A stretch of DNA of 64,000 bases, from positions 62,001 to 126,000 of the forward strand of contig CAMKKZ010000007.1 of assembly GCA_946413525.1 (NCBI GenBank), in the 5' to 3' direction. Both the position numbers and the translations under genes were made by a program. Within the stretch, counting starts at the first letter, position 1. Each line of letters opens with the position of its first letter. Under the pieces are notes generated by a model. It had not been told where the DNA came from and searched no databases. It saw only the letters and a list, made by a program, of their open reading frames with translations. Positions 1 to 64,000 of this stretch are shown here, piece by piece. The DNA is from an uncultured Oribacterium sp. (GTDB taxonomy: Bacteria; Bacillota; Clostridia; Lachnospirales; Lachnospiraceae).

Positions 1-221
1 ATATTTTCTGCCTGGTTTTTGGCATCTGTCAAAATAGCTTCCTGTTGGGAAATGATTTTCTGATATTTTTTAATTTCTTCAGGAATACGAAGACGCAATT
101 CCACCAAAAGTTCTTCCATCTCCTCCTTGTTCACCAAAATCCTTGTATTAGACAAGGGCTGGTATTTGCAGCTATCAATATATTCTTCGATTTCCCCTAT
201 TAATTGTTCAATTCTGCTCAT
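1..221 (-). CDS. coiled-coil protein, C-terminus cut by window edge
   Basis: This gene is not in the ORF track because it runs off the left edge. Reading the minus strand from the ATG at 221 gives an open frame to position 1, beginning MSRIEQLIGEIEEYIDSC and continuing with a charged helical segment (NKEEMEELLVELRLRIPEEI) and a Gln/Ala-rich helix. It looks like the N-terminus of a DivIVA-like or ATP-synthase-B-like coiled-coil protein of the kind found beside coaD in Lachnospiraceae; that family placement is from memory and is not proven here. The ribosome site is weak (GAGTGGG). It lies downstream of coaD on the same strand. Confidence 0.6.
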   Translation of the reverse strand, partial: MSRIEQLIGEIEEYIDSCKYQPLSNTRILVNKEEMEELLVELRLRIPEEIKKYQKIISQQEAILTDAKNQAEN

Positions 222-391
222 ATGCCATACACCCACTCTTCCGCTTTCCAATTTGTTCCCAAACTTGTTCCTTAATTTGTTCCTATTACAGATTTCAATT
301 TCCAGATTTCAATTTTCAGTTTTTGATTTTCAGTTTTTTTGCTCCCTGTTCAGAGATTTCAAAGGTGGATAAGCTCTCGATATAACAAGCG
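222..391. other. AT-rich spacer with short T-rich repeats
   Basis: No gene is supported between coaD and the truncated coiled-coil gene. The spacer contains four or so imperfect copies of a TTTCAATTTTCAG-like word in a row (about 292-345), a low-complexity tract. The 81-residue plus-strand ORF of the track is only a translation of this tract. Confidence 0.5.
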
Positions 392-883
392 TTATCGCGC
401 ACTCCGACTTGCAAACTTTTCTTTTAGCCGCTCTTCCACCAGGGCCGGAACAAAAGCATGCACATCTCCCCCAAAGGAAGCAATTTCCTTCACGGTACTT
501 GAACTCAGATAGGAATATTTCAGGTTAGTAGTCAGAAAAACAGTTTCAATGTCCGGAGCCATAACCTTGTTGGTTTGGGCAAGCTGAAGTTCGTACTCGA
601 AATCGGTAACTGCCCTGAGTCCTCGCATAATCACGCTTGCGCCGCATTCATGCGCATAGTCCACGGTAAGGCCATCAAAAGACCTGACAGAAACATTTTC
701 GTAACTTACTGTCAACTCCTTAATCATTTTAACACGTTCAGGCATAGAAAACAATGCTGTTTTTGAACTGTTCAACAGCACGCCTACAATAAGCCTGTCT
801 ACAATTTTCGAGCTTCTGCTGATAATGTCAAGATGTCCGAGCGTAACCGGATCAAACGATCCCGGATATAAACCGATTATCAT
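392..883 (-). CDS. coaD: phosphopantetheine adenylyltransferase
   Basis: Cytosolic enzyme that transfers AMP from ATP to 4'-phosphopantetheine to give dephospho-CoA, the fourth step of CoA synthesis. The nucleotidyltransferase signature [10 protein letters not shown] is at residues 8-17 and the ISSS-type motif ([11 protein letters not shown]) lies near residue 130. The track ORF starts at 982, but the ATG at 883 gives the usual length (163 aa), begins [12 protein letters not shown] and has AAGAGGGAC about 9 nt upstream, so the upstream 33 codons are rejected. It follows rsmD on the same strand with a 76-nt gap, the usual rsmD-coaD pair. coaX at 47.5 kb provides another CoA pathway step. Confidence 0.95.
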
Positions 884-959
884 AAAAAAGTCCCTCTTAA
901 AGCGATATTTCGGGTAACTTTGATTGCCATTAACAAACCAGCCATGCTTCAGACATATT

Positions 960-1514
960 CTAAGGATTCGAGAAAAAGACATGCTTATTTGTCTTATATT
1001 TTTTTTCCCTGATCAGCCTGTAACCCATTCCGCAAATATCGGAGATATCTTCGTCCCTTGAAGTCTCAAGTATATATAGACAGTCCTTTTCCACATATTC
1101 CTTATCCAAAAGAAGCTTCATCGCAATTCTCTCAAGCCCCCTCCCATAGGGGGGGTCCATATAAATAATCCCAAAATGGTAATCCATGCCGCAGATTCGG
1201 GCGAGGGCCGAGGAGAAGTCAGCAGCAATGATGAGGGAACGATCTCTGAAGCCGGTTCTCTCTACATTATCGGAAATACATTGAATGGCTTTGGAATTAT
1301 TGTCCACGAAAACGGCGCGGTTTGCGTCTCTGGAAAGGGCTTCGATTCCAATCCCTCCGGAACCTGAAAAAAGATCCAAAAAATCCGTACCCGGTATATC
1401 GAATTGAATCATGTTAAACAAAGTTTCCTTAATCCTGTCTGTGGTAGGCCTGGTTTCCATGGAATCCACAGTTTTTAAAAGGAGCCTGCGGGCGCTCCCG
1501 GAAATCACCCTCAT
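960..1514 (-). CDS. rsmD: 16S rRNA (guanine966-N2)-methyltransferase
   Basis: SAM-dependent methyltransferase acting on G966 of 16S rRNA during small-subunit assembly. The SAM-binding motif [12 protein letters not shown] is near residue 50 and the N-methyltransferase catalytic motif DPPYGRG near residue 120. The N-terminus ([10 protein letters not shown]) and length (184 aa) match the family. A good ribosome site (GGGGAGGATGAC) precedes the ATG. It is the first gene of the rsmD-coaD unit, with a promoter at 1559-1587. Confidence 0.95.
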
Positions 1515-1558
1515 GTCATCCTCCCCTGCTGAAACGAATTACTAAAGAAAGTTTTATT

Positions 1559-1587
1559 AGTGTATCAAAATGCAAAGAAACAATCAA
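1559..1587 (-). promoter_or_regulatory. predicted sigma-A promoter of rsmD-coaD
   Basis: On the minus strand TTGATT (1587-1582), a 17-nt spacer and TACACT (1564-1559) with a TG extension, about 45 nt upstream of rsmD. Read by eye only. Confidence 0.5.
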
Positions 1588-1619
1588 TAAGCAAATGAGC
1601 AAATGTCTTCCCCTGACTC

Positions 1620-1648
1620 TTGACAGAACTGAATAATTATAGTAGTAT
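1620..1648 (+). promoter_or_regulatory. sigma-A promoter of tRNA-Pro
   Basis: A perfect TTGACA (1620-1625), a 17-nt spacer and TAGTAT (1643-1648), about 53 nt before the tRNA. It faces away from the rsmD promoter, so the two are divergent and only about 30 nt apart. Confidence 0.75.
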
Positions 1649-1701
1649 ATTCCTGTTGCAAAAATACAGTGTATGTATATTTATAATCATTTGTTTTATT
1701 T

Positions 1702-1775
1702 CGATGCGTGGCTCAGTTTGGTAGAGCGCTGCGTTCGGGACGCAGAGGCCGCTGGTTCGAATCCAGTCGCATCGA
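1702..1775 (+). tRNA. tRNA-Pro(CGG)
   Basis: Full cloverleaf by eye. The acceptor stem CGATGCG (1702-1708) pairs with CGCATCG (1768-1774) and the discriminator is A1775. The anticodon stem CTGCG/CGCAG encloses the loop TTCGGGA, giving anticodon CGG for codon CCG. The T-loop is GGTTCGAATCC. The 3' CCA is not encoded. It is a single-gene unit between its own promoter and a strong terminator, in a region of otherwise minus-strand genes. Confidence 0.95.
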
Positions 1776-1783
1776 TTAAGTGA

Positions 1784-1823
1784 AAAACAAAAGGGCTTCG
1801 GTTTGCCGAAGCCCTTTTGTTTT
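1784..1823. terminator. bidirectional rho-independent terminator
   Basis: A perfect 18-bp inverted repeat with core GGGCTTCGG/CCGAAGCCC and loop TTTG, flanked by A- and T-rich arms so that a U-tract follows on either strand. It ends the tRNA transcript on the plus strand and, 36 nt past the recG stop, the recG transcript on the minus strand. Confidence 0.9.
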
Positions 1824-1858
1824 GTTCGAAAACATTATTAAGGAACTACTCAACGGCC

Positions 1859-3907
1859 TCATTCAGGACTCATATAACGTTCCAGGGCACGGAGGAGGGC
1901 GGTATGCCCATCTTTCTTAAGTCCCGGGTCATCGATAAGTATGCTGCGCGCATCCTCATAGGCATCCTCTAGGATTTTCCTGTCCCGATAGATATCCGCA
2001 TATTGAAACCTCATCTCGCCGGACTGGCGCAAGCCAAAGAATTCCCCAGGCCCCCTTAGCTTGAGGTCTTCCTCCGCTATGAAAAAGCCATCATTGGACG
2101 ATGAGAGGATGCCTAATCTTTTTTGGGAAAGCTCGGATTTTTGTGTATCCACAAAGATACAATATCCTTGATAGGTGGAACGCCCAACTCTTCCGCGAAG
2201 CTGATGAAGCGAAGCCAGTCCAAAACGTTCCGCATTCTCTACCATCATAACAGAGGCATTCGGCACATCCACGCCGACTTCAACGACCGTGGTGCATACG
2301 AGTATGTCAATTTCATCGTGAAGGAAGCGTCTCATGACAGCCTCCTTTTCCTCTGCTGCCATTTTCCCGTGCAGCAAGGCCGTCCGGATTTCCCTGGGGA
2401 AAATCCTCCGGATTTCCGCCGCGTAGTCATGGACATTTTGAAGATCGAGAGTATCGTTCGGATCAATCATCGGGCAGACAATGTATGCCTGCCTTCCCTT
2501 TTTCACTTCATCATAGATGAACTTGTAAGCCCTTTGCCGGTATTCCTCACCTACGACGGCATTTTTCCTGGGAAGTCTTCCCGCAGGGAGCCCTTCAAGA
2601 GTGGATACGGACAAATCTGAATAAAGGAACATTGCCATGGTCCTGGGAATAGGTGTTGCCGACATGGCAAGTACATGCGGATATTTCCCCTTTTTTTCCA
2701 AATCCCCGCGCTGCCTGACCCCAAAGCGATGCTGTTCATCCGTGATGACCAGGCCCAGGGCGGCGTATTCAACTTTATCCTGAAATAGGGCGTGCGTCCC
2801 AATAATAAAGTCCACCCCTCCTTCCCTGATTTTCTTTCTGGCCTCCCGTTTTTCTTTTTCCGGCATCGCTCCAATCAAAATCTGGACCTTGAAAGGCAGA
2901 CCCTGCCTTACTATCAAATCCTTCATTTTTTCAAAATGCTGCAAGGCCAAAAGCGCCGTAGGCGCCATAAAAGCTGATTGGAATCCATTTTCTGCCGCTG
3001 CAAGCATTGCCGCAAAGGCAACGATTGTCTTCCCACTTCCCACATCTCCCATCAGGAGCCTGTTCATGATGAAGCCACCCGATAAATCCATGCGGATAGC
3101 TTTCAAAGCCTCCGTTTGTCCCGGAGTCATTCGAAAAGGAAGCTCACTGAGAAAATGATCCATCTGGGCAAACGACTTCATGACATAATCGGAACATTTT
3201 CTTCTCATCTCATCCTTTTTAAAAAGCATGGCTACAGAAAAAATGAAAAGCTCATCATAAGAAAGTCTGCCACGCCAAATGCAAAGCTGAACTGGAGAGG
3301 ATGGAAAGTGCATGCCACGTACGGAGTCGGAAAGGGAAGGGAGCTTCCGTCTCTCGAGAATCTCCTTCGGAAGAAAATCCTCCCTCAGGATTCCCGCTCC
3401 CTCATCTTTTTCCATTATGTCCAGGAGCTGCATGACGGACTTTTGAATCACCTTGTTCCCCAGGCCTTTCGTCTGGCCGTATACAGGCGAAAGCTTTCCC
3501 CTCAGTCCTTCATACTCCTTTATACGGAAAATGACCGGCTGCGCCATAACAAGCTGCCCATCATATCTCGAAACCTTCCCCCAAAAAACCATAACCATGC
3601 CGGAACGAAGCTGTGTCCGCAAATAGGGTGCGTTAAACCAGGTTAATTTGAGACGGCCGGAAATATCCCTGATATAAACTGTAAGGACCGCTTTCCCATT
3701 TGCATAATAAACAGCGGCATCCCTTTCCAGAATGCCGCGTACTGCCCGGGGTCCACCCTCTTCCAGCGTGCCAATCGGCACAGGCTCCGAATAATATATA
3801 TAATCAGCAGGAAAATAATAAAGGAGGTCGCAGGGAGTATAAATACCTATTTTATGAAAAAGCTCCTCTGTCCTGGTTCCGATTCCCTTTAATTCCGATA
3901 ATTCCAT
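1859..3907 (-). CDS. recG: ATP-dependent DNA helicase RecG
   Basis: Branch-migrating helicase that remodels stalled forks and Holliday junctions. The N-terminal wedge/OB region (residues 1-230) is followed by superfamily 2 motifs: Walker A GDVGSGKT near 290, DEQH box (ITDEQHRFG) near 390, and ATPIPRT near 412. A QLRGRVGRS motif VI sits in the C-terminal half. Length 682 aa is typical. It begins 21 nt after fakA, and no strong Shine-Dalgarno is visible, so translation may be coupled to fakA. The asp23-fakA-recG-rsmD-coaD order is common in Firmicutes, here interrupted by the tRNA. Confidence 0.95.
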   Translation of the reverse strand: MELSELKGIGTRTEELFHKIGIYTPCDLLYYFPADYIYYSEPVPIGTLEEGGPRAVRGILERDAAVYYANGKAVLTVYIRDISGRLKLTWFNAPYLRTQLRSGMVMVFWGKVSRYDGQLVMAQPVIFRIKEYEGLRGKLSPVYGQTKGLGNKVIQKSVMQLLDIMEKDEGAGILREDFLPKEILERRKLPSLSDSVRGMHFPSSPVQLCIWRGRLSYDELFIFSVAMLFKKDEMRRKCSDYVMKSFAQMDHFLSELPFRMTPGQTEALKAIRMDLSGGFIMNRLLMGDVGSGKTIVAFAAMLAAAENGFQSAFMAPTALLALQHFEKMKDLIVRQGLPFKVQILIGAMPEKEKREARKKIREGGVDFIIGTHALFQDKVEYAALGLVITDEQHRFGVRQRGDLEKKGKYPHVLAMSATPIPRTMAMFLYSDLSVSTLEGLPAGRLPRKNAVVGEEYRQRAYKFIYDEVKKGRQAYIVCPMIDPNDTLDLQNVHDYAAEIRRIFPREIRTALLHGKMAAEEKEAVMRRFLHDEIDILVCTTVVEVGVDVPNASVMMVENAERFGLASLHQLRGRVGRSTYQGYCIFVDTQKSELSQKRLGILSSSNDGFFIAEEDLKLRGPGEFFGLRQSGEMRFQYADIYRDRKILEDAYEDARSILIDDPGLKKDGHTALLRALERYMSPE

Positions 3908-3928
3908 AAGCTATTTCAACGATAAGGC

Positions 3929-5692
3929 TCATTCTATAGACAGAAAATAATAGTACACCGGCTGACCGCCGCTCTCAAGTTCAATTTCCAAATGCGGATA
4001 AAGACCGCGGAGCTCTTCCTGAAGCTTCTCAGCATCCTTTTCCTGTACATCTATACCGTAATAAAGGGTTGCGATTTCAGAATCCTCATGAATCATAACG
4101 CTCATCGCTTCCTTAACGGCCTCATCGACGGTTCCTGAAACAGCAATTAGGCCGGTATCCGAAAGGCACATGATATCCCCTTTGTGGATTTCCTTCCCCT
4201 CAATCATGGTGTCCCGGACGGAGTAAGTAATTTCAGCGGATGAAACCGCGGAAAGGGCGGCCATCATATACTTCTCATTCTCTTCCACAGACAAATCCGC
4301 CTGGAAGCCAATCATAGCGCTAATCCCCTGGGGAATACTGGTGCTGGGAATCACATGCAGCTCCTTGTCCTTGACAAGGAAGACGGCCTGCCTTGCGGCC
4401 AGTATTATGTTTTTATTGTTCGGCAGTATGAAAATATGGTGGGCGTCCACCTCCTGTACCGCGCGAAGAATATCCTGCGTAGACGGATTCATGGTCTGTC
4501 CGCCGGATATCACGTAATCTACGCCAATTTCCTTGAAAATACGGGCGAGTCCGTCCCCCGCGCAAATTGAGATAAAGCCGATTTCCTTTTCAGAAGGAAG
4601 TCCTGCCTCCTCGCGCGAAAGGTAGGCCTGATTACCGGTCTCGCTTCCTTCCCTAGGCGGGGCTGCTACGGGCGCTTGCTTTTCCGACCTGCTTTTTACC
4701 TTTTCCGCAGCCGCGATTCTTGAAGCGTCTTTGATAAGGACTTCATGATGCTCAAGACGCAGGTTGTCTACCTTCATTTTGGACAAAAAGCCCATCGTCA
4801 GCCCCTTTTCAAAACACTCGCCAGGATGGTTCGTGTGCACATGAACCTTGATGATATTTTCATCGGAAAAGCAGACAATGGAATCCCCTATTTCGGAAAG
4901 CCATTTCCGAAGCTCCTCCACATCATCGTCTGTAAACACCTTGTCGGCATTGATCATAAACTCGGTGCAGTATCCAAATTCAATATCCGCGGTTGATATA
5001 TCTGCCTTTGATTTCACTGCTCCCGTTCTGTTGGCGGATGAAGGAAGGATTTCATCCCTAAGCAGCAAATCCACATCATCCCCCCGAAGGTAAGCCAGCG
5101 CGCCCCATAGAAGTTCCATTAGGCCCTGACCCCCGGAATCAACCACCCCTGCCTCCTTCAGGACGGGAAGCATATCAGGCGTCCTTGCCAAGGTTTCATC
5201 CCCATACCGGAGCACCTCCTCCATCATGGGAACAATGTCCTCCTGAAAAACGGCCAGTTCGGAAATCTTGTCAGCCATGGCCTTGGCCACGGTCAGAATC
5301 GTCCCTTCCTTTGGCTTCATGACAGCTTTATAAGCGGTTTCTACGCCCCTTAAAAAGGCACGGGACAGGGTAAGGCTGTCAACCTCAGTATTTTCAAGGA
5401 TTTCCTTTGTGAAGCCGCGTATCAATTGTGAAAGAATGACGCCTGAATTTCCCCTGGCGCCCCTCAGGGACCCGTCAGCAATAGCCTTGGATACATTTTG
5501 AAGGCTGGGCTCTTCCAAAACAGCCAGTTCCCTGGCTGCGGACATGACTGTCATCGTCATGTTCGTCCCTGTATCGCCATCCGGTACCGGAAAAACATTC
5601 AGTTCATTAATTACTTCTTTTTTTCGATCCAGATTATTAGCAGCAGCAAGGAAAGCATTTTTCAGTTGCTTCGCATCAAGGTTTTTCACCAT
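3929..5692 (-). CDS. fakA: fatty acid kinase catalytic protein FakA (YloV/DAK family)
   Basis: Kinase of the dihydroxyacetone-kinase family that phosphorylates FakB-bound fatty acids for incorporation into membrane lipid. The N-terminal DhaL-type domain has the metal/ATP motif NVFPVPDGDTGTNM near residue 43; a middle DAK1_2 domain and a C-terminal domain follow (587 aa). The track start at 5722 is rejected: the ATG at 5692 has GGGAGG eight bases upstream and begins MVKNLDAKQ. Two tandem family-A repeats and a family-C palindrome lie between it and the Asp23-type gene. No FakB partner is in the window. Confidence 0.88.
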   Translation of the reverse strand: MVKNLDAKQLKNAFLAAANNLDRKKEVINELNVFPVPDGDTGTNMTMTVMSAARELAVLEEPSLQNVSKAIADGSLRGARGNSGVILSQLIRGFTKEILENTEVDSLTLSRAFLRGVETAYKAVMKPKEGTILTVAKAMADKISELAVFQEDIVPMMEEVLRYGDETLARTPDMLPVLKEAGVVDSGGQGLMELLWGALAYLRGDDVDLLLRDEILPSSANRTGAVKSKADISTADIEFGYCTEFMINADKVFTDDDVEELRKWLSEIGDSIVCFSDENIIKVHVHTNHPGECFEKGLTMGFLSKMKVDNLRLEHHEVLIKDASRIAAAEKVKSRSEKQAPVAAPPREGSETGNQAYLSREEAGLPSEKEIGFISICAGDGLARIFKEIGVDYVISGGQTMNPSTQDILRAVQEVDAHHIFILPNNKNIILAARQAVFLVKDKELHVIPSTSIPQGISAMIGFQADLSVEENEKYMMAALSAVSSAEITYSVRDTMIEGKEIHKGDIMCLSDTGLIAVSGTVDEAVKEAMSVMIHEDSEIATLYYGIDVQEKDAEKLQEELRGLYPHLEIELESGGQPVYYYFLSIE

Positions 5693-5724
5693 AGCCTGGT
5701 CCTCCCAGAACAAATCCCTCATGT

Positions 5725-5857
5725 ATCAGAGTGGCTTTTTGCCGCTCTGAGTTCTGACATAGCGAACCGCTTGCAGGGCAAACCGGCTCTTGTATCAGAG
5801 TGGTTTTTGCCGCTCTGAGTTCTGACGTAGCGAACCGCTTGCAGGGCAAACCGACTC
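5725..5857 (-). repeat. family-A repeat, two tandem 69-bp copies
   Basis: Copies at about 5725-5790 and 5794-5857, offset by exactly 69 bp. Each has a perfect 10-bp hairpin (TCAGAGTGGC/GCCGCTCTGA, T-rich loop) nearest the fakA start, then GTTCTGAC and a second, imperfect hairpin (GAACCGCTTGC with GCAAACCGGCTC). Listed on the strand of the downstream gene. Confidence 0.85.
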
Positions 5858-5869
5858 ATAATTTGCAGC

Positions 5870-5986
5870 TATTAAGCGCTTTCTGGATTTCGAAGAATTC
5901 CATATGGATAGCTGGCTTTTCATTTGGAATTCTCCGAAACCTTTGCTTGATTGCACAGGGTCGCGCCACAAGCAGGTATTAAATAG
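5870..5986 (-). repeat. family-C long palindrome, eroded copy
   Basis: Outer arms CTATTAA and TTAAATAG bound an inner palindrome of the GGATTTC..GAATTCC..GGAATTC..GAAACC type, matching the inner palindrome of the copies at 13.9 and 30.3 kb but in the opposite orientation. It lies upstream of the two family-A copies and fakA. Confidence 0.65.
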
Positions 5987-6012
5987 CTACTAATTTATTT
6001 AATCGATTACGT

Positions 6013-6372
6013 TTAATCGATTACGCGAACTCCTTCTACGTAAATTCTAATCTTCAGCACCTTCATGCCGGTAAATTCTTCAAGCTTGTAACGAACATTT
6101 TCCATCAGATTGTCAGCCACCGCGCGAATGCTGACTCCATACGCGATTATGACATGGAAATCCAGCTCAATTTCCGAACCATTGATCACAAGGGAAACTC
6201 CCTTTGTCAGGCTTTCCTTCTTCAGAATCCTGGCAAAGCCACCGCCCTTCATAGGCACCTTGGCCATGCCAACGATGCCTGAGCATTCCACGGCAGTCGT
6301 TCCCGCATACGCCGCAATTACATCGCTGCTGATCTCTATTTGCCCTAGTTTTGATATTATCGTACCCTTCAT
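6013..6372 (-). CDS. Asp23/Gls24 family protein (YloU-like)
   Basis: Small envelope-stress protein of the Asp23 family, 119 aa, typically cytosolic and membrane-associated through partners. Visible family features are the N-terminal GQIEISSDVIAAYAG, the central glycine-rich segment after KVPMKGG, and the DFHVIIAYGVSI strand. The ATG has a strong AGGTGGGAT site upstream. The gene pairing with fakA (yloU-yloV) is conserved in Firmicutes, although here 320 nt of repeat-filled DNA separates them. Confidence 0.9.
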   Translation of the reverse strand: MKGTIISKLGQIEISSDVIAAYAGTTAVECSGIVGMAKVPMKGGGFARILKKESLTKGVSLVINGSEIELDFHVIIAYGVSIRAVADNLMENVRYKLEEFTGMKVLKIRIYVEGVRVID

Positions 6373-6496
6373 ATCCCACCTCCAAGAACAGCTTGCCTGT
6401 CTCCCCGGCTATGCAGTGTGAAACTGATTTCGTTATCATCAAGGCAGCCGCAAGACCTGCTGCAGGCCGGCATTTTCCTTTCAACGGCTCTGCGAT

Positions 6497-6531
6497 AAAA
6501 AAGGACACTACGACTTTTCATCGCAATGTCC
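6497..6531 (-). terminator. rho-independent terminator of rpmB
   Basis: On the minus strand an 11-bp stem GGACATTGCGA/TCGTAGTGTCC (two G-U pairs), then six U. It lies downstream of rpmB. The DNA just past the U-tract (ATCGCAGAGCCG) resembles sequence past U-tracts near 49.8 and 52.5 kb. Confidence 0.8.
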
Positions 6532-6754
6532 CCTTTAATAAGTACAACAGCAGCCCAAACAATGAAATATAGTCAGAAACGATTAAATCCCGTATAGACA
6601 GAAGCAAATTCAATTGCCCCTTATCACTTCACTAAACTTAACTTCTCTTAATTTAGTCGGCCGCCCGCACTTACTGCAAGCAGCTTGTGAACAAGCCATA
6701 AAGCAGAATGTTGATCCCAATGAAATCCATACAGTCACTCACTCACTGCGTCAT

Positions 6755-6973
6755 CTACACCGTCTGTAAGTTTTCAGGAACTCTTACAACTGCTCTTTCG
6801 ACTTTTCCGGACCGCAAGCAGGAAGTACATACATACATTTTCTTTGTACCGCCATCTACCTGGACTCTGACCGACTTGATGTTGGCTTTCCACATCTTGT
6901 TCGACCTTCTGTGTGAATGGCTCACTTTAATCCCAAAGTGTACCGCCTTTCCACAAACTGAGCATTTCGCCAT
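6755..6973 (-). CDS. rpmB: 50S ribosomal protein L28
   Basis: Structural protein of the large subunit, 72 aa from the ATG at 6973 (MAKCSVCGKAVHFG), preceded by GGGAGGTG. The longer track ORF (start 7042) is rejected because its extra residues come from the promoter region. CSVC near the N-terminus and CTSC near the C-terminus form the zinc-ribbon type of L28. It is a single-gene unit with its own promoter and terminator. Confidence 0.96.
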   Translation of the reverse strand: MAKCSVCGKAVHFGIKVSHSHRRSNKMWKANIKSVRVQVDGGTKKMYVCTSCLRSGKVERAVVRVPENLQTV

Positions 6974-7024
6974 GGTTGCACCTCCCTCTTTGCATAATAT
7001 TGCCGTAATAAAAACGACTGAATT

Positions 7025-7053
7025 AGAATAGCAAATTTCCACTTGAAATGCAA
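7025..7053 (-). promoter_or_regulatory. promoter of rpmB
   Basis: Minus strand TTGCAT (7053-7048), 17-nt spacer, TATTCT (7030-7025) with a TGC extension. The ATG follows about 52 nt later. Confidence 0.65.
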
Positions 7054-7066
7054 GAACTTTTTTAAT

Positions 7067-7519
7067 TCATCCATCAAGCTTTTCATCGCCAGGATTTTCA
7101 TCTTCGTTTATGATTACGGGCTCGGATTCGGACAATATCTCCTCGGCGGTCTCCTCCGCTCCGCGCGAGACCCTGCTTCCGCCGGTGAACCTGTCAAGGA
7201 TATCCGGAATCATATCAAGAACCTTCGTAACGGAATCCTGATTTTTGATATTAATCAGCTTTGTTCTGCCATCCTGCAGCACCAGCATGGCTGTTGGCGT
7301 TATCTTTGAACTCATTGCTCCAACTCCGGAATTTCCACCCTTCTTATTCCTGTCCTGCACAAATGCTCCGGATGCCATGCCGCAGCTGACTTCCATCAGG
7401 GGAATCAAAGTGGCATCTCCAACTTTTATTGGCTCTCCCACAACAGTTTTCGATGTCACAAAGCCGTCCATGCCCTCAAAGAGGCCTTTCATTAGTTCCT
7501 TCGCGTTATTACTCTGCAT
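7067..7519 (-). CDS. GerW/YtfJ family sporulation protein
   Basis: Protein of the GerW (YtfJ) family, named for a spore germination role in Bacillus. The family core is complete: VGEPIKVGDATLIPLMEVSCGMASG, a Gly-rich GGNSGVGAMS segment, then ITPTAMLVL and a VTKVLDMIPDI helix. The C-terminal 30 residues are acidic. Its start overlaps the end of the DUF2953-type gene by 11 nt, so the two are probably translationally coupled. GerW is also found in some Clostridia without obvious sporulation, so the gene alone does not prove spore formation. A GGGGAGGAAA ribosome site precedes the ATG. Confidence 0.85.
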   Translation of the reverse strand: MQSNNAKELMKGLFEGMDGFVTSKTVVGEPIKVGDATLIPLMEVSCGMASGAFVQDRNKKGGNSGVGAMSSKITPTAMLVLQDGRTKLINIKNQDSVTKVLDMIPDILDRFTGGSRVSRGAEETAEEILSESEPVIINEDENPGDEKLDG

Positions 7520-8606
7520 GACGTTTCCTCCCCAATAGCAGAAGCATGCGTATCTCCCGCCTGCTCAAAAGCCTCACTGCGGCGACAAACACATGCACAA
7601 GGCGCAAATGTCCCGCAATGTGCAGCTCCCCTTCAATCATTTTTTTATCAAAATAGGGATGAATCTTTATATCCCCCTTCGTAAAGGTATATACAAAGGA
7701 AAGCAGTTCAAGAATTTTAGCCGTTTCATACGGGTCGCCTAAACCATAATCCAGAAAGCCCTGGAGTTTTCGAAAGCGCATATGCCAAAGAACGTATTTC
7801 AATTGTTCCCAAATATATAATACAGCATCCCGGTTTTCATATTCCAAAAACCATCGAAACAGTCGTATGAAGAAATTGTTTTTGAAACGATTTAATCTGA
7901 ACCGACCCTTGGGTTTACGCGATCTCTCGCCTCCCTGCTTCGCGTCATCATCTCCATTATCTTTTACGGTGTTTTCACTCCCCGTCTGTTCAGGATCAGG
8001 CAAATCCGATTCTTGAGAGGCCGGATTACCTGCAGGGCAGGCTTCCTCTTTTTGATCAGGATCAGGCAAATCCGATTCATAGATAGGCGGATCGTCCGCA
8101 GGGCAGGCTTCCTCTTTCTGCTCAGGAGCAGGCGGACCCGGTTCCTGAGCGGCCGGATTGCCCGCAACGCAAGCCGGTTCCGACAAGCTGGAATTTGACT
8201 GTTTTAATTGAGTGGCAACAGATTTCGGAGCGGAATTTGATTCCCCCGAATGTATTGCAACAGATTTCGGAGCAAAATCGGGTTCCCCCGATTGTATTAC
8301 TACAGATTTTGAGGCGGAATCCTTCTTGCTTTCTTTTTCGGATTCATCTTTCTCATTTGAAAAAACCGTCAGAAAAAGAACCGAGGCCTTGTAACTTAAT
8401 CCATCTGATCCATCATACTGCGCATGCAGGGAAATTACGTTAAAAAGCCAGCCCAGACAAAAAAGAACAAATTCTTTGTCCTCTCCCTTTTCCGCATGCA
8501 GTGAATAAGAAACCGGTATCAGAATAATCAGGAAAAAAACAAAAAGCGAGAAAAGGATTATGATCAGGAACAAAAGGGCAAGGAATCTAAATGCTGCGAA
8601 AATCAT
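7509..8606 (-). CDS. DUF2953-type membrane protein with internal repeats
   Basis: Function unknown. One N-terminal membrane segment (about residues 5-32) is followed by a conserved core whose C-terminal half (LYIWEQLKYVLWHMRF, GLGDPYETAKIL, EGELHIAGHLRLV) resembles DUF2953, a family usually next to gerW. The start at 8606 is chosen because ATG overlaps the upstream stop as ATGA and has GGAG in front; the track start adds ten residues. Between the halves is a low-complexity insert with two arrays: a 14-residue unit (SVVIQSGEPDFAPK and relatives, three copies) and a 22-residue unit (KEEACPAGNPASQESDLPDP and relatives, three copies). The insert is probably disordered. Confidence 0.7.
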   Translation of the reverse strand: MIFAAFRFLALLFLIIILFSLFVFFLIILIPVSYSLHAEKGEDKEFVLFCLGWLFNVISLHAQYDGSDGLSYKASVLFLTVFSNEKDESEKESKKDSASKSVVIQSGEPDFAPKSVAIHSGESNSAPKSVATQLKQSNSSLSEPACVAGNPAAQEPGPPAPEQKEEACPADDPPIYESDLPDPDQKEEACPAGNPASQESDLPDPEQTGSENTVKDNGDDDAKQGGERSRKPKGRFRLNRFKNNFFIRLFRWFLEYENRDAVLYIWEQLKYVLWHMRFRKLQGFLDYGLGDPYETAKILELLSFVYTFTKGDIKIHPYFDKKMIEGELHIAGHLRLVHVFVAAVRLLSRREIRMLLLLGRKRHAE

Positions 8607-8872
8607 TTCCCGTATCTCTCCTCGATCATATGGCAAAGGAGGCGCAAAGTATCCCGATAACCATAACCTATCCCAAGAACGCGGAGTTCATCCGTACCCA
8701 TCGGGAAGTCCGGCAGGCTGGCGGCAGAATATATTTCATAGAGGTTCGGCGCCTTCGCTTCTGTAATAAGATGGGCAGCTATCTGGAAACGCCCCTCCCT
8801 GAGATTTGCAAGTATATAATCCCTGCGTTCCGCGGCATGTTCGCTCCAATATAGATTATCCGCAAAAATCAT
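8603..8872 (-). CDS. small conserved-context protein, unknown function
   Basis: I do not recognise a family. It is 89 aa, apparently soluble and mixed alpha/beta, beginning MIFADNLYWSEHAAERR and ending with a helix (LRLLCHMIEERYGK). It is linked by ATGA stop-start overlaps to cinA upstream and the DUF2953-type gene downstream, which strongly supports real translation and one operon. No catalytic motif is visible. Confidence 0.7.
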   Translation of the reverse strand: MIFADNLYWSEHAAERRDYILANLREGRFQIAAHLITEAKAPNLYEIYSAASLPDFPMGTDELRVLGIGYGYRDTLRLLCHMIEERYGK

Positions 8873-9468
8873 AATGATTCCTTAACTTTTTGCATGGCAA
8901 GCGCCAAAGCCCTATGGACAGTCTGCATCCTTATTTGCTGACGGTCTCCATGAAAATGGCAGGTTTCAACCATGGTCTGCCCGTCAACAAAAACGCCGAT
9001 ATACACAAGGCCTACCTCTTTTCCCTCCATTGCGTCAGGTCCGGCATTGCCTGTCACCGCGATGCCCACATCTGCCCCGGTCGCGTTGGCGGCTCCAATG
9101 GCCATTTCCCGCGCCGTCCTGATCGAAACCGCCCCCTCCTTTTTTAATGTTTCCTTTTTGACCGAAAGCATGCGACGCTTCGCGCCGTTGGAATACGTCA
9201 CAAAACCGCCTTCAAAACAGCTTGAAGCGCCTGGAACAGATGTGATCGCACCCGCAAGAAGGCCTCCAGTCAGGCTCTCCGCCGTCGTCACCTTCATCCC
9301 CTGAGAAGACAGCAGCCTGACAAAGCTTTCCTTGAGAGAAGACCTGCCTTTCTTGCGGATCGGGCTGATTTGTCCGGCACCGCTCAAAATAGCCCCGGCG
9401 CCGGATTTCAAATGGGATGCCAGTCCCCTGATAGGGGATGGAATATCCTTCTTCTTCTCCTTTTCCAT
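8869..9468 (-). CDS. CinA C-terminal domain protein (nicotinamide-nucleotide amidohydrolase type)
   Basis: The PncC/CinA-C domain deamidates nicotinamide mononucleotide to nicotinate mononucleotide. Residues 46-199 carry the family core: TTAESLTGGLLAGAITSVPGAS with the catalytic serine, GGFVTYSNGAK, and GIAVTGNAGPD. The first 45 residues are a basic, Gly/Ser-rich extension that is not part of the domain; the N-terminal molybdopterin-binding domain of full CinA is absent. The ATG has AAGAGGTAAGG upstream. The pgsA-cinA neighbourhood is classical. Confidence 0.88.
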   Translation of the reverse strand: MEKEKKKDIPSPIRGLASHLKSGAGAILSGAGQISPIRKKGRSSLKESFVRLLSSQGMKVTTAESLTGGLLAGAITSVPGASSCFEGGFVTYSNGAKRRMLSVKKETLKKEGAVSIRTAREMAIGAANATGADVGIAVTGNAGPDAMEGKEVGLVYIGVFVDGQTMVETCHFHGDRQQIRMQTVHRALALAMQKVKESL

Positions 9469-9619
9469 TGTCCTTACCTCTTAAACCAAAAGTCTCCCCT
9501 ATCAGAATCAAAGCGAGAGCGAGTTATGACCCTTAAATCAGCGTTTCCCTAAACAATGCGGCATCAAGTAAAAAAAGCCTTCAGGATTGAGCGTTGGCCC
9601 TTCCGAATTGAGATACGGC

Positions 9620-10162
9620 TCACATGCCGCCGGCAGTTATAACGCCTCGGTTTTTCCAGATATAATCCAAAAGGGAGATAATTGTAAGGAACAGCGCGGC
9701 AGCAGCAACCGCAAGAGTCACTATGCGAATTGCCGGGATATTCATGATGAGCAGGATGATCGTAAGCATCTGGAAGGTGGTTTTGAACTTTCCCCACCAG
9801 GACGCGGCGATCACGACGCCATTATCGGACGCGACAAGCCGGAACCCTGAAATGATGAATTCCCTTGCGATGATGATGATCACATACCAGGCTGGGAGCT
9901 GGGAAAGCTCCACCATGCAGATCAGGGCGGAACAGACAAGTAGCTTGTCGGCAAGCGGATCCATGAACTTTCCAAAATTCGTCACCAGGTTTTGGCTCCT
10001 GGCAATCCTTCCATCCAGAAAATCCGTCAGCGACGCAATGCAGAAAACAAGCAGTGCCGCAATCCGGAAGCCGTAATCAGCCCCCTTGTTCCATAGCAAT
10101 AGAAATACAAATACAGGCACCAGGAGCACCCTGCTCACTGTCAATTTGTTTGGTAGATTCAT
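9620..10162 (-). CDS. pgsA: CDP-diacylglycerol-glycerol-3-phosphate 3-phosphatidyltransferase
   Basis: Integral membrane enzyme making phosphatidylglycerophosphate, the committed step to anionic phospholipids. The CDP-alcohol phosphotransferase signature D-G-x2-A-R-x8-G-x3-D-x3-D is present as DGRIARSQNLVTNFGKFMDPLAD-type sequence near residues 50-72. About five membrane segments; 180 aa. Start and the rimO stop overlap as ATGA, with GTGGGGAGA upstream. It is followed by cinA after 151 nt. Confidence 0.95.
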   Translation of the reverse strand: MNLPNKLTVSRVLLVPVFVFLLLWNKGADYGFRIAALLVFCIASLTDFLDGRIARSQNLVTNFGKFMDPLADKLLVCSALICMVELSQLPAWYVIIIIAREFIISGFRLVASDNGVVIAASWWGKFKTTFQMLTIILLIMNIPAIRIVTLAVAAAALFLTIISLLDYIWKNRGVITAGGM

Positions 10163-11430
10163 ATTCGTCTCCCCACAAGATCATATCCATCCGCCCCCGT
10201 GACCATTACCGTGACAAAATCCCCGGAAAGGAGGGAACTGCCGTGTCCGGAGTCAAAATAAACCAGGCAGTCAATATCCGGAGCATCCATATAGGATCGC
10301 CCGAAGAACATGCCCCTTGAAGAATCATAGCCTTCCGTCATGACGGAAAGCTGCCGGTCTATCCGACTCTCTGCCTTTGCAAAAGCAATTTCCTGCTGCC
10401 GCCTCATCAGTATATCGCGGCGTCTCAGTTTCAGTTTTTCCGGAATCTGCCCCTTCATGCGGGCAGCAGGCGTCCCTTCCTCCCTGGAATAGGGGAAAAC
10501 CCCCAGCCTGTCAAACCTGGCTTCCTCTATAAAGCGAAAAAGCGTTTCAAAATCCTCTTCCGTTTCACCGGGAAAGCCGGTAATCAAGGTTGTCCTGAGC
10601 GCAATGTCCGGAATCATCTCCCGTATACGGAAAATGATCCTCCGAAGCTCGTCCAGACGCGTCCTTCTGTTCATGGCAGCAAGAATCCTGTCGGATGCAT
10701 GCTGGACGGGCATATCCAAATAATGACACAGCTTTCCATTATCCCGGATTTCCCTGAGCAGGGATTCATCTATTTCCTCCGGATAGGTGTAGAGGACGCG
10801 TATCCATTCGATTCCCTGGATTTCGGAAAGTCTCCGGAGGAGACGCGGTAGCTCTTTTTTGCCATACAGATCCAGGCCGTACATGGTGCTCTCCTGAGCC
10901 ACCAGGACAAGCTCCCTGGCCCCTTCCCCGGCAAGCCCCTCGGCCTCTGCCACGAGCTGTTCCATGGCTATGGAGCGATAACGCCCACGGAGCTTCGGGA
11001 TAATGCAATAGCTGCATCTCTTGTCGCAGCCCTCCGCGATTTTCAGATAACGGGAATAGGCCTCTGCCTCCGGAACCCTGGACAAGGTACTGTCCAGCCT
11101 GGAAAGATAAGAACTGGCAGGGACAATCTCATCCACCTCCGGAAGCTCCTTCCGTATCTGCGGGGCATAACGCTCCGCAAGGCAGCCGGTCACGACCAGC
11201 TTCCTGAGCGCCCCGCTTTTCCGGTATTCGCCCATGTCTATAATCGTATTAATGCTTTCTTCCTTGGCAGGACCGATAAAGGCGCAGGTGTTGACAATGA
11301 TCATTTCCGCGTCCTGAGGATCCTCCGTCACCGAGCATTCCGGATGCTTCCTCAAAAGCTCGGCAAGATACTTCTCCGCGTCCACCCGGTTCTTGTCACA
11401 GCCAAGAGATATCATGTACAGCTTCTTCAT
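10159..11430 (-). CDS. rimO: ribosomal protein S12 methylthiotransferase
   Basis: Radical-SAM enzyme that methylthiolates an aspartate of ribosomal protein S12. The N-terminal MTTase domain begins MKKLYMISLGCDKNRVDAE. The radical-SAM motif CDKRCSYC binds the 4Fe-4S cluster near residue 140. A TRAM domain closes the protein (423 aa). The ATG overlaps the rpoZ stop by four bases, and the stop overlaps the pgsA start, so rpoZ-rimO-pgsA are coupled. Confidence 0.95.
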   Translation of the reverse strand: MKKLYMISLGCDKNRVDAEKYLAELLRKHPECSVTEDPQDAEMIIVNTCAFIGPAKEESINTIIDMGEYRKSGALRKLVVTGCLAERYAPQIRKELPEVDEIVPASSYLSRLDSTLSRVPEAEAYSRYLKIAEGCDKRCSYCIIPKLRGRYRSIAMEQLVAEAEGLAGEGARELVLVAQESTMYGLDLYGKKELPRLLRRLSEIQGIEWIRVLYTYPEEIDESLLREIRDNGKLCHYLDMPVQHASDRILAAMNRRTRLDELRRIIFRIREMIPDIALRTTLITGFPGETEEDFETLFRFIEEARFDRLGVFPYSREEGTPAARMKGQIPEKLKLRRRDILMRRQQEIAFAKAESRIDRQLSVMTEGYDSSRGMFFGRSYMDAPDIDCLVYFDSGHGSSLLSGDFVTVMVTGADGYDLVGRRI

Positions 11431-11858
11431 GCTTCATTGTCCGACCCGAAATCTTCTTCATCCGAAGAATCCTCAAGGTCTTCTTCGTCCTCATCCTCCA
11501 TGTCCTCCGGGTCGCCGTCTTCCTCATCCATCTCCTCTGTATCTTCCCCATCGGAATCATAATCATCATCATCCACGGAATAGCGGGAATATTTTTCGAA
11601 ATCTTTTTGAATGACGGGCGGCTCATCAACCACGATTTCCTGACGGATCGTGACGGCTTTATGGAAAATTTCATCGATCGCGATGGAAAGAGGCTTCTTT
11701 CCTTCCTCATCGGGAAGCAAGGGCTCCTCGCCGTCAATCAACTGCCTGGCCCTCCTCGCGGAAGCAATGACGACGGAATACCTGGACTCTATGCCCTGAG
11801 AGCCGTCCCCCTCCCTGTGAAGAGCCTGTATCAAATCATTATATGTCGGCCGAAGCAT
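11427..11858 (-). CDS. rpoZ: RNA polymerase omega subunit with acidic tail
   Basis: Omega subunit of RNA polymerase. The family core MLRPTYNDLI and SRYSVVIASARRARQL occupies the first 65 residues. The remaining half is unusual: from about residue 95 to the end it is almost entirely Asp/Glu with some Ser and Met, so the protein is 143 aa instead of the usual 70-100. The start overlaps the gmk end by 20 nt and the end overlaps rimO, a conserved gmk-rpoZ linkage. Confidence 0.9.
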   Translation of the reverse strand: MLRPTYNDLIQALHREGDGSQGIESRYSVVIASARRARQLIDGEEPLLPDEEGKKPLSIAIDEIFHKAVTIRQEIVVDEPPVIQKDFEKYSRYSVDDDDYDSDGEDTEEMDEEDGDPEDMEDEDEEDLEDSSDEEDFGSDNEA

Positions 11859-12477
11859 TTTGTTCCCTCCTTAAACCCTCTCTTATACTGTTGATAATGT
11901 CAAGATGCGCTTTTGCCCTGTTGTGATAGGCGCAAATGAGATTATGCAGGCTTTCACAACATGTGTCAACATCATCATTAATCAGGATGTAGTCATATTC
12001 CCGGGCATTCATGGATTCCACCATGGCTCTCCGGAGCCGCTCCGAAATCACCTCCGGTTCCTCCGTACCCCTGAGGAAAAGTCTCCTGCACAATTCCTCC
12101 GATGTGGGGGGCGTCAAAAAAACAAGCAAAGCGTCCGGATAATTCCGCCGCACCTCCCTTGCGCCCTGAATATCGATTTCCAGAATGACGTCATTCCCCT
12201 TTGCAAGATTTTCTTCCACAAAGGCCCTGGGCGTTCCATAGTAATGATTCACGTACTGAGCGTATTCAAGAAGGCTCCCCTTGCGGATCAGTTCCTGAAA
12301 GCGTTCTTCGGAAACAAAGAAGTAATCTTTGCCGTCCTCTTCCCCCGGCCTCATGGGGCGGGTGGTGGCTGAAACTGACAGGGAATACCTGTCATGCTTT
12401 TCCAAAAGCCTGCGGATGACCGTGCCCTTGCCCGCGCCCGAAAAACCGGAAAGGACAAGCAAAACCCCATTCTCCAT
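11839..12477 (-). CDS. gmk: guanylate kinase
   Basis: Cytosolic kinase converting GMP to GDP. The P-loop GFSGAGKGTVI lies at residues 10-20, followed by the SATTRPMRPGE substrate-binding segment. The ATG at 12477 (MENGVLLVLSGFSG, 212 aa) is preferred over the track start at 12540: it has AGGGAGAG upstream and gives the usual length. A family-A repeat lies directly upstream. In many Firmicutes a remA-type gene (DUF370) sits between yicC and gmk; none is present in the 169-nt gap. Confidence 0.95.
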   Translation of the reverse strand: MENGVLLVLSGFSGAGKGTVIRRLLEKHDRYSLSVSATTRPMRPGEEDGKDYFFVSEERFQELIRKGSLLEYAQYVNHYYGTPRAFVEENLAKGNDVILEIDIQGAREVRRNYPDALLVFLTPPTSEELCRRLFLRGTEEPEVISERLRRAMVESMNAREYDYILINDDVDTCCESLHNLICAYHNRAKAHLDIINSIREGLRREQNASADI

Positions 12478-12546
12478 CTCAACTCTCCCTGTAAAACTCT
12501 GTTGTTGTCCGATCAGGCCGGACAATTGCGAAAAAGCCATTCCGCC

Positions 12547-12620
12547 TCTATCAAAGTGCCTATTTGGCCGCTTTAATTCCTGACTAACATCTGCGGTATC
12601 GTAAGCTATACAGCTTCATC
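12547..12620 (-). repeat. family-A repeat upstream of gmk, degenerate
   Basis: TATCAAAGTG..TTGGCCGCTTTAATTCCTGAC followed by CTGCGGTATCGTAAGCTATA, matching the family-A layout (hairpin, TTC-TGAC box, second hairpin) with about one quarter substitutions. Same orientation relative to gmk as other copies to their genes. Confidence 0.7.
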
Positions 12621-12646
12621 AATGCATATCTGTTCCGGATTGGCAT

Positions 12647-13531
12647 TCACTCTATATTCTGGATCTGCTCCCTGATTTTTTCAATCAGGGTCTTCAGCGC
12701 AATGGCATCCTCGGACACGATGAGGTCGTTTGCTTTGGAAAGGATCGTGTTTGCCTCCCTGTTCATTTCCTGCGCCAGAAAGTCAAGTTCCCGCCCAACA
12801 GGACCGCCGCCGCGTAATTTCTGCTTCATCGCCTCTATATGGCTCCTAAGCCGCACGACCTCCTCATCGGTACAAATCCTGTCAGCATAAATGGCGGCCT
12901 CCTGCGTGATCCTTTGGGCATCAATGGCGGCATTGTCAAGGATTTCGGAAAGCTTGTCCCGGAGCCTTTTTTCATAAGCCGAAAGGATCAAAGGCGCCCG
13001 GGAGGATATTTTGGAAACGATGACGTCCATTTCCTCCAGCTTCTGGAGAAGGTCTTCCCTTAAATTTGCTCCCTCCTCCGTCCTGGACCGGCAGAAAGCC
13101 TGGAAGGCTTCTTTCATCGGCTCTTCAAGCCGTTTCCAAAGAAGCTCATCGTCCAAAGTCCCCGTCTCCGATAACTCCAAAACCTCCGGCAAAGCGGAAA
13201 ATAATGATGTCTTTACATCGTCCACGATTTCCAGTTCCCTGGAAATTCGCATCATTGCCTCATAGTATTCCCTTGCCAAAGCCATATTCACATGAACGGT
13301 CTGGCCTTTTCTTGCGTAGTCCTCAAAAGTTATATATATATCCAGCTTTCCCCTGGATGCGTACTGACGCACGGTTTTCCGTATGCTGCCCTCCAGGGCA
13401 TTCAGTTTTCTTGGCATCTTGATATTAATGTCAAGATAACGTGAATTAACTGATTTCAATTCAATTGACAGCCTGTAATCAGGATCCACGACTTCCGCGC
13501 GTCCAAAGCCTGTCATGCTGCAGATTTCCAT
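12647..13531 (-). CDS. yicC: YicC family endoribonuclease-like protein
   Basis: YicC/YloC-family protein; the family has an N-terminal YicC-N domain and a C-terminal DUF1732 domain and has been linked to RNA decay. Residues 1-16 give the hallmark MEICSMTGFGRAEV, followed by ELKSVNSRYLDINIKMPRKL. The end (GGGPVGRELDFLAQEMNREANT) is the DUF1732 signature. The ATG at 13531 with GGAAGGAGC upstream replaces the track start at 13663, whose extra 44 residues are not family-like; length becomes 294 aa. Confidence 0.92.
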   Translation of the reverse strand: MEICSMTGFGRAEVVDPDYRLSIELKSVNSRYLDINIKMPRKLNALEGSIRKTVRQYASRGKLDIYITFEDYARKGQTVHVNMALAREYYEAMMRISRELEIVDDVKTSLFSALPEVLELSETGTLDDELLWKRLEEPMKEAFQAFCRSRTEEGANLREDLLQKLEEMDVIVSKISSRAPLILSAYEKRLRDKLSEILDNAAIDAQRITQEAAIYADRICTDEEVVRLRSHIEAMKQKLRGGGPVGRELDFLAQEMNREANTILSKANDLIVSEDAIALKTLIEKIREQIQNIE

Positions 13532-14082
13532 TGCGCTCCTTCCCCCGTCCGCCCTCTTCCGCCAGCTTTCCCATGAAACGTCAAGCAAATTTTCAAATCC
13601 ACCTGATGGGATATAGCAAAGGACAAAGGCGTACCTTGATTTTTTTTGGAGTTTGTAATACATTCTGACTAATTAGCGGGCTTTGCCTTATATTAATGAA
13701 GGAATAAACTATGCATCAAGCATGGTTTATACCGTATTTAGCGCATCCCACAGGGATGCGTCTGAACAAAATATGCCGTCAGGCATATTTTGTTCAGATT
13801 TTTCCGCAGCATTCCTTGCGCTGCGGAAAAACCTACAGCTATTCAGCACCCTGTTCGCAGCCGCCTTCGGAGATTCACGCCCGTTCAGAGCCGCTCCGCG
13901 CCTGGTTCGCCCTTTGGATTTCATGAAATTCCAAATGAAAGGCAAGCTTTCCGTTTGGAATTCCATGAAATCCGGAAGATGCTGAATAGTTTCTTATTAT
14001 AGAATACTGTCCAGGGGTTTTTCAAGCCATTTTTCCCTGGGATAATTCGGAAATCAAGTCAAGCAGGAAAGGGGGAAGCATC
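13532..14082. repeat. palindrome cluster between yicC and rqcH
   Basis: No gene is supported in this 551-bp divergent region. It holds a GTATAAACCATGC/GCATAGTTTAT palindrome (family G, 13705-13735), GCGCATCCCACAGGGATGCG (13741-13760), a perfect 16-bp hairpin CTGAACAAAATATGCC/GGCATATTTTGTTCAG (13762-13797), a CCGCAGC/GCTGCGG hairpin (13804-13830), and the family-C element at 13839-13989. The short ORFs of the track here are translations of the palindromes. Confidence 0.8.
13839..13989 (+). repeat. family-C long palindrome upstream of rqcH
   Basis: 151 bp bounded by CTATTCAGCA and TGCTGAATAG. Inside is a GC-rich asymmetric part (GTTCGCAGCCGCCTTCGG, then GCCGCTCCGCGCC) and a near-perfect palindrome GGATTTCATG..ATTCCAAA..TTTGGAATT..CATGAAATCC. 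It closely matches the copy at 30177-30332. It ends 93 nt before the rqcH start. Confidence 0.85.
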
Positions 14083-15954
14083 ATGGCTTATGACGGACTG
14101 ACAGTTCTTGCCACCGTTAAAGAATTCAAGGAACGTCTGACAGGAGGGAAAATTTCCAAAATCATCCAACCGGAAAAAGACGAAATCGTTCTTTTTATCA
14201 GGAACAAAGGGGAGAACCTGCGCGTTCAGATTTCCGCCAACCCATCTCTTCCTCTTTGCTGCTTTACCGAAAGCAGCAAAGCTGCCCCGGCTACCGCCCC
14301 GGCTTTCTGCATGCTGCTCCGCAAACAAATCGGAAACGGCACCATTCTCTCCGTTCGGCAGCCTGACAGCAGCCTTCTCCGTGACGGGCTGGAAAGAGTC
14401 ATCCTTTTTGAGATCGAGCACCTTGATGAAATGGGGGATATCGGCACGCACATACTTTCGGCAGAGCTCATGGGAAAGTATTCAAACATCATCCTTCTAA
14501 GGAAGAATATGACGATCATTGACGCAATAAAGAGAATTTCCCTTTCCCAATCCTCCGTGAGGGAAGTGCTGCCCGGCCGCGAATACTTCATCCCGGATAA
14601 CAAGAACAAGGCAGACCCTCTCAGCCTGAGCGAGGAAGAGTTCCTGAAATGCATGCAGCAGGCCCCGGAGCCTGCCTATGCCGCCATTTTCCACAGCATT
14701 ACCGGTATTTCCCCTGTCATGGCACAGGAAATATGCTTCCGGGCCTCCATTGACCCGGATACCCCAGCCAACTGCATGGACGAGAGCGCCCAGCGTAATC
14801 TCTACGGCGTCCTGCAACACCTGCTGCAGGACGCCCTTGGTGGGAATGGGCTTTATCCGAACATCCTTTACAAGGACGATATTCCTTTTGAATTTTCCGC
14901 TGTACGATTAGAAAGCTACGGTGGAAAAGATGATTTGCCCGATCCTGAGGGAGGCGGTGCTCTTGCCGGAAAGCAGGCGCCGGAGGGGCAAAGCCAGGAC
15001 CGGGTAAGGACGAGGCATAGCGATTCCATGTCTGAAATCATTCGTCTTTTCTATGCCGAAAAGGATAAGGATTCCAGGATAAGGCAGCGTTCCTCTGATT
15101 TGCGCAAGCTCCTTTCCACGCTCCTTGAACGCGCAAGCCGAAAGCTCTCGTTGCAGGAAAACCAGCTCAGGGACACGAAGGGAAAAGATCGCTTCCGGGT
15201 CTATGGCGAACTTCTGAACACCTATGGCTATGGTCTCAAGGAAGGCGAAGACACCCTGATCTGTGAGAATTATTACGATGGCAAGGAAATTTCCATCCCC
15301 CTGAAAAAGGAATTGTCAGCCAGGGAAAATGCCAGGCTTTATTTCGAGAAATATGACAAGCTCAAACGCACCGAGTTAAACCTCACGGAGCAGCTCTCCC
15401 AAAGCAGGCAGGAGCTTCTGCACCTGTCTTCCATCCTGGCCTCGCTGGACATGGCGGAAACCGAAGTGGATCTGCAGGAAATAAGGAAGGAAATGTCCGA
15501 ATTTGGTTTTGTGAAAAAAGGAGGCCGGCAGAAAGAAAAGCTTCGGACCCAGGGCAAGTCCTCCCCGCTGCATTTCATATCCTCAGATGGATATGAAATC
15601 TTTTTAGGGAAGAACAACTACCAAAATGAATATGTCACCTTCCGTCTTGCGGAAGGGGGCGACCTCTGGTTCCACGGAAAAAACATCCCGGGTTCCCATG
15701 TAATTGTAAAAACCGGCGGGAAAGCGCTTTCCGAGCTGCCGGACCGCCTATTTGTGGAAGCCGCTTCATTGGCCGCGTGGTTTTCCTCCCGGCGTACGGA
15801 CAGCAAGGTGGAAGTGGACTATACATTCAGAAAGAACTTGAAAAAAGTTCCGAATGGCGCGCCCGGCTTTGTCATCTATCATACAAATTACTCAATTACA
15901 GTCACTCCCGGAATACCTTTGAAACAATTTGCCGGGAATGGCAAAAACGGGTGA
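14083..15954 (+). CDS. rqcH: Rqc2 homologue RqcH (NFACT protein)
   Basis: Ribosome quality control factor that recruits alanyl-tRNA to stalled 50S subunits to add C-terminal alanine tails; older names include fibronectin-binding protein. NFACT-N domain (MAYDGLTVLATVKEF to about residue 240), helix-hairpin/coiled-coil region (310-450) and C-terminal NFACT-R domain (HFISSDGYEIFLGKNNYQNE, DLWFHGKNIPGSHVI). Length 623 aa is slightly above the usual 570-590, with a low-complexity Gly/Glu-rich insert near residue 290-310. The start has GGGGGAAGC upstream. It lies downstream of a palindrome cluster. Confidence 0.92.
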   Translation: MAYDGLTVLATVKEFKERLTGGKISKIIQPEKDEIVLFIRNKGENLRVQISANPSLPLCCFTESSKAAPATAPAFCMLLRKQIGNGTILSVRQPDSSLLRDGLERVILFEIEHLDEMGDIGTHILSAELMGKYSNIILLRKNMTIIDAIKRISLSQSSVREVLPGREYFIPDNKNKADPLSLSEEEFLKCMQQAPEPAYAAIFHSITGISPVMAQEICFRASIDPDTPANCMDESAQRNLYGVLQHLLQDALGGNGLYPNILYKDDIPFEFSAVRLESYGGKDDLPDPEGGGALAGKQAPEGQSQDRVRTRHSDSMSEIIRLFYAEKDKDSRIRQRSSDLRKLLSTLLERASRKLSLQENQLRDTKGKDRFRVYGELLNTYGYGLKEGEDTLICENYYDGKEISIPLKKELSARENARLYFEKYDKLKRTELNLTEQLSQSRQELLHLSSILASLDMAETEVDLQEIRKEMSEFGFVKKGGRQKEKLRTQGKSSPLHFISSDGYEIFLGKNNYQNEYVTFRLAEGGDLWFHGKNIPGSHVIVKTGGKALSELPDRLFVEAASLAAWFSSRRTDSKVEVDYTFRKNLKKVPNGAPGFVIYHTNYSITVTPGIPLKQFAGNGKNG

Positions 15955-15984
15955 CTGAGCAGTTACGGAATAATTACAAATAGT

Positions 15985-16013
15985 TTGCCAAGCTGCCGCC
16001 AAAATGATATACT
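15985..16013 (+). promoter_or_regulatory. promoter of yebC
   Basis: TTGCCA (15985-15990), 17-nt spacer, TATACT (16008-16013). A GAAAAGCC/GGCTTTTC stem-loop (16022-16042) forms the first part of the leader. Confidence 0.7.
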
Positions 16014-16072
16014 ACGGGTCATGAAAAGCCCTGATGGCTTTTCACTATATAACAAAGTGGCAGGAGGAAAAT

Positions 16073-16819
16073 ATGTCAGGACATTCAAAATTTTCAAATA
16101 TTCGCGCTAAGAAGGAAAAAAATGATGCCGCAAAAGGCAAAATCTTTACCATCATAGGGCATGAAATCGCGCTGGCCGTGAAACAGGGCGGCGCGGATCC
16201 CAACAGCAATTCCAAATTAAGGGATGTCATAGCAAAGGCAAAAGCCAACAACATGCCGAATGACACGATCAATAACGGCATCAAAAAAGCGGCAGGCGCT
16301 TTGGATACAGTGAATTTTGAAGAAATGCAGTATGAAGGCTACGGCGTCAGCGGTGTCGCCATTATCGTCAAGGTCCTTACGGACAACAAGAACCGTTCGG
16401 CCGCGGATGTGCGTTCGGCCTTTTCAAAAGGCAAAGGCTCCCTTGCAACTCAAGGCGCCGTTTCCTTTATGTTCGATGAAAAAGGCCAGATCATCCTGGA
16501 CAAGGAAGCCATGGATGACCTGGACAAGGATTTCGACACGCTGATGGAGATCGCGATTGATGCCGGGGCGGAAGACATAACGGATGATGGGGATTCCTAT
16601 GAAATTATTACGGCTCCGGGGGATTTCTCCGAGGTTCGTGAAAAGCTTGAGAAGCTCGGAATCCCCATGGCAGAGGCGGATGTTGTCATGATCCCGCAGA
16701 ATTACGTCTCCGTCACAGATGAAGAATCCGTGAAAAATCTCAGGAGGACGTTGGATCTCCTGGATCAGTCTGATGACGTGCAGAACGTCTATACCAACTG
16801 GGAAGAAGAATCCTATTAA
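16073..16819 (+). CDS. YebC/PmpR family protein
   Basis: YebC family, historically a transcriptional regulator and more recently implicated in translation of difficult sequences in some bacteria. Starts MSGHSKFSNIRAKKEKNDAAKG, with the family-wide SNIRAKKEK motif; the middle has GVAIIVKVLTDNKNRS and GAVSFMF. The ATG at 16073 (248 aa, CAGGAGGAAAAT upstream) is preferred to the track start at 16034. It is transcribed with its own promoter, 118 nt after rqcH. Confidence 0.93.
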   Translation: MSGHSKFSNIRAKKEKNDAAKGKIFTIIGHEIALAVKQGGADPNSNSKLRDVIAKAKANNMPNDTINNGIKKAAGALDTVNFEEMQYEGYGVSGVAIIVKVLTDNKNRSAADVRSAFSKGKGSLATQGAVSFMFDEKGQIILDKEAMDDLDKDFDTLMEIAIDAGAEDITDDGDSYEIITAPGDFSEVREKLEKLGIPMAEADVVMIPQNYVSVTDEESVKNLRRTLDLLDQSDDVQNVYTNWEEESY

Positions 16820-16857
16820 AGCTGACTGTCAGGATCACCCTGAACGCGGGGGAATGA

Positions 16858-19020
16858 TCACCCTTTTATTTCTTTGCAAACCGCAACGGGTTTCCCCTCC
16901 CGAATATATACGCGGGGAACCCGTTTTCCAATGTTGCACAATGCTTCATAGGAGAATAAGCCCAACGATTCCCATTCATACAGATCAATCTCTTCTTCCC
17001 CGTCCCTGCCAAGCAAAGTTGCTACATCCCCTTCCCTTGCCCCAATCCCACTCACATCAATCATCATCTGGTCCATGCAAATCCTGCCGAGAATCCTGCA
17101 TCGCGCCCCTTTGACAAGCACCTCGCCACGGTTGGACAATCGTCTTGAAAATCCGTCTCCATAGCCCACCGGCAGGGTAGCTACTTCCATCTCCTTCTCT
17201 GTCACAAAGGTTCCCCCATAAGAAATCGGCGTTCCTGATGGCACGGTTTTGACATAAGAAATCCTTGCCCTCCAGGAAAGGGCGGCCTCCAGCGGCAGCC
17301 TGTCCTTCGTTACCTCGCCGGAAGGGTAGATTCCGTAAAGGGAAATTCCGTCCCGGGCCATTTGATAGCCGGTACCGATACCCTCGATAATGCCGGCAGA
17401 ATTTGCTATATGACATACCGGGATGGAAAGGCCTTTTTCCGAAAGCCTGGAGACAAATTTCTGAAAACGATGCATCTGAAGCTTCGTAAACTCCTTATCC
17501 TTCTCATCGGCACGGGCAAAATGGGAGAACAAGCCCTGAATACGGATTCCGGGGACGGAAGATATCCGCAAGGCAAGATTCACAGCGTCATCGGATTCCG
17601 ATGAAATGCCTATGCGTCCCATGCCCGTGTCCAGGACAAGGACAATGTCGGCACATCCCATGCCTGCTTCCTTTGCGACACGGGATATTTCCTCCGCCTG
17701 AGACAATGTGAACACGGGGGGCAGGATTTTGTTTTCCAAAAGCCTCCCCAGGGATGCGGGGGAAACGGGTCCCAGACATAAAACCGGCTTGTTTATGCCA
17801 TATGTCCGAAGCTGGACCCCCTCCTCCACGGTCGCAACAGCATACATGTCTGTCAGGTCATCAATGGCACTGGCCACGGGAATGGCTCCATGCCCGTAGG
17901 CATCCGTTTTTACAACTGCGCAAAAGCCCGTTCCCTGCGGCAGGTTTCGTTTCGCGGCCAGAGCATTTCTCCGAATCTTGTCCAAATCCACTATTACCCA
18001 GCTTCGGTCATATGCCTCTTTCCCGGCCACGGAAAAAACTTGTTCTTTCCTTCTCTTCAGAACGCCATCCATGGCAAGCCCAATCCTGTCAGCCGTTTCC
18101 CGAGCCAGAACGCCATGAATGCCGGATACAGTGGCAGCGAGTCTTCCGGCTTCGGCATGGATGAGAACGCCCAGACAGGCAGCGGAGAATGCCGGATTTT
18201 CCGTAGGCCTCGAAGCCCTCAGCACCTCATGAATGCCCGCTATGCAGCCGCAAAGCACATCTCCTGAACCAGCCTTGGACAAAGCAGGGGATGGCTTCCT
18301 GTTCTGGAAGCTCTTCTTTCCGTCCACGTCCACCACCCAGGTCCTGGCGCCTTTCAGAACTGTAATAACATGATGTTTCCTGGAAAAATCCAGCGCGCAC
18401 CCCATCGGATTGGAAAGTACATCCTGGATTGAAAGGCCTGAAATGCGTGACATCTCCATGGGATGCGGCGTGATGATGAGCGGAATCCTGACGGATACCT
18501 GGTCGAAAAGCCCCATCATCGACGATTCTCTGGAAATAATATTCAGACCGTCCGCGTCGATAAGCATTGTAAAGGACGGCTTCAGTTTCCCTTCATCGAA
18601 TAATCCCACTATACATTCCAACAAAGCGCGGAGCAGGGATACGGAAATGCTGCCAAGCCCAAGCCCCGGCCCCGCGACAAGATAATCCGCCCAGGGCAGA
18701 TGCTCCGCAGCCAATATTTTGAAATCACTGTCCTGACCGTAGCATGAAACGACAGCCTCCGGAAGAAAAGCCTGAAGGATAGCACGGTTTTTTTCATTCA
18801 CAAGCGCCCTCACGAGCCCTGCTCCGCTTCGATAAGCAGACAGGGCGGAAAGACAGGCGGCGCCGCTCATCCCTTCCGAACCGGCAGCCAGCAAAACCTT
18901 TCCGTAGCTTCCCTTATTCCCATCCTCAAGACGGTCAGGAAGAAGGTCAAAAAGCTCATCTTCCGTAATGTACACGCTCTCTTCCTTTCCCTGCCATGCC
19001 TCAAACTGCTCTTTATCCAA
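16858..19020 (-). CDS. fused ADP-dependent NAD(P)H-hydrate dehydratase and alanine racemase
   Basis: Two enzymes in one chain. Residues about 15-330 are a carbohydrate-kinase-fold NAD(P)H-hydrate dehydratase (NnrD) that repairs hydrated NAD(P)H: NKGSYGKVLLAAGS, AGPGLG, ITPHPMEMSR and SKAGSGDVLCG. Residues about 340-720 are a PLP-dependent alanine racemase making D-Ala for peptidoglycan: catalytic lysine in VVKTDAYGHG, RIGI, ISYGGTF and GRICMDQMMIDVS with the tyrosine-side region. The epimerase domain of bifunctional Nnr is absent. The track begins at 19044, but GGGGAGGAGGG followed seven bases later by TTG at 19020 is the better start. acpS lies directly upstream, the usual partner. Confidence 0.9.
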   Translation of the reverse strand: MDKEQFEAWQGKEESVYITEDELFDLLPDRLEDGNKGSYGKVLLAAGSEGMSGAACLSALSAYRSGAGLVRALVNEKNRAILQAFLPEAVVSCYGQDSDFKILAAEHLPWADYLVAGPGLGLGSISVSLLRALLECIVGLFDEGKLKPSFTMLIDADGLNIISRESSMMGLFDQVSVRIPLIITPHPMEMSRISGLSIQDVLSNPMGCALDFSRKHHVITVLKGARTWVVDVDGKKSFQNRKPSPALSKAGSGDVLCGCIAGIHEVLRASRPTENPAFSAACLGVLIHAEAGRLAATVSGIHGVLARETADRIGLAMDGVLKRRKEQVFSVAGKEAYDRSWVIVDLDKIRRNALAAKRNLPQGTGFCAVVKTDAYGHGAIPVASAIDDLTDMYAVATVEEGVQLRTYGINKPVLCLGPVSPASLGRLLENKILPPVFTLSQAEEISRVAKEAGMGCADIVLVLDTGMGRIGISSESDDAVNLALRISSVPGIRIQGLFSHFARADEKDKEFTKLQMHRFQKFVSRLSEKGLSIPVCHIANSAGIIEGIGTGYQMARDGISLYGIYPSGEVTKDRLPLEAALSWRARISYVKTVPSGTPISYGGTFVTEKEMEVATLPVGYGDGFSRRLSNRGEVLVKGARCRILGRICMDQMMIDVSGIGAREGDVATLLGRDGEEEIDLYEWESLGLFSYEALCNIGKRVPRVYIREGKPVAVCKEIKG

Positions 19021-19044
19021 AACGCTTCCCTCCTCCCCTGTCAA

Positions 19045-19109
19045 AACGGTATTGCCGCTCTGATATTATAAGCCAGGTATTAACTATGCATCAGGCATAG
19101 TTAATACCT
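19045..19109 (-). repeat. family-G palindrome and eroded family-A copy
   Basis: A perfect 15-bp inverted repeat AGGTATTAACTATGC/GCATAGTTAATACCT with loop ATCAG (19075-19109) is followed toward the fusion gene by TGTCAAAACGG..TTGCCGCTCTGA, an eroded family-A hairpin (19048-19067). The outer base pair of the palindrome is part of the acpS stop codon. A related palindrome is at 13705-13735. Confidence 0.7.
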
Positions 19110-19483
19110 TATTTGGCGGTCTTATCGTCCCCCTCCAGCACGGCCATGGCCATAACCAGATCCTTTGTATCCGATATGCTCACCTGGAGATTACAGCCCC
19201 CTAGCTTTTCGAACTGTTCCTTCGCCCCTCCGTGTAAAAGAACATAGGGCTTTCCAAGTTCATCTCTCAGCACCTCAATATCTTCCAGGCTGAATCCCCG
19301 AATTCCCGTTCCGAAACATTTCGATACGGCTTCCTTGACACAAAAATCACCGGCAAGCATGGAATGTCTCCCAGATGCCTGCCGGCGCTCTTCTTCGGTG
19401 AAAAATCTTTCCAGCCCGCTTCCTCCGACCAGCCTCTCTATTCGCCCGATTTCCAAAATGTCACATCCAATACCAATTATCAT
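19109..19483 (-). CDS. acpS: holo-[acyl-carrier-protein] synthase
   Basis: Transfers 4'-phosphopantetheine from CoA to acyl carrier protein. 124 aa with the two family motifs: GIGCDILEIGRIERL at the N-terminus and FCVKEAVSKCFGTG near residue 47. AAGGGATTTAAG precedes the ATG. Its last codon touches a palindrome and its leader carries the tandem family-B repeats. Confidence 0.95.
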   Translation of the reverse strand: MIIGIGCDILEIGRIERLVGGSGLERFFTEEERRQASGRHSMLAGDFCVKEAVSKCFGTGIRGFSLEDIEVLRDELGKPYVLLHGGAKEQFEKLGGCNLQVSISDTKDLVMAMAVLEGDDKTAK

Positions 19484-19495
19484 CTTAAATCCCTT

Positions 19496-19648
19496 GACTT
19501 AATGCCGTAGGCATTGATGTCCCATTTGTGACGCGCCAGCGGCACAAATGCATTATGAAAGGCTTGCCTTTCATAATGACTTAATGCCGTAGGCGTTGAT
19601 GTCCCATTTGTGACGCGCCAGCGGCACAAATGCATTATGAAAGGCTCC
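19496..19648. repeat. family-B repeat, 82-bp unit, nearly two copies
   Basis: Unit begins GACTTAATGCCGTAGGC at 19496 and again at 19578. Each contains three hairpins: ATGCC-GGCAT, CATTTGTG/CACAAATG around a GC-rich loop, and ATTATGAAAGGC/GCCTTTCATAAT. The copies are nearly identical. The right end runs into the last codons of purA. A two-copy array of the same family with an 83-bp period is at 55921-56100, in the opposite orientation on the plus strand. Confidence 0.88.
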
Positions 19649-20936
19649 GCGTTATGAGTGGCTTTCTGCGAAGAATTGCCTGACGTTCCGGCCCATTGGA
19701 AACCATGGTAATGGGGGTTTGGATGCTTTCCTCGATAAAGTCTATATATTTTTTGCAGTTTTCCGGCAAATCTTCATAGTTCTTTATGCCGCGGATGTCA
19801 CATTTCCACCCCGGCAACGTCGTAAAAACAGGTCTGGCTTTGGAAAGAAGATGTGTGACAGGGAAATCCGTTGTCACCTTTCCGTCAATATCATAAGCCG
19901 TACAGATTTTGATTTCAGGAAGGTATCCAAGCACATCCAATACCGTCAGTACGGCTTCCGTTGCGCCCTGCATTACGCAGCCATACTTTGAAGCCACGGC
20001 ATCATACCATCCGACCCGCCTAGGTCTTCCCGTTGTGGCCCCGTATTCCCCCTTGTCCCCGCCCCTGCGTCTCAGCTCTTCTGCCTCTTCTCCGAAAAGT
20101 TCCGAAACAAAATCACCTGCTCCAACAGCGGATGAATAGGCCTTTGTCACCGCGATAATATCCTTGATCTCATACGGCGGTATGCCTGCCCCGACAGCCC
20201 CATAAGCCGCCAGGGTAGAACTGGATGTGACCATTGGGTAAATGCCATGATCGGGATCCTTCAATGTTCCAAGCTGTCCCTCCAGCAGGATCGTCTTTCC
20301 CTGCTTCAGCGCGTCCCTCAAAAACGCGCTTGTATCCGCAAGATACGGCCTGATCATCTCCCTCTGCCTTCGCATTTCATTGAGAAGAGCTTCAAATGAC
20401 AGCGCCGGCTTATGATAGAGGAAGCCAAGCATGACATTTTTAATCTCCACAACCTTTCGGAGCCGGCTTTCCAGGACTTCATCGGAAAAAAGCTCATTGA
20501 CTTGCAGCCCAATCTTCAGGAATTTGTCGGAAAAGAACGGGGCGATTCCGGATTTGGTAGAGCCGTAGCTTTGACCGGCAAGGCGTTCCTCCTCATAGCT
20601 GTCAAAAGCAGCATGATACGGCATCATCACCTGGGCTCTATCGGAAACAAGAATCCGTGGTTCGGGGACGCCATTTTTTCTCAGGGAGTCGAGTTCATTT
20701 ATGAATTTCGGTATGTCAAGCGCGATGCCATTTCCAAGAACCGATGTGACATGATCATAAAAAACGCCGCTGGGCAAAAGGTGAAGCGAAAAACGTCCGA
20801 AATCGTTAATGATCGTATGGCCTGCGTTTGCCCCTCCCTGAAAGCGCACAACCACGTCGGAATCTCCCGCCAATAAATCCGTTATCTTCCCTTTTCCTTC
20901 ATCTCCCCAGTTTGCACCTACAATTGCACGAACCAT
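19635..20936 (-). CDS. purA: adenylosuccinate synthetase
   Basis: GTP-dependent synthesis of adenylosuccinate from IMP and aspartate, first step to AMP. N-terminal P-loop-like GANWGDEGKGKITD at residues 8-21; GNGIALD, GTTGRPRRVGWYD and the nucleotide-binding ATTGRPRR segment are present. Start 20936 (MVRAIVGANWGDEG) fits the family; the track start six codons upstream has its own AGAGGA and cannot be excluded. The C-terminus is atypical: after the family-like SNGPERQAI, the last codons including the stop lie inside the family-B repeat, replacing the usual end. purB is two genes upstream. Confidence 0.93.
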   Translation of the reverse strand: MVRAIVGANWGDEGKGKITDLLAGDSDVVVRFQGGANAGHTIINDFGRFSLHLLPSGVFYDHVTSVLGNGIALDIPKFINELDSLRKNGVPEPRILVSDRAQVMMPYHAAFDSYEEERLAGQSYGSTKSGIAPFFSDKFLKIGLQVNELFSDEVLESRLRKVVEIKNVMLGFLYHKPALSFEALLNEMRRQREMIRPYLADTSAFLRDALKQGKTILLEGQLGTLKDPDHGIYPMVTSSSTLAAYGAVGAGIPPYEIKDIIAVTKAYSSAVGAGDFVSELFGEEAEELRRRGGDKGEYGATTGRPRRVGWYDAVASKYGCVMQGATEAVLTVLDVLGYLPEIKICTAYDIDGKVTTDFPVTHLLSKARPVFTTLPGWKCDIRGIKNYEDLPENCKKYIDFIEESIQTPITMVSNGPERQAILRRKPLITRSLS

Positions 20937-20978
20937 TTTCCCTCCCACAGGCATTCAGCATCCTCTGAATAGTTGCCC

Positions 20979-21212
20979 TTATTTAAAAAGCCTGGTAATC
21001 CAAAACATGACATAAACCACAACAGGAACAACAATCAAACAAAACAAGATGGCCAGAAGATACTCCGGCTTCCCTCCCGTAAAAGCAAAGAACAGAAGAA
21101 GCAGCAGCAGGAAGAAAATGACGACAAGGGCAATGCAGGCCAATCCGCGCCGGAGAATACTGCCTCGCCGGCTTCTTTCCCTTTGTTCATTTCCTTCTGT
21201 CAAGGGATTCAT
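20979..21212 (-). CDS. small two-helix membrane protein, unknown
   Basis: 77 aa: an Arg-rich N-terminus (EQRERSRRGSILRRG), then two hydrophobic segments (about residues 24-45 and 52-74) with a short GGKPEY turn. No family recognised. It sits between purB and purA on the same strand, 42 nt before purA, so it is likely co-transcribed. Composition favours a real inner-membrane protein over a chance ORF. Confidence 0.55.
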   Translation of the reverse strand: MNPLTEGNEQRERSRRGSILRRGLACIALVVIFFLLLLLLFFAFTGGKPEYLLAILFCLIVVPVVVYVMFWITRLFK

Positions 21213-21325
21213 CTCGCCCTCCTGCCAAAGAGCTATCGTAAATGAATAGTAACAATGAATTAAGTGTCTGCCGGCGTGAAACCATGCATGGCACCCCCTT
21301 GGACCCCGGATGATTCACACAGAGT

Positions 21326-22762
21326 TCACACAGAGATTTCAGCTTCCCGCCTGGCAACATCCCGGTTTTGGGAAAGGAGCGGCCGGATATGCTCTTCCAG
21401 AAATTCATCGACCTGCTCAGGGGCGCGACCAACAAAATTCTCCGGCTGCATCCTGCTTTCCAGTTCCTCGATTCCCATATGGAAATCCGGATCCCCGGCT
21501 ATCATGGAAAGAAGGCCGTTCTTCTCCCCCCTCTCCTTGATGCCCTTTCCCGCCTCCATGGAATAATTGCGTATTTTTTCATGAAGAAGCTGCCTGTCCC
21601 CGCCCGCCTTGACGGAATCCATCAAAATATTTTCCGTAGCCATAAAGGGAAGTTCTTCCATGAGATGCTTGCGAATCATGCTTGGATATACCACCAGGCC
21701 GGAGGCCACGTTGAGATATAATTCCAGTATGCCGTCAGCGGCAAGGAAGCCCTCTGAAATAGAGAGGCGGCGGTTGGCCGAATCATCCAGCGTCCGCTCG
21801 AACCACTGGGTTGAAGCCACCTGCATCGGGTTAAGTAGATTGCTGATCAAAAAATCGCTGAGGGAGGCCATCCTCTCAGAACGCATGGGATTCCGTTTGT
21901 AGGCCATGGCACTGGAACCAATCTGGTGCTTCTCAAAAGGCTCTTCCACTTCCTTGAGATGCTGCAGGAGCCGCAGATCATTGGAAAACTTATGGGCAGA
22001 CTGGGCAATCGCGGAAAGCACGGACAGGACACGGAAATCAACCTTCCGTGAATAGGTCTGGCCCGATACGGGATAAGTGCCTGGAAAACCCATCTTTTTC
22101 GCGATCAGCCTGTCCAGTTCCCTGCATTTCTCATGATCACCGGAGAAAAGCTCGAGGAACGAAGCCTGCGTCCCCGTTGTTCCCTTGGAGCCGAGAAGAA
22201 GCAGGGAGGAGCTGGCATAGTCAAGGTCAGACAAATCCATCACGAGATCCTGAATCCAGAGGCAGGCCCTCTTCCCAACCGTTGTGGGCTGCGCGGGCTG
22301 GAAATGGGTGAACGCCAGCGTTGGGAGCGATTTGTATTTTTCCGCGAAAACGGAAAGCTCCCTGATGATGTTCAATAATTTTTCCCGAAGGAGGGAAAGC
22401 CCTTCTTTCAGGATGATCAGATCCGTATTATCACCCACATAGCAGGATGTAGCCCCCAGGTGGATGATTCCCTTTGCTTTTGGGCACTGCAGGCCATAGG
22501 CATAGACATGACTCATCACATCATGCCTCACCTCCTTCTCCCTCCGCTCAGCATCAGCATAGTTGATATCATCCTGGTGGGCGCGCAGCTCCTCTATTTG
22601 TTCCCTTGAGATTGGAAGGCCCAGCTCATTCTCAGCCTCGGCAAGGGCCACCCACAGCCTCCGCCAGGTACGGAACTTATGATTCTGTGAGAAGAGCCTC
22701 TGCATTTCTTTGCTTGCATAACGGCCTGACAGGGGACTTGAATATGAATCGTATTCTGACAT
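21326..22762 (-). CDS. purB: adenylosuccinate lyase
   Basis: Cleaves adenylosuccinate to AMP and fumarate, and SAICAR to AICAR. The fumarase/aspartase-superfamily signature SSAMAYKRNPMRSE is near residue 290, and GATSCYVGDNTDL near 105. 478 aa. GAGAGGGAACT upstream of the ATG. It forms a purine cluster with purA. Confidence 0.95.
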   Translation of the reverse strand: MSEYDSYSSPLSGRYASKEMQRLFSQNHKFRTWRRLWVALAEAENELGLPISREQIEELRAHQDDINYADAERREKEVRHDVMSHVYAYGLQCPKAKGIIHLGATSCYVGDNTDLIILKEGLSLLREKLLNIIRELSVFAEKYKSLPTLAFTHFQPAQPTTVGKRACLWIQDLVMDLSDLDYASSSLLLLGSKGTTGTQASFLELFSGDHEKCRELDRLIAKKMGFPGTYPVSGQTYSRKVDFRVLSVLSAIAQSAHKFSNDLRLLQHLKEVEEPFEKHQIGSSAMAYKRNPMRSERMASLSDFLISNLLNPMQVASTQWFERTLDDSANRRLSISEGFLAADGILELYLNVASGLVVYPSMIRKHLMEELPFMATENILMDSVKAGGDRQLLHEKIRNYSMEAGKGIKERGEKNGLLSMIAGDPDFHMGIEELESRMQPENFVGRAPEQVDEFLEEHIRPLLSQNRDVARREAEISV

Positions 22763-22774
22763 AATAGTTCCCTC

Positions 22775-23539
22775 TCAGCTAATTACATCCTTCATATCAT
22801 AAAGGCCGGGTTCTTTTCCCACGAGGAAATGAGCGGCAGCCAGCGCGCCTTTCGCGAAAATGCGGCGGGAATAAGCGGTATGACTGAATGTGATAACCTC
22901 ATCCTCCCCGGCAAAAATCACCTCGTGCACGCCAGGAAGCGTCCCCCCGCGAATAGAGCTGATGCCAATCTCGCCATGGGGACGGGCCGTCCGCCGCCCG
23001 GACCGGTCAAATACGACATCCATCCCCTCCTTGAGGGCATTTTCAACCGCGTCCTTAAGGGACAGGGCCGTTCCCGAAGGGGCGTCCTTCTTACGCCTGT
23101 GATGCTCTTCCAGAATCTCGATATCAAAGCCCTGGGAATAAAGCTTCTCTGCCACGGCACCCATAAGTTCTATAAGGAGATTTATGCCAATGGACATGTT
23201 CGCGCTGCGCAGAATTGGAATCCTTTTCGACACTTCCTCCACCCTGCGAAGCTGCCGCTCTGACAAGCCGGTAGTGCAAAGCACCAATGGCTTCCCTTTT
23301 TCTTCCGCGTAATTCAAAAGCCCGTCTACAGCCTCGGCCACTGAAAAATCTATGATCACGTCAAAATCTTCCGTAATGCCTGAAAATTTCTGATAAACCG
23401 GAAAGAGGAGGGACGGGTCGGGAGAACACTCTTCTTTTTCGACGCCGCAGGCAATCATGATGTCGGGATCGCTCTCCGCGCAGGAAACCACGTTCCCTCC
23501 CATCACGCCCATAGCTCCATGTAGCATTAGTTTCAGCAT
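22775..23539 (-). CDS. dapB: 4-hydroxy-tetrahydrodipicolinate reductase
   Basis: NAD(P)H-dependent reductase of the lysine/diaminopimelate pathway. N-terminal nucleotide-binding GAMGVMGGNV; catalytic EEHHRRKKDAPSGTA near residue 145; 254 aa. CAGGAGGAAATTGCC precedes the ATG. It follows dapA by 15 nt, forming a dapA-dapB operon, with purB 12 nt downstream, so the three are probably on one transcript. Confidence 0.95.
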   Translation of the reverse strand: MLKLMLHGAMGVMGGNVVSCAESDPDIMIACGVEKEECSPDPSLLFPVYQKFSGITEDFDVIIDFSVAEAVDGLLNYAEEKGKPLVLCTTGLSERQLRRVEEVSKRIPILRSANMSIGINLLIELMGAVAEKLYSQGFDIEILEEHHRRKKDAPSGTALSLKDAVENALKEGMDVVFDRSGRRTARPHGEIGISSIRGGTLPGVHEVIFAGEDEVITFSHTAYSRRIFAKGALAAAHFLVGKEPGLYDMKDVIS

Positions 23540-23554
23540 GGCAATTTCCTCCTG

Positions 23555-24439
23555 TCAAAGAAGCCCATATTTCTTCATTTCGGAAAGAAGCGTTTTTTTG
23601 TTCTTTTCTTCCATTTCTGTCAAAGGAAGGCGAAGGGGACCCACATCCTTCCCAAGCAGGTTCATGGCCGTCTTTACCGGGATCGGGTTCACCTCTGAAA
23701 ACAGTGCCTTGACAAGGTTGAAAGCCCTGAGCTGTCCCTCCCTTGATTTATCGATATTTCCGGCAAACCAATCAGCGCAGATGTCATGGGTCTGCCTGGG
23801 AGCAATGTTGGACAGGACGGAGATTACCCCTCGCCCGCCAAGAGAAAGAATCGGCACGATCTCATCATCGTCCCCGGAATACAGGCAAAAATCCTTATCC
23901 ACCAATGTCATCAGCTTCGCCGTCATGGTGATGCTGCCGGTGGAATCCTTCATTCCAACGATGTTTGAAACATTCTTATAAAGCTCCGCCATGGTTTCGG
24001 GCTGTATTGTCACGCCTGTACGGGACGGGATGTTATAAAGGATGCATGGAATCCCGACGCTTTCGGCAATACAGGTATAATGACGGATCAGCCCGCCCTG
24101 CGTCGCCTTATTATAATATGGCGTCACCAGCAAAAGCCCGTCCGCGCCTGCTTCCTCCGCGCCCTTCGACAATTCGATTGCGGTCTTCGTGCTGTTGGAT
24201 CCGGTCCCCGCGATGACCGGGATGCGTCCGTTCACGGCCTTGACCGTCCGGCGTATGACCTCCAGATGCTCCTCCTCGCTCAGGGTGGAAGCCTCGCCGG
24301 TCGTGCCGCAGGAAATGATGGCATCCGTCCCCGATGTCACCTGCTCCTCCACCAGCTCCTCCAGCTTGTCAAAATTCACTGAAAAGTCCGCGTTCATTGG
24401 GGTAATCAGCGCTACCCCGGCGCCTCTGAAAATCTCCAT
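23555..24439 (-). CDS. dapA: 4-hydroxy-tetrahydrodipicolinate synthase
   Basis: Condenses pyruvate with aspartate semialdehyde, the branch point to diaminopimelate and lysine. GTTGEASTLSEEEH (residues 44-57), catalytic tyrosine in YYNKATQGG, YNIPSRTGV, and Schiff-base lysine in IVGMKDSTG. 294 aa, typical. GGGGGAGGACTTGA upstream of the ATG. Supplies DAP for peptidoglycan together with the alr domain and PBP in this window. Confidence 0.96.
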   Translation of the reverse strand: MEIFRGAGVALITPMNADFSVNFDKLEELVEEQVTSGTDAIISCGTTGEASTLSEEEHLEVIRRTVKAVNGRIPVIAGTGSNSTKTAIELSKGAEEAGADGLLLVTPYYNKATQGGLIRHYTCIAESVGIPCILYNIPSRTGVTIQPETMAELYKNVSNIVGMKDSTGSITMTAKLMTLVDKDFCLYSGDDDEIVPILSLGGRGVISVLSNIAPRQTHDICADWFAGNIDKSREGQLRAFNLVKALFSEVNPIPVKTAMNLLGKDVGPLRLPLTEMEEKNKKTLLSEMKKYGLL

Positions 24440-24627
24440 TCAAGTCCTCCCCCTGTTTGGAAAGTTTTTTGTAACTGCTCAGACGGCAGCTCACGCTTAT
24501 GGCAGCATATACCTGAAGACCCCGGAAGGCAGCAAGGCCCGCTCCGGGATATAAAGAATTCGGCGCTGCCCCTGTTTCAATATGCAAGGATTTGGCTCTC
24601 TCTGATTCAGGACGCAACGATTTGGAT
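24440..24627. other. structured spacer between typA and dapA, identity open
   Basis: No convincing gene. The plus strand holds CAGACGGCAGC (24479-24489) able to pair with GCGCTGCCCCTG (24562-24573), an inner AUAU/AUAU pair and a CCCGGA/TCCGGG stem around CCGGAAGGCAGCAAGG. The GGAAGG-AGCA word resembles the apical loop of bacterial SRP RNA, but the flanking conserved internal-loop sequence is not present. On the minus strand it would be the dapA leader. Confidence 0.35.
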
Positions 24628-26466
24628 CTATCCCTGCTTCCTGCTGAATGAAGCCCTCTTTCTGAGAACCGGATCCAATATTTTTTTCCTGATCCGCAGG
24701 CTTTGCGGTGTCACCTCCAAAAGCTCGTCATTATCTATGAAATCTATGCATTGTTCAAGGGACATCTGCTTTTTGGGCGTAAGCTTCAAAGCCTCATCCG
24801 AGCTGGATGTACGGGTATTTGTGAGATGCTTCGTCTTGCAGACGTTCAATTCTATATCTTCTGATTTGGGGCTTTCCCCGATGACCATGCCGCCATACAC
24901 CTTTTCTCCGGGGCCAATGAAAAGCGCCCCCCTGGCCTGGGCCTGGAATAATCCGTATGTAACGGCCTCGCCCTGTTCAAAAGCAATGAGGGAACCCTGA
25001 CGGCGGTAATTCAGCTCCCCCTTGTAGGCGCCGTAGCCGTCGAATTCCGTATTCAAAATGCCATTTCCCTTCGTATCCGTCAGGAACTCACCCCTGTATC
25101 CAATGAGGCCCCTGGACGGGATTTCGAATTCCAGACGGGTATATCCTGTCTCCAGAGGGCTCATCCCGTTCAGCACGCCCTTCCTCTGCGTCAGCTTTTG
25201 GATGACGATTCCGGTGCAGTCATCCGGGACGTCGATATAGGCAATTTCCATGGGTTCCAATTTCCTGCCGGCATCGTCAAGCCGGTAAATGACCTCGGCT
25301 TTTGATACGGCGAATTCATAACCCTCTCTCCTCATGGTTTCCACAAGGACAGAAAGATGCAGCTCCCCCCTGCCGGATACCTTGAAGCAGTCGGCCGAAT
25401 CCGTATCCTCCACCCTCAAAGAGACATCGGTATTCAGTTCCCTGTACAAGCGGTCCCGGATGTGCCGGCTGGTCACGTATTTTCCTTCCGTTCCCGCAAG
25501 CGGAGAATCATTCACCATGAAGTCCATGGAAATGGTGGGATCGGAAATCTTCTGGAAAGGAATAGGGACCGGGTCCTGCCCGGTGCAGATCGTGTCCCCG
25601 ACGTGCAGCTCTTCTATGCCGGATACCGCCACAATGGAACCAAAATCCGCTGATTCCACATCCAGACGCTTTAAGCCATCAAACTCATAAAGCTTTGTAA
25701 TGCGCACGTGCCTGTGCAGATCCTTATCATGCTGGTTCACCACAACGGCTTCCTGGTTCTGCCGGATGCATCCGTTCTCCACCTTCCCAATGCCGATTCT
25801 CCCAACATAGTCATTATAATCGATCGTGGATACAAGAAGCTGCAGGGGGGCGTCCGGATCCCCGGTGGGGGCGGGTATAAATTTGAGGATTTCCTCAAAA
25901 AGAGGCTTCATGTCTTCATCAGGGTCGGAAAGCTCCCTTTTGGCGAATCCCGCCTTGGCGGAAGCGTAAAGGAAAGGGCAGTCCAACTGGGCGTCGGAGG
26001 CATTCAGATCCATCATGAGCTCCAGCACCTCGTCCACCACCTCAGAAGGCCTTGCCTGGGGCTTGTCAATTTTGTTGATTACCACAAGGACAGGAAGCCT
26101 TAAATCCAATGCCTTTTGAAGCACGAAACGGGTTTGCGGCATGGGCCCCTCAAAGGCATCCACCAAAAGGATGGCTCCATTTACCATCTTCAGGATTCTC
26201 TCCACTTCGCCGCCAAAATCCGCATGGCCCGGCGTGTCAACGATATTGATCTTGCAGCCCTGATAGCTTACGGCTGTATTCTTGGAGAGGATCGTGATCC
26301 CCCTCTCCCGCTCAATCGGGTTGGAATCCATGACACGGCGCACGACCGCCTGGTTTTCCCGGAAAGCCCCGGATTGTTTCAAAAGCTCATCCACCAGAGT
26401 CGTTTTGCCATGATCCACATGGGCAATAATTGCAATATTGCGGATATCCTCTCTCTTTTCCACCAT
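24628..26466 (-). CDS. typA: ribosome-associated GTPase TypA/BipA
   Basis: Translational GTPase that assists large-subunit assembly and stress growth. G1 [10 protein letters not shown] at residues 16-25, G2 RERGITI, G3 [15 protein letters not shown]4 [13 protein letters not shown]-like domains III and V and the BipA-specific C-terminus follow. The ATG at 26466 ([24 protein letters not shown] upstream) gives 612 aa, the usual length; the track extension to 26583 is rejected. Confidence 0.95.
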
Positions 26467-26587
26467 AATTTTTCTCCAGATAATGCAGAGGGAACCTATA
26501 TGGGCGGAAATCCGGCGGAAAGGACTATCTGTCATGACATAGCCTCCCTGCCCACCCTCATTCTCGTGAAAAAGGCCGCCCATAAAG

Positions 26588-27217
26588 CTAAACCGTATTA
26601 GTATACCACTCTGCCTCCTCTATTGCAAGTTCCGTGCAGCCTTTGACGAGTTCCGTGAAATCTTTCCGGAAGGATGGCAGGATATCGCCCGGAACCAGCC
26701 ACGTAAGGCTCGCTTTCAGGGAGTATTCCCCCTCTTCTTCCTTCAACGAATATTTCTCCGCAAGCCGTTTAAGCTTTCCCACAAGGCTGTAATCCACTTC
26801 CGCGGAGGCCCTGAATCCATCCACCCTGCGGAGCAATACGGCATGATTCAGCGCGTCCTTTGCCGCGTTTGTATAGGACCTGACCAGTCCGCCCGTTCCC
26901 AGCAAAGTCCCTCCAAAATACCTTGTAACTACAAGAAGCGCGTCATGGATACCTTCCCCCTGCAGCACAGAGAGGATGGGCGTCCCGGCTGTCCTTGAGG
27001 GTTCGCCATCATCTGACTGCTTCACCGTTTCGTAATTTTTCCCAAGCACATAGGCGTAGCAATGATGCCTTGCGTCATAATACTTTTTTCGTACTCCGGC
27101 CAGGGCCTCCTCTGCTTCCGCCTGAGTCCGGACGGGAAAGATTTCCCCGATAAAGCGGGATTTCTTCTCCTCGTACTCCCCCCTGGCATATGATTCTATA
27201 TAATAACTCATATTCAT
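26588..27217 (-). CDS. IMPACT/YigZ family protein
   Basis: UPF0029 family protein (209 aa). The IMPACT signature GTGGLVRSYTNAAKDAL is near residue 105 and DDGEPSRTAGTPIL near 70. Its cellular role in bacteria is unsettled. Its ATG overlaps the PBP stop as ATGA, so the two genes are coupled. Confidence 0.88.
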   Translation of the reverse strand: MNMSYYIESYARGEYEEKKSRFIGEIFPVRTQAEAEEALAGVRKKYYDARHHCYAYVLGKNYETVKQSDDGEPSRTAGTPILSVLQGEGIHDALLVVTRYFGGTLLGTGGLVRSYTNAAKDALNHAVLLRRVDGFRASAEVDYSLVGKLKRLAEKYSLKEEEGEYSLKASLTWLVPGDILPSFRKDFTELVKGCTELAIEEAEWYTNTV

Positions 27218-29883
27218 CCTGGCATAATGGGACCCTCGCCCATCTGTATGTTTGCTCCCGGTCCTTCCACCACCTCGGCCTGCGCCTCGGTCTGAGGCGG
27301 TTCCTCCTGTACAGCGGGTACCTCCTGAGCTGCCGGCGCCTGGGCTGCCGGCGCTTCCTGGGACGACCGCGATGATGAAGAGGAGGAAGAGGAACCCGAT
27401 TCCCTGCTCCTTGAATAGTATCGGTCGTCCGAATAACCGCCCTTATCATTTTCACGCACCTTGATGGAGCCCCATGATGTATGCACGTCGCAATCCGCTG
27501 TTGGCACGGTACCAGCGGCAAACTTCTCATGGATGACGGCGGAACCCCTGTAGTCCTCGTAACAGCCCCCGATGGGCTGGAATCCGGATTTACGGCATAC
27601 CGCCGCTTCCACAATGCCCTCCGGCTCTTCAAAGCCGATGTCCGGAAGCCCGGCATGCACGCGTTCCATGATATTTCTCCAGATATCTTTATGATAGCTG
27701 GTGCCGCCGTTATATTCATCCGTCCTCGTATCCCGAAGCGACTGGTTCTCATCACAGCCGCCCCAGACACAGCCCAGATAGTACGGGGAGTAGCCCACGA
27801 ACCAAATGTCATTATTGTTTGTCGTCGTGCCTGATTTCCCGGCCAGGCTCATGCCGTCAAAATGGGACCGGGTAGAGGTGGAATTGACAGAAAGGCTGCT
27901 GGCAAAGGCTTTGTTCGGAAGCATGGACTGGGACATGGCGTCCGTCAACAGGTAGGCGGTTGTTTCCTTCATGACCTGTTCCGCGATATCCTTCGTCGTG
28001 TCAACGATCACATTCCCGTTAATGTCCTCAATTTTCGTAAAGAATTTCGCGTGATTCAGCCTTCCCCCGTTGGCAATGGCGGAAAAAGCCTGGGCAAGCT
28101 CCAGGTTTGAAACGCCGTTGGTAAGCCCTCCCAAAGCAAGCGCGCTGTTGACATCGTCATCCACAAGGGATGTGATGCCCAGCGATTCGGCATACGCCCG
28201 CCCGTTCTCCGGCTTGACGGTTTCCATCAGACAGCGCACGGCAACAATGTTAAGGGAATAAATGATGCCATCCCTGATGGTCTGGTAACCCAGGAAGCCG
28301 CTGGAGTACCAGTTCTTGAAGGTTTTTTTGTCCACGGTATATTCGCTGTCATAATATGTTGTGGCCAATGTCGCGCCGTAAAGGTCAATGGCCGGCGCGA
28401 AGGCCGTAAGCACCTTGAAGGTGGAGCCGGGCTGCCGCAGGGAGTTGCTGGCGCGGTTCAGGGTGAGGGACTGCTTCTTCTCCCCTCGCCCTCCGGAAAG
28501 GGCCAGGACCTCGCCCGTATGGGGATCCATGAGGACGAAGGATGCCTGGGGCTGCGGCACTGCGTCATAATTCTCCCCCAGCACCTTGTCCCCTTCCTGA
28601 ATCAGGTTATCCTTATACGCTTCTATATACGTCCAGGCGGAATCCTGCTTCAGGAAGAGCCCGTTAAAGTTCATGCCCCGCACCTCGCGCATATAGCGGA
28701 TCAGATCCTTCTCGGAATAATTGACAATGGACCCGTCCTCATGCTGGATCGTCAGGCGCCATGTCACGGAAAACTTTTCCGTGTCATAGTTTTCAGGATT
28801 GTTCATCTCCTCGTCAACAATGCTTTGAAGGTAAGGATCCTGGGTGGTATGGATCGTCAGCCCTCCTGAATAGAGCATTCTCGTAGCCTCTTCCTTTGAA
28901 ATGGAGAGCCTCACCATCAGCTCGTTCACGACCTGGTGGGTCAGCTCGTCCGTGAACCAGGAATACGGCTTAACTTCTTCAAGCACCAGGGTGTTCGTAT
29001 TCTGTATCCTCTCATACACTGGATCGTTAAGCGCTTCCTGCCTCTGCTCGTGAGTGATATATCCCTGCTCCTCCATGTTTTTCAAGACCTGGGCCCGCCG
29101 TTCCGCGTTCTTCTCCGGGTAACGGATCGGGTTCAGGGCCGAAGGATTTTTTGTGATGGCGGCGATGACCGTACATTCGGAAAGGGTGAGGTCCGAGACA
29201 TTTTTATTAAAATACCGCTTTGCGGCCACCTTTACACCTAATGTGTTGGCCCCCAGGTTGATGGTGTTCAGGTATTCCGTCAAAATGCTTTCCTTCACCA
29301 TCCTCTTGTCCATGCCGGGCTGGTTCTCCAGCTCCAGGGCAAGGTACTGCTCCTGAAACTTCCTGACATAGCGTTCGAATCTCCCTTCATGCAGGCCGCC
29401 ACCAAAGACATTGTTCTTGAGAAGCTGCTGGGTGATGGTAGAGCCTCCGCCGGCAGAGTCATCGTCCGAAACCACGCCCCGTACAGCCCGGAGTATGGAG
29501 CGGACATCGATGCCGTTGTGCAGCCAGAAGCGCTCGTCCTCAATCGCGACAAAGGCATTGACCAAATCCTCGGGCAGCTCCTCGAAGCTTGCCCTCTCCC
29601 GGTTTGACCCCTCCGTCACGAGGGTCACGATATGGTTCCCTTCCCGGTCATATATTTTCGTGGCATAGGCTGTGGGCCCGATATGGATCGTATTGATGTC
29701 AGGAGCCGAATCAAGTATACCCTGGAACATGCCCAGGCCCAGGGCTGAGGACAGAAGGACCGCGCCGATGCAAAGGAAGATCGTCGCGACAGAAAGGAAA
29801 TGGAGGACTCGATGACCCAGCCGGACGCGGATTCCGTCCATTTCATCCAATGTGTTTTCAATATTGTACTGTGTATATTTCAT
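27214..29883 (-). CDS. class A penicillin-binding protein (bifunctional)
   Basis: Membrane-anchored peptidoglycan glycosyltransferase and transpeptidase. Cytosolic tail, one membrane helix (about residues 30-55), GT51 domain with FVAIEDERFW, GGSTITQQLLKN and ILTEYLN, then a transpeptidase domain with the SxxK motif in RQPGSTFKV, SLN (IIYSLN) and KSGTT. The C-terminal ~75 residues are a Ser/Arg then Ala/Pro/Gln-rich tail. The ATG at 29883 (AGGA seven bases upstream) is preferred to the track TTG at 29904; 889 aa. Confidence 0.93.
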   Translation of the reverse strand: MKYTQYNIENTLDEMDGIRVRLGHRVLHFLSVATIFLCIGAVLLSSALGLGMFQGILDSAPDINTIHIGPTAYATKIYDREGNHIVTLVTEGSNRERASFEELPEDLVNAFVAIEDERFWLHNGIDVRSILRAVRGVVSDDDSAGGGSTITQQLLKNNVFGGGLHEGRFERYVRKFQEQYLALELENQPGMDKRMVKESILTEYLNTINLGANTLGVKVAAKRYFNKNVSDLTLSECTVIAAITKNPSALNPIRYPEKNAERRAQVLKNMEEQGYITHEQRQEALNDPVYERIQNTNTLVLEEVKPYSWFTDELTHQVVNELMVRLSISKEEATRMLYSGGLTIHTTQDPYLQSIVDEEMNNPENYDTEKFSVTWRLTIQHEDGSIVNYSEKDLIRYMREVRGMNFNGLFLKQDSAWTYIEAYKDNLIQEGDKVLGENYDAVPQPQASFVLMDPHTGEVLALSGGRGEKKQSLTLNRASNSLRQPGSTFKVLTAFAPAIDLYGATLATTYYDSEYTVDKKTFKNWYSSGFLGYQTIRDGIIYSLNIVAVRCLMETVKPENGRAYAESLGITSLVDDDVNSALALGGLTNGVSNLELAQAFSAIANGGRLNHAKFFTKIEDINGNVIVDTTKDIAEQVMKETTAYLLTDAMSQSMLPNKAFASSLSVNSTSTRSHFDGMSLAGKSGTTTNNNDIWFVGYSPYYLGCVWGGCDENQSLRDTRTDEYNGGTSYHKDIWRNIMERVHAGLPDIGFEEPEGIVEAAVCRKSGFQPIGGCYEDYRGSAVIHEKFAAGTVPTADCDVHTSWGSIKVRENDKGGYSDDRYYSRSRESGSSSSSSSSRSSQEAPAAQAPAAQEVPAVQEEPPQTEAQAEVVEGPGANIQMGEGPIMPG

Positions 29884-29922
29884 ATTCACATCCTGTTTTT
29901 GCAATAAGCCGTAACTGCTCGT

Positions 29923-29951
29923 ATTATACCGAATCCACGGAAAGCTTGCAA
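29923..29951 (-). promoter_or_regulatory. promoter of the PBP gene
   Basis: Minus strand TTGCAA (29951-29946), 17-nt spacer, TATAAT (29928-29923), about 40 nt before the PBP start. Confidence 0.75.
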
Positions 29952-30006
29952 GGCAAGATTCTCCTGATACTTCTTCACGGATCGGATAGTATCAAATCAT
30001 GGTCAA

Positions 30007-30072
30007 ATTAGGTCAAATATTTTTTTATTTCACTCATTTTTTGTGGAAACATTTTTCTTTCCATGCTATACT
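30007..30072 (+). promoter_or_regulatory. promoter region of hpf with GGTCAAAT repeats
   Basis: Extended -10 TGCTATACT (TATACT 30067-30072) with TGGAAA 17 nt upstream. Just before it lie two direct GGTCAAAT words (29999-30018) followed by a T-rich tract. They could be an operator; this is inference only. The leader to the hpf start is about 300 nt and contains the family-C palindrome. Confidence 0.5.
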
Positions 30073-30176
30073 AATTTCAGGATGTCACACAAAACGTGTA
30101 CGGCAATGGCAGGCATTGTTTGCACCTTACGCCTGTAAATACCTTTAGGCATATTTATTCGGGTTTTCCCGAAGAA

Positions 30177-30332
30177 CTATCCAGCACCCTATTCGCAGCC
30201 GCCTTTGGCGACTGCGAATGTGGGCGTTCAGAGGCGCTTCGCGCCTTGTCCGCCCTCTGGATTTCAGAGAATTCCAAATGAAAAGCAAGCTTCCCATTTG
30301 GAATTCTCTGAAATCCAGAGGGTGCAGAATAG
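30177..30332 (+). repeat. family-C long palindrome upstream of hpf
   Basis: 156 bp bounded by CTATCCAGCACCC and GGGTGCAGAATAG. It has the same internal order as the copy at 13839: GC-rich part (TTCGCAGCCGCC..GTTCAGAGGCGCTTCGCGCC), then the palindrome CTGGATTTCAGAGAATTCC/GGAATTCTCTGAAATCCAG. It ends 50 nt before hpf, and the track translated it as a false N-terminal extension of Hpf. Confidence 0.9.
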
Positions 30333-30382
30333 CTACAAATGCGGAAAAACCGTCAGATAATGCCTGCAGAAGGGAGCGATCT

Positions 30383-30916
30383 ATGAAGTTTAACATTACT
30401 GGCCGGAATTTGAACGTTACGGATAACATGCGGAATATGGTGGACAAAAAACTCGGAAAGCTGGACAAGTTTTTCAAGACTGACACCCTGTGCAATGTCA
30501 CCCTTTCCACACAGAAGGATCTGCATATCATCGAGGTCACTATTCCTGTGAGGGGCAGCGTAATCCGCGCGGAGCAGAGCTCTCCGGACATGTATCAGTC
30601 AATCGACCTTGTGGAGGATATTATCGAACGGCAGATTCGCAAATACCGCACCAGGCTCATCAACAAGAAGCAAAACATACAGTCCTTCAGTGACGCGTTT
30701 ATCGAGGAACACGAAGAGCTGGATGAGCCGGAGATGAAGATCGTCCGTACAAAGCAAATCGACCTGAAGCCGATGACAGCGGAGGAGGCCTGCCTTCAGA
30801 TGGAACTGGTCGGTCATACGTTCTTTGTCTTCCAAAATGGTGACACCGGCAAGGTGAATGTGGTTTACAAAAGAAAGGGAAACAATACCTACGGACTGAT
30901 TGAGCCGGAAATTTGA
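30383..30916 (+). CDS. hpf: ribosome hibernation promoting factor, long form
   Basis: Binds the 30S subunit and dimerises 70S ribosomes into inactive 100S particles in stationary phase or starvation. Residues 1-95 are the S30EA/HPF domain (MKFNITGRNLNVTDNM start); residues 115-177 are the dimerisation domain (MKIVRTKQIDLKPMTAEEACLQMEL, GHTFFVFQN). 177 aa, the Firmicutes long form. The ATG at 30383 has AGGGAGCGAT upstream; the 30218 start is rejected because its extra 55 codons are repeat DNA. Confidence 0.95.
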   Translation: MKFNITGRNLNVTDNMRNMVDKKLGKLDKFFKTDTLCNVTLSTQKDLHIIEVTIPVRGSVIRAEQSSPDMYQSIDLVEDIIERQIRKYRTRLINKKQNIQSFSDAFIEEHEELDEPEMKIVRTKQIDLKPMTAEEACLQMELVGHTFFVFQNGDTGKVNVVYKRKGNNTYGLIEPEI

Positions 30917-30925
30917 ATTTTTTTC

Positions 30926-30954
30926 TGGACATATATCCCATTCCCTTGTATTAT
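30926..30954 (+). promoter_or_regulatory. promoter of the small coiled-coil gene
   Basis: TGGACA (30926-30931), 17-nt spacer, TATTAT (30949-30954) preceded by TTGTA. The leader to 31068 is about 107 nt. Confidence 0.6.
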
Positions 30955-31067
30955 AGTAAACGCGTTTGAAAAATATGTTTTACTATTATTCATGCACATG
31001 GATTCAACAAGGTCCGGGCTGTATAACTTAGGGCTATAACTCAGAGCATTTGAAGTCGGGGGGGCAA

Positions 31068-31286
31068 ATGGCAAGGAAACGGACAAAAATGACGCTGGCG
31101 GAACAGGTCGTGTCAAAAAAAGAAGAGATTGAAGAGGCTAAAGCGCATCTTCAGAAACTACAGGAGGAACTGACAAGTCTGGAGGATCAGCTCCTAGCTG
31201 AAGAAAAGAAGTTAGTGATGGCCGCAATTGATGCCAGCAACAAGAGCACGGATGAAATTATGGCCTTCCTCAAAGGGGAGACCTGA
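31068..31286 (+). CDS. small coiled-coil protein, unknown
   Basis: 72 aa: a basic start (MARKRTKMTLAEQVVSKKEE), a coiled coil of about 40 residues (EAKAHLQKLQEELTSLEDQL), and a C-terminal helix ending STDEIMAFLKGET. The shape recalls DUF4315-like small proteins of Firmicutes but I cannot assign it. The ATG has a GGGGGGG site four bases upstream, tight but workable. Own promoter in front; a 35-bp tandem repeat array begins at its stop codon and a terminator follows. Confidence 0.65.
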   Translation: MARKRTKMTLAEQVVSKKEEIEEAKAHLQKLQEELTSLEDQLLAEEKKLVMAAIDASNKSTDEIMAFLKGET

Positions 31287-31454
31287 TGACCTGATGACGC
31301 ATCCGCTTAAGAGACCTGATGACGCGATATCGTATCCGCTTATGAGAATCTTGATGACGTGAAATCTCATCCGCTTATAAGGGTCTTGATGACGTGAAGT
31401 CGCATCCTCTTATTAGGGTCTCGATGACACGATAACGCATTGCTTGTCTTAATA
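31280..31454 (+). repeat. 35-bp tandem repeat array, five units
   Basis: Units start at 31280, 31315, 31350, 31385 and 31420, exactly 35 bp apart. The consensus is CTTGATGACGTGAAATCGCATCCGCTTATAAGGGT, with TGATGAC and CATCC/CTTAT best conserved. The first unit covers the last codons and stop of the small coiled-coil gene. It lies within that transcript, before the terminator. No palindrome within the unit. Confidence 0.9.
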
Positions 31455-31460
31455 AATTCA

Positions 31461-31494
31461 GGCAGGGATGGCATTTATGCCCCCTGCCTTTTTT
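31461..31494 (+). terminator. rho-independent terminator after the 35-bp array
   Basis: GGCAGGG-AT-GGCAT/ATGCC-CCCTGCC stem followed by six T. It closes the plus-strand unit of the coiled-coil gene and array. Confidence 0.9.
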
Positions 31495-31559
31495 CGTTGA
31501 GCCATCGAAAGGAAAATCTTTCCTTGTGGCGGCCTGCTTCTTTTTATATTCAAAAAATC

Positions 31560-33305
31560 CTAAAAAACCATGCCCTTCCGTTCCGGAAGATTCGAAAGGA
31601 TATTTCCCTTCCTTTCCAGCATGAGGTCCATCCTCTCCATGTAACGGCGGATATCCTTCCCATTGTCACATCGGCAAATGCGTGGCGAAGAAAAACGGTT
31701 TCCTGTCAGGTTCCGAAGCCCTTCTTCACCCTCTCCCACCTCAGGTCCTTGACCATTTCCTCGATCTATTCGTGAGGATTTTAACCGCTCTGAATTCTGA
31801 CACAGATAACCGCCCGCGGAGCAAACCTGCTCATCCTCCTCAAATACGATGACCTTGGATGCCGAACCCGCGCCGCAGCCCATAACCGTATGCTTTTCCC
31901 CCATCATAAGAATATTGTAAAGGCATTCCTTCCCGGCGCGGCTGTACCCCACGTTTTCCAGATTTCCGGACATGTTCTTCTGTCTGTATAGATAGTACGG
32001 AAACAACGAGAGCTCCCCCGCGGCATATTCCGCAGCCATCATCATCCGTTCCATCTCCGTCAAAAGGAGCGTTTCACCACCCGGGAGCTCCTCCTCGTGG
32101 AGGGTGAAATCTGCTCCCGCCCTGTAAACCCCCTCCCATTCCTGTTTTTCCGTTCTCAGCCTGGCGGCCCGTTTCACGGACAGGGAGTGCACTGTCAGAC
32201 TATCGGGATGGAGACCGGCAATCCGGCAAAGCGTTTCGGTAAGTTCGGGAAGTCTCTCCCCGGGAAGCCCCAGAATGATATCCATATTGATGTTATCAAA
32301 TCCCGACTCCCTGGCAAGCTGGTAGGAACGGTACACATCTTCCACGCTGTGCCTGCGCCCGATCAGGTCAAGGGTTTTTTGAAGAAAGCTCTGGGGATTG
32401 ACGGAAATTCGGTCAACACCGGATGACCTGAGGATTTCAAGCTTTGCTTTCGTGATGGAATCAGGCCTTCCCGCTTCCACAGTGAACTCGCATATCCTGG
32501 AAAAGGGATGGGCGAAGCACTCCTCCCTGATAATATCCATCAGCTTTAAAAGCGCATCCTCAGGCAGCGCGGTAGGTGTCCCGCCGCCCACATAGATCGT
32601 CTGCAATGCCCTGCCCCGCTTTCCGCACATCTCCTCAACGCAGAAACGGATTTCCCTCCGCAGGCAGTCAAGGTAGGCAGGAATGCTGCTTTCCCATTTG
32701 GATACGGGATTGGACGTGAAGGAACAATAAAGACACCTTGTCGGGCAAAAGGGTATGCCGATATAAAGGCTCCACCCTTTCCTTGCCGGAAGACCCGTAA
32801 CCTCCTTAAGCCTTTGCAGGCTCTCCCGCTCCCTCATGGCGATATCCAAAAGCAGATCGAGCTTCCGCTCCCCTATCTGGTATTTTTCGGAAAGCATTTT
32901 CCGAATGGAAAAAAGAGCCTCCTCCGTGACCCTTCCCTCAGGATCCCGGGAAGACGCTTCATAGAGCATGGGCTCCGCCAAAGTTACCGGACGAATCCCC
33001 GTAAGATTCCCCCATGGAAGAATGCGTCCGGTCATGGAGCAAAGCGTTTTATAAAGGTCTTGTTTGATGATGGATTTGTCTTCCGGACGCCTTCCCGTAA
33101 GGGGAAGGCTGTTAGAAAGAATGGAAAGGGTCAGGGAAGGTTCGGAATCCATCGGCTCTCTTCCTGCCGTTCTTTCCAATTCATAGTAAGAAATGTCATT
33201 ATCTTTTACAATCTGGAAGCTTTCGCCCGGGAAAAAGGCTTTGACAAGCTCCCTTATCTCTTCCTGGAACAGTACTGTTTTGGAATCCAGATTGAGTCTG
33301 ATCAT
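31560..33305 (-). CDS. hemZ: HemZ-type radical SAM protein (coproporphyrinogen III oxidase-like), with an inserted repeat
   Basis: Oxygen-independent coproporphyrinogen III oxidase-like enzyme of the HemZ branch. Radical-SAM cluster motif CPTRCLYC near residue 187, YVGGGTPTAL near 240 and DIILGLPGE near 340; the HemZ C-terminal MGCGAGSASKVIVFEED is present. After that, about 52 residues are inserted before the normal end RCDNGKDIRRYMERMD. The first 20 of them (QVCSAGGYLCQNSERLKSS) are a translated family-A repeat. GGGGCGGGGAT precedes the ATG. The relA-hydrolase-hemZ order is typical. Confidence 0.9.
   Translation of the reverse strand: MIRLNLDSKTVLFQEEIRELVKAFFPGESFQIVKDNDISYYELERTAGREPMDSEPSLTLSILSNSLPLTGRRPEDKSIIKQDLYKTLCSMTGRILPWGNLTGIRPVTLAEPMLYEASSRDPEGRVTEEALFSIRKMLSEKYQIGERKLDLLLDIAMRERESLQRLKEVTGLPARKGWSLYIGIPFCPTRCLYCSFTSNPVSKWESSIPAYLDCLRREIRFCVEEMCGKRGRALQTIYVGGGTPTALPEDALLKLMDIIREECFAHPFSRICEFTVEAGRPDSITKAKLEILRSSGVDRISVNPQSFLQKTLDLIGRRHSVEDVYRSYQLARESGFDNINMDIILGLPGERLPELTETLCRIAGLHPDSLTVHSLSVKRAARLRTEKQEWEGVYRAGADFTLHEEELPGGETLLLTEMERMMMAAEYAAGELSLFPYYLYRQKNMSGNLENVGYSRAGKECLYNILMMGEKHTVMGCGAGSASKVIVFEEDEQVCSAGGYLCQNSERLKSSRIDRGNGQGPEVGEGEEGLRNLTGNRFSSPRICRCDNGKDIRRYMERMDLMLERKGNILSNLPERKGMVF
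31771..31833 (-). repeat. family-A repeat inside the hemZ coding sequence
   Basis: AACCGCTCTGAATTCTGACACAG followed by AACCGC..GCAAACCTGCTC, aligning along its length with the copies upstream of fakA and in the same orientation relative to the gene. The reading frame stays open through it. Confidence 0.8.
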
Positions 33306-33369
33306 ATCCCCGCCCCCGTACCGCCACGGCGAAGCCAGCCGTTTTCAAAAAAGTGCAGCCCTCCGGGCT

Positions 33370-34047
33370 TCAGTATTCCAAAATCGGATTCCACTGCCGT
33401 TCATGGGCAATGGTCGTTTCAGCGTCATGTCCGGGAAGGACAAGCGTTTCCTCAGGCAGAGTCAAAAGCCTGTTGCGTATGCTGTCAGCAATCGATGAGA
33501 AAGACCCTGTCGGAAAGTCCGTCCTTCCGAAAGACTCGCGGAACAGGGTGTCGCCGCTGAAAAGGACAGGCAGAGCTGATGCGCCCCCGCTGCTCGTTTT
33601 TCCTTTTCCGGCTACTGCGTCAGGTATGAAATAACATACCGAACCCGCCGTATGTCCCGGTGTTTCCATCACCGTCCACGAATGTCCCAAAAGTGAAAGC
33701 ACATCCCCATCATGCAGGCCCCTGTACTCAAGGAGCTCCGTATCCAGAAGATGCGGGTGGGACAAGTTCATCCTGTTGTCCGACAGCAGCCCCCTCTCCG
33801 CCTCGGAAGCATAAATATCCGCGGCGAAATGCCTGCTGACGGCAGAAGCCGCAAGCATGTGGTCAAAATGCCCGTGTGTCAGCAGGATGGCAGAAAGCCG
33901 CGCATGAAGCTTATCTTCAATCACCCTGATAATGCCCTCCGCGTCATCGGCTGGATCGATCAGTACGCAGCATTCGCTTTCTCTATCAAAGACGAAATAT
34001 ACATTCGTACGGATTTCGCCCAATACTGTCCGGCTGATTTCAAGCAT
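33370..34047 (-). CDS. MBL-fold hydrolase (glyoxalase II-like)
   Basis: Metallo-beta-lactamase fold hydrolase. Zinc motif THGHFDHM near residue 60, ETPGHTAGSV near 130, FSGDTLFRESFGRTD, and GHD near the C-terminus: all metal ligands are present. 225 aa from the ATG at 34047 (AAGGAG eight bases upstream); the track GTG start lies within that site. Substrate unknown; the family includes hydroxyacylglutathione hydrolases and persulfide dioxygenases. It sits between relA and hemZ as in many Firmicutes. Confidence 0.88.
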   Translation of the reverse strand: MLEISRTVLGEIRTNVYFVFDRESECCVLIDPADDAEGIIRVIEDKLHARLSAILLTHGHFDHMLAASAVSRHFAADIYASEAERGLLSDNRMNLSHPHLLDTELLEYRGLHDGDVLSLLGHSWTVMETPGHTAGSVCYFIPDAVAGKGKTSSGGASALPVLFSGDTLFRESFGRTDFPTGSFSSIADSIRNRLLTLPEETLVLPGHDAETTIAHERQWNPILEY

Positions 34048-34168
34048 TTTTTCCACTCCTTGTCTGTCAGAACACTGTCCATGATACTATTCGGAAGATT
34101 TCAACTCCTGCGCGTCCTTTGAATTTACATCTGCCAGAAACCGTCGTAATACTTTTCGTAAGATTTCA

Positions 34169-36427
34169 TCACCCGTGCGCCCTTTGAATCTCCAGGACAC
34201 CATTGATTTTCCGGAGTTTTGTAACCAGATTCCTAAGCTCCAGCAAATCATGCACGTCGAAAGCCACCTCGATATTCGCCTTTCCTGACTTGGCAACCCT
34301 GCAGCTCAATCCCTTGATATCAATATTCGAATCGGAAAATGTCTTGGAAATGTCCACCATCTGCCCCATTCGGTTGCTTGTGACAAGCTGCAGCATCGTC
34401 GCGAAGGTCTCTCCGGATGTATCCGTACGCCATTCCACATCGATGAGCCGGTCCTTTTCATCCTGAGGAACCCCGATCAGGCTGTTGCAATCCGTACGAT
34501 GCACCGTGATTCCGCGTCCCCTGGTGATGAAGCCGATAATCTCGTCCCCCGGGACAGGGGTACAGCATTTCGCGTAATGGACGGCAAGCCCCTCGACCCC
34601 ATGAACAACCACGCCGGAATTGCTTTTCCGGATGAACGCCGGCTTACTCGTCATCTCCCGGATGTTATTAAGCACAGAGGCATCATCCGTATTGCTGTCC
34701 TCGGCCTTTTTCTTGAGATCAATAAGCCTTGTCACTACCTGAGATTCCTTAAGGCCGCCCCTCCCTACGGATGCCAGGACAGAATTCCAGTCCGTATAAC
34801 TGAAACGTTTTACGACGTTTTCGAGAAATTCCGGCTTTGTCAGTTCGGATAAGGCATAGCCCCTGGATTTCGCGTTCTTCTCCAGTATTTCCTTTCCGCG
34901 TTCGATATTTTCTTCTTTCTGCTCATGCTTGAACCATTGATTGATCTTGCTCCTGGCCTGGGTGGACTTGACGATCTTCAGCCAGTCCCTGGAAGGACCC
35001 CTGCAATTTTGCGAAGTCTGGATTTCAACCCTGTCGCCGTTTTGCAGCTTGTATTCGATGGGCACGATCCTGTCATTCACCTTGGCCCCGGTCATACGGT
35101 TCCCGACAGCGGAATGTATGGCATAGGCAAAATCAATGGTGCAGGAACCGACCGGAAGTGTTTTTACATCGCCGTTCGGCGTAAAGCAGTACACGTTCTC
35201 ATTGAAAAGGCTGAGATCCGACTTTACCATGTCAATGAACTCTCTGGAATCCGACTCGTCCCTTTGCCATTCCAGAATCTGATGAAGCCATCGCATCTTT
35301 TCAAGCTCGCTGTCGGATACCTTTTCCTTCGAACCCTTCTCTTTGTATTTCCAATGGGCAGCAATGCCGAACTCCGCTGTACGGTGCATTTCAAAGGTCC
35401 GGATCTGTATTTCGAAAGGCACCCCGTCCGAACCAATGACAGTGGTATGAAGCGACTGGTACATATTCGGCTTCGGCATGGCGATATAATCCTTGAACCT
35501 GCCTGGGATAGGCATGTACATCTTGTGGATCACGCCAAGGACCGCGTAGCAGTCACGTACCGATTCTACAAGTGCGCGAACGGCAAAAAGGTCGTATATC
35601 TCATCAATCGTTTTGTTCTGATTGACCATCTTCCTGTAAATGGAAAAAAAATGCTTGACGCGTCCGCTGAGCTCAGCCTGAATGCCAATCTCCCTGACGT
35701 GTTCATCGACCTCCTTCACGATGCTCTCTATTCTCTTCTCCCTGGCTTCTTTCTTGAGGTGCACCTTTTCCGCAAGGTCGTAATACACCTCCGGCTTCAG
35801 ATACTTTAAGGAAAGGTCGTCCATTTCCGTCTTGATCCGGCTGATGCCCAGACGATCCGCCAGAGGGGAGTAAATTTCCAGAGACTCCCTGGCTTTTTCG
35901 ATCCTTTTCTCCGGCGTCTGGTATTCAAGGGTCCGTAGGTTATGAAGGCGGTCAGCCAGCTTGATAATGATGACGCGGATATCCCTTGCCATGGAAACGA
36001 ACATTTTCCGTAGGTTTTCGGCCTGCACTACCACCTTGTCCGTCTTAATATTCAACTGCGTCAGCTTGGTCACCCCGTCCACCAGGACGGCCACATCCTC
36101 ATTGAATTCCTTTGCCACCTCCCCAAGGGTCATCCCGGTATCCTCGACCACATCATGCAGAAGTCCTGCCGCAATGGTTTCCTTGTCCATTTCCAGGTCG
36201 GCCAGGATGATGGCCACACAGAGGGGATGGATAATGTACGGTTCCCCTGATTTCCTCCTTTGATCCTTATGCTGCTCTTTGGCAACCCTGTAGGCCTTCT
36301 CGATCATGCTAAAATCTTCGGAAGGATGGTAGCGGGCAATTGCGTATATGAGCCTTTCAAAAAGGACTTCCGGCGGCGTTCTGTCTGCTGGTCTTTCCAA
36401 AATATTTGTCTCCATTTTCTCTGCCAT
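34169..36427 (-). CDS. relA: bifunctional (p)ppGpp synthetase/hydrolase
   Basis: Rel enzyme of the stringent response. HD hydrolase domain with HDVVEDTG (about residue 90), synthetase domain (IAMPKPNMYQSLHT, GIAAHWKYKE), TGS domain (VYCFTPNGDVKTLPVGS), zinc-finger/CC domain (HYAKCCTPVPGDEIIGF) and C-terminal ACT. 752 aa, full length. AGGAAGGAGGTAGATT precedes the ATG. Promoter at 36654-36683 and a roughly 220-nt leader containing a family-E palindrome. The usual neighbour dtd is absent. Confidence 0.96.
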   Translation of the reverse strand: MAEKMETNILERPADRTPPEVLFERLIYAIARYHPSEDFSMIEKAYRVAKEQHKDQRRKSGEPYIIHPLCVAIILADLEMDKETIAAGLLHDVVEDTGMTLGEVAKEFNEDVAVLVDGVTKLTQLNIKTDKVVVQAENLRKMFVSMARDIRVIIIKLADRLHNLRTLEYQTPEKRIEKARESLEIYSPLADRLGISRIKTEMDDLSLKYLKPEVYYDLAEKVHLKKEAREKRIESIVKEVDEHVREIGIQAELSGRVKHFFSIYRKMVNQNKTIDEIYDLFAVRALVESVRDCYAVLGVIHKMYMPIPGRFKDYIAMPKPNMYQSLHTTVIGSDGVPFEIQIRTFEMHRTAEFGIAAHWKYKEKGSKEKVSDSELEKMRWLHQILEWQRDESDSREFIDMVKSDLSLFNENVYCFTPNGDVKTLPVGSCTIDFAYAIHSAVGNRMTGAKVNDRIVPIEYKLQNGDRVEIQTSQNCRGPSRDWLKIVKSTQARSKINQWFKHEQKEENIERGKEILEKNAKSRGYALSELTKPEFLENVVKRFSYTDWNSVLASVGRGGLKESQVVTRLIDLKKKAEDSNTDDASVLNNIREMTSKPAFIRKSNSGVVVHGVEGLAVHYAKCCTPVPGDEIIGFITRGRGITVHRTDCNSLIGVPQDEKDRLIDVEWRTDTSGETFATMLQLVTSNRMGQMVDISKTFSDSNIDIKGLSCRVAKSGKANIEVAFDVHDLLELRNLVTKLRKINGVLEIQRAHG

Positions 36428-36524
36428 AATCTACCTCCTTCCTGTTTCAATAAAAAACCCGGCATCTTTTCATCTCAATCTGTTCACCTGGCACATTGCG
36501 TTTTTTGTGAGGAGTAAAAAAGCT

Positions 36525-36606
36525 GAAAAGCAAGCCTCGGGGAGAATCGGAATACGCGCTAATGCTGCGCCTGATAAGTGACCGTTCAGCCTGGCTGAAC
36601 GGTCAC
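36525..36606 (-). repeat. family-E palindromic element in the relA leader
   Basis: GAAAAGCAAGCCTCGGGGAG..TCGGAATACGCGC..TGCGCC followed by a perfect 13-bp hairpin GTGACCGTTCAGC/GCTGAACGGTCAC (36578-36606). The same order with substitutions occurs at 41971-42050, in the same orientation upstream of pyrF. Confidence 0.75.
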
Positions 36607-36653
36607 AGAATTCAGCGGAATTAATAGCTGGGTTTTAAAAATATAATTTTTCG

Positions 36654-36683
36654 ATTATACCACATCATAGTTAGATTTGTCAA
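36654..36683 (-). promoter_or_regulatory. promoter of relA, at the pepP-like gene end
   Basis: Minus strand TTGACA (36683-36678), 18-nt spacer, TATAAT (36659-36654), both perfect consensus. The -35 lies inside the last codons of the aminopeptidase gene. Confidence 0.85.
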
Positions 36684-38508
36684 ACAAAAACATCGGTCTT
36701 GTGGCCTCTTTCAGCCACTCCAGCTCCTCCCCGGAAAAATAAGGGGAAAGATTATCAAAAACCTGCTTATGATAGGCATTCAGAAGGGAAAGGTCGTTTT
36801 GGGTCATGACGCCGGTATCCAGCGCGTCCAGGTCTATGGGACACATGGTCAGAAATTCAAAACGGAGGAATTCCCCATATTCGTTCTCAAAATCCGATTC
36901 ACATACCGTCAGGTTCTCCATTCTCACGCCATGCGAGCCCTCAATATATATTCCGGGCTCGTCAGAGGTGATATAACCGGGCCGGAAGGCTTCTGAATCC
37001 ATGCGCTCCGGAACAAGCCTGTAACGGATGCCATTCGGCCTCTCGTGCACGGAAAGGAGGTAGCCCACGCCATGCCCTGTACCATGGTTGTAATTCAGCC
37101 CTTCCCTCCAGAACAGCTCCCGGGCGGCATAGTCAAAGCTCACCCCGCTGGCCCCCCGCAATATGCGGACATCCCCCAGACGGAGCATGGCCCGCACCAC
37201 CATGGTGTAATGTTTACGTTCCTCCTCTGTTACAGGACCCATGGCAATAGTCCTTGTTATATCCGTCGTCCCTTCAAGATAATGTCCGCCGGAATCCACC
37301 AGGTACAGGCCCCTTGGAAGGATTTCCACCTCAGGATCCTCCGAAGGGGAATAATGCGGCAGAGCGGCGTTCTTTCCATATGCCGAAATTGTCGGGAAGC
37401 TCAGCTCCAGGAAGCCTTCCTGCTCAGAACGAAGCCGGAAGAGGTAATCCGCCCCTGTCACCTCGCTGAGCCGGTCCGCCCGGAGCACATCCCTGGCCCA
37501 CTGGGTGAGCCTGCCATCCTTGAAGGCGTGTTTCAGGAAATAGCAATATTTTGTCATCGCGACGCCGTCCTTGATATGCGCGGCCCGCTCATTCCTGATT
37601 TCAGTTTCATTCTTGACGGCCTTTTCAGAGGAGCTTGGCAGGAAGCGGTCAATCACACTGCAGGACTCATTCAGGCATCGGAGCATGGCGTAATTTGTCT
37701 TGCCCTTTTCAAGAAGCACCGATTTGGAACAAAGCTCGGAGACCGCCTCATAAGCTTCCTCATAAGGCCTGAGCCGGACGCCAAGACCGGAAAGGTAATG
37801 AAGGACATTTTCATCAAAGCTTGCGGAATTGGCAAACAATACCGCGTCCTCCTTCAAAAGGAAATAAGCCAGGAATACAGGCGTATAGAGGATATCCCCG
37901 CCCCTGAGGTTCAGTATCCAGGCGATATCCTCAAGGCTTGTGATCAAATGGACATCCGCCCCTTCCTCCCTCATCTTCTTCCGAATATCCGAAATCTTTT
38001 CGGCAGCCGATCTTCCGGCCCATTTCTCGTCAAGGATGAAGACCGGTTCGGACGGCAGGGGCGGACGATTCTTCCAGATCCTTCCGACAAGATCTGTATC
38101 GTATTTAATAGAGGCGGATTTCTTTTTGGCTATCTCATCCAGCCTGCTTCCCAAAGACTCATCAACACATCTTCCATCGAATGAAAGGCAGCCGTGCTCA
38201 GGAAGGCAATCGGCTATATGGGAAGTCAGGGAAGGCACTCCCTTTTCCCCCATTTTCATAAGGCGGAAGCCGGATCCCCGGAGCTCCTGTTCCGCCTGGA
38301 TAAAGAACCTTCCGTCCGTAAAAAGCCAGGCATCCTCCATGCCCACCACGGCCTGTCCGCTCTCCCCGGTAAAGCCGGTCAGGAACTCCACAGCCTTGAA
38401 GTATGGGGCGACATATTCACTCTGGTGGAAATCATCCATGGGGACAAGGCAAAGGTCTATCCCGAGCCTCTCCATTTCTCTCCTGAGTTCAAGCAATTCC
38501 TTCCTCAT
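36655..38508 (-). CDS. M24B Xaa-Pro aminopeptidase (three-domain type)
   Basis: Metallo-aminopeptidase releasing N-terminal residues before proline. Two N-terminal creatinase-like domains (to about residue 310) and a C-terminal pita-bread domain with metal ligands in YLVDSGGHYLEGTTDITR, GTGHGVGYLLSVHE and ITSDEPGIY. 617 aa, like eukaryotic-type APP1. Start 38508 (MRKELLELRR, AAGGGGAAGGG upstream) chosen over the GTG at 38526. Cytosolic; no signal peptide. Its leader holds the nested palindrome of family D. Confidence 0.92.
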   Translation of the reverse strand: MRKELLELRREMERLGIDLCLVPMDDFHQSEYVAPYFKAVEFLTGFTGESGQAVVGMEDAWLFTDGRFFIQAEQELRGSGFRLMKMGEKGVPSLTSHIADCLPEHGCLSFDGRCVDESLGSRLDEIAKKKSASIKYDTDLVGRIWKNRPPLPSEPVFILDEKWAGRSAAEKISDIRKKMREEGADVHLITSLEDIAWILNLRGGDILYTPVFLAYFLLKEDAVLFANSASFDENVLHYLSGLGVRLRPYEEAYEAVSELCSKSVLLEKGKTNYAMLRCLNESCSVIDRFLPSSSEKAVKNETEIRNERAAHIKDGVAMTKYCYFLKHAFKDGRLTQWARDVLRADRLSEVTGADYLFRLRSEQEGFLELSFPTISAYGKNAALPHYSPSEDPEVEILPRGLYLVDSGGHYLEGTTDITRTIAMGPVTEEERKHYTMVVRAMLRLGDVRILRGASGVSFDYAARELFWREGLNYNHGTGHGVGYLLSVHERPNGIRYRLVPERMDSEAFRPGYITSDEPGIYIEGSHGVRMENLTVCESDFENEYGEFLRFEFLTMCPIDLDALDTGVMTQNDLSLLNAYHKQVFDNLSPYFSGEELEWLKEATRPMFLFDKSNYDVV

Positions 38509-38532
38509 TAACCCTTCCCCTTTCACATTTTT

Positions 38533-38726
38533 CCACCTGTACGGTTGCCATCCAAAGCGATATTTTGATACGGTTTACCGTAATCAAAATATCGCTTTGG
38601 ATGAGCAACCTACCCCTAAATGAGCAAAACGATTTGCGAAGCAAATCTTTAAGCACGCGAAGCGGGCGGTTTTGCGAATTTAGGGGTATTCAGAATGGCC
38701 TTTAGGCCATTCAACCGTACAGGTGG
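38533..38726 (-). repeat. family-D nested multi-arm palindrome
   Basis: A 194-bp element closed by a perfect 15-bp outer stem CCACCTGTACGGTTG/CAACCGTACAGGTGG. Inside are three arms: a 25-bp hairpin starting ATCCAAAGCGATATTTTGAT (38550-38602), a long stem TACCCCTAAAT/ATTTAGGGGTA with GCAAAAC/GTTTTGC (38611-38688) that contains GATTTGCGAAGCAAATC, and GAATGGCCT/AGGCCATTC (38693-38712). It lies 24 nt upstream of the aminopeptidase start. Confidence 0.92.
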
Positions 38727-38797
38727 ACATTTTTTGAAAAATCATGTCCCTTGCTGTCTCTTTGATTATAGGCTTTTACAGGCTTTGAACGCGGCGT

Positions 38798-39241
38798 CTA
38801 TCCAGGCAGCAGGTCAAACTCCTTCCTTTTCACGACAGTGTCACAGTAGATGCAGCGGTACATCCTTTTTTCCCGGTTCGATATTTGAAAAATGTGGGGC
38901 AGCTCCTGTTCCGTAGAGGTAATGCACCGGGGGTTCCTGCATTTCAATACATTTTCAAGGGTTTCCGGCGGCTCCAGATTTTCCTTCCTGACCAGTTTCC
39001 CGTCCCTTATATAATTCACGGTAATCCCGGGGTCTATATATCCAAGCACATCCAGGTCCAGGTCTATGGTCTCGGAAATCTTGACAATATCCTTCCTCCC
39101 CATTTTGCCGGAAGAACAGTTCTGGATCAAAGCCACCTGGCTCTGCAGCTTTCCGAGGCCAAGGTATCTGTAAACAAGCATGCTCCTCCCCGCCTTAATG
39201 TGGTCAAGCACGATCCCGTTTTCAATGCCGTCTATATTCAT
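38798..39241 (-). CDS. pyrI: aspartate carbamoyltransferase regulatory chain
   Basis: Regulatory subunit of aspartate transcarbamoylase, binding nucleotide effectors. Starts MNIDGIENGIVLDHIKAG, the usual PyrI opening; the C-terminal zinc site has CRNPRCI and RCIYC. 147 aa from the ATG at 39241, GGGGAGG nine bases upstream; the track extension is rejected. 19 nt after pyrB. Confidence 0.94.
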   Translation of the reverse strand: MNIDGIENGIVLDHIKAGRSMLVYRYLGLGKLQSQVALIQNCSSGKMGRKDIVKISETIDLDLDVLGYIDPGITVNYIRDGKLVRKENLEPPETLENVLKCRNPRCITSTEQELPHIFQISNREKRMYRCIYCDTVVKRKEFDLLPG

Positions 39242-39260
39242 GAAATTCAACCTCCCCTCT

Positions 39261-40190
39261 TCATCCTTTATCCAGCCCGAGCAGGAAAAGGATAAGGGCC
39301 ATGCGCATCTGCTTGCCACACAGGGTTTGATAAAAATACTTTGCCCTTGGATCCTTGTCCACCTGCACGGAAATCTCATTCACCCTTGGAAGCGGGTGGA
39401 GAATGGCCAGGTCCTCACGGGATTTCAGCAGCTTTTCAGGAGTCAGGATATAGCTGTCCTTCAGCCGCAGATAATCCTCCTCATTGAAAAACCTTTCCTT
39501 TTGCACCCTGGTCATATACAGAATATCCAGATCGGGAATAGCCTCCTCAAGGGAGTTCACCTCCTGATAGAGGACCCCCGACTTCTCCAGTTTTTCGAGC
39601 TCATAAAACGGCAGCCTGAGTTCCTCCGGGGAAATCAGCACGTATCGGTTTCCCGGGTAACGCAGCATGGCATCGATCAGGGAATGGACGGTCCGACCGA
39701 ATTTCAGGTCACCGCATAAGCCCAGTGTCAATCCTTCCAGCCTCCCCCTTGTGCGCCGTATGGTAAGGAGATCCGCCAGCGTCTGGGTAGGGTGAAAATG
39801 TCCGCCGTCCCCCGCGTTGATAAAAGGGACAGAGGCATTCTGAACAGCCACTACCGGGGCGCCTTCCTTGGGATGCCGCATCACGATAATGTCGGCATAG
39901 TTCGATACGACGCGAATTGTATCCGCTACTGATTCACCCTTGGCAGCCGAGGAGGAATCCGCTCCGGCAAATCCCAGCACCTGCCCCCCCAGTTCCAGCA
40001 TGGCGGCCTCAAAGGAAAGCCTTGTCCTCGTGGATGGCTCGTAAAACAATACAGCCAGCTTCCGATGGGCGCAGCATTCCTGAAATTTGCCGGGATCCGC
40101 CTCAATAGCATCCGCAAGCTCCATCAGATGGTTAATCTCATCCACTGAAAGATCCAATATATTGACAACAGAACGAATCTCCTTCCCCAT
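39261..40190 (-). CDS. pyrB: aspartate carbamoyltransferase catalytic chain
   Basis: Second step of UMP synthesis, joining carbamoyl phosphate and aspartate. Carbamoyl-phosphate site [16 protein letters not shown] (residues 49-64), the [17 protein letters not shown] segment with the catalytic His, and the end HPLPRVNEI. 309 aa. GGAGGGAAA precedes the ATG and two tandem family-A repeats lie immediately upstream. Confidence 0.96.
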
Positions 40191-40199
40191 TTTCCCTCC

Positions 40200-40335
40200 A
40201 TATCAAATTGGTTTTTGACCATTCTGATTCCGTGACAAAGCGATACGGCATCGTATCTTAATTAAAGTTATTCAAATGGTTTTTTGCCATTTTAATTGCC
40301 GACAAACGGTTGTTGCAGCGAAAGCTATACGGCCC
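40200..40335 (-). repeat. family-A repeat, two tandem 69-bp copies upstream of pyrB
   Basis: Hairpin starts at 40203 and 40272, 69 bp apart. First copy: TATCAAATTGG..GACCATTCTGATTC..GTGACAAAG with second hairpin GATAC-GGCATC-GTATC. The second copy is more eroded and its end (GCTATACGGCC) provides the last codons and stop of pyrE. Confidence 0.85.
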
Positions 40336-41062
40336 CGATCCATGACTGATCCGAAGGATTGTCCCGAAAATGAAGAAGCCTCTCCACGTCCTCCGGGCGG
40401 ATATAACCCTCTTCCGCAGCCACCTTTGCCAGGGTGTCAAGGTCGCAGAGGCTATGGTTTTTGACCCGGGCGGATTCCAGCCTTTCAAGCCCTTTTTTCA
40501 TCCCATAGGTAAAGATGCTCACAATGCCCAGCACCTCCGCCCCGGCATCCCGCAGCGCTTCCACGCATTCCAGAACAGACCCGCCCGTTGATATCAAATC
40601 CTCTATCACAACAACCTTTTCGGATTTTTCCAGCCTCCCCTCTATACGGTTCTGCCGCCCATGATCCTTTGCCGACCCCCGGACATATCCCATGGGCAGG
40701 CCCAAAATCTCCGCGGCAATGGCCGCGTGGGGTATGCCGGCAGTTGATGTACCAAAAAGCGCCTCAGCCTCCGGATAAAGCTCCCTGACCATGCCCGCAA
40801 TGGAATGTTCGATCATAGACCGGACCTCCGGGTAAGCAAGCGTAAGACGATTGTCGCAATATATCGGCGAAAGGATGCCCGAAGCCCAGGTGAATGGTTC
40901 ATCAGGCCTTAAAAATACCGCTCGTATGGAAAGCAGCCCTTTCGCTATTTCCACCCCGGTCCTTACAGTTACAGACCGATCCGATTCCTGATCAAAGGAA
41001 TTACCATCACTTGTAAATGCTTTGCTTCCACCTGATTCTCCCGAAAGGGCAGACTCATTCAT
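40325..41062 (-). CDS. pyrE: orotate phosphoribosyltransferase
   Basis: Converts orotate and PRPP to OMP. PRPP-binding motif VVVIEDLISTGGSV near residue 145-158, core start IAKGLLSIRAVFLRPDEPFTWASG. A Ser/Gly-rich N-terminal extension of about 33 residues precedes the core and is not family-like. The ATG at 41062 has AGGGAG at a wide spacing (about 11); the track start 11 codons upstream has a weaker site. The stop lies in a family-A repeat. 19 nt from the pyrF stop region. Confidence 0.92.
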   Translation of the reverse strand: MNESALSGESGGSKAFTSDGNSFDQESDRSVTVRTGVEIAKGLLSIRAVFLRPDEPFTWASGILSPIYCDNRLTLAYPEVRSMIEHSIAGMVRELYPEAEALFGTSTAGIPHAAIAAEILGLPMGYVRGSAKDHGRQNRIEGRLEKSEKVVVIEDLISTGGSVLECVEALRDAGAEVLGIVSIFTYGMKKGLERLESARVKNHSLCDLDTLAKVAAEEGYIRPEDVERLLHFRDNPSDQSWIGAV

Positions 41063-41113
41063 AATAGCTTTTTCTCCCTCTTTTCTATCCATCATGACAT
41101 TCCCAATAAATGT

Positions 41114-41818
41114 TCAATCAACGAAATCACGAACTGCCCGGTCATAGGCCGCGACCGGATCTTTAGACGCGGTAATGGAACGCCCCACCACAATATAATC
41201 TGAGCCCAGCTCCTTTGCCCTGGCCGGAGTTGTGACCCTTGCCTGGTCATCCCGTCCATCCTCTGAGAAACGTATGCCCGGTGTGATGGTCAGAAAATCC
41301 TTTCCGCATTCCCGGTGCACCTTTTCCGCCTCCAAAGGCGAACAGACAACCCCGTCCAGTCCTGCTTCGCAGGCGTTTTTGGCAAACGCGGCCGCCGCGT
41401 CCCCAAGAGGCATGTCCACCAGCATTTCCTTTTTTAACTTTTCCTCGCTTATAGAAGTCAGAACAGTAACCGCGATCAGAAGCGGCCTCGTTCCATCCTC
41501 CCTGATCAGGCCCTCCCGCGCGGCCCGCATCATTTCCTTTGTTCCCGCAGCGTGAACATTCGCCATGTCCACCCCCAGAGAACTCAGGGAGCGCATGCCG
41601 CCCTTTACCGTGTTCGGGATATCATGAAGCTTCAAATCCAGAAAAACAGGAAGTCCGCGCCTTTTCAGCTCGCGTACGATTTCGGGACCTTCGGCATAAA
41701 ACAGCTCCATTCCCACCTTCACAAAAGGCTTCCTCTCCGCCCGCGTGAATTTATCCAAAAAATGGAAGCATTCCTCTCCCGAAGGAAAATCCAAAGCAAT
41801 GATTACGTCCTTTCCCAT
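41114..41818 (-). CDS. pyrF: orotidine 5'-phosphate decarboxylase
   Basis: Last step of UMP synthesis. Catalytic FLDLKLHDIPNTV near residue 56-68 and ALDFPSGEE near the N-terminus; GSDYIVVGRSI phosphate site near the C-terminus. 234 aa from the ATG at 41818 with GGGGAG eight bases upstream. The track start at 41854 is rejected because its extra residues translate the family-A hairpin. Confidence 0.95.
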   Translation of the reverse strand: MGKDVIIALDFPSGEECFHFLDKFTRAERKPFVKVGMELFYAEGPEIVRELKRRGLPVFLDLKLHDIPNTVKGGMRSLSSLGVDMANVHAAGTKEMMRAAREGLIREDGTRPLLIAVTVLTSISEEKLKKEMLVDMPLGDAAAAFAKNACEAGLDGVVCSPLEAEKVHRECGKDFLTITPGIRFSEDGRDDQARVTTPARAKELGSDYIVVGRSITASKDPVAAYDRAVRDFVD

Positions 41819-41831
41819 ATCATCTTCTCCC

Positions 41832-41930
41832 CTATCAGAGTGGGTTTTGGCCACTCTGAGTTCATGACAAACCGATGCGGCATCGCATCAGCAAGGCTCC
41901 TTATAGAATGGGCTTTGGTTACTATTCAGT
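41832..41930 (-). repeat. family-A repeat upstream of pyrF
   Basis: CTATCAGAGTGGG..GGCCACTCTGAG hairpin, TTCATGACA box, then the second hairpin GATGC-GGCATC-GCATC (41832-41900). A degenerate second hairpin start follows (ATAGAATGGGCTTTGGTTACTATTCAG, to 41930). The hairpin ends within the bases next to the pyrF Shine-Dalgarno. Confidence 0.9.
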
Positions 41931-42070
41931 TAGCACCTCGCGCTTGCCGCGAGGTGCGTATGAAAGCGTAGAAAAGCGCGCCTCGGGCGTACTCGGAATG
42001 CGCAAGCGCCACGCCCGAGGCGTAACTGTTCAGCTTGACTGAACAGTCACGGGCTTTGCCTGCTCCCGTG
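41931..42070 (-). repeat. family-E multi-hairpin element upstream of pyrF
   Basis: GCACCTCGCG/CGCGAGGTGC, then GAAAAGCGCGCCTCGGGCG..CGCCCGAGGCG enclosing GAATGCGCAAGCGCC, then GTAACTGTTCAG/CTGAACAGTCAC (42022-42050), then CACGGG/CCCGTG. The central part aligns with the relA leader element at 36525. No gene between pyrD and pyrF. Confidence 0.8.
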
Positions 42071-42080
42071 TCTTTGCGCT

Positions 42081-43058
42081 TTACATAATGCCAATGATCT
42101 CTCGCAGACTTCGAATGCCCAGTTCCTCACATTTCCGGGGGAGATCCATGATGATGTCCCTGCAGGCAAAGGGGTTCCTCAGGTTTGCAGCCCCAATCTG
42201 GACGGCACTGGCACCGGCCATCATCATTTCGATAACGTCCTCCGAGCTGCTAATGCCGCCCATCCCGATCACAGGCACATCCACCGCCCTGGAAACCTGC
42301 CACACCATTCTGAGCGCCACGGGGAAAACAGCCGGGCCCGAAAGGCCGCCCGTTACGTTTTCAAGAACGGGTATCCTTTTCCTTAAGTCAATACGCATTC
42401 CCAGAAGGGTGTTGATAAGGCTGATGCCATCCGCGCCCGCATCCTCGGCAGCCCTGGCCATTTCACAGATATCCGTCACATTCGGGCTGAGCTTCACATA
42501 GACCGGCTTGGAGCAGGCCTTCCTGACTTCCCTGGTCACGAGAGAGATGTTGGACGCGCTGGTACCGAAAGCCATGCCGCCTCCACGGACATTAGGACAG
42601 GAAACATTCAGCTCGAGGATGCCGACGTTCGGCGCAGCATCCATCTTCACCGCCACGGCAACATACTCTTCTACGGAAAAGCCGGATATATTTGCTATGA
42701 CCGGCTTTTTATAATGTAAATAAAGCTCAGGAAGTTCCTCTGAAACGACCCTGTCTATCCCCGGGTTCTGAAGCCCTACTGAATTAAGCATCCCCGCTTC
42801 GCATTCAGCGATCCTGGGCAGAGGATTTCCGCCTCGTTCTTCCAGGGTAGTTCCCTTCACGGCGATAGAGCCCAGGATGTCAAGGTCATAGAGATCCCAG
42901 TATTCCCTCCCGTAGCCGAAAGTTCCTGATGCAGGTATGACCGGGTTGGAAAGAAGCAAGCCGGACAGGCTGGTGGAGATATCCACGGAACGAGCTTCCT
43001 CGCCTCCATTGGCGTTCCCGCCCTCCCTCCCGGGCATCGTGGTGGAAATGTCTACCAT
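42081..43058 (-). CDS. pyrD: dihydroorotate dehydrogenase B, catalytic subunit
   Basis: FMN enzyme oxidising dihydroorotate; with PyrK it uses NAD+ (class 1B). IPASGTFGYGREY, GNPLPRIAECEAGMLNSVGLQNPG, LNVSCPNVRGGG with the catalytic cysteine, and VIGMGGISSSEDV. 325 aa from the ATG at 43058 (AAAGGAGGATTTGTT upstream), overlapping the pyrK end by 7 nt; the track extension to 43142 is rejected. About 20 Gly/Asn-rich residues precede the core. Confidence 0.95.
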   Translation of the reverse strand: MVDISTTMPGREGGNANGGEEARSVDISTSLSGLLLSNPVIPASGTFGYGREYWDLYDLDILGSIAVKGTTLEERGGNPLPRIAECEAGMLNSVGLQNPGIDRVVSEELPELYLHYKKPVIANISGFSVEEYVAVAVKMDAAPNVGILELNVSCPNVRGGGMAFGTSASNISLVTREVRKACSKPVYVKLSPNVTDICEMARAAEDAGADGISLINTLLGMRIDLRKRIPVLENVTGGLSGPAVFPVALRMVWQVSRAVDVPVIGMGGISSSEDVIEMMMAGASAVQIGAANLRNPFACRDIIMDLPRKCEELGIRSLREIIGIM

Positions 43059-43774
43059 AACAAATCCTCCTTTTGAAAGACGGGACCCTCCTTGCATATC
43101 CGGCGAAAGCCCTGACGCGTCTCTAGGCTGCAGCCCATGCACGCGCCAAAGCCACAGCCCATCCGCGCCTCCAGGCTGAACATTCCATCACCGGACTTTT
43201 TATACAAAACCCTCATCATGGCCTCGGGTCCACAGCACACGGCATAGCCCCCCTCCTCGAAAAAATCCGTCGCAAAGCCTTTTTGTCCAAAGCTGCCATC
43301 AACGGTGGCCACCGTGACCGGGATATTCAAATTCCGGAATTCCTTTTCCAGGAATACTTCTCCCGCATTGTTAAACCCAAGTACCGCTGCGGGTTTTTTC
43401 CCTTCAAGAAGAAGGCGTTTGCAGAGGCCATACAAAGGAGCCACGCCAGCCCCACCGCCAATCAGCGCGCAGGATTCCGGGATCCGGGAGAGATCAAAAC
43501 CATTTCCAAGACCGCTGATGACGGAAAGCTCATCACCCTTTTGCAAATGGCTCATTTTTTCAGTTCCCTTGCCCACGATTTTATATATGATACGAATCCA
43601 GCCCTCCCCGTAATCACACACGGAAAAAGGGCGGCGGAGGAAGCTGCCCGGGAGAAGAATATTTATAAACTGGCCCGGTCGGCTGACTGCGGCACTGTCG
43701 CCCGAGAGCTCCATCCCGAAGGTTTTGTCCGCAATCTGACAATTTTCCGTAATTTTGTATATGCTCTCCTTCAC
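43052..43774 (-). CDS. pyrK: dihydroorotate dehydrogenase B, electron transfer subunit
   Basis: FAD and 2Fe-2S protein passing electrons from PyrD to NAD+. Flavin site motif RRPFSVCDY near residue 47, nucleotide-binding GGGAGVAPLYGL near 107, and the cluster cysteines in CGFGACMGCS..CKEGP at the C-terminus. GTG start with GGGGGATGAAAT upstream; 240 aa. Its leader has family-A copies. Confidence 0.95.
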   Translation of the reverse strand: MKESIYKITENCQIADKTFGMELSGDSAAVSRPGQFINILLPGSFLRRPFSVCDYGEGWIRIIYKIVGKGTEKMSHLQKGDELSVISGLGNGFDLSRIPESCALIGGGAGVAPLYGLCKRLLLEGKKPAAVLGFNNAGEVFLEKEFRNLNIPVTVATVDGSFGQKGFATDFFEEGGYAVCCGPEAMMRVLYKKSGDGMFSLEARMGCGFGACMGCSLETRQGFRRICKEGPVFQKEDLLW

Positions 43775-43824
43775 ATTTCATCCCCCATTGAAATTTGTTA
43801 ATTATTCAACAAATCTTCACTATT

Positions 43825-43996
43825 TGAATCAGAGTGGACCTTGGTTACCCTGATTCAATTTCATACCGATGCGGAACGCGTCAGCAAGGCCACTTTATCA
43901 GAGTGGGCTTTGGCTACCCTGATTCATTTTCATACCGATGCGGCATCATGTCAGCAAGGCCCCTTTATCAGAGTGGTGGGCTTTAGCCGCTCTCAT
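43825..43996 (-). repeat. family-A repeat, three tandem copies between pyrC and pyrK
   Basis: Hairpin starts at 43829, 43898 and 43968 (periods 69 and 70 bp). The first two copies share TCAGAGTGG..GGNTACCCTGATTCA..TTTCATACCGATGCGG..GTCAGCAAGGC; the third is cut by the pyrC 3' end. Same orientation relative to pyrK as other copies to their genes. Confidence 0.9.
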
Positions 43997-45375
43997 CATG
44001 TGACATTATGAAATGCTTGAGGGGGGAGGCTGATTCCCCTCCTTCGGTCATAAACCTCCCGGCCGCCCACGAAGGTCTTCACCGTTTCCCCCTGCATCTC
44101 CATGCCGGAAAAAAGACTTTTCTTTGCCTTTGTATAAAAGACGGAAGGATCCGCCAGATAAATCCGGGAAAGATCCAGCACGGCAATGTCCGCGTCCGCG
44201 CCTTCCTCGATATAAAGGGGTCCCGGGAGGGAGAAAATCCTGCGGGGATTTACAGCCATCAGCTCTACCAGGCGTTCCAGGGTGATAGCCCCCTCTCCCG
44301 GGAGCGCCTGCCTTGCCCTGTCAACCCTGCTTTCACCGCAGGTCTCCGGGTTCCTCAGCACAAGATTATGATACAGGGAAGGGAAGCACGTTTCCAGCCC
44401 CGGGATGCCGAAGGCGGATCCGGCCAGACCCCTTGACTTCTCATCAAGGGAATGGGGGGCATGATCGGTAATGATGCAGTCGATCGTACCGTCCCTGATC
44501 CCTTCCAAAAGGGCCTCCCGGTCCTCCCTGCCGCGAATAGGGGGATTCATTTTCCAGCCGCCATCCTCTTCCAGATCCATATCCGTAAACATCAGGTAAT
44601 GTGGCCCGGTCTCGCAGCTTACGGGAAGCCCTTCCGCTTTAGCCTCCCGGATAATGCGGACAGATTCCTTCGTTGACACATGGCATACATGGTAACGGCT
44701 CCCGGTCTCCCTGACCAGGCTCACATCCCTCTCCACCTGCTTCCATTCCGAGGCGCTGTTAATCCCCTTTAAACCATGCCGTCTCGCGTAAAGGCCGTCA
44801 TGAACGCATCCTTCGGGGGAAAGCTCTCCCTCATCCTCACAATGGGCGACGACCGGCTTCCCCAGTTTCCGCGCCATTTCCATGGCGGCACGCATGACGC
44901 CTTCTTCCTGCACGCCGGTCCCGTCATCTGAAAATCCGACTACATAAGGCGCGATCCCCTCCATGTCGGAAAGAACTCCCCTCCCGCTCCGGTCCCTGGT
45001 AATCGTCCCATAAGGGTATACCGGGATTACAGCGCTTTCCCGGATGATCTCCAGCTCTTTCGAAAGGTCCTCCACATTGGAAGGGGGCGGATTCAGGTTC
45101 GGCATGGCGCATATCCCTGTATAGCCCCCATGGGCGGCGGCAGCGCTCCCGGAAGCGATGCTTTCCTTATACGAAAAACCGGGTTCCCGCAGATGTACAT
45201 GTACATCGACAAAACCCGGAACAATATGAAACCCCTCTGCGTCAAAAACCTCTGCCCCCGAAGCCTTTTCTCCGGAAGGATCAAGAGCAATCCTCCCATC
45301 CGAAAGAAGGATGTCCCGTCTTTCAAAGCCGGAGCGGGTAAAGGCCATGCCGTTTTTTAATAAGATTTTCGTCAT
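43996..45375 (-). CDS. pyrC: dihydroorotase
   Basis: Zinc amidohydrolase cyclising carbamoyl aspartate. DVHVHLREPGF near residue 58 carries the first metal ligands; further motifs are HCEDEGE, CHVSTKES, ITDHAPHS and GIPGLET. 459 aa, class I dihydroorotase. GCAGGAGGCC upstream of the ATG. Its stop lies at the edge of the third family-A copy. Confidence 0.95.
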   Translation of the reverse strand: MTKILLKNGMAFTRSGFERRDILLSDGRIALDPSGEKASGAEVFDAEGFHIVPGFVDVHVHLREPGFSYKESIASGSAAAAHGGYTGICAMPNLNPPPSNVEDLSKELEIIRESAVIPVYPYGTITRDRSGRGVLSDMEGIAPYVVGFSDDGTGVQEEGVMRAAMEMARKLGKPVVAHCEDEGELSPEGCVHDGLYARRHGLKGINSASEWKQVERDVSLVRETGSRYHVCHVSTKESVRIIREAKAEGLPVSCETGPHYLMFTDMDLEEDGGWKMNPPIRGREDREALLEGIRDGTIDCIITDHAPHSLDEKSRGLAGSAFGIPGLETCFPSLYHNLVLRNPETCGESRVDRARQALPGEGAITLERLVELMAVNPRRIFSLPGPLYIEEGADADIAVLDLSRIYLADPSVFYTKAKKSLFSGMEMQGETVKTFVGGREVYDRRRGISLPPQAFHNVT

Positions 45376-45402
45376 CTGCTTCGGCCTCCTGCCCTGCCCC
45401 GG

Positions 45403-45672
45403 CTACTCATCCCACCCCTCCCGGGGCATGATCAGGGCAACCATGGTGGATTCCTGATTTTCAGTAAGGGGGATGTCCTCAAGATGGGTCTGCGCCGGGA
45501 GGTCGGAAACTTCTTCCAATTCGACAAGAATCCAATTGACGCCTGCCTCCCTCGCGGAGGACAGGGCGTCATCCCTGTCCCTCCCTTCGCCAAAGCAGCC
45601 CTCCAGGTCCGGGAAGTCCACCCTGTACCCGGAATCCTTTTTGCTGATCACAGCAGGATAATAATATGTCAC
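45403..45672 (-). CDS. HicB-like protein, orphan
   Basis: 89 aa, GTG start with GGGAGGTGATAC upstream. The N-terminal half is a HicB-type RNase-H-like fold (YYYPAVISKKDSGYRVDFPDLEGCFGEG, then a DALSSAREA helix). There is no C-terminal DNA-binding domain and no HicA toxin gene on either side, so it is not a complete toxin-antitoxin pair here. It precedes pyrC by 27 nt and is probably co-transcribed with it. Confidence 0.75.
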   Translation of the reverse strand: MTYYYPAVISKKDSGYRVDFPDLEGCFGEGRDRDDALSSAREAGVNWILVELEEVSDLPAQTHLEDIPLTENQESTMVALIMPREGWDE

Positions 45673-45694
45673 GTATCACCTCCCGGCCGGAGGA

Positions 45695-47122
45695 TCACTC
45701 CAGCCCCTTCCTGTATTTATGCGGCGTCATGCCCGTGTATGTGCTGAATATCTTGATGAAATTCCCTATGTTATGAAAGCCACAGGCCTCCGCTATGTCG
45801 TAAATCCTTCCATTGTTCCCACAAAGCATCTCCCTTGCCCTGTCAACCCGGTAACGATTAATATATTCAAGCGGCGGTATCCCGACATAATTCCCAAAAA
45901 GCCGGATGAAGTACTGTTCGTTCAGGTTTGTCAGCTTTGCAAGGTCACGTATGTAGATCTTGTTGCGGTAATTGTCCTGTATATATTCCACCGCGTCCTT
46001 GATAATCTTGATCTGCTTCTCTTCCTCCCCGCTGTCCGCGGAAATCCTGCCGCAGGATTCCATCAACGCGATAATCTTCAAAAGCTCCGCTTTGATAAGT
46101 ATCCGGGGGGCGGCCCCGGAGACCGTATATTTCTTACTTCCAGGTATTGAATCCCCTTTTGAGCCCAGTCCGTGGAAGCGTTTTACAAGGCTGCGGAAAG
46201 CCTCCAATATCTCCATATATCCTATATCTGAAACAGAAAGGCAGGGGCTGAAACGCAGCCTTTGTTCAAGGAGGGGCAAAATCAAATCCCTTTCCCCTTC
46301 ATCCTGCAGGTAGGACCGCAGCATTCTGTAATCAAAGCAGACCGAATATTCCAGCCCCACATCAGACAGCGAATCAATCCTGTGAAGATCGCCAGGGTTC
46401 AAAAAGTAAAAGCACTCCTCGGCAATGTCAATCTGACGGAGATTCAGGGTCAGCCGCCATTGGCCTTGACTGAAATAAAGTATTTCCGCGTATTCATGCC
46501 AGTCCAGCCTCACATGGAAGCCTTTTCCTTCAGAAGTGCTGCCTTTGGATTCATACATCCTGCAGGAAAACGCCTCCGTTCCCTTTTCCCCGTCAGGCTC
46601 GGAGGCATATCCCAGAAGGGAGGAAAGCGCGTCGTCCGACGCCTGCTTCATGCGCTTTTTTCTTTTATTCTTTCCTTCCCGCGCGTTTTCATTCTTTGTC
46701 CCGGCATCTGTCCTGCCATCTGTCCCATCATCTTCGGAAACCGGCTCGCCGACCTCGGAAAAAGGCTCCCCGCCATCTCCGAAAAGGGCTGCCCCATTCT
46801 CTTTTATCAGAGCAGGTAATGCCGCCCCGCCGTCTGGTGAAGGAGCCGTTTTTCCCTCTTCGGAAAGATTCCCTTTGCTATCCCCGGAAAAAGTCATCCC
46901 GGAACCACTTCCCGTTCCTGGCTTCCGTCTGGATCGGACCGCCCCGGAAGCAGAACGTCTGGATGACCTTTGTACGGCATTCAGCCGACTTCCCGGCTTT
47001 TCAGTATCTGTTGTCTCCAATGGAGAAGCCTCCGGGGAAGAAGCCCCTCCCTCAGGGGAGCCTGCCTTTCCGCCTCCCCCGTAGGCTCCAGGTTCCGCCT
47101 CATAAACGGATTTCCGTCCCAT
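45695..47122 (-). CDS. AraC family transcriptional regulator with long disordered N-terminus
   Basis: DNA-binding regulator. Residues 1-190 are low complexity (Gly, Ser, Glu, Lys, Arg), then an AraC-type cupin sensor domain (HVRLDWHEYAEILYFSQGQW, YFLNPGDLHRIDS) and a C-terminal double HTH (IRDLAKLTNLNEQYFIRLF, RAREMLCGN, DIAEACGFHNIGNFIKIF). Start 47122 (MGRKSVYEAE, GGGAAGGGT upstream, 475 aa); the track start lies in a family-A repeat. Divergent from coaX; target unknown, possibly the sugar or island genes. Confidence 0.85.
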   Translation of the reverse strand: MGRKSVYEAEPGAYGGGGKAGSPEGGASSPEASPLETTDTEKPGSRLNAVQRSSRRSASGAVRSRRKPGTGSGSGMTFSGDSKGNLSEEGKTAPSPDGGAALPALIKENGAALFGDGGEPFSEVGEPVSEDDGTDGRTDAGTKNENAREGKNKRKKRMKQASDDALSSLLGYASEPDGEKGTEAFSCRMYESKGSTSEGKGFHVRLDWHEYAEILYFSQGQWRLTLNLRQIDIAEECFYFLNPGDLHRIDSLSDVGLEYSVCFDYRMLRSYLQDEGERDLILPLLEQRLRFSPCLSVSDIGYMEILEAFRSLVKRFHGLGSKGDSIPGSKKYTVSGAAPRILIKAELLKIIALMESCGRISADSGEEEKQIKIIKDAVEYIQDNYRNKIYIRDLAKLTNLNEQYFIRLFGNYVGIPPLEYINRYRVDRAREMLCGNNGRIYDIAEACGFHNIGNFIKIFSTYTGMTPHKYRKGLE

Positions 47123-47164
47123 ACCCTTCCCTTTCTTTTTCAACCCCGCCTGCCGCCCCTCCTT

Positions 47165-47225
47165 TATGAGAGTGGGTTTTCTCACCCTGATTCCATGTCA
47201 TACCGGACTGCTTACGGCGCAAGTC
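47165..47225 (-). repeat. family-A repeat in the AraC-gene leader
   Basis: TATGAGAGTGGG..TCACCCTGATTCCATGTCATACCGG, then TTACGGCGCAAGTCGGCTCC. Same orientation relative to the regulator gene as elsewhere. Confidence 0.75.
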
Positions 47226-47256
47226 GGCTCCTTAAGAAAGGAAAAACGGCTTGCTA

Positions 47257-47286
47257 ATCATAACATATTTTTTTGTCTTCTTTCAA
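47257..47286 (-). promoter_or_regulatory. promoter of the AraC gene
   Basis: Minus strand TTGAAA (47286-47281), 18-nt spacer, TATGAT (47262-47257). It is back to back with the coaX promoter, with only 6 bases between the two -35 elements. Confidence 0.6.
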
Positions 47287-47292
47287 GACGGC

Positions 47293-47322
47293 TTGCCATG
47301 CTTTTTTATTCTGGTTTATAAT
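47293..47322 (+). promoter_or_regulatory. promoter of coaX
   Basis: TTGCCA (47293-47298), 18-nt spacer, TATAAT (47317-47322). The leader of about 145 nt contains an inverted family-A copy. Confidence 0.7.
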
Positions 47323-47353
47323 ACATTTATGCCCACTCCATTGGCAAGCTGCC

Positions 47354-47424
47354 CTGCCGGAAACCGGTTTGCTCCGATAATGCTTCGCTATGTAAAAACT
47401 CAGAGTAAAAAACACTTTGACAGA
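47354..47424 (+). repeat. family-A repeat in the coaX leader, plus-strand sense
   Basis: GGAAACCGGTTTGCTCC..GCTTCGCTATGTAAAAACTCAGAGTAAAAAACACTTTGACAGATG. Its reverse complement aligns with the fakA copies (CTGAGTT..ACATAGCGAA..GCAAACCGG). The flip relative to most copies matches the flip in gene direction. Confidence 0.8.
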
Positions 47425-47471
47425 TGAGCATATTGAACATATGGCTGACTATGATGAAAAGAGGTTTCCTT

Positions 47472-48251
47472 ATGATACTGGCTATTGACTGCGGAAATTC
47501 CCAAATTGTAATCGGGTGCATTGATAAGGATGGTACAATCTCCAATATCTTCCGAATGGAAAGCCGCCCCCGAAAGACCGCTTTTGAATATGCCGCGGAT
47601 ATACATCAGGTAATCAGGCTCCTTCGCATGGACGTCCTCCCCCTGGAGGGGGCGGTTCTGTCCTGCGTCGTTCCCTCGCTGCGAAATACTCTGCAAGAGG
47701 CTGCGCGGCTCATTACCGGCGGGAAGGTCCTTGTAATCGGAGCAGGAATACGAACCGGGATACGCATCCGAATTGATGATCCCGGAACCGTCGCCCCGGA
47801 TCTGGTCTCTACCGCGGTAGCTGCCAACGCGCTGTTCCCCTGTCCCTGCATCATTATCGAACTGGGCACGGCCACCGCCGTGACAGCTTTGGACGAGAAT
47901 GGGGATTATATCGGGGGCGCCTTCATCCCCGGCGTGAATATATCCCTGGACGCGCTTTCGTCCAGGGCCTCCCTCCTCCCTTCCGTGGAAATTGCCCCTC
48001 CGAAGAAGGTCATCGGCACTTCCACCCAGGATTCAATGAAATCCGGAATAATCTATGGGAGCGCTGGGGCGCTGGATGGCATGATAGACCGATTTTCGGA
48101 GGAACTTGGCTCAGTCAAAAGCATTGTCGCCACCGGAACCCTTGCCGGCCTGATTTGTCCCTTCTGCAAACATGAAATAACCATCTCCGAAAACCTCATC
48201 TTCCATGGCTTGTGGAGGCTTTGGAATAATAACCGAAAATATATCAGTTAG
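47472..48251 (+). CDS. coaX: type III pantothenate kinase
   Basis: Phosphorylates pantothenate, first step of CoA synthesis. N-terminal phosphate motif DCGNSQIVIG and the IGGAFIPGV segment are family-like. Two motifs deviate: the usual Asp of D-x-GTAT is Glu (IELGTATAV), and the GxDR motif reads APDLVS. Start 47472 (MILAIDCGNSQ, AAAGAGGTTTCCTT upstream) gives 259 aa. Whether the substitutions lower activity cannot be told here. Confidence 0.88.
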   Translation: MILAIDCGNSQIVIGCIDKDGTISNIFRMESRPRKTAFEYAADIHQVIRLLRMDVLPLEGAVLSCVVPSLRNTLQEAARLITGGKVLVIGAGIRTGIRIRIDDPGTVAPDLVSTAVAANALFPCPCIIIELGTATAVTALDENGDYIGGAFIPGVNISLDALSSRASLLPSVEIAPPKKVIGTSTQDSMKSGIIYGSAGALDGMIDRFSEELGSVKSIVATGTLAGLICPFCKHEITISENLIFHGLWRLWNNNRKYIS

Positions 48252-48604
48252 AGGCTGTGGATCATTATTAAAAGGAATCCAGGACAAAAATCATTATTCC
48301 GTAAAAAACATAGAAAAACGTATGAAAATATGTCATTATTTCAAATAATCCAGTAATGCGGGTAATAAATTGACAATAAACCTTAATCAAGCGGTAAGTT
48401 TATTTGTCCGTTTCCATGATATAATACAGCAAAGAGGATCTTGATGATGTGATTACCATATCAGATGTCAGAAAAGCAGAATTACGATAAAGCACTCTGA
48501 CAGGGAAACCTTGATAATGCCATGTAATATCCCATGGCACGCATGTCACAAATCAGAATAGTGAAAACCCAATCTGAAAGAATGGAAAAAGAAAGGAGTT
48601 TATT
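48252..48604. promoter_or_regulatory. 353-bp spacer with extended -10 promoter
   Basis: No gene. A TGATATAAT extended -10 (48417-48425) is the best promoter for the secreted-protein gene. Downstream the leader has GATCTTGATGATGTGATTACC and ACCTTGATAATGCC, which resemble the 35-bp array unit at 31.3 kb weakly, and a TCAGAAAAGC..GCACTCTGACAG word reminiscent of family A. Confidence 0.45.
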
Positions 48605-49510
48605 ATGAAAAGGTGTAAAGGACATGACTTTTCCGGAATGAAAAAGAATGGCGTCATAGCCATGTTTTTCCTCTTCATCTTATTTGCCATGAATATTGCC
48701 TCCTCTGCCGGGCAATGGGTGAAAAATGATGTGGGATGGTGGTATCAAAACGATGATGGGAGCTGGCCGGAAAATGTATGGGTGTGGCTGGACGGGAATC
48801 AGGACGGCATATTTGAATGTTACGCTTTTGATGATGATGGCTACCTTTATACCGGAACCACGACCCCGGACAGCTTCACCGTTGACGGAAACGGCGCCTG
48901 GATGGATCATGGCATTACCGTTTCCAGGAAATTCCTGGGCGATGTTCCAGGCCCTGCCCCCATTACCCAGTCAGCCATCATTTCCTCGCAGCCCTCTTCA
49001 AAAAAGGCTTCCGGCTCGGGAAAGACTTCAGCTACGACGACCTCCTCCTCTTCCGGAAACGGGATACGCGTTGTAAAGAGCAGCGGCGTGATCAAGGCAG
49101 GAGGAACAGAAAATGATTCCGAAGAAGACGATGAAAAGGGAAAGAGCTCTTCTTCCGTAAAATCAAGTTCCTCCTCATCGACGGGCAAATCTTCATCGGG
49201 CAGCTCCTCCTCTTCCAATGCCGAGGAAATGACCCCTACGGCCAGCTCAGGCAAACGCACTGAGTCAGGCGGACCATCGGGCTCCATGTCAGACAACAAC
49301 AGCTATGGCTCTCCTACTTCGGACAGACGTTCCGCGGATTCTCCGTTGGAGGCCAATGGCTCTGTTTACTGGAATGCCGGAGGCAGCGTATACCATAAGG
49401 ATGCAGGCTGCAGCGCTTTGCATGGAAGCGCGAACAATCTCTCCCACGGAAGCGTCGACGAGGCGGTAAGGAACGGGGCCGGCACCCCATGCAGCATCTG
49501 CGCGTCGTAA
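48605..49510 (+). CDS. secreted protein with cell-wall-binding-like repeat and Ada-type C-terminal motif
   Basis: 301 aa. A signal-anchor type hydrophobic segment (VIAMFFLFILFAMNIASSAG, residues 17-36) is followed by one cell-wall-binding-like module (WVKNDVGWWYQNDDGSWP..YLYTG), a Ser/Lys/Glu-rich linker (residues 120-240) and a C-terminal VYWNAGGSVYHKDAGCSAL..CSIC module. The last part matches the short cysteine-bearing domain often seen at the C-terminus of exported proteins and nucleases in Firmicutes; function unknown. AAAGGAG upstream of the ATG. Confidence 0.75.
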   Translation: MKRCKGHDFSGMKKNGVIAMFFLFILFAMNIASSAGQWVKNDVGWWYQNDDGSWPENVWVWLDGNQDGIFECYAFDDDGYLYTGTTTPDSFTVDGNGAWMDHGITVSRKFLGDVPGPAPITQSAIISSQPSSKKASGSGKTSATTTSSSSGNGIRVVKSSGVIKAGGTENDSEEDDEKGKSSSSVKSSSSSSTGKSSSGSSSSSNAEEMTPTASSGKRTESGGPSGSMSDNNSYGSPTSDRRSADSPLEANGSVYWNAGGSVYHKDAGCSALHGSANNLSHGSVDEAVRNGAGTPCSICAS

Positions 49511-49973
49511 AAAGATGAGTGATATAATAATCGTTCTGATTGCTGATCTGTTCATTCCCCGCATGATGGAAAACTCTTGAAATAAGTTGTGCCGGGGGAT
49601 ATACTTGTAATGTTGCGTTATAAAACGGATCGTAACCGGATTACCCCGCAGGCGATTCTCTGAATCATAAAATCAGGCTGGCAAAAGCCGCTTTGACGAA
49701 TAATCAAGCAGGGGTAATGAAATCCCCTATTCGCCCGCGAGCCGTCGGTTGCCGTAAGGAAGCATCTTCCTTGCGGCATCTCTGCGATAATAAAAAAAGG
49801 ATAACGCAATGGTAATGTCGGAAACTATATTTGTCTTAAAGGGCGGCTTTTTGGGAAAAATTATCCTCTCCCCGGGGTTGGCCGAGAATCGGTATCTCAT
49901 TAAACAAATAGATCCCAATGCACGGCTTCGCGATCAAGGTAAGCCCTGAAAACCGCTCCAAGCAGGAGGAAAA
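49511..49973. promoter_or_regulatory. 463-bp spacer with promoter of the HAD lipoprotein gene
   Basis: Promoter TTGAAA (49577-49582), 17-nt spacer, TATACT (49600-49605). Farther on, a CCGTAAGGAAG/CTTCCTTGCGG hairpin (49752-49777) followed by CTCTGCGATAATAAAAAAAGGA resembles, on the minus strand, the sequence past the terminators at 6.5 and 52.5 kb, although no minus-strand gene ends here. No ORF is supported. Confidence 0.6.
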
Positions 49974-51401
49974 ATGAAAAAAAGCGCTTTATGTATTCTA
50001 ATGGCTGGAATTATGTCTGCTTTTCTGATTGGCTGTAACGCCAGTTCAGCCCAGGTACCGAGCCCGGAGAGCGGGAAACAGGCTGCCGGGAACGAGGCCG
50101 CTGACGAAGGCACCGAAGACGCGTCCGATGAAAAGGCCGATGAGGATAATGAGGATGCTGCCGGTGACGAAACTTCTACTGAATCCGGTGCGGAACTTGA
50201 ATACTGGACTGAGGACTCCAAGGCTGCTGCTTCCATCAGGGAGTATGTTGAAGAGGTGACGGACGAGGCTTCGGACAAATTCATTCCCGTTGAGGACAGG
50301 ATTGCGGTATTCGACCTGGACGGCACGATCATCGGCGAGCTTTACCCGTCTTATTTTGAATATATGATGTTCATCCACAGGGCTCTTTATGACGACAGCT
50401 ATGACGCCCCCTGGGATGTCAGGGCCTTTGCGAGGGAGCTGGAGGCAGGGATTACCACAGGCGATATGCCGGACAGCTCGGAAAGGCTTCACGCCAAATA
50501 TGCGGGGATTGCCTATGCGGGCATGACCATTGACGAGCTGAAGGATTATACAAAGGAGTTCAAGAACAGCAAGGCAGAGGGCTTCGAGGGCCTGACCCGG
50601 GGAGACGCCTATTTCCTCCCGATGGTTTCCCTTGTGGAATATCTGGATGCCAATGATTTCCAGTGCTATATTGTCAGCGGATCCGACCGGACTGTAGTCC
50701 GCGGCTTCATTGACGGCCTGCTCCCGATTCCGGCAAACAGGGTGATCGGAATGAGTTATTCCATGGTGGCCCGCGGCCAGGGAGATACGGACGGCCTGGA
50801 TTATGTTTACTCGGCAGACGATGATGTGATCCTCGGAGGGGACTTGCTCATCAAGACCATCAAGATGAACAAGGTCAGCGAGATCGCGCTCGAAATCGGG
50901 AAGGTACCTGTTCTTTCCTTCGGAAACAGCTCCGGAGATCTTTCCATGGCGCAGTATGTCAAGAACAACAAGCAGTATGAAGGCAGGGCCTATATGGTTC
51001 TCTGCGATGACCTGGAAAGGGAATTCGGAAGCGAGAAAAAGGCTGAATCCATGAAGAAGACCTGCGAAGAGCGCGGCTTTGAGACGATTTCCATGCGGGA
51101 TGATTTCGCCACAATTTACGGCGATGGCGTAAGCATTATTAAGAAAGAAGCTGCAGCAGATAATGCACAGGCTGATGCGGAAACTGCTGCTGAGGCGGAA
51201 GCCACTGTGGAAGCGGCGAATGCAGAGAATGCGGAAACCACTGTGGAAGCGTCGGATACAGAGGATGCGGAAACTGCGGCAGAGTCAAATGAAGATGCCA
51301 GCGAGAATGTTGAAGCCGAGGCGGAAAGCAATGAGAACACGGAAGCCGATACGGAAGCTGCTGATGCAGAGGATGCCGCAAGCGGCAAGGATGCGGCGTA
51401 A
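49974..51401 (+). CDS. exported HAD-family phosphatase lipoprotein
   Basis: 475 aa. Lipoprotein signal peptide with lipobox SAFLIGC (Cys near residue 22), an acidic linker (to about 75), then a HAD phosphatase domain: motif I FDLDGTIIGE (residues 112-121), motif II IVSGSDR near 235, motif IV-like SFGNSSGDLSMA near 315. The last 90 residues are an Ala/Glu/Asn/Thr-rich acidic tail with imperfect repeats. Likely a cell-surface phosphomonoesterase, in the manner of class C-like HAD acid phosphatases. AGCAGGAGGAAAA upstream. Confidence 0.85.
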   Translation: MKKSALCILMAGIMSAFLIGCNASSAQVPSPESGKQAAGNEAADEGTEDASDEKADEDNEDAAGDETSTESGAELEYWTEDSKAAASIREYVEEVTDEASDKFIPVEDRIAVFDLDGTIIGELYPSYFEYMMFIHRALYDDSYDAPWDVRAFARELEAGITTGDMPDSSERLHAKYAGIAYAGMTIDELKDYTKEFKNSKAEGFEGLTRGDAYFLPMVSLVEYLDANDFQCYIVSGSDRTVVRGFIDGLLPIPANRVIGMSYSMVARGQGDTDGLDYVYSADDDVILGGDLLIKTIKMNKVSEIALEIGKVPVLSFGNSSGDLSMAQYVKNNKQYEGRAYMVLCDDLEREFGSEKKAESMKKTCEERGFETISMRDDFATIYGDGVSIIKKEAAADNAQADAETAAEAEATVEAANAENAETTVEASDTEDAETAAESNEDASENVEAEAESNENTEADTEAADAEDAASGKDAA

Positions 51402-51505
51402 GGAATGCGAAAGATGACACAGAGGATGCCTGTCCTTCATATGGTTTCCCGGACTTTTCTGATCTTCGCAGTTGAGTAATGTTCTAAAACAAGTTCCATT
51501 CATTA

Positions 51506-51546
51506 GCAGTGGAGAGGCTGGAATACAGCCTCTCCACTGCTGGTTT
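51506..51546 (+). terminator. terminator of the HAD lipoprotein gene
   Basis: Perfect 15-bp stem GCAGTGGAGAGGCTG/CAGCCTCTCCACTGC with loop GAATA, then TGGTTTTAA. A weak but plausible U-tract. Confidence 0.75.
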
Positions 51547-51598
51547 TAAGTATACATTCCTCCTTGTACTGCGGAAAAACCCACATTTTGCCATTCAT

Positions 51599-52358
51599 TC
51601 AATACATATCCTCAAGGGTGATCAGCCTGCACTTTTCCGAATGATCTAAAACATAATCGGTAAAGCCTCCCAGTGAGAAAAAATAAATCCCAGGATCCGT
51701 AGATGGGACATATCTGGCTTTATCCATAAATTTTTCTAATTCCGTTTTATCAAATGGAGAATGCTTGAACTTACATTCTCCGAGCAGTACAATTTTATGA
51801 TCATTTCTGCCAAGAATATCTATTTCTATCTGTTTCTGCTTTTTATTTTCATCAAGTACCGATGACTGGAAATCGTTGATCTCAGTAAGAATCGGAAAAT
51901 CATCCCTACCTGCATTCATCATGAGGTATTCTTTTGCCATCTTTTCAAAAATCCTACCCATATAATCATGCAAATGACTTTTGATATTTTCAAGATAATA
52001 GATTTCTCCACGTCCGGCATTAATGAGGCTGGTAGCTCTGTTTACATACCTGAACCAGAATTCAAGCATACTGTCATTCAGAATATAATAAGGCTTCTTT
52101 GACATCCTTTTCTCAAGAACTTCCGCTTTAACCAGAACCTTCAGTGGATAGGTGACATCATCTGAACCAATATACGTGGCAATTTCTCCGTTTTTTGTAT
52201 GACCAGTTGCCACAGCAGAGATAATGGAATTATACAAAGCAGGGTTTTGCTTGTCACTTGATATGACCGTTTTGATCTGTTCTTCCGTAAAATATCCACC
52301 CGAATTTTCGTTCGAGAATCTTTAATTCAGCAGCTCGTCCTCTGAATATTTTATTCAT
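51599..52358 (-). pseudogene. remnant of an archaeal-type ATPase (DUF234 C-terminal domain)
   Basis: The start of the gene is intact: ATG at 52358 after AATTGGAGGTTAA, encoding MNKIFRGRAAELKILERKF, the usual N-terminus of AAA ATPases of this type. After 19-20 codons the frame jumps into GGYFTEEQIKTVISSDKQN and then the C-terminal half (GEIATYIGSDDVTYPLKVLVKA, EFWFRYV, IEIDILGRND, LLGECKF), a DUF234 nuclease-like domain. The whole NTPase core with Walker A and B is deleted, and the two parts are in different frames. The track shows only the 212-aa C-terminal fragment. Confidence 0.85.
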
Positions 52359-52370
52359 TTAACCTCCAAT

Positions 52371-52432
52371 TTACCGAAAGCGAGTTCACCGAAATCGATT
52401 TAGCCAAAGAGCATTTCGGTTAATTGGAATTA
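52371..52432 (-). repeat. 15-bp degenerate direct repeats upstream of the ATPase remnant
   Basis: TTTACCGAAAGCGAG, TTCACCGAAATCGAT, TTAGCCAAAGAGCAT and TTCGGTTAATT follow each other at 15-bp spacing, just upstream of the remnant's ribosome site. Possibly operator or promoter repeats of the ATPase gene. Confidence 0.6.
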
Positions 52433-52512
52433 TAAGCGCAATTTCTATAAAATGCAAGGTCGAAATATTGCTTGCCGCAAGGCAAGATCTTCATCGCGAC
52501 GGCTCCGCGATG

Positions 52513-52543
52513 AAAAAAGCGCCTCTTCCGTAGAAGAGACGCT
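52513..52543 (-). terminator. rho-independent terminator of the nucleotidase-zeta gene
   Basis: On the minus strand AGCGTCTCTTC/GAAGAGGCGCT stem with loop TACG and one mismatch, then six U. Beyond it ATCGCGGAGCCGTCGCGAT and CTTGCC..GGCAAG hairpins follow. Confidence 0.8.
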
Positions 52544-52683
52544 CTCGATGTTAACTTGTCTATTTTCCACAGGGCTTCCGATTCTCATTAATACTTCGAA
52601 GCGGGGAGCCTTTGATCAAGTTCCTGTTATCCCCCTTCGTCATTATGGTGCCATAGTCCTGGAAAAAGATAACTATGCGATAA

Positions 52684-55600
52684 CTATGCGGCTTCCTTCT
52701 GCTCCGTTTCAGCCTGTTCTCCCGAGGCGCTCTCCGCAATGGATTCCACTTCCACGCCATAGGGCAGTCCCTTCGCGTTTTCCTCTTTCGCAAGCTTCTT
52801 ATAAACCTCTTCCGGCTTTGTGCCGAAGGATGACACGACCGCGCTGTTAATAATCCTCCCGGTCTCAAGCTCCCGGGCAAGATTGCGGGCGGCGCTCACA
52901 TTGAGCTCGCAGGGAACAAATTTGGCCCTGACATTGTAACCGGCCTCCTCGAAGGGCTTGATATAGGTTTCCATCAGGCTGTCATAATCGTCTGCCACAA
53001 GAGGAAGGATGACATTCGTGCCCTTCAAATCTCCCTCCGTGAAAGCCTCCATAGCCCGCTCCATGAGCATCATGCTCTCCATATGTACCGCGTCAGCGGC
53101 GCCGCCGTGGCTTTCCTGGAATTCAGGAAGCATTTCCTTGATCACGTCGCAATCCAGGATGAATGCCTTCATCTCCTCACTGTCGGGATCCGTCACCCTG
53201 CTGGACTTGCCCGAGGCGGGAAGACCCAGCACAAGCTCCATTTCATAACCTTTTTCCAACGGCCCGTCGTAAACGTATTTATGAAGCTGCGTCTCCTCGT
53301 TAATGCTTTCTGTCCTGGCGGAACCGATGGAAAGAAAGTCGTCCAGAATATAGTTTCGAAGCATCCTTCTCGCCGCCGTGTCTATCTCGGAGGTTTTTCC
53401 ATAATAATCAATATAATAAGCGGACAGCGCGTCAATCTGATCTAACAGAGGGCTTTCCACTATTTCCTCCATTGTAGGATAATCCCCGGCCTTGATCCTC
53501 GTATACATCTCCCTTGCCTCATCTCCTTCAATGATCAGATGATCGGGAGAAGGTTCCCAGGTAACGGGCCTGACTCCGATTTCGGCAAGCTTTTTTAAAT
53601 CCGCAGCCAAAGAGGCAGATTCCTCTGATTCGCTTTCTGAAGCGGATTCTTTTTCAGACTCCTCTTCAGAAGCTTCGGCATCTTTTGACTCTTCTACGGA
53701 TTCCTTTTCAGAGGCTTTGGCATCTTTTGATTCTGCCTCTGATTCTTCATCGAATGCTTTGCTTTCTTTCTGTTCCGCTTCCTCTTCGGTCTTTTCTTCG
53801 TCGCTTCCGATTTCCGCAGCCTTCTCTTCCGAATCGTCCTCTTTTACGGAACCGGCTTTCATCGCCGCAGTCTCCGCGCTTTCCTCGATAGCGGTCTCGG
53901 AAATCTCGATCCTTCCCTGCCCATAGGGATCCTCATATTCCTCTCCGATATTCCCGCCAAGCTTCTCAATGATATAATCGATCAGTACCTTCTTTTCAAT
54001 GCCGGCGTCTTCAATCTCGACTTCGGCGCCGTCAAAGCCGGTCTGGCCGTCCCCGTTATCCAAAAGCGTATAATCCAGCCCTGCGACAGTGTAAATCTTT
54101 TCCGGATCCAGCGGCTCATTCCCAAACATCACGTTTTTGACGCGCCTCTGCCTTGTGATCCCTGTCATCATACCGTTTTCATTCGCGGTACAACCGCTGT
54201 CTACGGTAAGGTCGACCTGGTAAGTAATGCCGGAAACATCAAGGAAGGCGCCGTTTTCCTCCGGAATCCCCCTCGCGCCCCATTCCAGGGCATCCAGAAT
54301 CTGCTGCCCGCTTGCCTTGACTACGCAGACGTTATTGTCCCAGGGGAATACTCCCAGCAAATCCCCTTTCGTGACGTCCCCTCTGGAAATTCCGTCCCGG
54401 ATTCCGCCGCCATTTATCACGCCGATATCCGCGCCTGTCATGACCCTGAAGGCATCAGAGCAGAGATCACCAATGTTTGTTTCCGTGCGTCTCACGATCC
54501 TGATTGAGTTTCCGCTTGTATCATTTAAAACCGGATCATAAATGAAAAGATTTACATCGCTATGGGCCAGAACCTCCCCAAGGGTTTTCTCAAATTCCTT
54601 TTCTGTTTCCTCAATCGCCTCACTGACCTCATTTTGGATATTCAGGAATGCCGGAGCATCGATGGAATTTGGCCAGCTCCATACATCTGTTTCTTCGATC
54701 CCCCGATCCGTAATGAGGCTGTAACCAATGCAGCTCATCTTCGTCCCGACGGCGGAACGGATCACATTTTCCCCGTCCTTGTTTTTCATGACGACCTGCA
54801 CAGTATCGTGGCTGTGGCCATCGAGAAATACGTCTATACCGTTCGTATGGGATATGACGTCGGCATAGGTATATGGCTTTACGGCCTCCTCAAGCCCCAT
54901 GTGCCCCATGACATAGACATAATCGGCGCCCTCCGCCCGGCAGTCGTCAACGGCTTTCTGTACCGCTTCATAGACGTCGCTGCCATCCTCATTCTGCAGG
55001 AAGTCATATACGTATTCCCCATCCTCATTCTTCTCGCGCATAGGCGCGGAGGTGTTCATGGTTTCCGGAGTCGTCACACCAACAAAGCCGATCTTTTTTC
55101 CAGCCGCCTCCACGATCTGGTAAGGAGGAAGAAGAAGCTCTCCTCCCTTATTGAAATTGCAGCTTATGTACGGGAATTCAGCCATATCTTTCAGCTTTAT
55201 GAACTGCTCAACACCATAATCGAACTCATGGTTACCCGGAATCGCAACATCATATCCGACGGCATTCATCAGCTTGAGCAGAGCCTCCCCGTTCGTAAGG
55301 GTGCCGATCGCCTCCCCCTGGACACAGTCACCGTCATCCACCAGTATGGTGTCATAGCCTCGCTCTTCAAGATTGTTCCTGATCGCATACAGACCGGCAA
55401 AGCCAAAGCCCTGGCTGACGCCGCAATGGACATCGCTGGTATAGAGGATGTATATCCCCTTCTTCTCATCTGCATCCTCTAAGTCCCCTTCGGCAGCATC
55501 CGCCTTGGCTTCCTCGTCCCCGGCATCCTTTTCAGCCGCTTCAGCCTTGCCTTCTCCGTCCTTTTCTTCGGCATCCTTTTCAGCCGCTTCTGCCTTGGCT

Positions 55601-55887
55601 TCCTCGTCTTCGGAATCCTTTTCGGCAGCATCCGCCTTTACATCCTCGTCCTCGGAAGACTCTTCCTCCTGAGCCTTATCTTCTGCAGCCTTTTCCGTGT
55701 CCACCTCGTCCTTTTTTGACTCAGAATCATCCAGGGCCTCCTCCGCTTCGGCTTTTACCGAGGAGATAAATGCCTGGACAGAAGACTTCCCACTTTGCTT
55801 CTCAGGCTCCTTGTCCGCATAAGCAGTGATCATGATGAACATAATCATGCTTAAAAACAACATTCCCGCAATCGTCTTTTTTCTCAT
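52684..55887 (-). CDS. exported 5'-nucleotidase fused to a zeta-toxin-like kinase domain
   Basis: 1067 aa. Signal peptide (residues 1-24). Residues 45-140 are acidic repeats (KADAAEKD-type, about 16 residues each). Residues 145-420 are a metallophosphatase domain (YTSDVHCG, DDGDCVQGE, GNHEFDYG, GHSHDT) and 430-670 the 5'-nucleotidase C-terminal domain (NIGDLCSDAFR, NGGGIRDG). An acidic Ser/Glu linker (690-790) leads to a zeta-toxin-type P-loop domain: GLPASGKSS at 888-896, LDCD near 912, PEFQESHGGAADAVHMES, VILPLV, and an R..R..GR tail. Zeta toxins phosphorylate UDP-GlcNAc in the cytosol; here the domain follows a signal peptide. No antitoxin gene is adjacent. AAAGGGAAG upstream of the ATG. 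Confidence 0.85.
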   Translation of the reverse strand: MRKKTIAGMLFLSMIMFIMITAYADKEPEKQSGKSSVQAFISSVKAEAEEALDDSESKKDEVDTEKAAEDKAQEEESSEDEDVKADAAEKDSEDEEAKAEAAEKDAEEKDGEGKAEAAEKDAGDEEAKADAAEGDLEDADEKKGIYILYTSDVHCGVSQGFGFAGLYAIRNNLEERGYDTILVDDGDCVQGEAIGTLTNGEALLKLMNAVGYDVAIPGNHEFDYGVEQFIKLKDMAEFPYISCNFNKGGELLLPPYQIVEAAGKKIGFVGVTTPETMNTSAPMREKNEDGEYVYDFLQNEDGSDVYEAVQKAVDDCRAEGADYVYVMGHMGLEEAVKPYTYADVISHTNGIDVFLDGHSHDTVQVVMKNKDGENVIRSAVGTKMSCIGYSLITDRGIEETDVWSWPNSIDAPAFLNIQNEVSEAIEETEKEFEKTLGEVLAHSDVNLFIYDPVLNDTSGNSIRIVRRTETNIGDLCSDAFRVMTGADIGVINGGGIRDGISRGDVTKGDLLGVFPWDNNVCVVKASGQQILDALEWGARGIPEENGAFLDVSGITYQVDLTVDSGCTANENGMMTGITRQRRVKNVMFGNEPLDPEKIYTVAGLDYTLLDNGDGQTGFDGAEVEIEDAGIEKKVLIDYIIEKLGGNIGEEYEDPYGQGRIEISETAIEESAETAAMKAGSVKEDDSEEKAAEIGSDEEKTEEEAEQKESKAFDEESEAESKDAKASEKESVEESKDAEASEEESEKESASESESEESASLAADLKKLAEIGVRPVTWEPSPDHLIIEGDEAREMYTRIKAGDYPTMEEIVESPLLDQIDALSAYYIDYYGKTSEIDTAARRMLRNYILDDFLSIGSARTESINEETQLHKYVYDGPLEKGYEMELVLGLPASGKSSRVTDPDSEEMKAFILDCDVIKEMLPEFQESHGGAADAVHMESMMLMERAMEAFTEGDLKGTNVILPLVADDYDSLMETYIKPFEEAGYNVRAKFVPCELNVSAARNLARELETGRIINSAVVSSFGTKPEEVYKKLAKEENAKGLPYGVEVESIAESASGEQAETEQKEAA

Positions 55888-55920
55888 AGGACTTCCCTTT
55901 CCGCAGCTTCCAAACAGTCA

Positions 55921-56100
55921 AGTATGAAAGGCAAGCCTTTCATACTTCATTTGTGCCGCTGGCGCGACACAAATGGGACTCAATGCCTGCGGCATCAAGT
56001 CAAAGTATGAAAAGCAAGCTTTTCATACTTCATTTGTGCCGCTGACGCGTCACAGATGGGTCTCAATGCCTGCGGCATCAAGTCAAAGTATGAAAGGCTG
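55921..56100. repeat. family-B repeat, 83-bp unit, 2.2 copies
   Basis: Units start at 55921, 56004 and 56087 (truncated). Each has AGTATGAAAGGC/GCCTTTCATACT, CATTTGTG/CACAAATG around CCGCTGGCGCGA, and ATGCC-GGCAT hairpins. It lies between the nucleotidase gene start and the protease gene end and leaves one base before the protease stop. Confidence 0.9.
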
Positions 56101-56101
56101 C

Positions 56102-59100
56102 CTATTTGCTTCCATCCAGCATAGCCCCCAGGGGGTGAGCATTGCCGCCATAGTAGCCCCACTTCCCGGTTTTTTCATCATACCGCCATCCCGAGATGCC
56201 CGTAGGTATTTCATTGAAATGGTAATCGGCGCCATCCACCGTCCTCCTGCCCGTGGCCATGGCCCCGCCGGATGGGTCAAGGTAATAACAGAAACCATCT
56301 GAAGGATCTGAGAACCACCCTGTCACCATAGCGCCGGTAATTCCGTCCCGGCTATATGCCGTCCCGTCCCCTTCTTCAGCAAGGTAATAAAACCTGCCAT
56401 CATCGTCCCGTATCCAGCCCGTCATCATTTTCCCGTCCCGGGCGAAATAGAACCAATGCGTCTTTTCGTCTGAGGTCCTGATGTATTTCCAGCCCACCGA
56501 ATGCTGCCCCGTCAAGGCCTCCGTAAAGTACCAGTTCCCTTCATCGTCCTTTTGCCAGACGCCATCCGTTACAGTACTTGTCACCGGCGTAATGGCCGCA
56601 TGACCAGCGTTAAGATTCCCGCCTCCTCCTCCGGAACCGCCAGACCCACCGGAGCCTCCTGATCTGCTATTCCCACCTGTCACATAAATGATGCACGAAG
56701 CCTCGCCGAGTCCGGCCCTCGCGGTAATGACCGCCCTGCCGGGACGCAGGGCAAAGACATTGCCATCCTGGTCAACGGAGGCGATTTGCGGGTTGTCACT
56801 GTTCCATACCACCTTAAGGTCCTGATCTTCTCCGGCCTTTATCGTTGCAATGAGTTTCCGGGTCGAGCCGGCGTCAAGGAAAAGCTCGTAATCACTTAAG
56901 GAAATCTCAGCAGGGACAGCGTCTGAAATCCTGACCGCAACCGTCACACTCAGCGAGGGGTCGGAGCTGCTGGCCGCCGTCACATTCACGACGCCGCTTC
57001 CTTCCACGGTAAATACCGCCGCCTTCTTCCCCGCCTTGCTTCGGTAAAGCTCCTCCGAAATGTTTTCCACATCCCCCTCGTAGCTCCAGAGGATGGAGTC
57101 ATCGTTCAGATTCGTCCCGTCATTTGATTCAAGCTCCGGAAGCAGGACGACTTCTTTTTTTGTACCGGGCATATAGGTAACGTCGATCACGCCGTCCACG
57201 ATGTTGTCCCCTCCTGCCGCGTCCAGCTTGATGCCCCGGGGATAGCCCGTAAGCCGCTGATAATTCTTAAGTACGGCGGATTCCGCGGCCTTGACCGTTG
57301 CAAAAGCCCAGCAAAGATTCGTCTGCCCCTGATCCTTCACCTCCGTGACCTGTCCCAGCTTGTCCAGGTTATATTTCTTTGGGAGCTTCAGGCTGAGGGC
57401 CCCGCCCTTGAAATCAAGGTAACGGAGCAATTCCCCGGATTCATCCACGACCAGGCCGCCGTTATAGCTGTCATTTTCATCGAATTCAACCGAAGAAGAC
57501 GAATCTGAAGCAGCTTTCATAGCATTCCTTGTATTGCCGCGGTATGCGGGGGTGGCAACGGACTTTGGCAGGTTGGAAGGCGTTGCCGGGAAAATGTTTG
57601 CGGAATCCGTATCGTCATCATCTTTTCCGCTCCCCCCCTCTACAAAGGCAGTCTCCGAGGAATCAACTCCGGATACGCTTCCCGAAGGGTCATTCCCCGA
57701 GATGCTTTTTGATGAATCAACTCCGGGCGCGCTTTCAGAAGGATCATCCTCTGACGCTTTTTCCGAAGAAGGCTTTTCCGGAACGGGAGGAAAGGCCGTG
57801 CCATTCTCCAGGCTTTCCGCATTTACCCCTTCCGCCTCGTATACGATATCGGCATTTTCACTTTCCAGTAAATCGAAGCAATTCTTTCCCTCCGCGAATT
57901 CGTAGAAATCGGCAATGCTCACCATGCTGTATCGCCCATCGCTGTAATCAGACATGTCCGCATAGGTCATGGCATGTATGATCGGAAAATCCGCATGGGG
58001 GGAAAGCCAGTAAGGATCCTTGAAATCCCCGCCCCCCTTATAGTAGGCTGCCACCCCTTCTCCGCCGAACACAGTTGACAAGTCCCCAATGAATGACGAG
58101 CTGTAAAACATGCCGACCTTTTCATTTGCCGGGGAGGGCAGTTCAAGATCCACATAAACGGTAAATCTGGAGCCGGCCGGGATAGCGATGCCCCGATCCA
58201 GCCTCACGGTAAATACCCCCGCATAGGTACGGTAGCCACTCTTCAGAAGGTCCGGCTTCCCATCGTCCACAGACACATAAACATTGTACTTATATCCCGT
58301 ATAAGGCGAGCCGAAAGCCACCGCCCTGAGCAGCTCGTCCTTGTCTGTAGTATTTTCAAAGGACTGACTGGCGGCTCCCTTTCTTTTCCCCTTGAACCTC
58401 ATCGCGGCCTGGGAGCTCCCGGCAGCCTGGGATACCCCGATATCATTGGTATAAAGGTGGTTGTAATTATCATAGCTTTCAACCTGCCCGAAAACCACCC
58501 GGTCATTGCCCATTCCCATCTGCTGGTCATAATAGGAAATGTAAAAGTCCCCATTTTCATGGGTATCGGTCCCCCAGGAATTCCGGACGATCCAGGCCCC
58601 GTCTCCGGGGGGCATATACTCAAACTCCTTCCCCTCAACGGTGATGAACCTTTTGAATTTTTCTTTGGGAATCGTGTCATCCCAGCCGATCAGGGTCACA
58701 TTATGATTGCTTTTAAGATTGTACTTTTCCGCGTATTTCTTCATGAACTCCATGGGAAGGTAATAATACTCATTTTCATCTTTGTTCTCCCCCGACCAGA
58801 AGACCTGATGAACACACATAGCCACAACCACAGAGCCATAAGTCATCAACGCGTTTTTCCAATGATTCATGTAATCGCCTTTACCCAACTCGGAGTAATC
58901 CTTCGCTCCGGGGAGCTCGATCATGTCCTGGACATGCAGCTCCGGTGTTTCCGGCTTGAACTGCATATAATTGGATGGCGTGGCCTTGTAGACATACTCC
59001 TCCGACGGCATGACCTTCTCCGTGACAGGACCGGCCCAGTTCTGGAAATATGCTCCCCCCAGGAAAGCGTCGGCGCCGATATTCTTGCTGGACTTTTTGG

Positions 59101-59674
59101 CGGGGTCATCGTAACCGTTATAGTAATGGAAGGGGGAAACGTTGTTATTGACCTTTCCGGCAAGATCAAACTCCGAGAAATTCGGCATTACCTCATGAGA
59201 AGAAAGGGAATCCAGCGTCAGGGTGAAATCCATTCCCGCATCAACTGAGTCTTCATCCGGGATGACATAAAGCTGATAATAACCTGCCGGCAGCCCCTTC
59301 TCCTCGATTTTCTGGGAACTATAGGGACGGGCCTGGACGTTCACCGGCTTATCCTTCCTGCAGAGAAGGAGGTAGGACACCCGCTCAGCCTCCAGGAGAA
59401 TACTGATGTCAGTGTCCTCATCAAGGTAAAAGCCGTAATATGCCATTTCGTCCTTTTCCAGCCTGTCAGATACCCGGCTCGGGAAGGAAATGACATCCTC
59501 TCCGTTCTCAAGGACCGCGTTCCATAACGCGGCAAAAAACTCCTCCGACTCATTCAAAATGTAATCCCGGATATCCTGCGCCGCGGAAACCGGCTGCAGC
59601 ACCATTAAAAAAGACATCACGAAAACAAGTACGGACGCGATCAAGGCACGCGATTTCTTTCCTGAAAACACCAT
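56102..59674 (-). CDS. exported papain-like (C1) peptidase with permuted catalytic order and cell-wall-binding repeats
   Basis: 1190 aa. Signal peptide cleaved after VSA (residue 31). Residues 165-390 carry the second half of a C1 domain: NWAGPVTE (213-220), catalytic His in SNHNVTLIGWDD (His324) and Asn in WIVRNSWGTD (Asn365). Residues 400-575 are a lectin-like beta-sandwich, 615-740 a Ser/Asp linker. The first half follows: LPKKYNLDKLGQVTEVKDQG and TNLCWAFATVKAAES with oxyanion Gln782 and Cys788. Then a Big-2-like Ig domain (about 920-1000), a Gly-rich hinge and five or so cell-wall-binding repeats. No other CWAF-type site exists in the chain. CAGGAGGGAGC precedes the ATG. Confidence 0.88.
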   Translation of the reverse strand: MVFSGKKSRALIASVLVFVMSFLMVLQPVSAAQDIRDYILNESEEFFAALWNAVLENGEDVISFPSRVSDRLEKDEMAYYGFYLDEDTDISILLEAERVSYLLLCRKDKPVNVQARPYSSQKIEEKGLPAGYYQLYVIPDEDSVDAGMDFTLTLDSLSSHEVMPNFSEFDLAGKVNNNVSPFHYYNGYDDPAKKSSKNIGADAFLGGAYFQNWAGPVTEKVMPSEEYVYKATPSNYMQFKPETPELHVQDMIELPGAKDYSELGKGDYMNHWKNALMTYGSVVVAMCVHQVFWSGENKDENEYYYLPMEFMKKYAEKYNLKSNHNVTLIGWDDTIPKEKFKRFITVEGKEFEYMPPGDGAWIVRNSWGTDTHENGDFYISYYDQQMGMGNDRVVFGQVESYDNYNHLYTNDIGVSQAAGSSQAAMRFKGKRKGAASQSFENTTDKDELLRAVAFGSPYTGYKYNVYVSVDDGKPDLLKSGYRTYAGVFTVRLDRGIAIPAGSRFTVYVDLELPSPANEKVGMFYSSSFIGDLSTVFGGEGVAAYYKGGGDFKDPYWLSPHADFPIIHAMTYADMSDYSDGRYSMVSIADFYEFAEGKNCFDLLESENADIVYEAEGVNAESLENGTAFPPVPEKPSSEKASEDDPSESAPGVDSSKSISGNDPSGSVSGVDSSETAFVEGGSGKDDDDTDSANIFPATPSNLPKSVATPAYRGNTRNAMKAASDSSSSVEFDENDSYNGGLVVDESGELLRYLDFKGGALSLKLPKKYNLDKLGQVTEVKDQGQTNLCWAFATVKAAESAVLKNYQRLTGYPRGIKLDAAGGDNIVDGVIDVTYMPGTKKEVVLLPELESNDGTNLNDDSILWSYEGDVENISEELYRSKAGKKAAVFTVEGSGVVNVTAASSSDPSLSVTVAVRISDAVPAEISLSDYELFLDAGSTRKLIATIKAGEDQDLKVVWNSDNPQIASVDQDGNVFALRPGRAVITARAGLGEASCIIYVTGGNSRSGGSGGSGGSGGGGGNLNAGHAAITPVTSTVTDGVWQKDDEGNWYFTEALTGQHSVGWKYIRTSDEKTHWFYFARDGKMMTGWIRDDDGRFYYLAEEGDGTAYSRDGITGAMVTGWFSDPSDGFCYYLDPSGGAMATGRRTVDGADYHFNEIPTGISGWRYDEKTGKWGYYGGNAHPLGAMLDGSK

Positions 59675-59680
59675 GCTCCC

Positions 59681-59830
59681 TCCTGATAATAAAGTGCTTA
59701 TTTGGCCATTTTAACTGCTGACAAAGAGCTGCGATATCGCAGGCTATATGGCTCATATGGCTCCTGATATTAAAGTGCTTTTCCGGCCATTTTACCTGCC
59801 GACAAAAGAATGCGGTATAAAGGTATAACG
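59681..59830 (-). repeat. family-A repeat, two copies upstream of the protease gene
   Basis: Copies start at 59681 and 59762 (81 bp apart: the 69-bp unit plus a duplicated GGCTCATATGGC). Pattern TGATAATAAAGTGC..GGCCATTTTAACTGCTGACAAAG..GCGATATCGC. The hairpin abuts the AGGAGGGAGC ribosome site. Confidence 0.85.
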
Positions 59831-59849
59831 CTTTAACTCAGTATTCCTA

Positions 59850-59878
59850 TAGATTATCACAAGCAAAAATAATGGTCA
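59850..59878 (-). promoter_or_regulatory. promoter of the permuted protease gene
   Basis: Minus strand TTGACC (59878-59873), 17-nt spacer, TAATCT (59855-59850) with a TGA extension. The leader of about 170 nt is mostly the two family-A copies. Confidence 0.65.
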
Positions 59879-59929
59879 AACCCTTTATTTTGAGGATTAT
59901 GAAAAAAATTTTCTTGCATTTCCCAAGGA

Positions 59930-60055
59930 AACGCCGTTTCAAGCGTTTCCGGCTCCGAAAATGCGCCGCGCAGCGGCAAATTTCCTTTGCATTTTCGTGT
60001 GCATCCCAAAGAAATGCTGATTCATTCAGCTTTTTCTTAGAATCTTTTTGAGGAT
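59930..60055. repeat. hairpin cluster between divergent promoters
   Basis: GGAAACGC/GCGTTTCC (59929-59952) and GAAAATGC..GCATTTTC (59957-59997) enclosing GCCGCGC/GCGGCAAA, followed by AGAAATGC..GCTTTTTC. No gene. It lies upstream of both the protease and the zinc-ribbon gene promoters. Confidence 0.55.
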
Positions 60056-60061
60056 ATTTCA

Positions 60062-60091
60062 TTGTAATAGTCAGGTCTTAAAGATTATAAT
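60062..60091 (+). promoter_or_regulatory. promoter of the zinc-ribbon membrane protein gene
   Basis: TTGTAA (60062-60067), 18-nt spacer, TATAAT (60086-60091). Confidence 0.65.
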
Positions 60092-60149
60092 GCTTAATAT
60101 AATTGAAACTACTAAAGGAACCTGTCTGGCTCGCAAGCGCTTCGGAATG

Positions 60150-60203
60150 ACGTGAAATCAGAGCAGCATTTGTTTGTCGGCAATTAGAACGGCAAAAAAT
60201 CAG
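60150..60203 (+). repeat. family-A repeat upstream of the zinc-ribbon gene, plus-strand sense
   Basis: GAAATCAGAGCAGCATTTGTTTGTCGGCAATTAGAACGGCAAAAAATCAGAG; the reverse complement reads CTCTGATTTTTTGCCGTTCTAATTGCCGACAAA, like the pyrB and protease copies. The hairpin ends at the GAGGGG ribosome site. Confidence 0.8.
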
Positions 60204-60217
60204 AGGGGAAACGGATT

Positions 60218-61852
60218 ATGAAGATTTTGGACATCCACTGCCCGGATTGCGGGGCTCCCGCGAATTTTGACATCATTAAGCAGAAATATGTCTGCCCCTA
60301 CTGCGGCGGGAACGTAGGGATCAGCGAGGCCAGGCGGCAAAAAGAAGGCTTCCGCAGGATGCAGAGGCGGAAGCTGAAAAAGGACGCGGCCAATTTCAAG
60401 CTGGCCAGGACCTCCTGCAGCGGCTGCGGAGCCGCCCTGGTGTTTGAAGAGAGCGAGGCGGTTTCCAACTGCAGCTTCTGCGGCAGAAGCCTTGTCCGGA
60501 GTGAATACCTGGACACGGAGGAGCTGCCGGAAAGCATTATCCCCTTCGCGATCACGGAGGAGGAGGCCAGGGAGCGGCTGCTCTCCTGGTGCAGGAAAAA
60601 CAGGGCAAAGCAGGAAGCGCGGCATTTGATTGAAAAGGCCGGGGATCTGAAGGGCTTCTATCTTCCCTATGAGCTGGTGAGGGGGCCGGTGCATATGGCC
60701 GTGTCAAGAATGGACGGCGGCAGGATCTTCTCCTGCGAGGGATTCATTAACGATGAGTATGTGAACCGTTCGAAGCAGCTTGACAACCTGCTTCTGGACG
60801 GCATGGAGCCCTATGACGCGGAAAAGCTCACGGAATTTGATTTTGCCTTTGTGGCCGGCCACCGTGTCAAGATTCCGGATGTTCCGGACGATGTTCTGGA
60901 GGGAAGGGTCCGGGAGGAAATCGGGGAGGCTTATACGCCGGCCGTGAGGAAGACATTGGAAACGAAAGCCGTGGAGGTAAAGGCGGATGTAAGCTCCTCC
61001 ATTCGCCTTCCCGTCCTGCTCCCCGTCTACTACATCAGCGGCGAGAACCTGATGGCGGCCGTGAACGGGCAGACCGGCAAAGTCAGCGTCCGGGCCGAAA
61101 CGGAGTCCCATTATTATTTCCTGCCCTGGTGGCTAAAGGCTATCCTGGCCACGCTGGCAGTCAGCCTCGCCCTGTTTCTTGCTCTCCGCCTCTTCGGTAT
61201 GGCCATGGGCGAAAGCCTGCTCCTCACCGGAGTACTGGCCTTGATCTTAATCATTGTCATGCTCTGCCTCTACAGTGACACGACAAAAAACAGCTTTGCC
61301 GTGGAGAAGGGGCGGGAGATCTTCACCTCCGGCGGACAGACCTTACACCGGGAACGGGGAAAGCTGGTGCAGGACGAGCGAATATTGAAACGGAAAACGA
61401 TGAAGCCTGTCTTCTTCTGGGATGTGGACGGCGAAAAGAAGCCTGCCATTCTTCGTTTCACGACACCTCTCCGGGTCATGCAATTGGCAGCCTTTTGCCT
61501 TATTGCCCTGTTCCTGCCGGTCATTATCGCCCTGCTCCTTAACGGTTTTGATTTCAACAGACTCGAGCTTGGCGGCTCCGCCGTCTGGTTCTGCATCGCT
61601 GTCCCCGTCGTCCCGGTTTACCTTGTGAAATACGGAATCGTGGAGCTATATGAAAAGCCCTGGGTATATCTCCTTAAAGAGAACGGGAAGAAAAAGCGCT
61701 ACAAGCCGAAGGTCAAGCGCCCGCTCAAGGACTACCTGTGGATGGCGGGCATGGTGCTCCGCGCATTATTCATACCCCCGGTCTGCCTCGCCGTCTGGTT
61801 TGCCATCGCCTGCTTCTTCACCATGTGCTACTGTACCGCCTTCGGGTTTTAA
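60218..61852 (+). CDS. zinc-ribbon membrane protein, unknown role
   Basis: 544 aa. Two N-terminal zinc ribbons: CPDCGAPANFD..CPYCGG (residues 8-31) and CSGCGAALVFE..CSFCGRS (68-93), a TFIIB-type arrangement also seen in PriA-like annotations. A soluble domain (95-300) contains LPYELVRGPV and LPVLLPVYYISGEN. The C-terminal half has about four membrane segments, two near 310-355, one near 430-455 and one near 515-540. No helicase motifs, so it is not PriA. GAGGGGAAACGGATT precedes the ATG. Confidence 0.75.
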   Translation: MKILDIHCPDCGAPANFDIIKQKYVCPYCGGNVGISEARRQKEGFRRMQRRKLKKDAANFKLARTSCSGCGAALVFEESEAVSNCSFCGRSLVRSEYLDTEELPESIIPFAITEEEARERLLSWCRKNRAKQEARHLIEKAGDLKGFYLPYELVRGPVHMAVSRMDGGRIFSCEGFINDEYVNRSKQLDNLLLDGMEPYDAEKLTEFDFAFVAGHRVKIPDVPDDVLEGRVREEIGEAYTPAVRKTLETKAVEVKADVSSSIRLPVLLPVYYISGENLMAAVNGQTGKVSVRAETESHYYFLPWWLKAILATLAVSLALFLALRLFGMAMGESLLLTGVLALILIIVMLCLYSDTTKNSFAVEKGREIFTSGGQTLHRERGKLVQDERILKRKTMKPVFFWDVDGEKKPAILRFTTPLRVMQLAAFCLIALFLPVIIALLLNGFDFNRLELGGSAVWFCIAVPVVPVYLVKYGIVELYEKPWVYLLKENGKKKRYKPKVKRPLKDYLWMAGMVLRALFIPPVCLAVWFAIACFFTMCYCTAFGF

Positions 61853-61913
61853 GAGACTTATGTTTTTCGGAAATGCTTGATTTTTGTTCAGAACTGACGA
61901 TCCATTATTTTCA

Positions 61914-61952
61914 GGATTTTTCTGCGGCACAAGTAACGCCGCAGAAAAATCC
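61914..61952. repeat. 15-bp palindrome after the zinc-ribbon gene
   Basis: GGATTTTTCTGCGGC/GCCGCAGAAAAATCC with a 9-base loop. It can terminate poorly in either direction because no U-tract follows the stem. It is between convergent genes (zinc-ribbon plus, cyclase minus). Confidence 0.7.
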
Positions 61953-62031
61953 AATTGAGTGACAAGGCAGCAGGACTTATGCTTTTGTCAGATCAAAAAG
62001 CCGATAATAAATTGCATAGCCAGGCGCCGCC

Positions 62032-62721
62032 TCAGCAAGGCTCTATTTCAGCAAACATGCTTACCTGCGCGCTGTCCACACCAGTAAAACGGGGCGGGAT
62101 GGCAAAGACCCTGCGTATCCCCTTTCCCTCCGCAGGAAGCCCTGAGAGGTCGCAGTCCTCTATGATCAGTATATAGCCGTCATGATATACCCCCAGCATA
62201 TACTGATGGGCGAGGTCACCGTCCTTCGTGTCGCTTGGAGCAGCCAGGGAAAGGAAATCAAGGGCCACCGCTTTCAGACTGCCGCGGAAATTGTCCATCA
62301 GATATCTGGCCGCCTCCGCGCTGATGGCCGGCCCGTTCGTATTATACGTTTCCGGATCCTCACGTCGCATCCTGTCCGCCCCGGTCCGTATGCACAACAG
62401 ATCCGCCTTCCCGATAGCCTCCGCATAAGGAGACAGTTCCCCGGCCATGACCTTCTCCCCAGCCCCCTTCGGGATATCCAGAAGCAGGACCCGATCATAT
62501 ATAAAGCTCTCGAAAAAGGGCAGGTCCCCGATCCGCAGCCCGTCCCTCTTGTAATGTCTCGGAGCATCCATATGTGTGCCGAAGTGGCCGAAAATGCTGA
62601 CCGTCGCCGTATTGCACAGGGCTCCGTCCTCGAAGCTTTTCACCGGCTCCCAGGAATATCCAGGGCAACCCGGCCAGTTGATACCGTTATCCTCTATGGG
62701 ATAAGAAATCATTTTCCACAT
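62032..62721 (-). CDS. cyclase family protein (kynurenine formamidase-like fold)
   Basis: Metal-dependent hydrolase of the cyclase family, 229 aa. The defining H-x-G-T-H-x-D-A-P-x-H motif is present as HFGTHMDAPRHY near residue 46, with a preceding FxxGxxCNTATVSIFG and a central LLCIRTGADR. Members hydrolyse diverse amides and lactones; the substrate is unknown. AAAGGAAAAATT precedes the ATG. It follows an RbsC-like permease by 41 nt, so it probably processes an imported compound. Confidence 0.85.
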   Translation of the reverse strand: MWKMISYPIEDNGINWPGCPGYSWEPVKSFEDGALCNTATVSIFGHFGTHMDAPRHYKRDGLRIGDLPFFESFIYDRVLLLDIPKGAGEKVMAGELSPYAEAIGKADLLCIRTGADRMRREDPETYNTNGPAISAEAARYLMDNFRGSLKAVALDFLSLAAPSDTKDGDLAHQYMLGVYHDGYILIIEDCDLSGLPAEGKGIRRVFAIPPRFTGVDSAQVSMFAEIEPC

Positions 62722-62762
62722 AATTTTTCCTTTCCTCGACCAAATAGGTTTTGTCTGTCCCG

Positions 62763-63707
62763 TTATTCCTTTTTCTTTCCACCGTAAACCGTAACAAGCA
62801 GCACGATGATCAGGATGCCCTGCACGATGTTCTTCCCCGCCTGGGGGACAGCCAGCGCCGTCAGAAGGCTGTTCAGCACCGTCATGATGCCGACCCCGGC
62901 AATGCTACCCAGGTAACCGCCGGATCCCCCGGCAATGGAAGTACCGCCGATGACCACCGATGCAATAGAGTCCATATTATAAGTAGAGCCCGTGGAAAGA
63001 TACGCTGTCCCGGTATAGCCCAGGAAGAGGAAGCCGGTCAGACCAGCGAAAATCGCGGACAGAATGTAGACGGAAGCAAGAATGCGGGGTACGGAAATAC
63101 CGGAATACTGCGCCGTCACCCTATTCACGCCGATGGCGTAGACGGACCTGCCGAAATTCGTGAACTTCAGGATCAGGATAATGGCAACAGCCAGAAGAAT
63201 CCAGATCAGGGCCGTCCAGTTGATCATGCCCAGGAAGCGGCTGTTTACAAGAGCGGTCGTGATGGGTGAGGATTTCCCCTTCGGGGCGCCGTTGCAGTAG
63301 ATATAGGCAATACCATACACCGCGCTTCCGGAGGCCAGCGTCATGATCATGGCCGGGATGTGCAGGAAATAGACCCCGAGGAAATTCACGAAACCGATCA
63401 GGGCGGAAACACCGAAACAGATAAGGAGCGCGACCGGCACGTTGGCATCGGAACCACTGATGATGAAGGCGCTCATAATGTTGCAAAGGAGCAGCGTATA
63501 GCAAAGGGAAAGGTCGATTCCGCCGGTCAGGATGACCAGTGTCTGCCCTATGCAGCAGATCCCGAGGAAGGACATCTCCCGCAGGATGACGGAAATATTA
63601 TTCGGGCTCAGGAAGCCCGGGCTTACGGCATTGCCAAAAAAGAGCATGGCAAACATGACGCAGTAGACAGCAATGACCGAGATGGATTTTTTCAGCTTTT
63701 GGCTCAT
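62763..63707 (-). CDS. ABC transporter permease, RbsC family
   Basis: Inner-membrane permease of a sugar-type (BPD_transp_2) ABC importer, 314 aa, about eight to ten membrane segments. Family motifs: GQTLVILTGGIDLS near residue 54, MTLASGSAVYGIAY near 120, and the cytoplasmic loop with the coupling-helix region FGRSVYAIGVN..SGISV near 195, then IASVVIGGTSIAGGSGG. GGGAGGGGGAAAA upstream. A second permease of the same family precedes it, so the transporter likely uses a permease pair. Substrate unknown. Confidence 0.92.
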   Translation of the reverse strand: MSQKLKKSISVIAVYCVMFAMLFFGNAVSPGFLSPNNISVILREMSFLGICCIGQTLVILTGGIDLSLCYTLLLCNIMSAFIISGSDANVPVALLICFGVSALIGFVNFLGVYFLHIPAMIMTLASGSAVYGIAYIYCNGAPKGKSSPITTALVNSRFLGMINWTALIWILLAVAIILILKFTNFGRSVYAIGVNRVTAQYSGISVPRILASVYILSAIFAGLTGFLFLGYTGTAYLSTGSTYNMDSIASVVIGGTSIAGGSGGYLGSIAGVGIMTVLNSLLTALAVPQAGKNIVQGILIIVLLVTVYGGKKKE

Positions 63708-63720
63708 TTTTCCCCCTCCC

Positions 63721-64000
63721 TTATTTCCGGAGCGACCGGATCGCGCTGAGCGTCAGGGCCGCCATCAGGATCACGCCGGTCAGGACATACTGATAATATG
63801 ATGAAACGTGCATCAGGTTCAGGATATTGCTGACGATGCCCAGGATCAGGACCGAGGCAATGCAGCCGATGGCGCTTGCCTTCCCGCCCATGAGGCTGGC
63901 CCCGCCGACTACGGCCGCCGTAATGGAATCCTGGGAATAGGCCGCGCCGATGACCGGGCTGCCCGACTTCGCGTAAGCGGAAATATAAAGCCCCGCAAAC
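63721..64000 (-). CDS. second RbsC-family ABC permease, N-terminus beyond window
   Basis: Absent from the ORF track because its start lies to the right of the window. The minus strand is open from 64000 to a TAA at 63721-63723, with ASLMGGKASAIGCIASVLIL and the closing helix YVLTGVILMAALTLSAIRSLRK, a typical permease C-terminus. It ends 13 nt before the next permease gene. 92 residues visible. Confidence 0.85.
   Translation of the reverse strand, partial: FAGLYISAYAKSGSPVIGAAYSQDSITAAVVGGASLMGGKASAIGCIASVLILGIVSNILNLMHVSSYYQYVLTGVILMAALTLSAIRSLRK

Follow-up and report, generated by a model that had tools for sequence, protein, structure and literature searches.

A predicted cell-wall-bound papain-family (C1) protease with a circularly permuted catalytic domain in an Oribacterium genome and in other Clostridia

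Domain layout of the protease gene

The window analyzed here, a stretch of 64,000 nucleotides from a gut bacterium, an uncultured Oribacterium sp., contains on its minus strand an ORF of 1190 aa (56102-59674), in which Pfam recognized Peptidase_C1 (PF00112), Lectin_like (PF18560), Big_2 and choline-binding repeats. The PF00112 match reached 47.4 bits (cut-off 20.7) and was split into two stretches, which cover the Cys part and the His/Asn part of the domain. From the N-terminus onwards, a PPC-like domain, the His/Asn half, the lectin-like domain, a flexible linker, the Cys half, an Ig-like domain, Big_2 and the choline-binding repeats follow each other (Table 1). His324, Asn365, Gln782 and Cys788 were found at the residues and in the motifs which had been given for them in an earlier note made from this sequence.

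Table 1. Features of the predicted permuted protease (coordinates refer to the window)
Feature	Coordinates	Strand	Evidence
Signal peptide (residues 1-31), secretion	59582..59674	-	KK/R start, hydrophobic core and VSA-A end in sequence
PPC-like beta-rich domain (residues 50-160), preceding the catalytic His half	59195..59527	-	Alignment of 5, then 12 permuted members
His/Asn half of C1 (residues 165-395), starting with NFSEFDL	58490..59182	-	PF00112 profile 73-214 at residues 211-390
Catalytic His324, in SNHNVTLIGWDD	58703..58705	-	Invariant in all permuted members with full sequence examined
Asn365 (NSWG; WIVRNSWGTD)	58580..58582	-	Asn or Asp in relatives
Lectin_like domain (residues 396-575)	57950..58489	-	PF18560 at residues 430-514, E 1.8e-7
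Ser/Asp/Glu/Pro-rich linker (residues 576-756), lectin-like domain to Cys half	57407..57949	-	Sequence; alignment A5
Cys half of C1 (residues 757-808), LPKKYNLDKLGQVTEVKDQGQTNLCWAFATVKAAESAVLK	57251..57406	-	PF00112 profile 2-43; comparison over 42 residues with 81 ordinary C1 proteins
Oxyanion-hole Gln782, in DQGQTNLCWAFATV	57329..57331	-	Invariant
Nucleophile Cys788, in DQGQTNLCWAFATV	57311..57313	-	Invariant
Ig-like domain immediately following the Cys helix (residues 809-922)	56909..57250	-	Alignments A2 and A5; all-beta in AlphaFold2 model
Big_2 domain (residues 923-1000)	56675..56908	-	PF02368 E 3.5e-10
Choline-binding (cell-wall-binding) repeats (residues 1040-1185)	56120..56557	-	PF19127 E 1.8e-14, three stretches

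PPC (PF04151) was not matched by Pfam in the window protein itself; weak matches were obtained in two relatives (L114, E 0.002; L161, E 3e-5). The Lectin_like domain, which directly follows the His/Asn part, is recognized in L114 with an E-value of 2e-43. A lectin-like domain and a low-complexity linker had been proposed to join the two catalytic halves over about 390 residues between Asn365 and the start of the Cys half. Indeed, 392 residues were counted there, with the PF18560 match being followed by the linker, and ahead of the Cys half only this unconserved linker is present.

The adjacent gene (52684-55887, minus strand) encodes a secreted 5'-nucleotidase (PF00149 and PF02872), to the C-terminus of which a P-loop domain has been added (GLPASGKSS, weak AAA_33, zeta-toxin-kinase-like). 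Such a fusion is unusual in exported proteins.

Reversed order of the catalytic halves

In the C1 family the catalytic residues are arranged along the chain as Cys, His and Asn. This order is broken in the window protein, where His324 and Asn365 precede Cys788. Pfam aligned the upstream half to positions 73-214 of PF00112, and a genome-level search aligned it to positions 75-214 and the downstream half to positions 2-43, which is reversed with respect to the profile, and together the two halves cover the profile once, except for the region around the cut. No Cys motif was found upstream of His324. A reversed alignment of the halves to C1 profiles, with no Cys site ahead of the His, is what the earlier note had anticipated.

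The His/Asn half is homologous to the post-Cys parts of ordinary C1 proteins, and its start, NFSEFDL, corresponds to the point that normally comes after the Cys helix. The permuted members with full sequence share this boundary: [FYL]SExx[MIL] forms the start of their His half, after a PPC-like or Ig-like domain, while their Cys half ends after an ES..L helix and is followed by an Ig-like domain, which is common to the permuted members with the exception of L102. In ordinary C1 proteins the Cys helix is connected to the [FYL]SExx[MIL] segment by a loop of about six residues. The constant cut site agrees with the ends that had been assigned to both halves, and both the profiles and the comparison of 19 members with one cut site support a circular permutation within the loop that follows the Cys helix.

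Cwp84 from Clostridioides difficile (PDB 4CI7, 4D59) is the best match in sequence and fold to the His and lectin part of the window protein; it shows the same pair of C1A and lectin-like domains and is likewise secreted and wall-bound. However, Cwp84 is arranged as propeptide, Cys, His and lectin, whereas in the window protein the His half and the lectin-like domain come before the Cys half, and choline-binding repeats take the place of the Cwp84 cell-wall-binding domains. Ordinary clostridial C1 and Lectin_like proteins (e.g., L005, L006, L014) show identities of about 28-33% in the His and lectin part and of 38-47% in the Cys half, but they are Cys-first, mostly about 460-620 aa long and have an intact cut loop. 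A Cys helix that moved behind the His part is established for permuted NlpC/P60 relatives (YaeF/YiiX, LRAT), as the earlier note had stated, and also for PPPDE/DeSI, MARTX RID and LupA (PMC3142127, PMC10318531). Yet, these are compact single domains of other papain-like clusters, are not C1/PF00112 and lack a lectin-like domain, and no NlpC/P60 or PPPDE Pfam match was obtained for the window protein at E up to 1. The papain/cathepsin (C1) cluster is said to retain canonical structures in the 2023 classification of papain-like enzymes (PMC10318531), and permutation is not mentioned in PMC10380794. A search of open-licence papers did not yield any permuted C1 enzyme, an absence that is no proof; the permuted variant appears to be undescribed so far.

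Recurrence among Clostridia and origin

The one other C1 gene found in the genome of the window (G000:C28) has the ordinary order, and so do the closest homologues in 60 near relatives. A family-wide search (397 genomes) revealed four proteins aligning from the N-domain into the His half, all of them reversed, and searches at the order and class level added Christensenella-type members and one BspA-type member. An alignment specific for the permutation, consisting of the N-domain, the start of the His half and the post-Cys Ig region, was scanned against about 85,000 species genomes and yielded 11 loci, every one of them permuted (11/11). They belong to Hungatella hathewayi DSM 13479 (complete), [Clostridium] asparagiforme DSM 15981 (complete), Clostridium sp. 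chh4-2 (three genes), Ca. Copromonas faecavium, three Christensenella and two Ruminococcus MAGs. In total, 19 distinct permuted domains were collected from Lachnospiraceae, Christensenellaceae and one further family, compared to 72-81 ordinary C1 domains in the examined loci, a count that varies with the motif used and the loci included. As the same order occurs in 18 other distinct proteins, the reversed order of the window protein is not due to chance. The permuted gene is kept in five of six Christensenella species and in all four species of the genus of G240, and ordinary-order paralogues coexist with permuted genes in the same genomes. The window protein as a single query did not match any genome contig, no permuted member could be detected in IMG/VR at the sensitivity used, and a phylum sample of 399 genomes yielded no further one.

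In L102 (G681:C215) the permuted domain is flanked by BspA-type repeats on one side and Big_2 on the other, and the tail is dockerin-like. This locus stems from one MAG with 9% contamination, and a second case is absent in 48 genomes of its family.

In a tree of the His and lectin parts that included 15 permuted proteins there were two changes of state, and one when long branches were left out (SH-aLRT 84); the position of L102 is uncertain. As the permuted proteins group in this tree, a single origin of the permutation is likely, with moderate support from the sequences. Most likely, this origin would have been one ancestral tandem duplication after which the outer halves were lost. A His half flanked by two Cys motifs, as in a duplication intermediate, was not found among the loci examined. 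If the end of the lectin-like domain were connected to either the propeptide or the Cys half, and the loop behind the Cys helix were opened, the present order would arise with the core unmoved. As the lectin end would thereby have been joined to the propeptide or the Cys half, the linker is a candidate internal propeptide.

Conservation, predicted activity and significance

Gln and Cys are invariant across the 19 permuted proteins, as is His wherever the stretch was available, while the position of Asn365 is occupied by Asp in several relatives and lies in an NNYG or NSYS context in some. For Christensenella pairs, dN/dS values of 0.04-0.08 for the His half and 0.02-0.10 for the Cys half were obtained, compared to 0.16-0.21 upstream, 0.18-0.24 in the linker and 0.13-0.17 in the post-Cys domain, which makes both C1 halves the most constrained segments of this protein. 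This contrast is absent in a more distant Ruminococcus pair, whose synonymous sites are near saturation. The Cys half is conserved in much the same pattern as in ordinary C1 proteins (entropy correlation 0.78), including the LPxxYDLR arm. In papain, this arm packs on the His half. Such matching conservation and purifying selection are to be expected if one active site is still formed by the halves.

Very probably, the gene encodes a predicted secreted, cell-wall-bound, Cwp84-like C1A and lectin-like cysteine protease whose catalytic domain is circularly permuted and whose halves most likely refold in one chain. By folding back on each other, they would bring Cys788, Gln782 and His324 together to form an ordinary papain active site. 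The protein would be active at the cell surface, with the linker in a propeptide-like role. AlphaFold2 runs with alignments of 12 sequences, from which ordinary-order homologues were left out, reached a mean pLDDT of 56 and a pTM of 0.51 for window residues 41-1000, and 61 and 0.53 for a Ruminococcus relative, with pLDDT values of about 40-70 in the Cys half and about 20-25 in most of the linker of the window model. The best structural match of the second model was Cwp84 (E 8e-17), which supports the His and lectin part only. As AlphaFold2 is too uncertain to place Cys788 relative to His324, we infer the reassembly in one chain.

An assembly error or a chimeric contig, which the earlier note had considered and for which it might speak that the genome of the window is a 70-contig draft, has a minute chance of being correct: the same order is present in many independent assemblies, including the complete genomes CP102274.1 and CP102272.1 and the chromosome LT700187.1, and for the permuted family as a whole this recurrence refutes such an error. 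An inactive split copy had been named as the other alternative. That the halves are kept in a pseudo-protease merely as scaffold or binding modules would fit with the variation of Asn365, which, however, weighs less, as the equivalent Asn287 of Cwp84 lies outside the active site (PMC4089489). The invariant Gln, Cys and His and the strong purifying selection on both halves make this very improbable, and the low dN/dS values of the Christensenella halves argue against a dead copy. Somewhat less remote, yet still unlikely, is an active site formed between two molecules, with the Cys half of one chain completing the His half of another in a domain-swapped dimer or a surface array. The linker of the window protein, with about 180 residues, is long enough to permit swapping, and the conservation would fit equally well. 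However, the linkers of the Hungatella, Christensenella and Ruminococcus relatives are clearly shorter, and the geometry of Cwp84 makes closure within a chain simple. With 18 clostridial relatives rearranged in the same way, the permuted C1 protein is a genuine, conserved enzyme variant with predicted activity.

The 5'-nucleotidase and the permuted protease, neighboring genes in the window, form one chain in L114 (6541-11334) and L115 (6625-11346), where the nucleotidase is fused N-terminally to the protease and an LPxTG-like tail is present at the C-terminus. This link does not hold throughout, as a motif scan of the other loci with flanks (L105-L113) revealed no 5'-nucleotidase motif. The permuted proteases of L159 (2644-7221) and L160 (2776-7359) carry an N-terminal zincin-like HELQH region unnamed by Pfam. 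A hexapeptide, [AS][TS][GAP]S[ND]A, recurs with varied codons in linkers and loop inserts of L105-L110 and L067 (the window has one ATPSNL), and is possibly a glycosylation or processing signal selected at the protein level. It is conceivable, albeit rather speculative, that through the permutation the propeptide became an internal linker anchored at its two ends, whose cleavage would yield an obligate two-chain surface protease, and that the N-terminus became available for fusions to further surface enzymes (5'-nucleotidase in the Ruminococcus MAGs, HELxH region in G1026 and G1027).

As in several permuted members Pfam recognizes just one of the two C1 halves, such enzymes may look truncated to annotators. 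For C1, the founding papain family, a natural, inherited permutation contrasts with the 2023 classification, in which its cluster was described as canonical. With 19 permuted enzymes at hand, of which several have ordinary paralogues in the same genome, it can be tested directly how the permutation affects folding, zymogen control and specificity.
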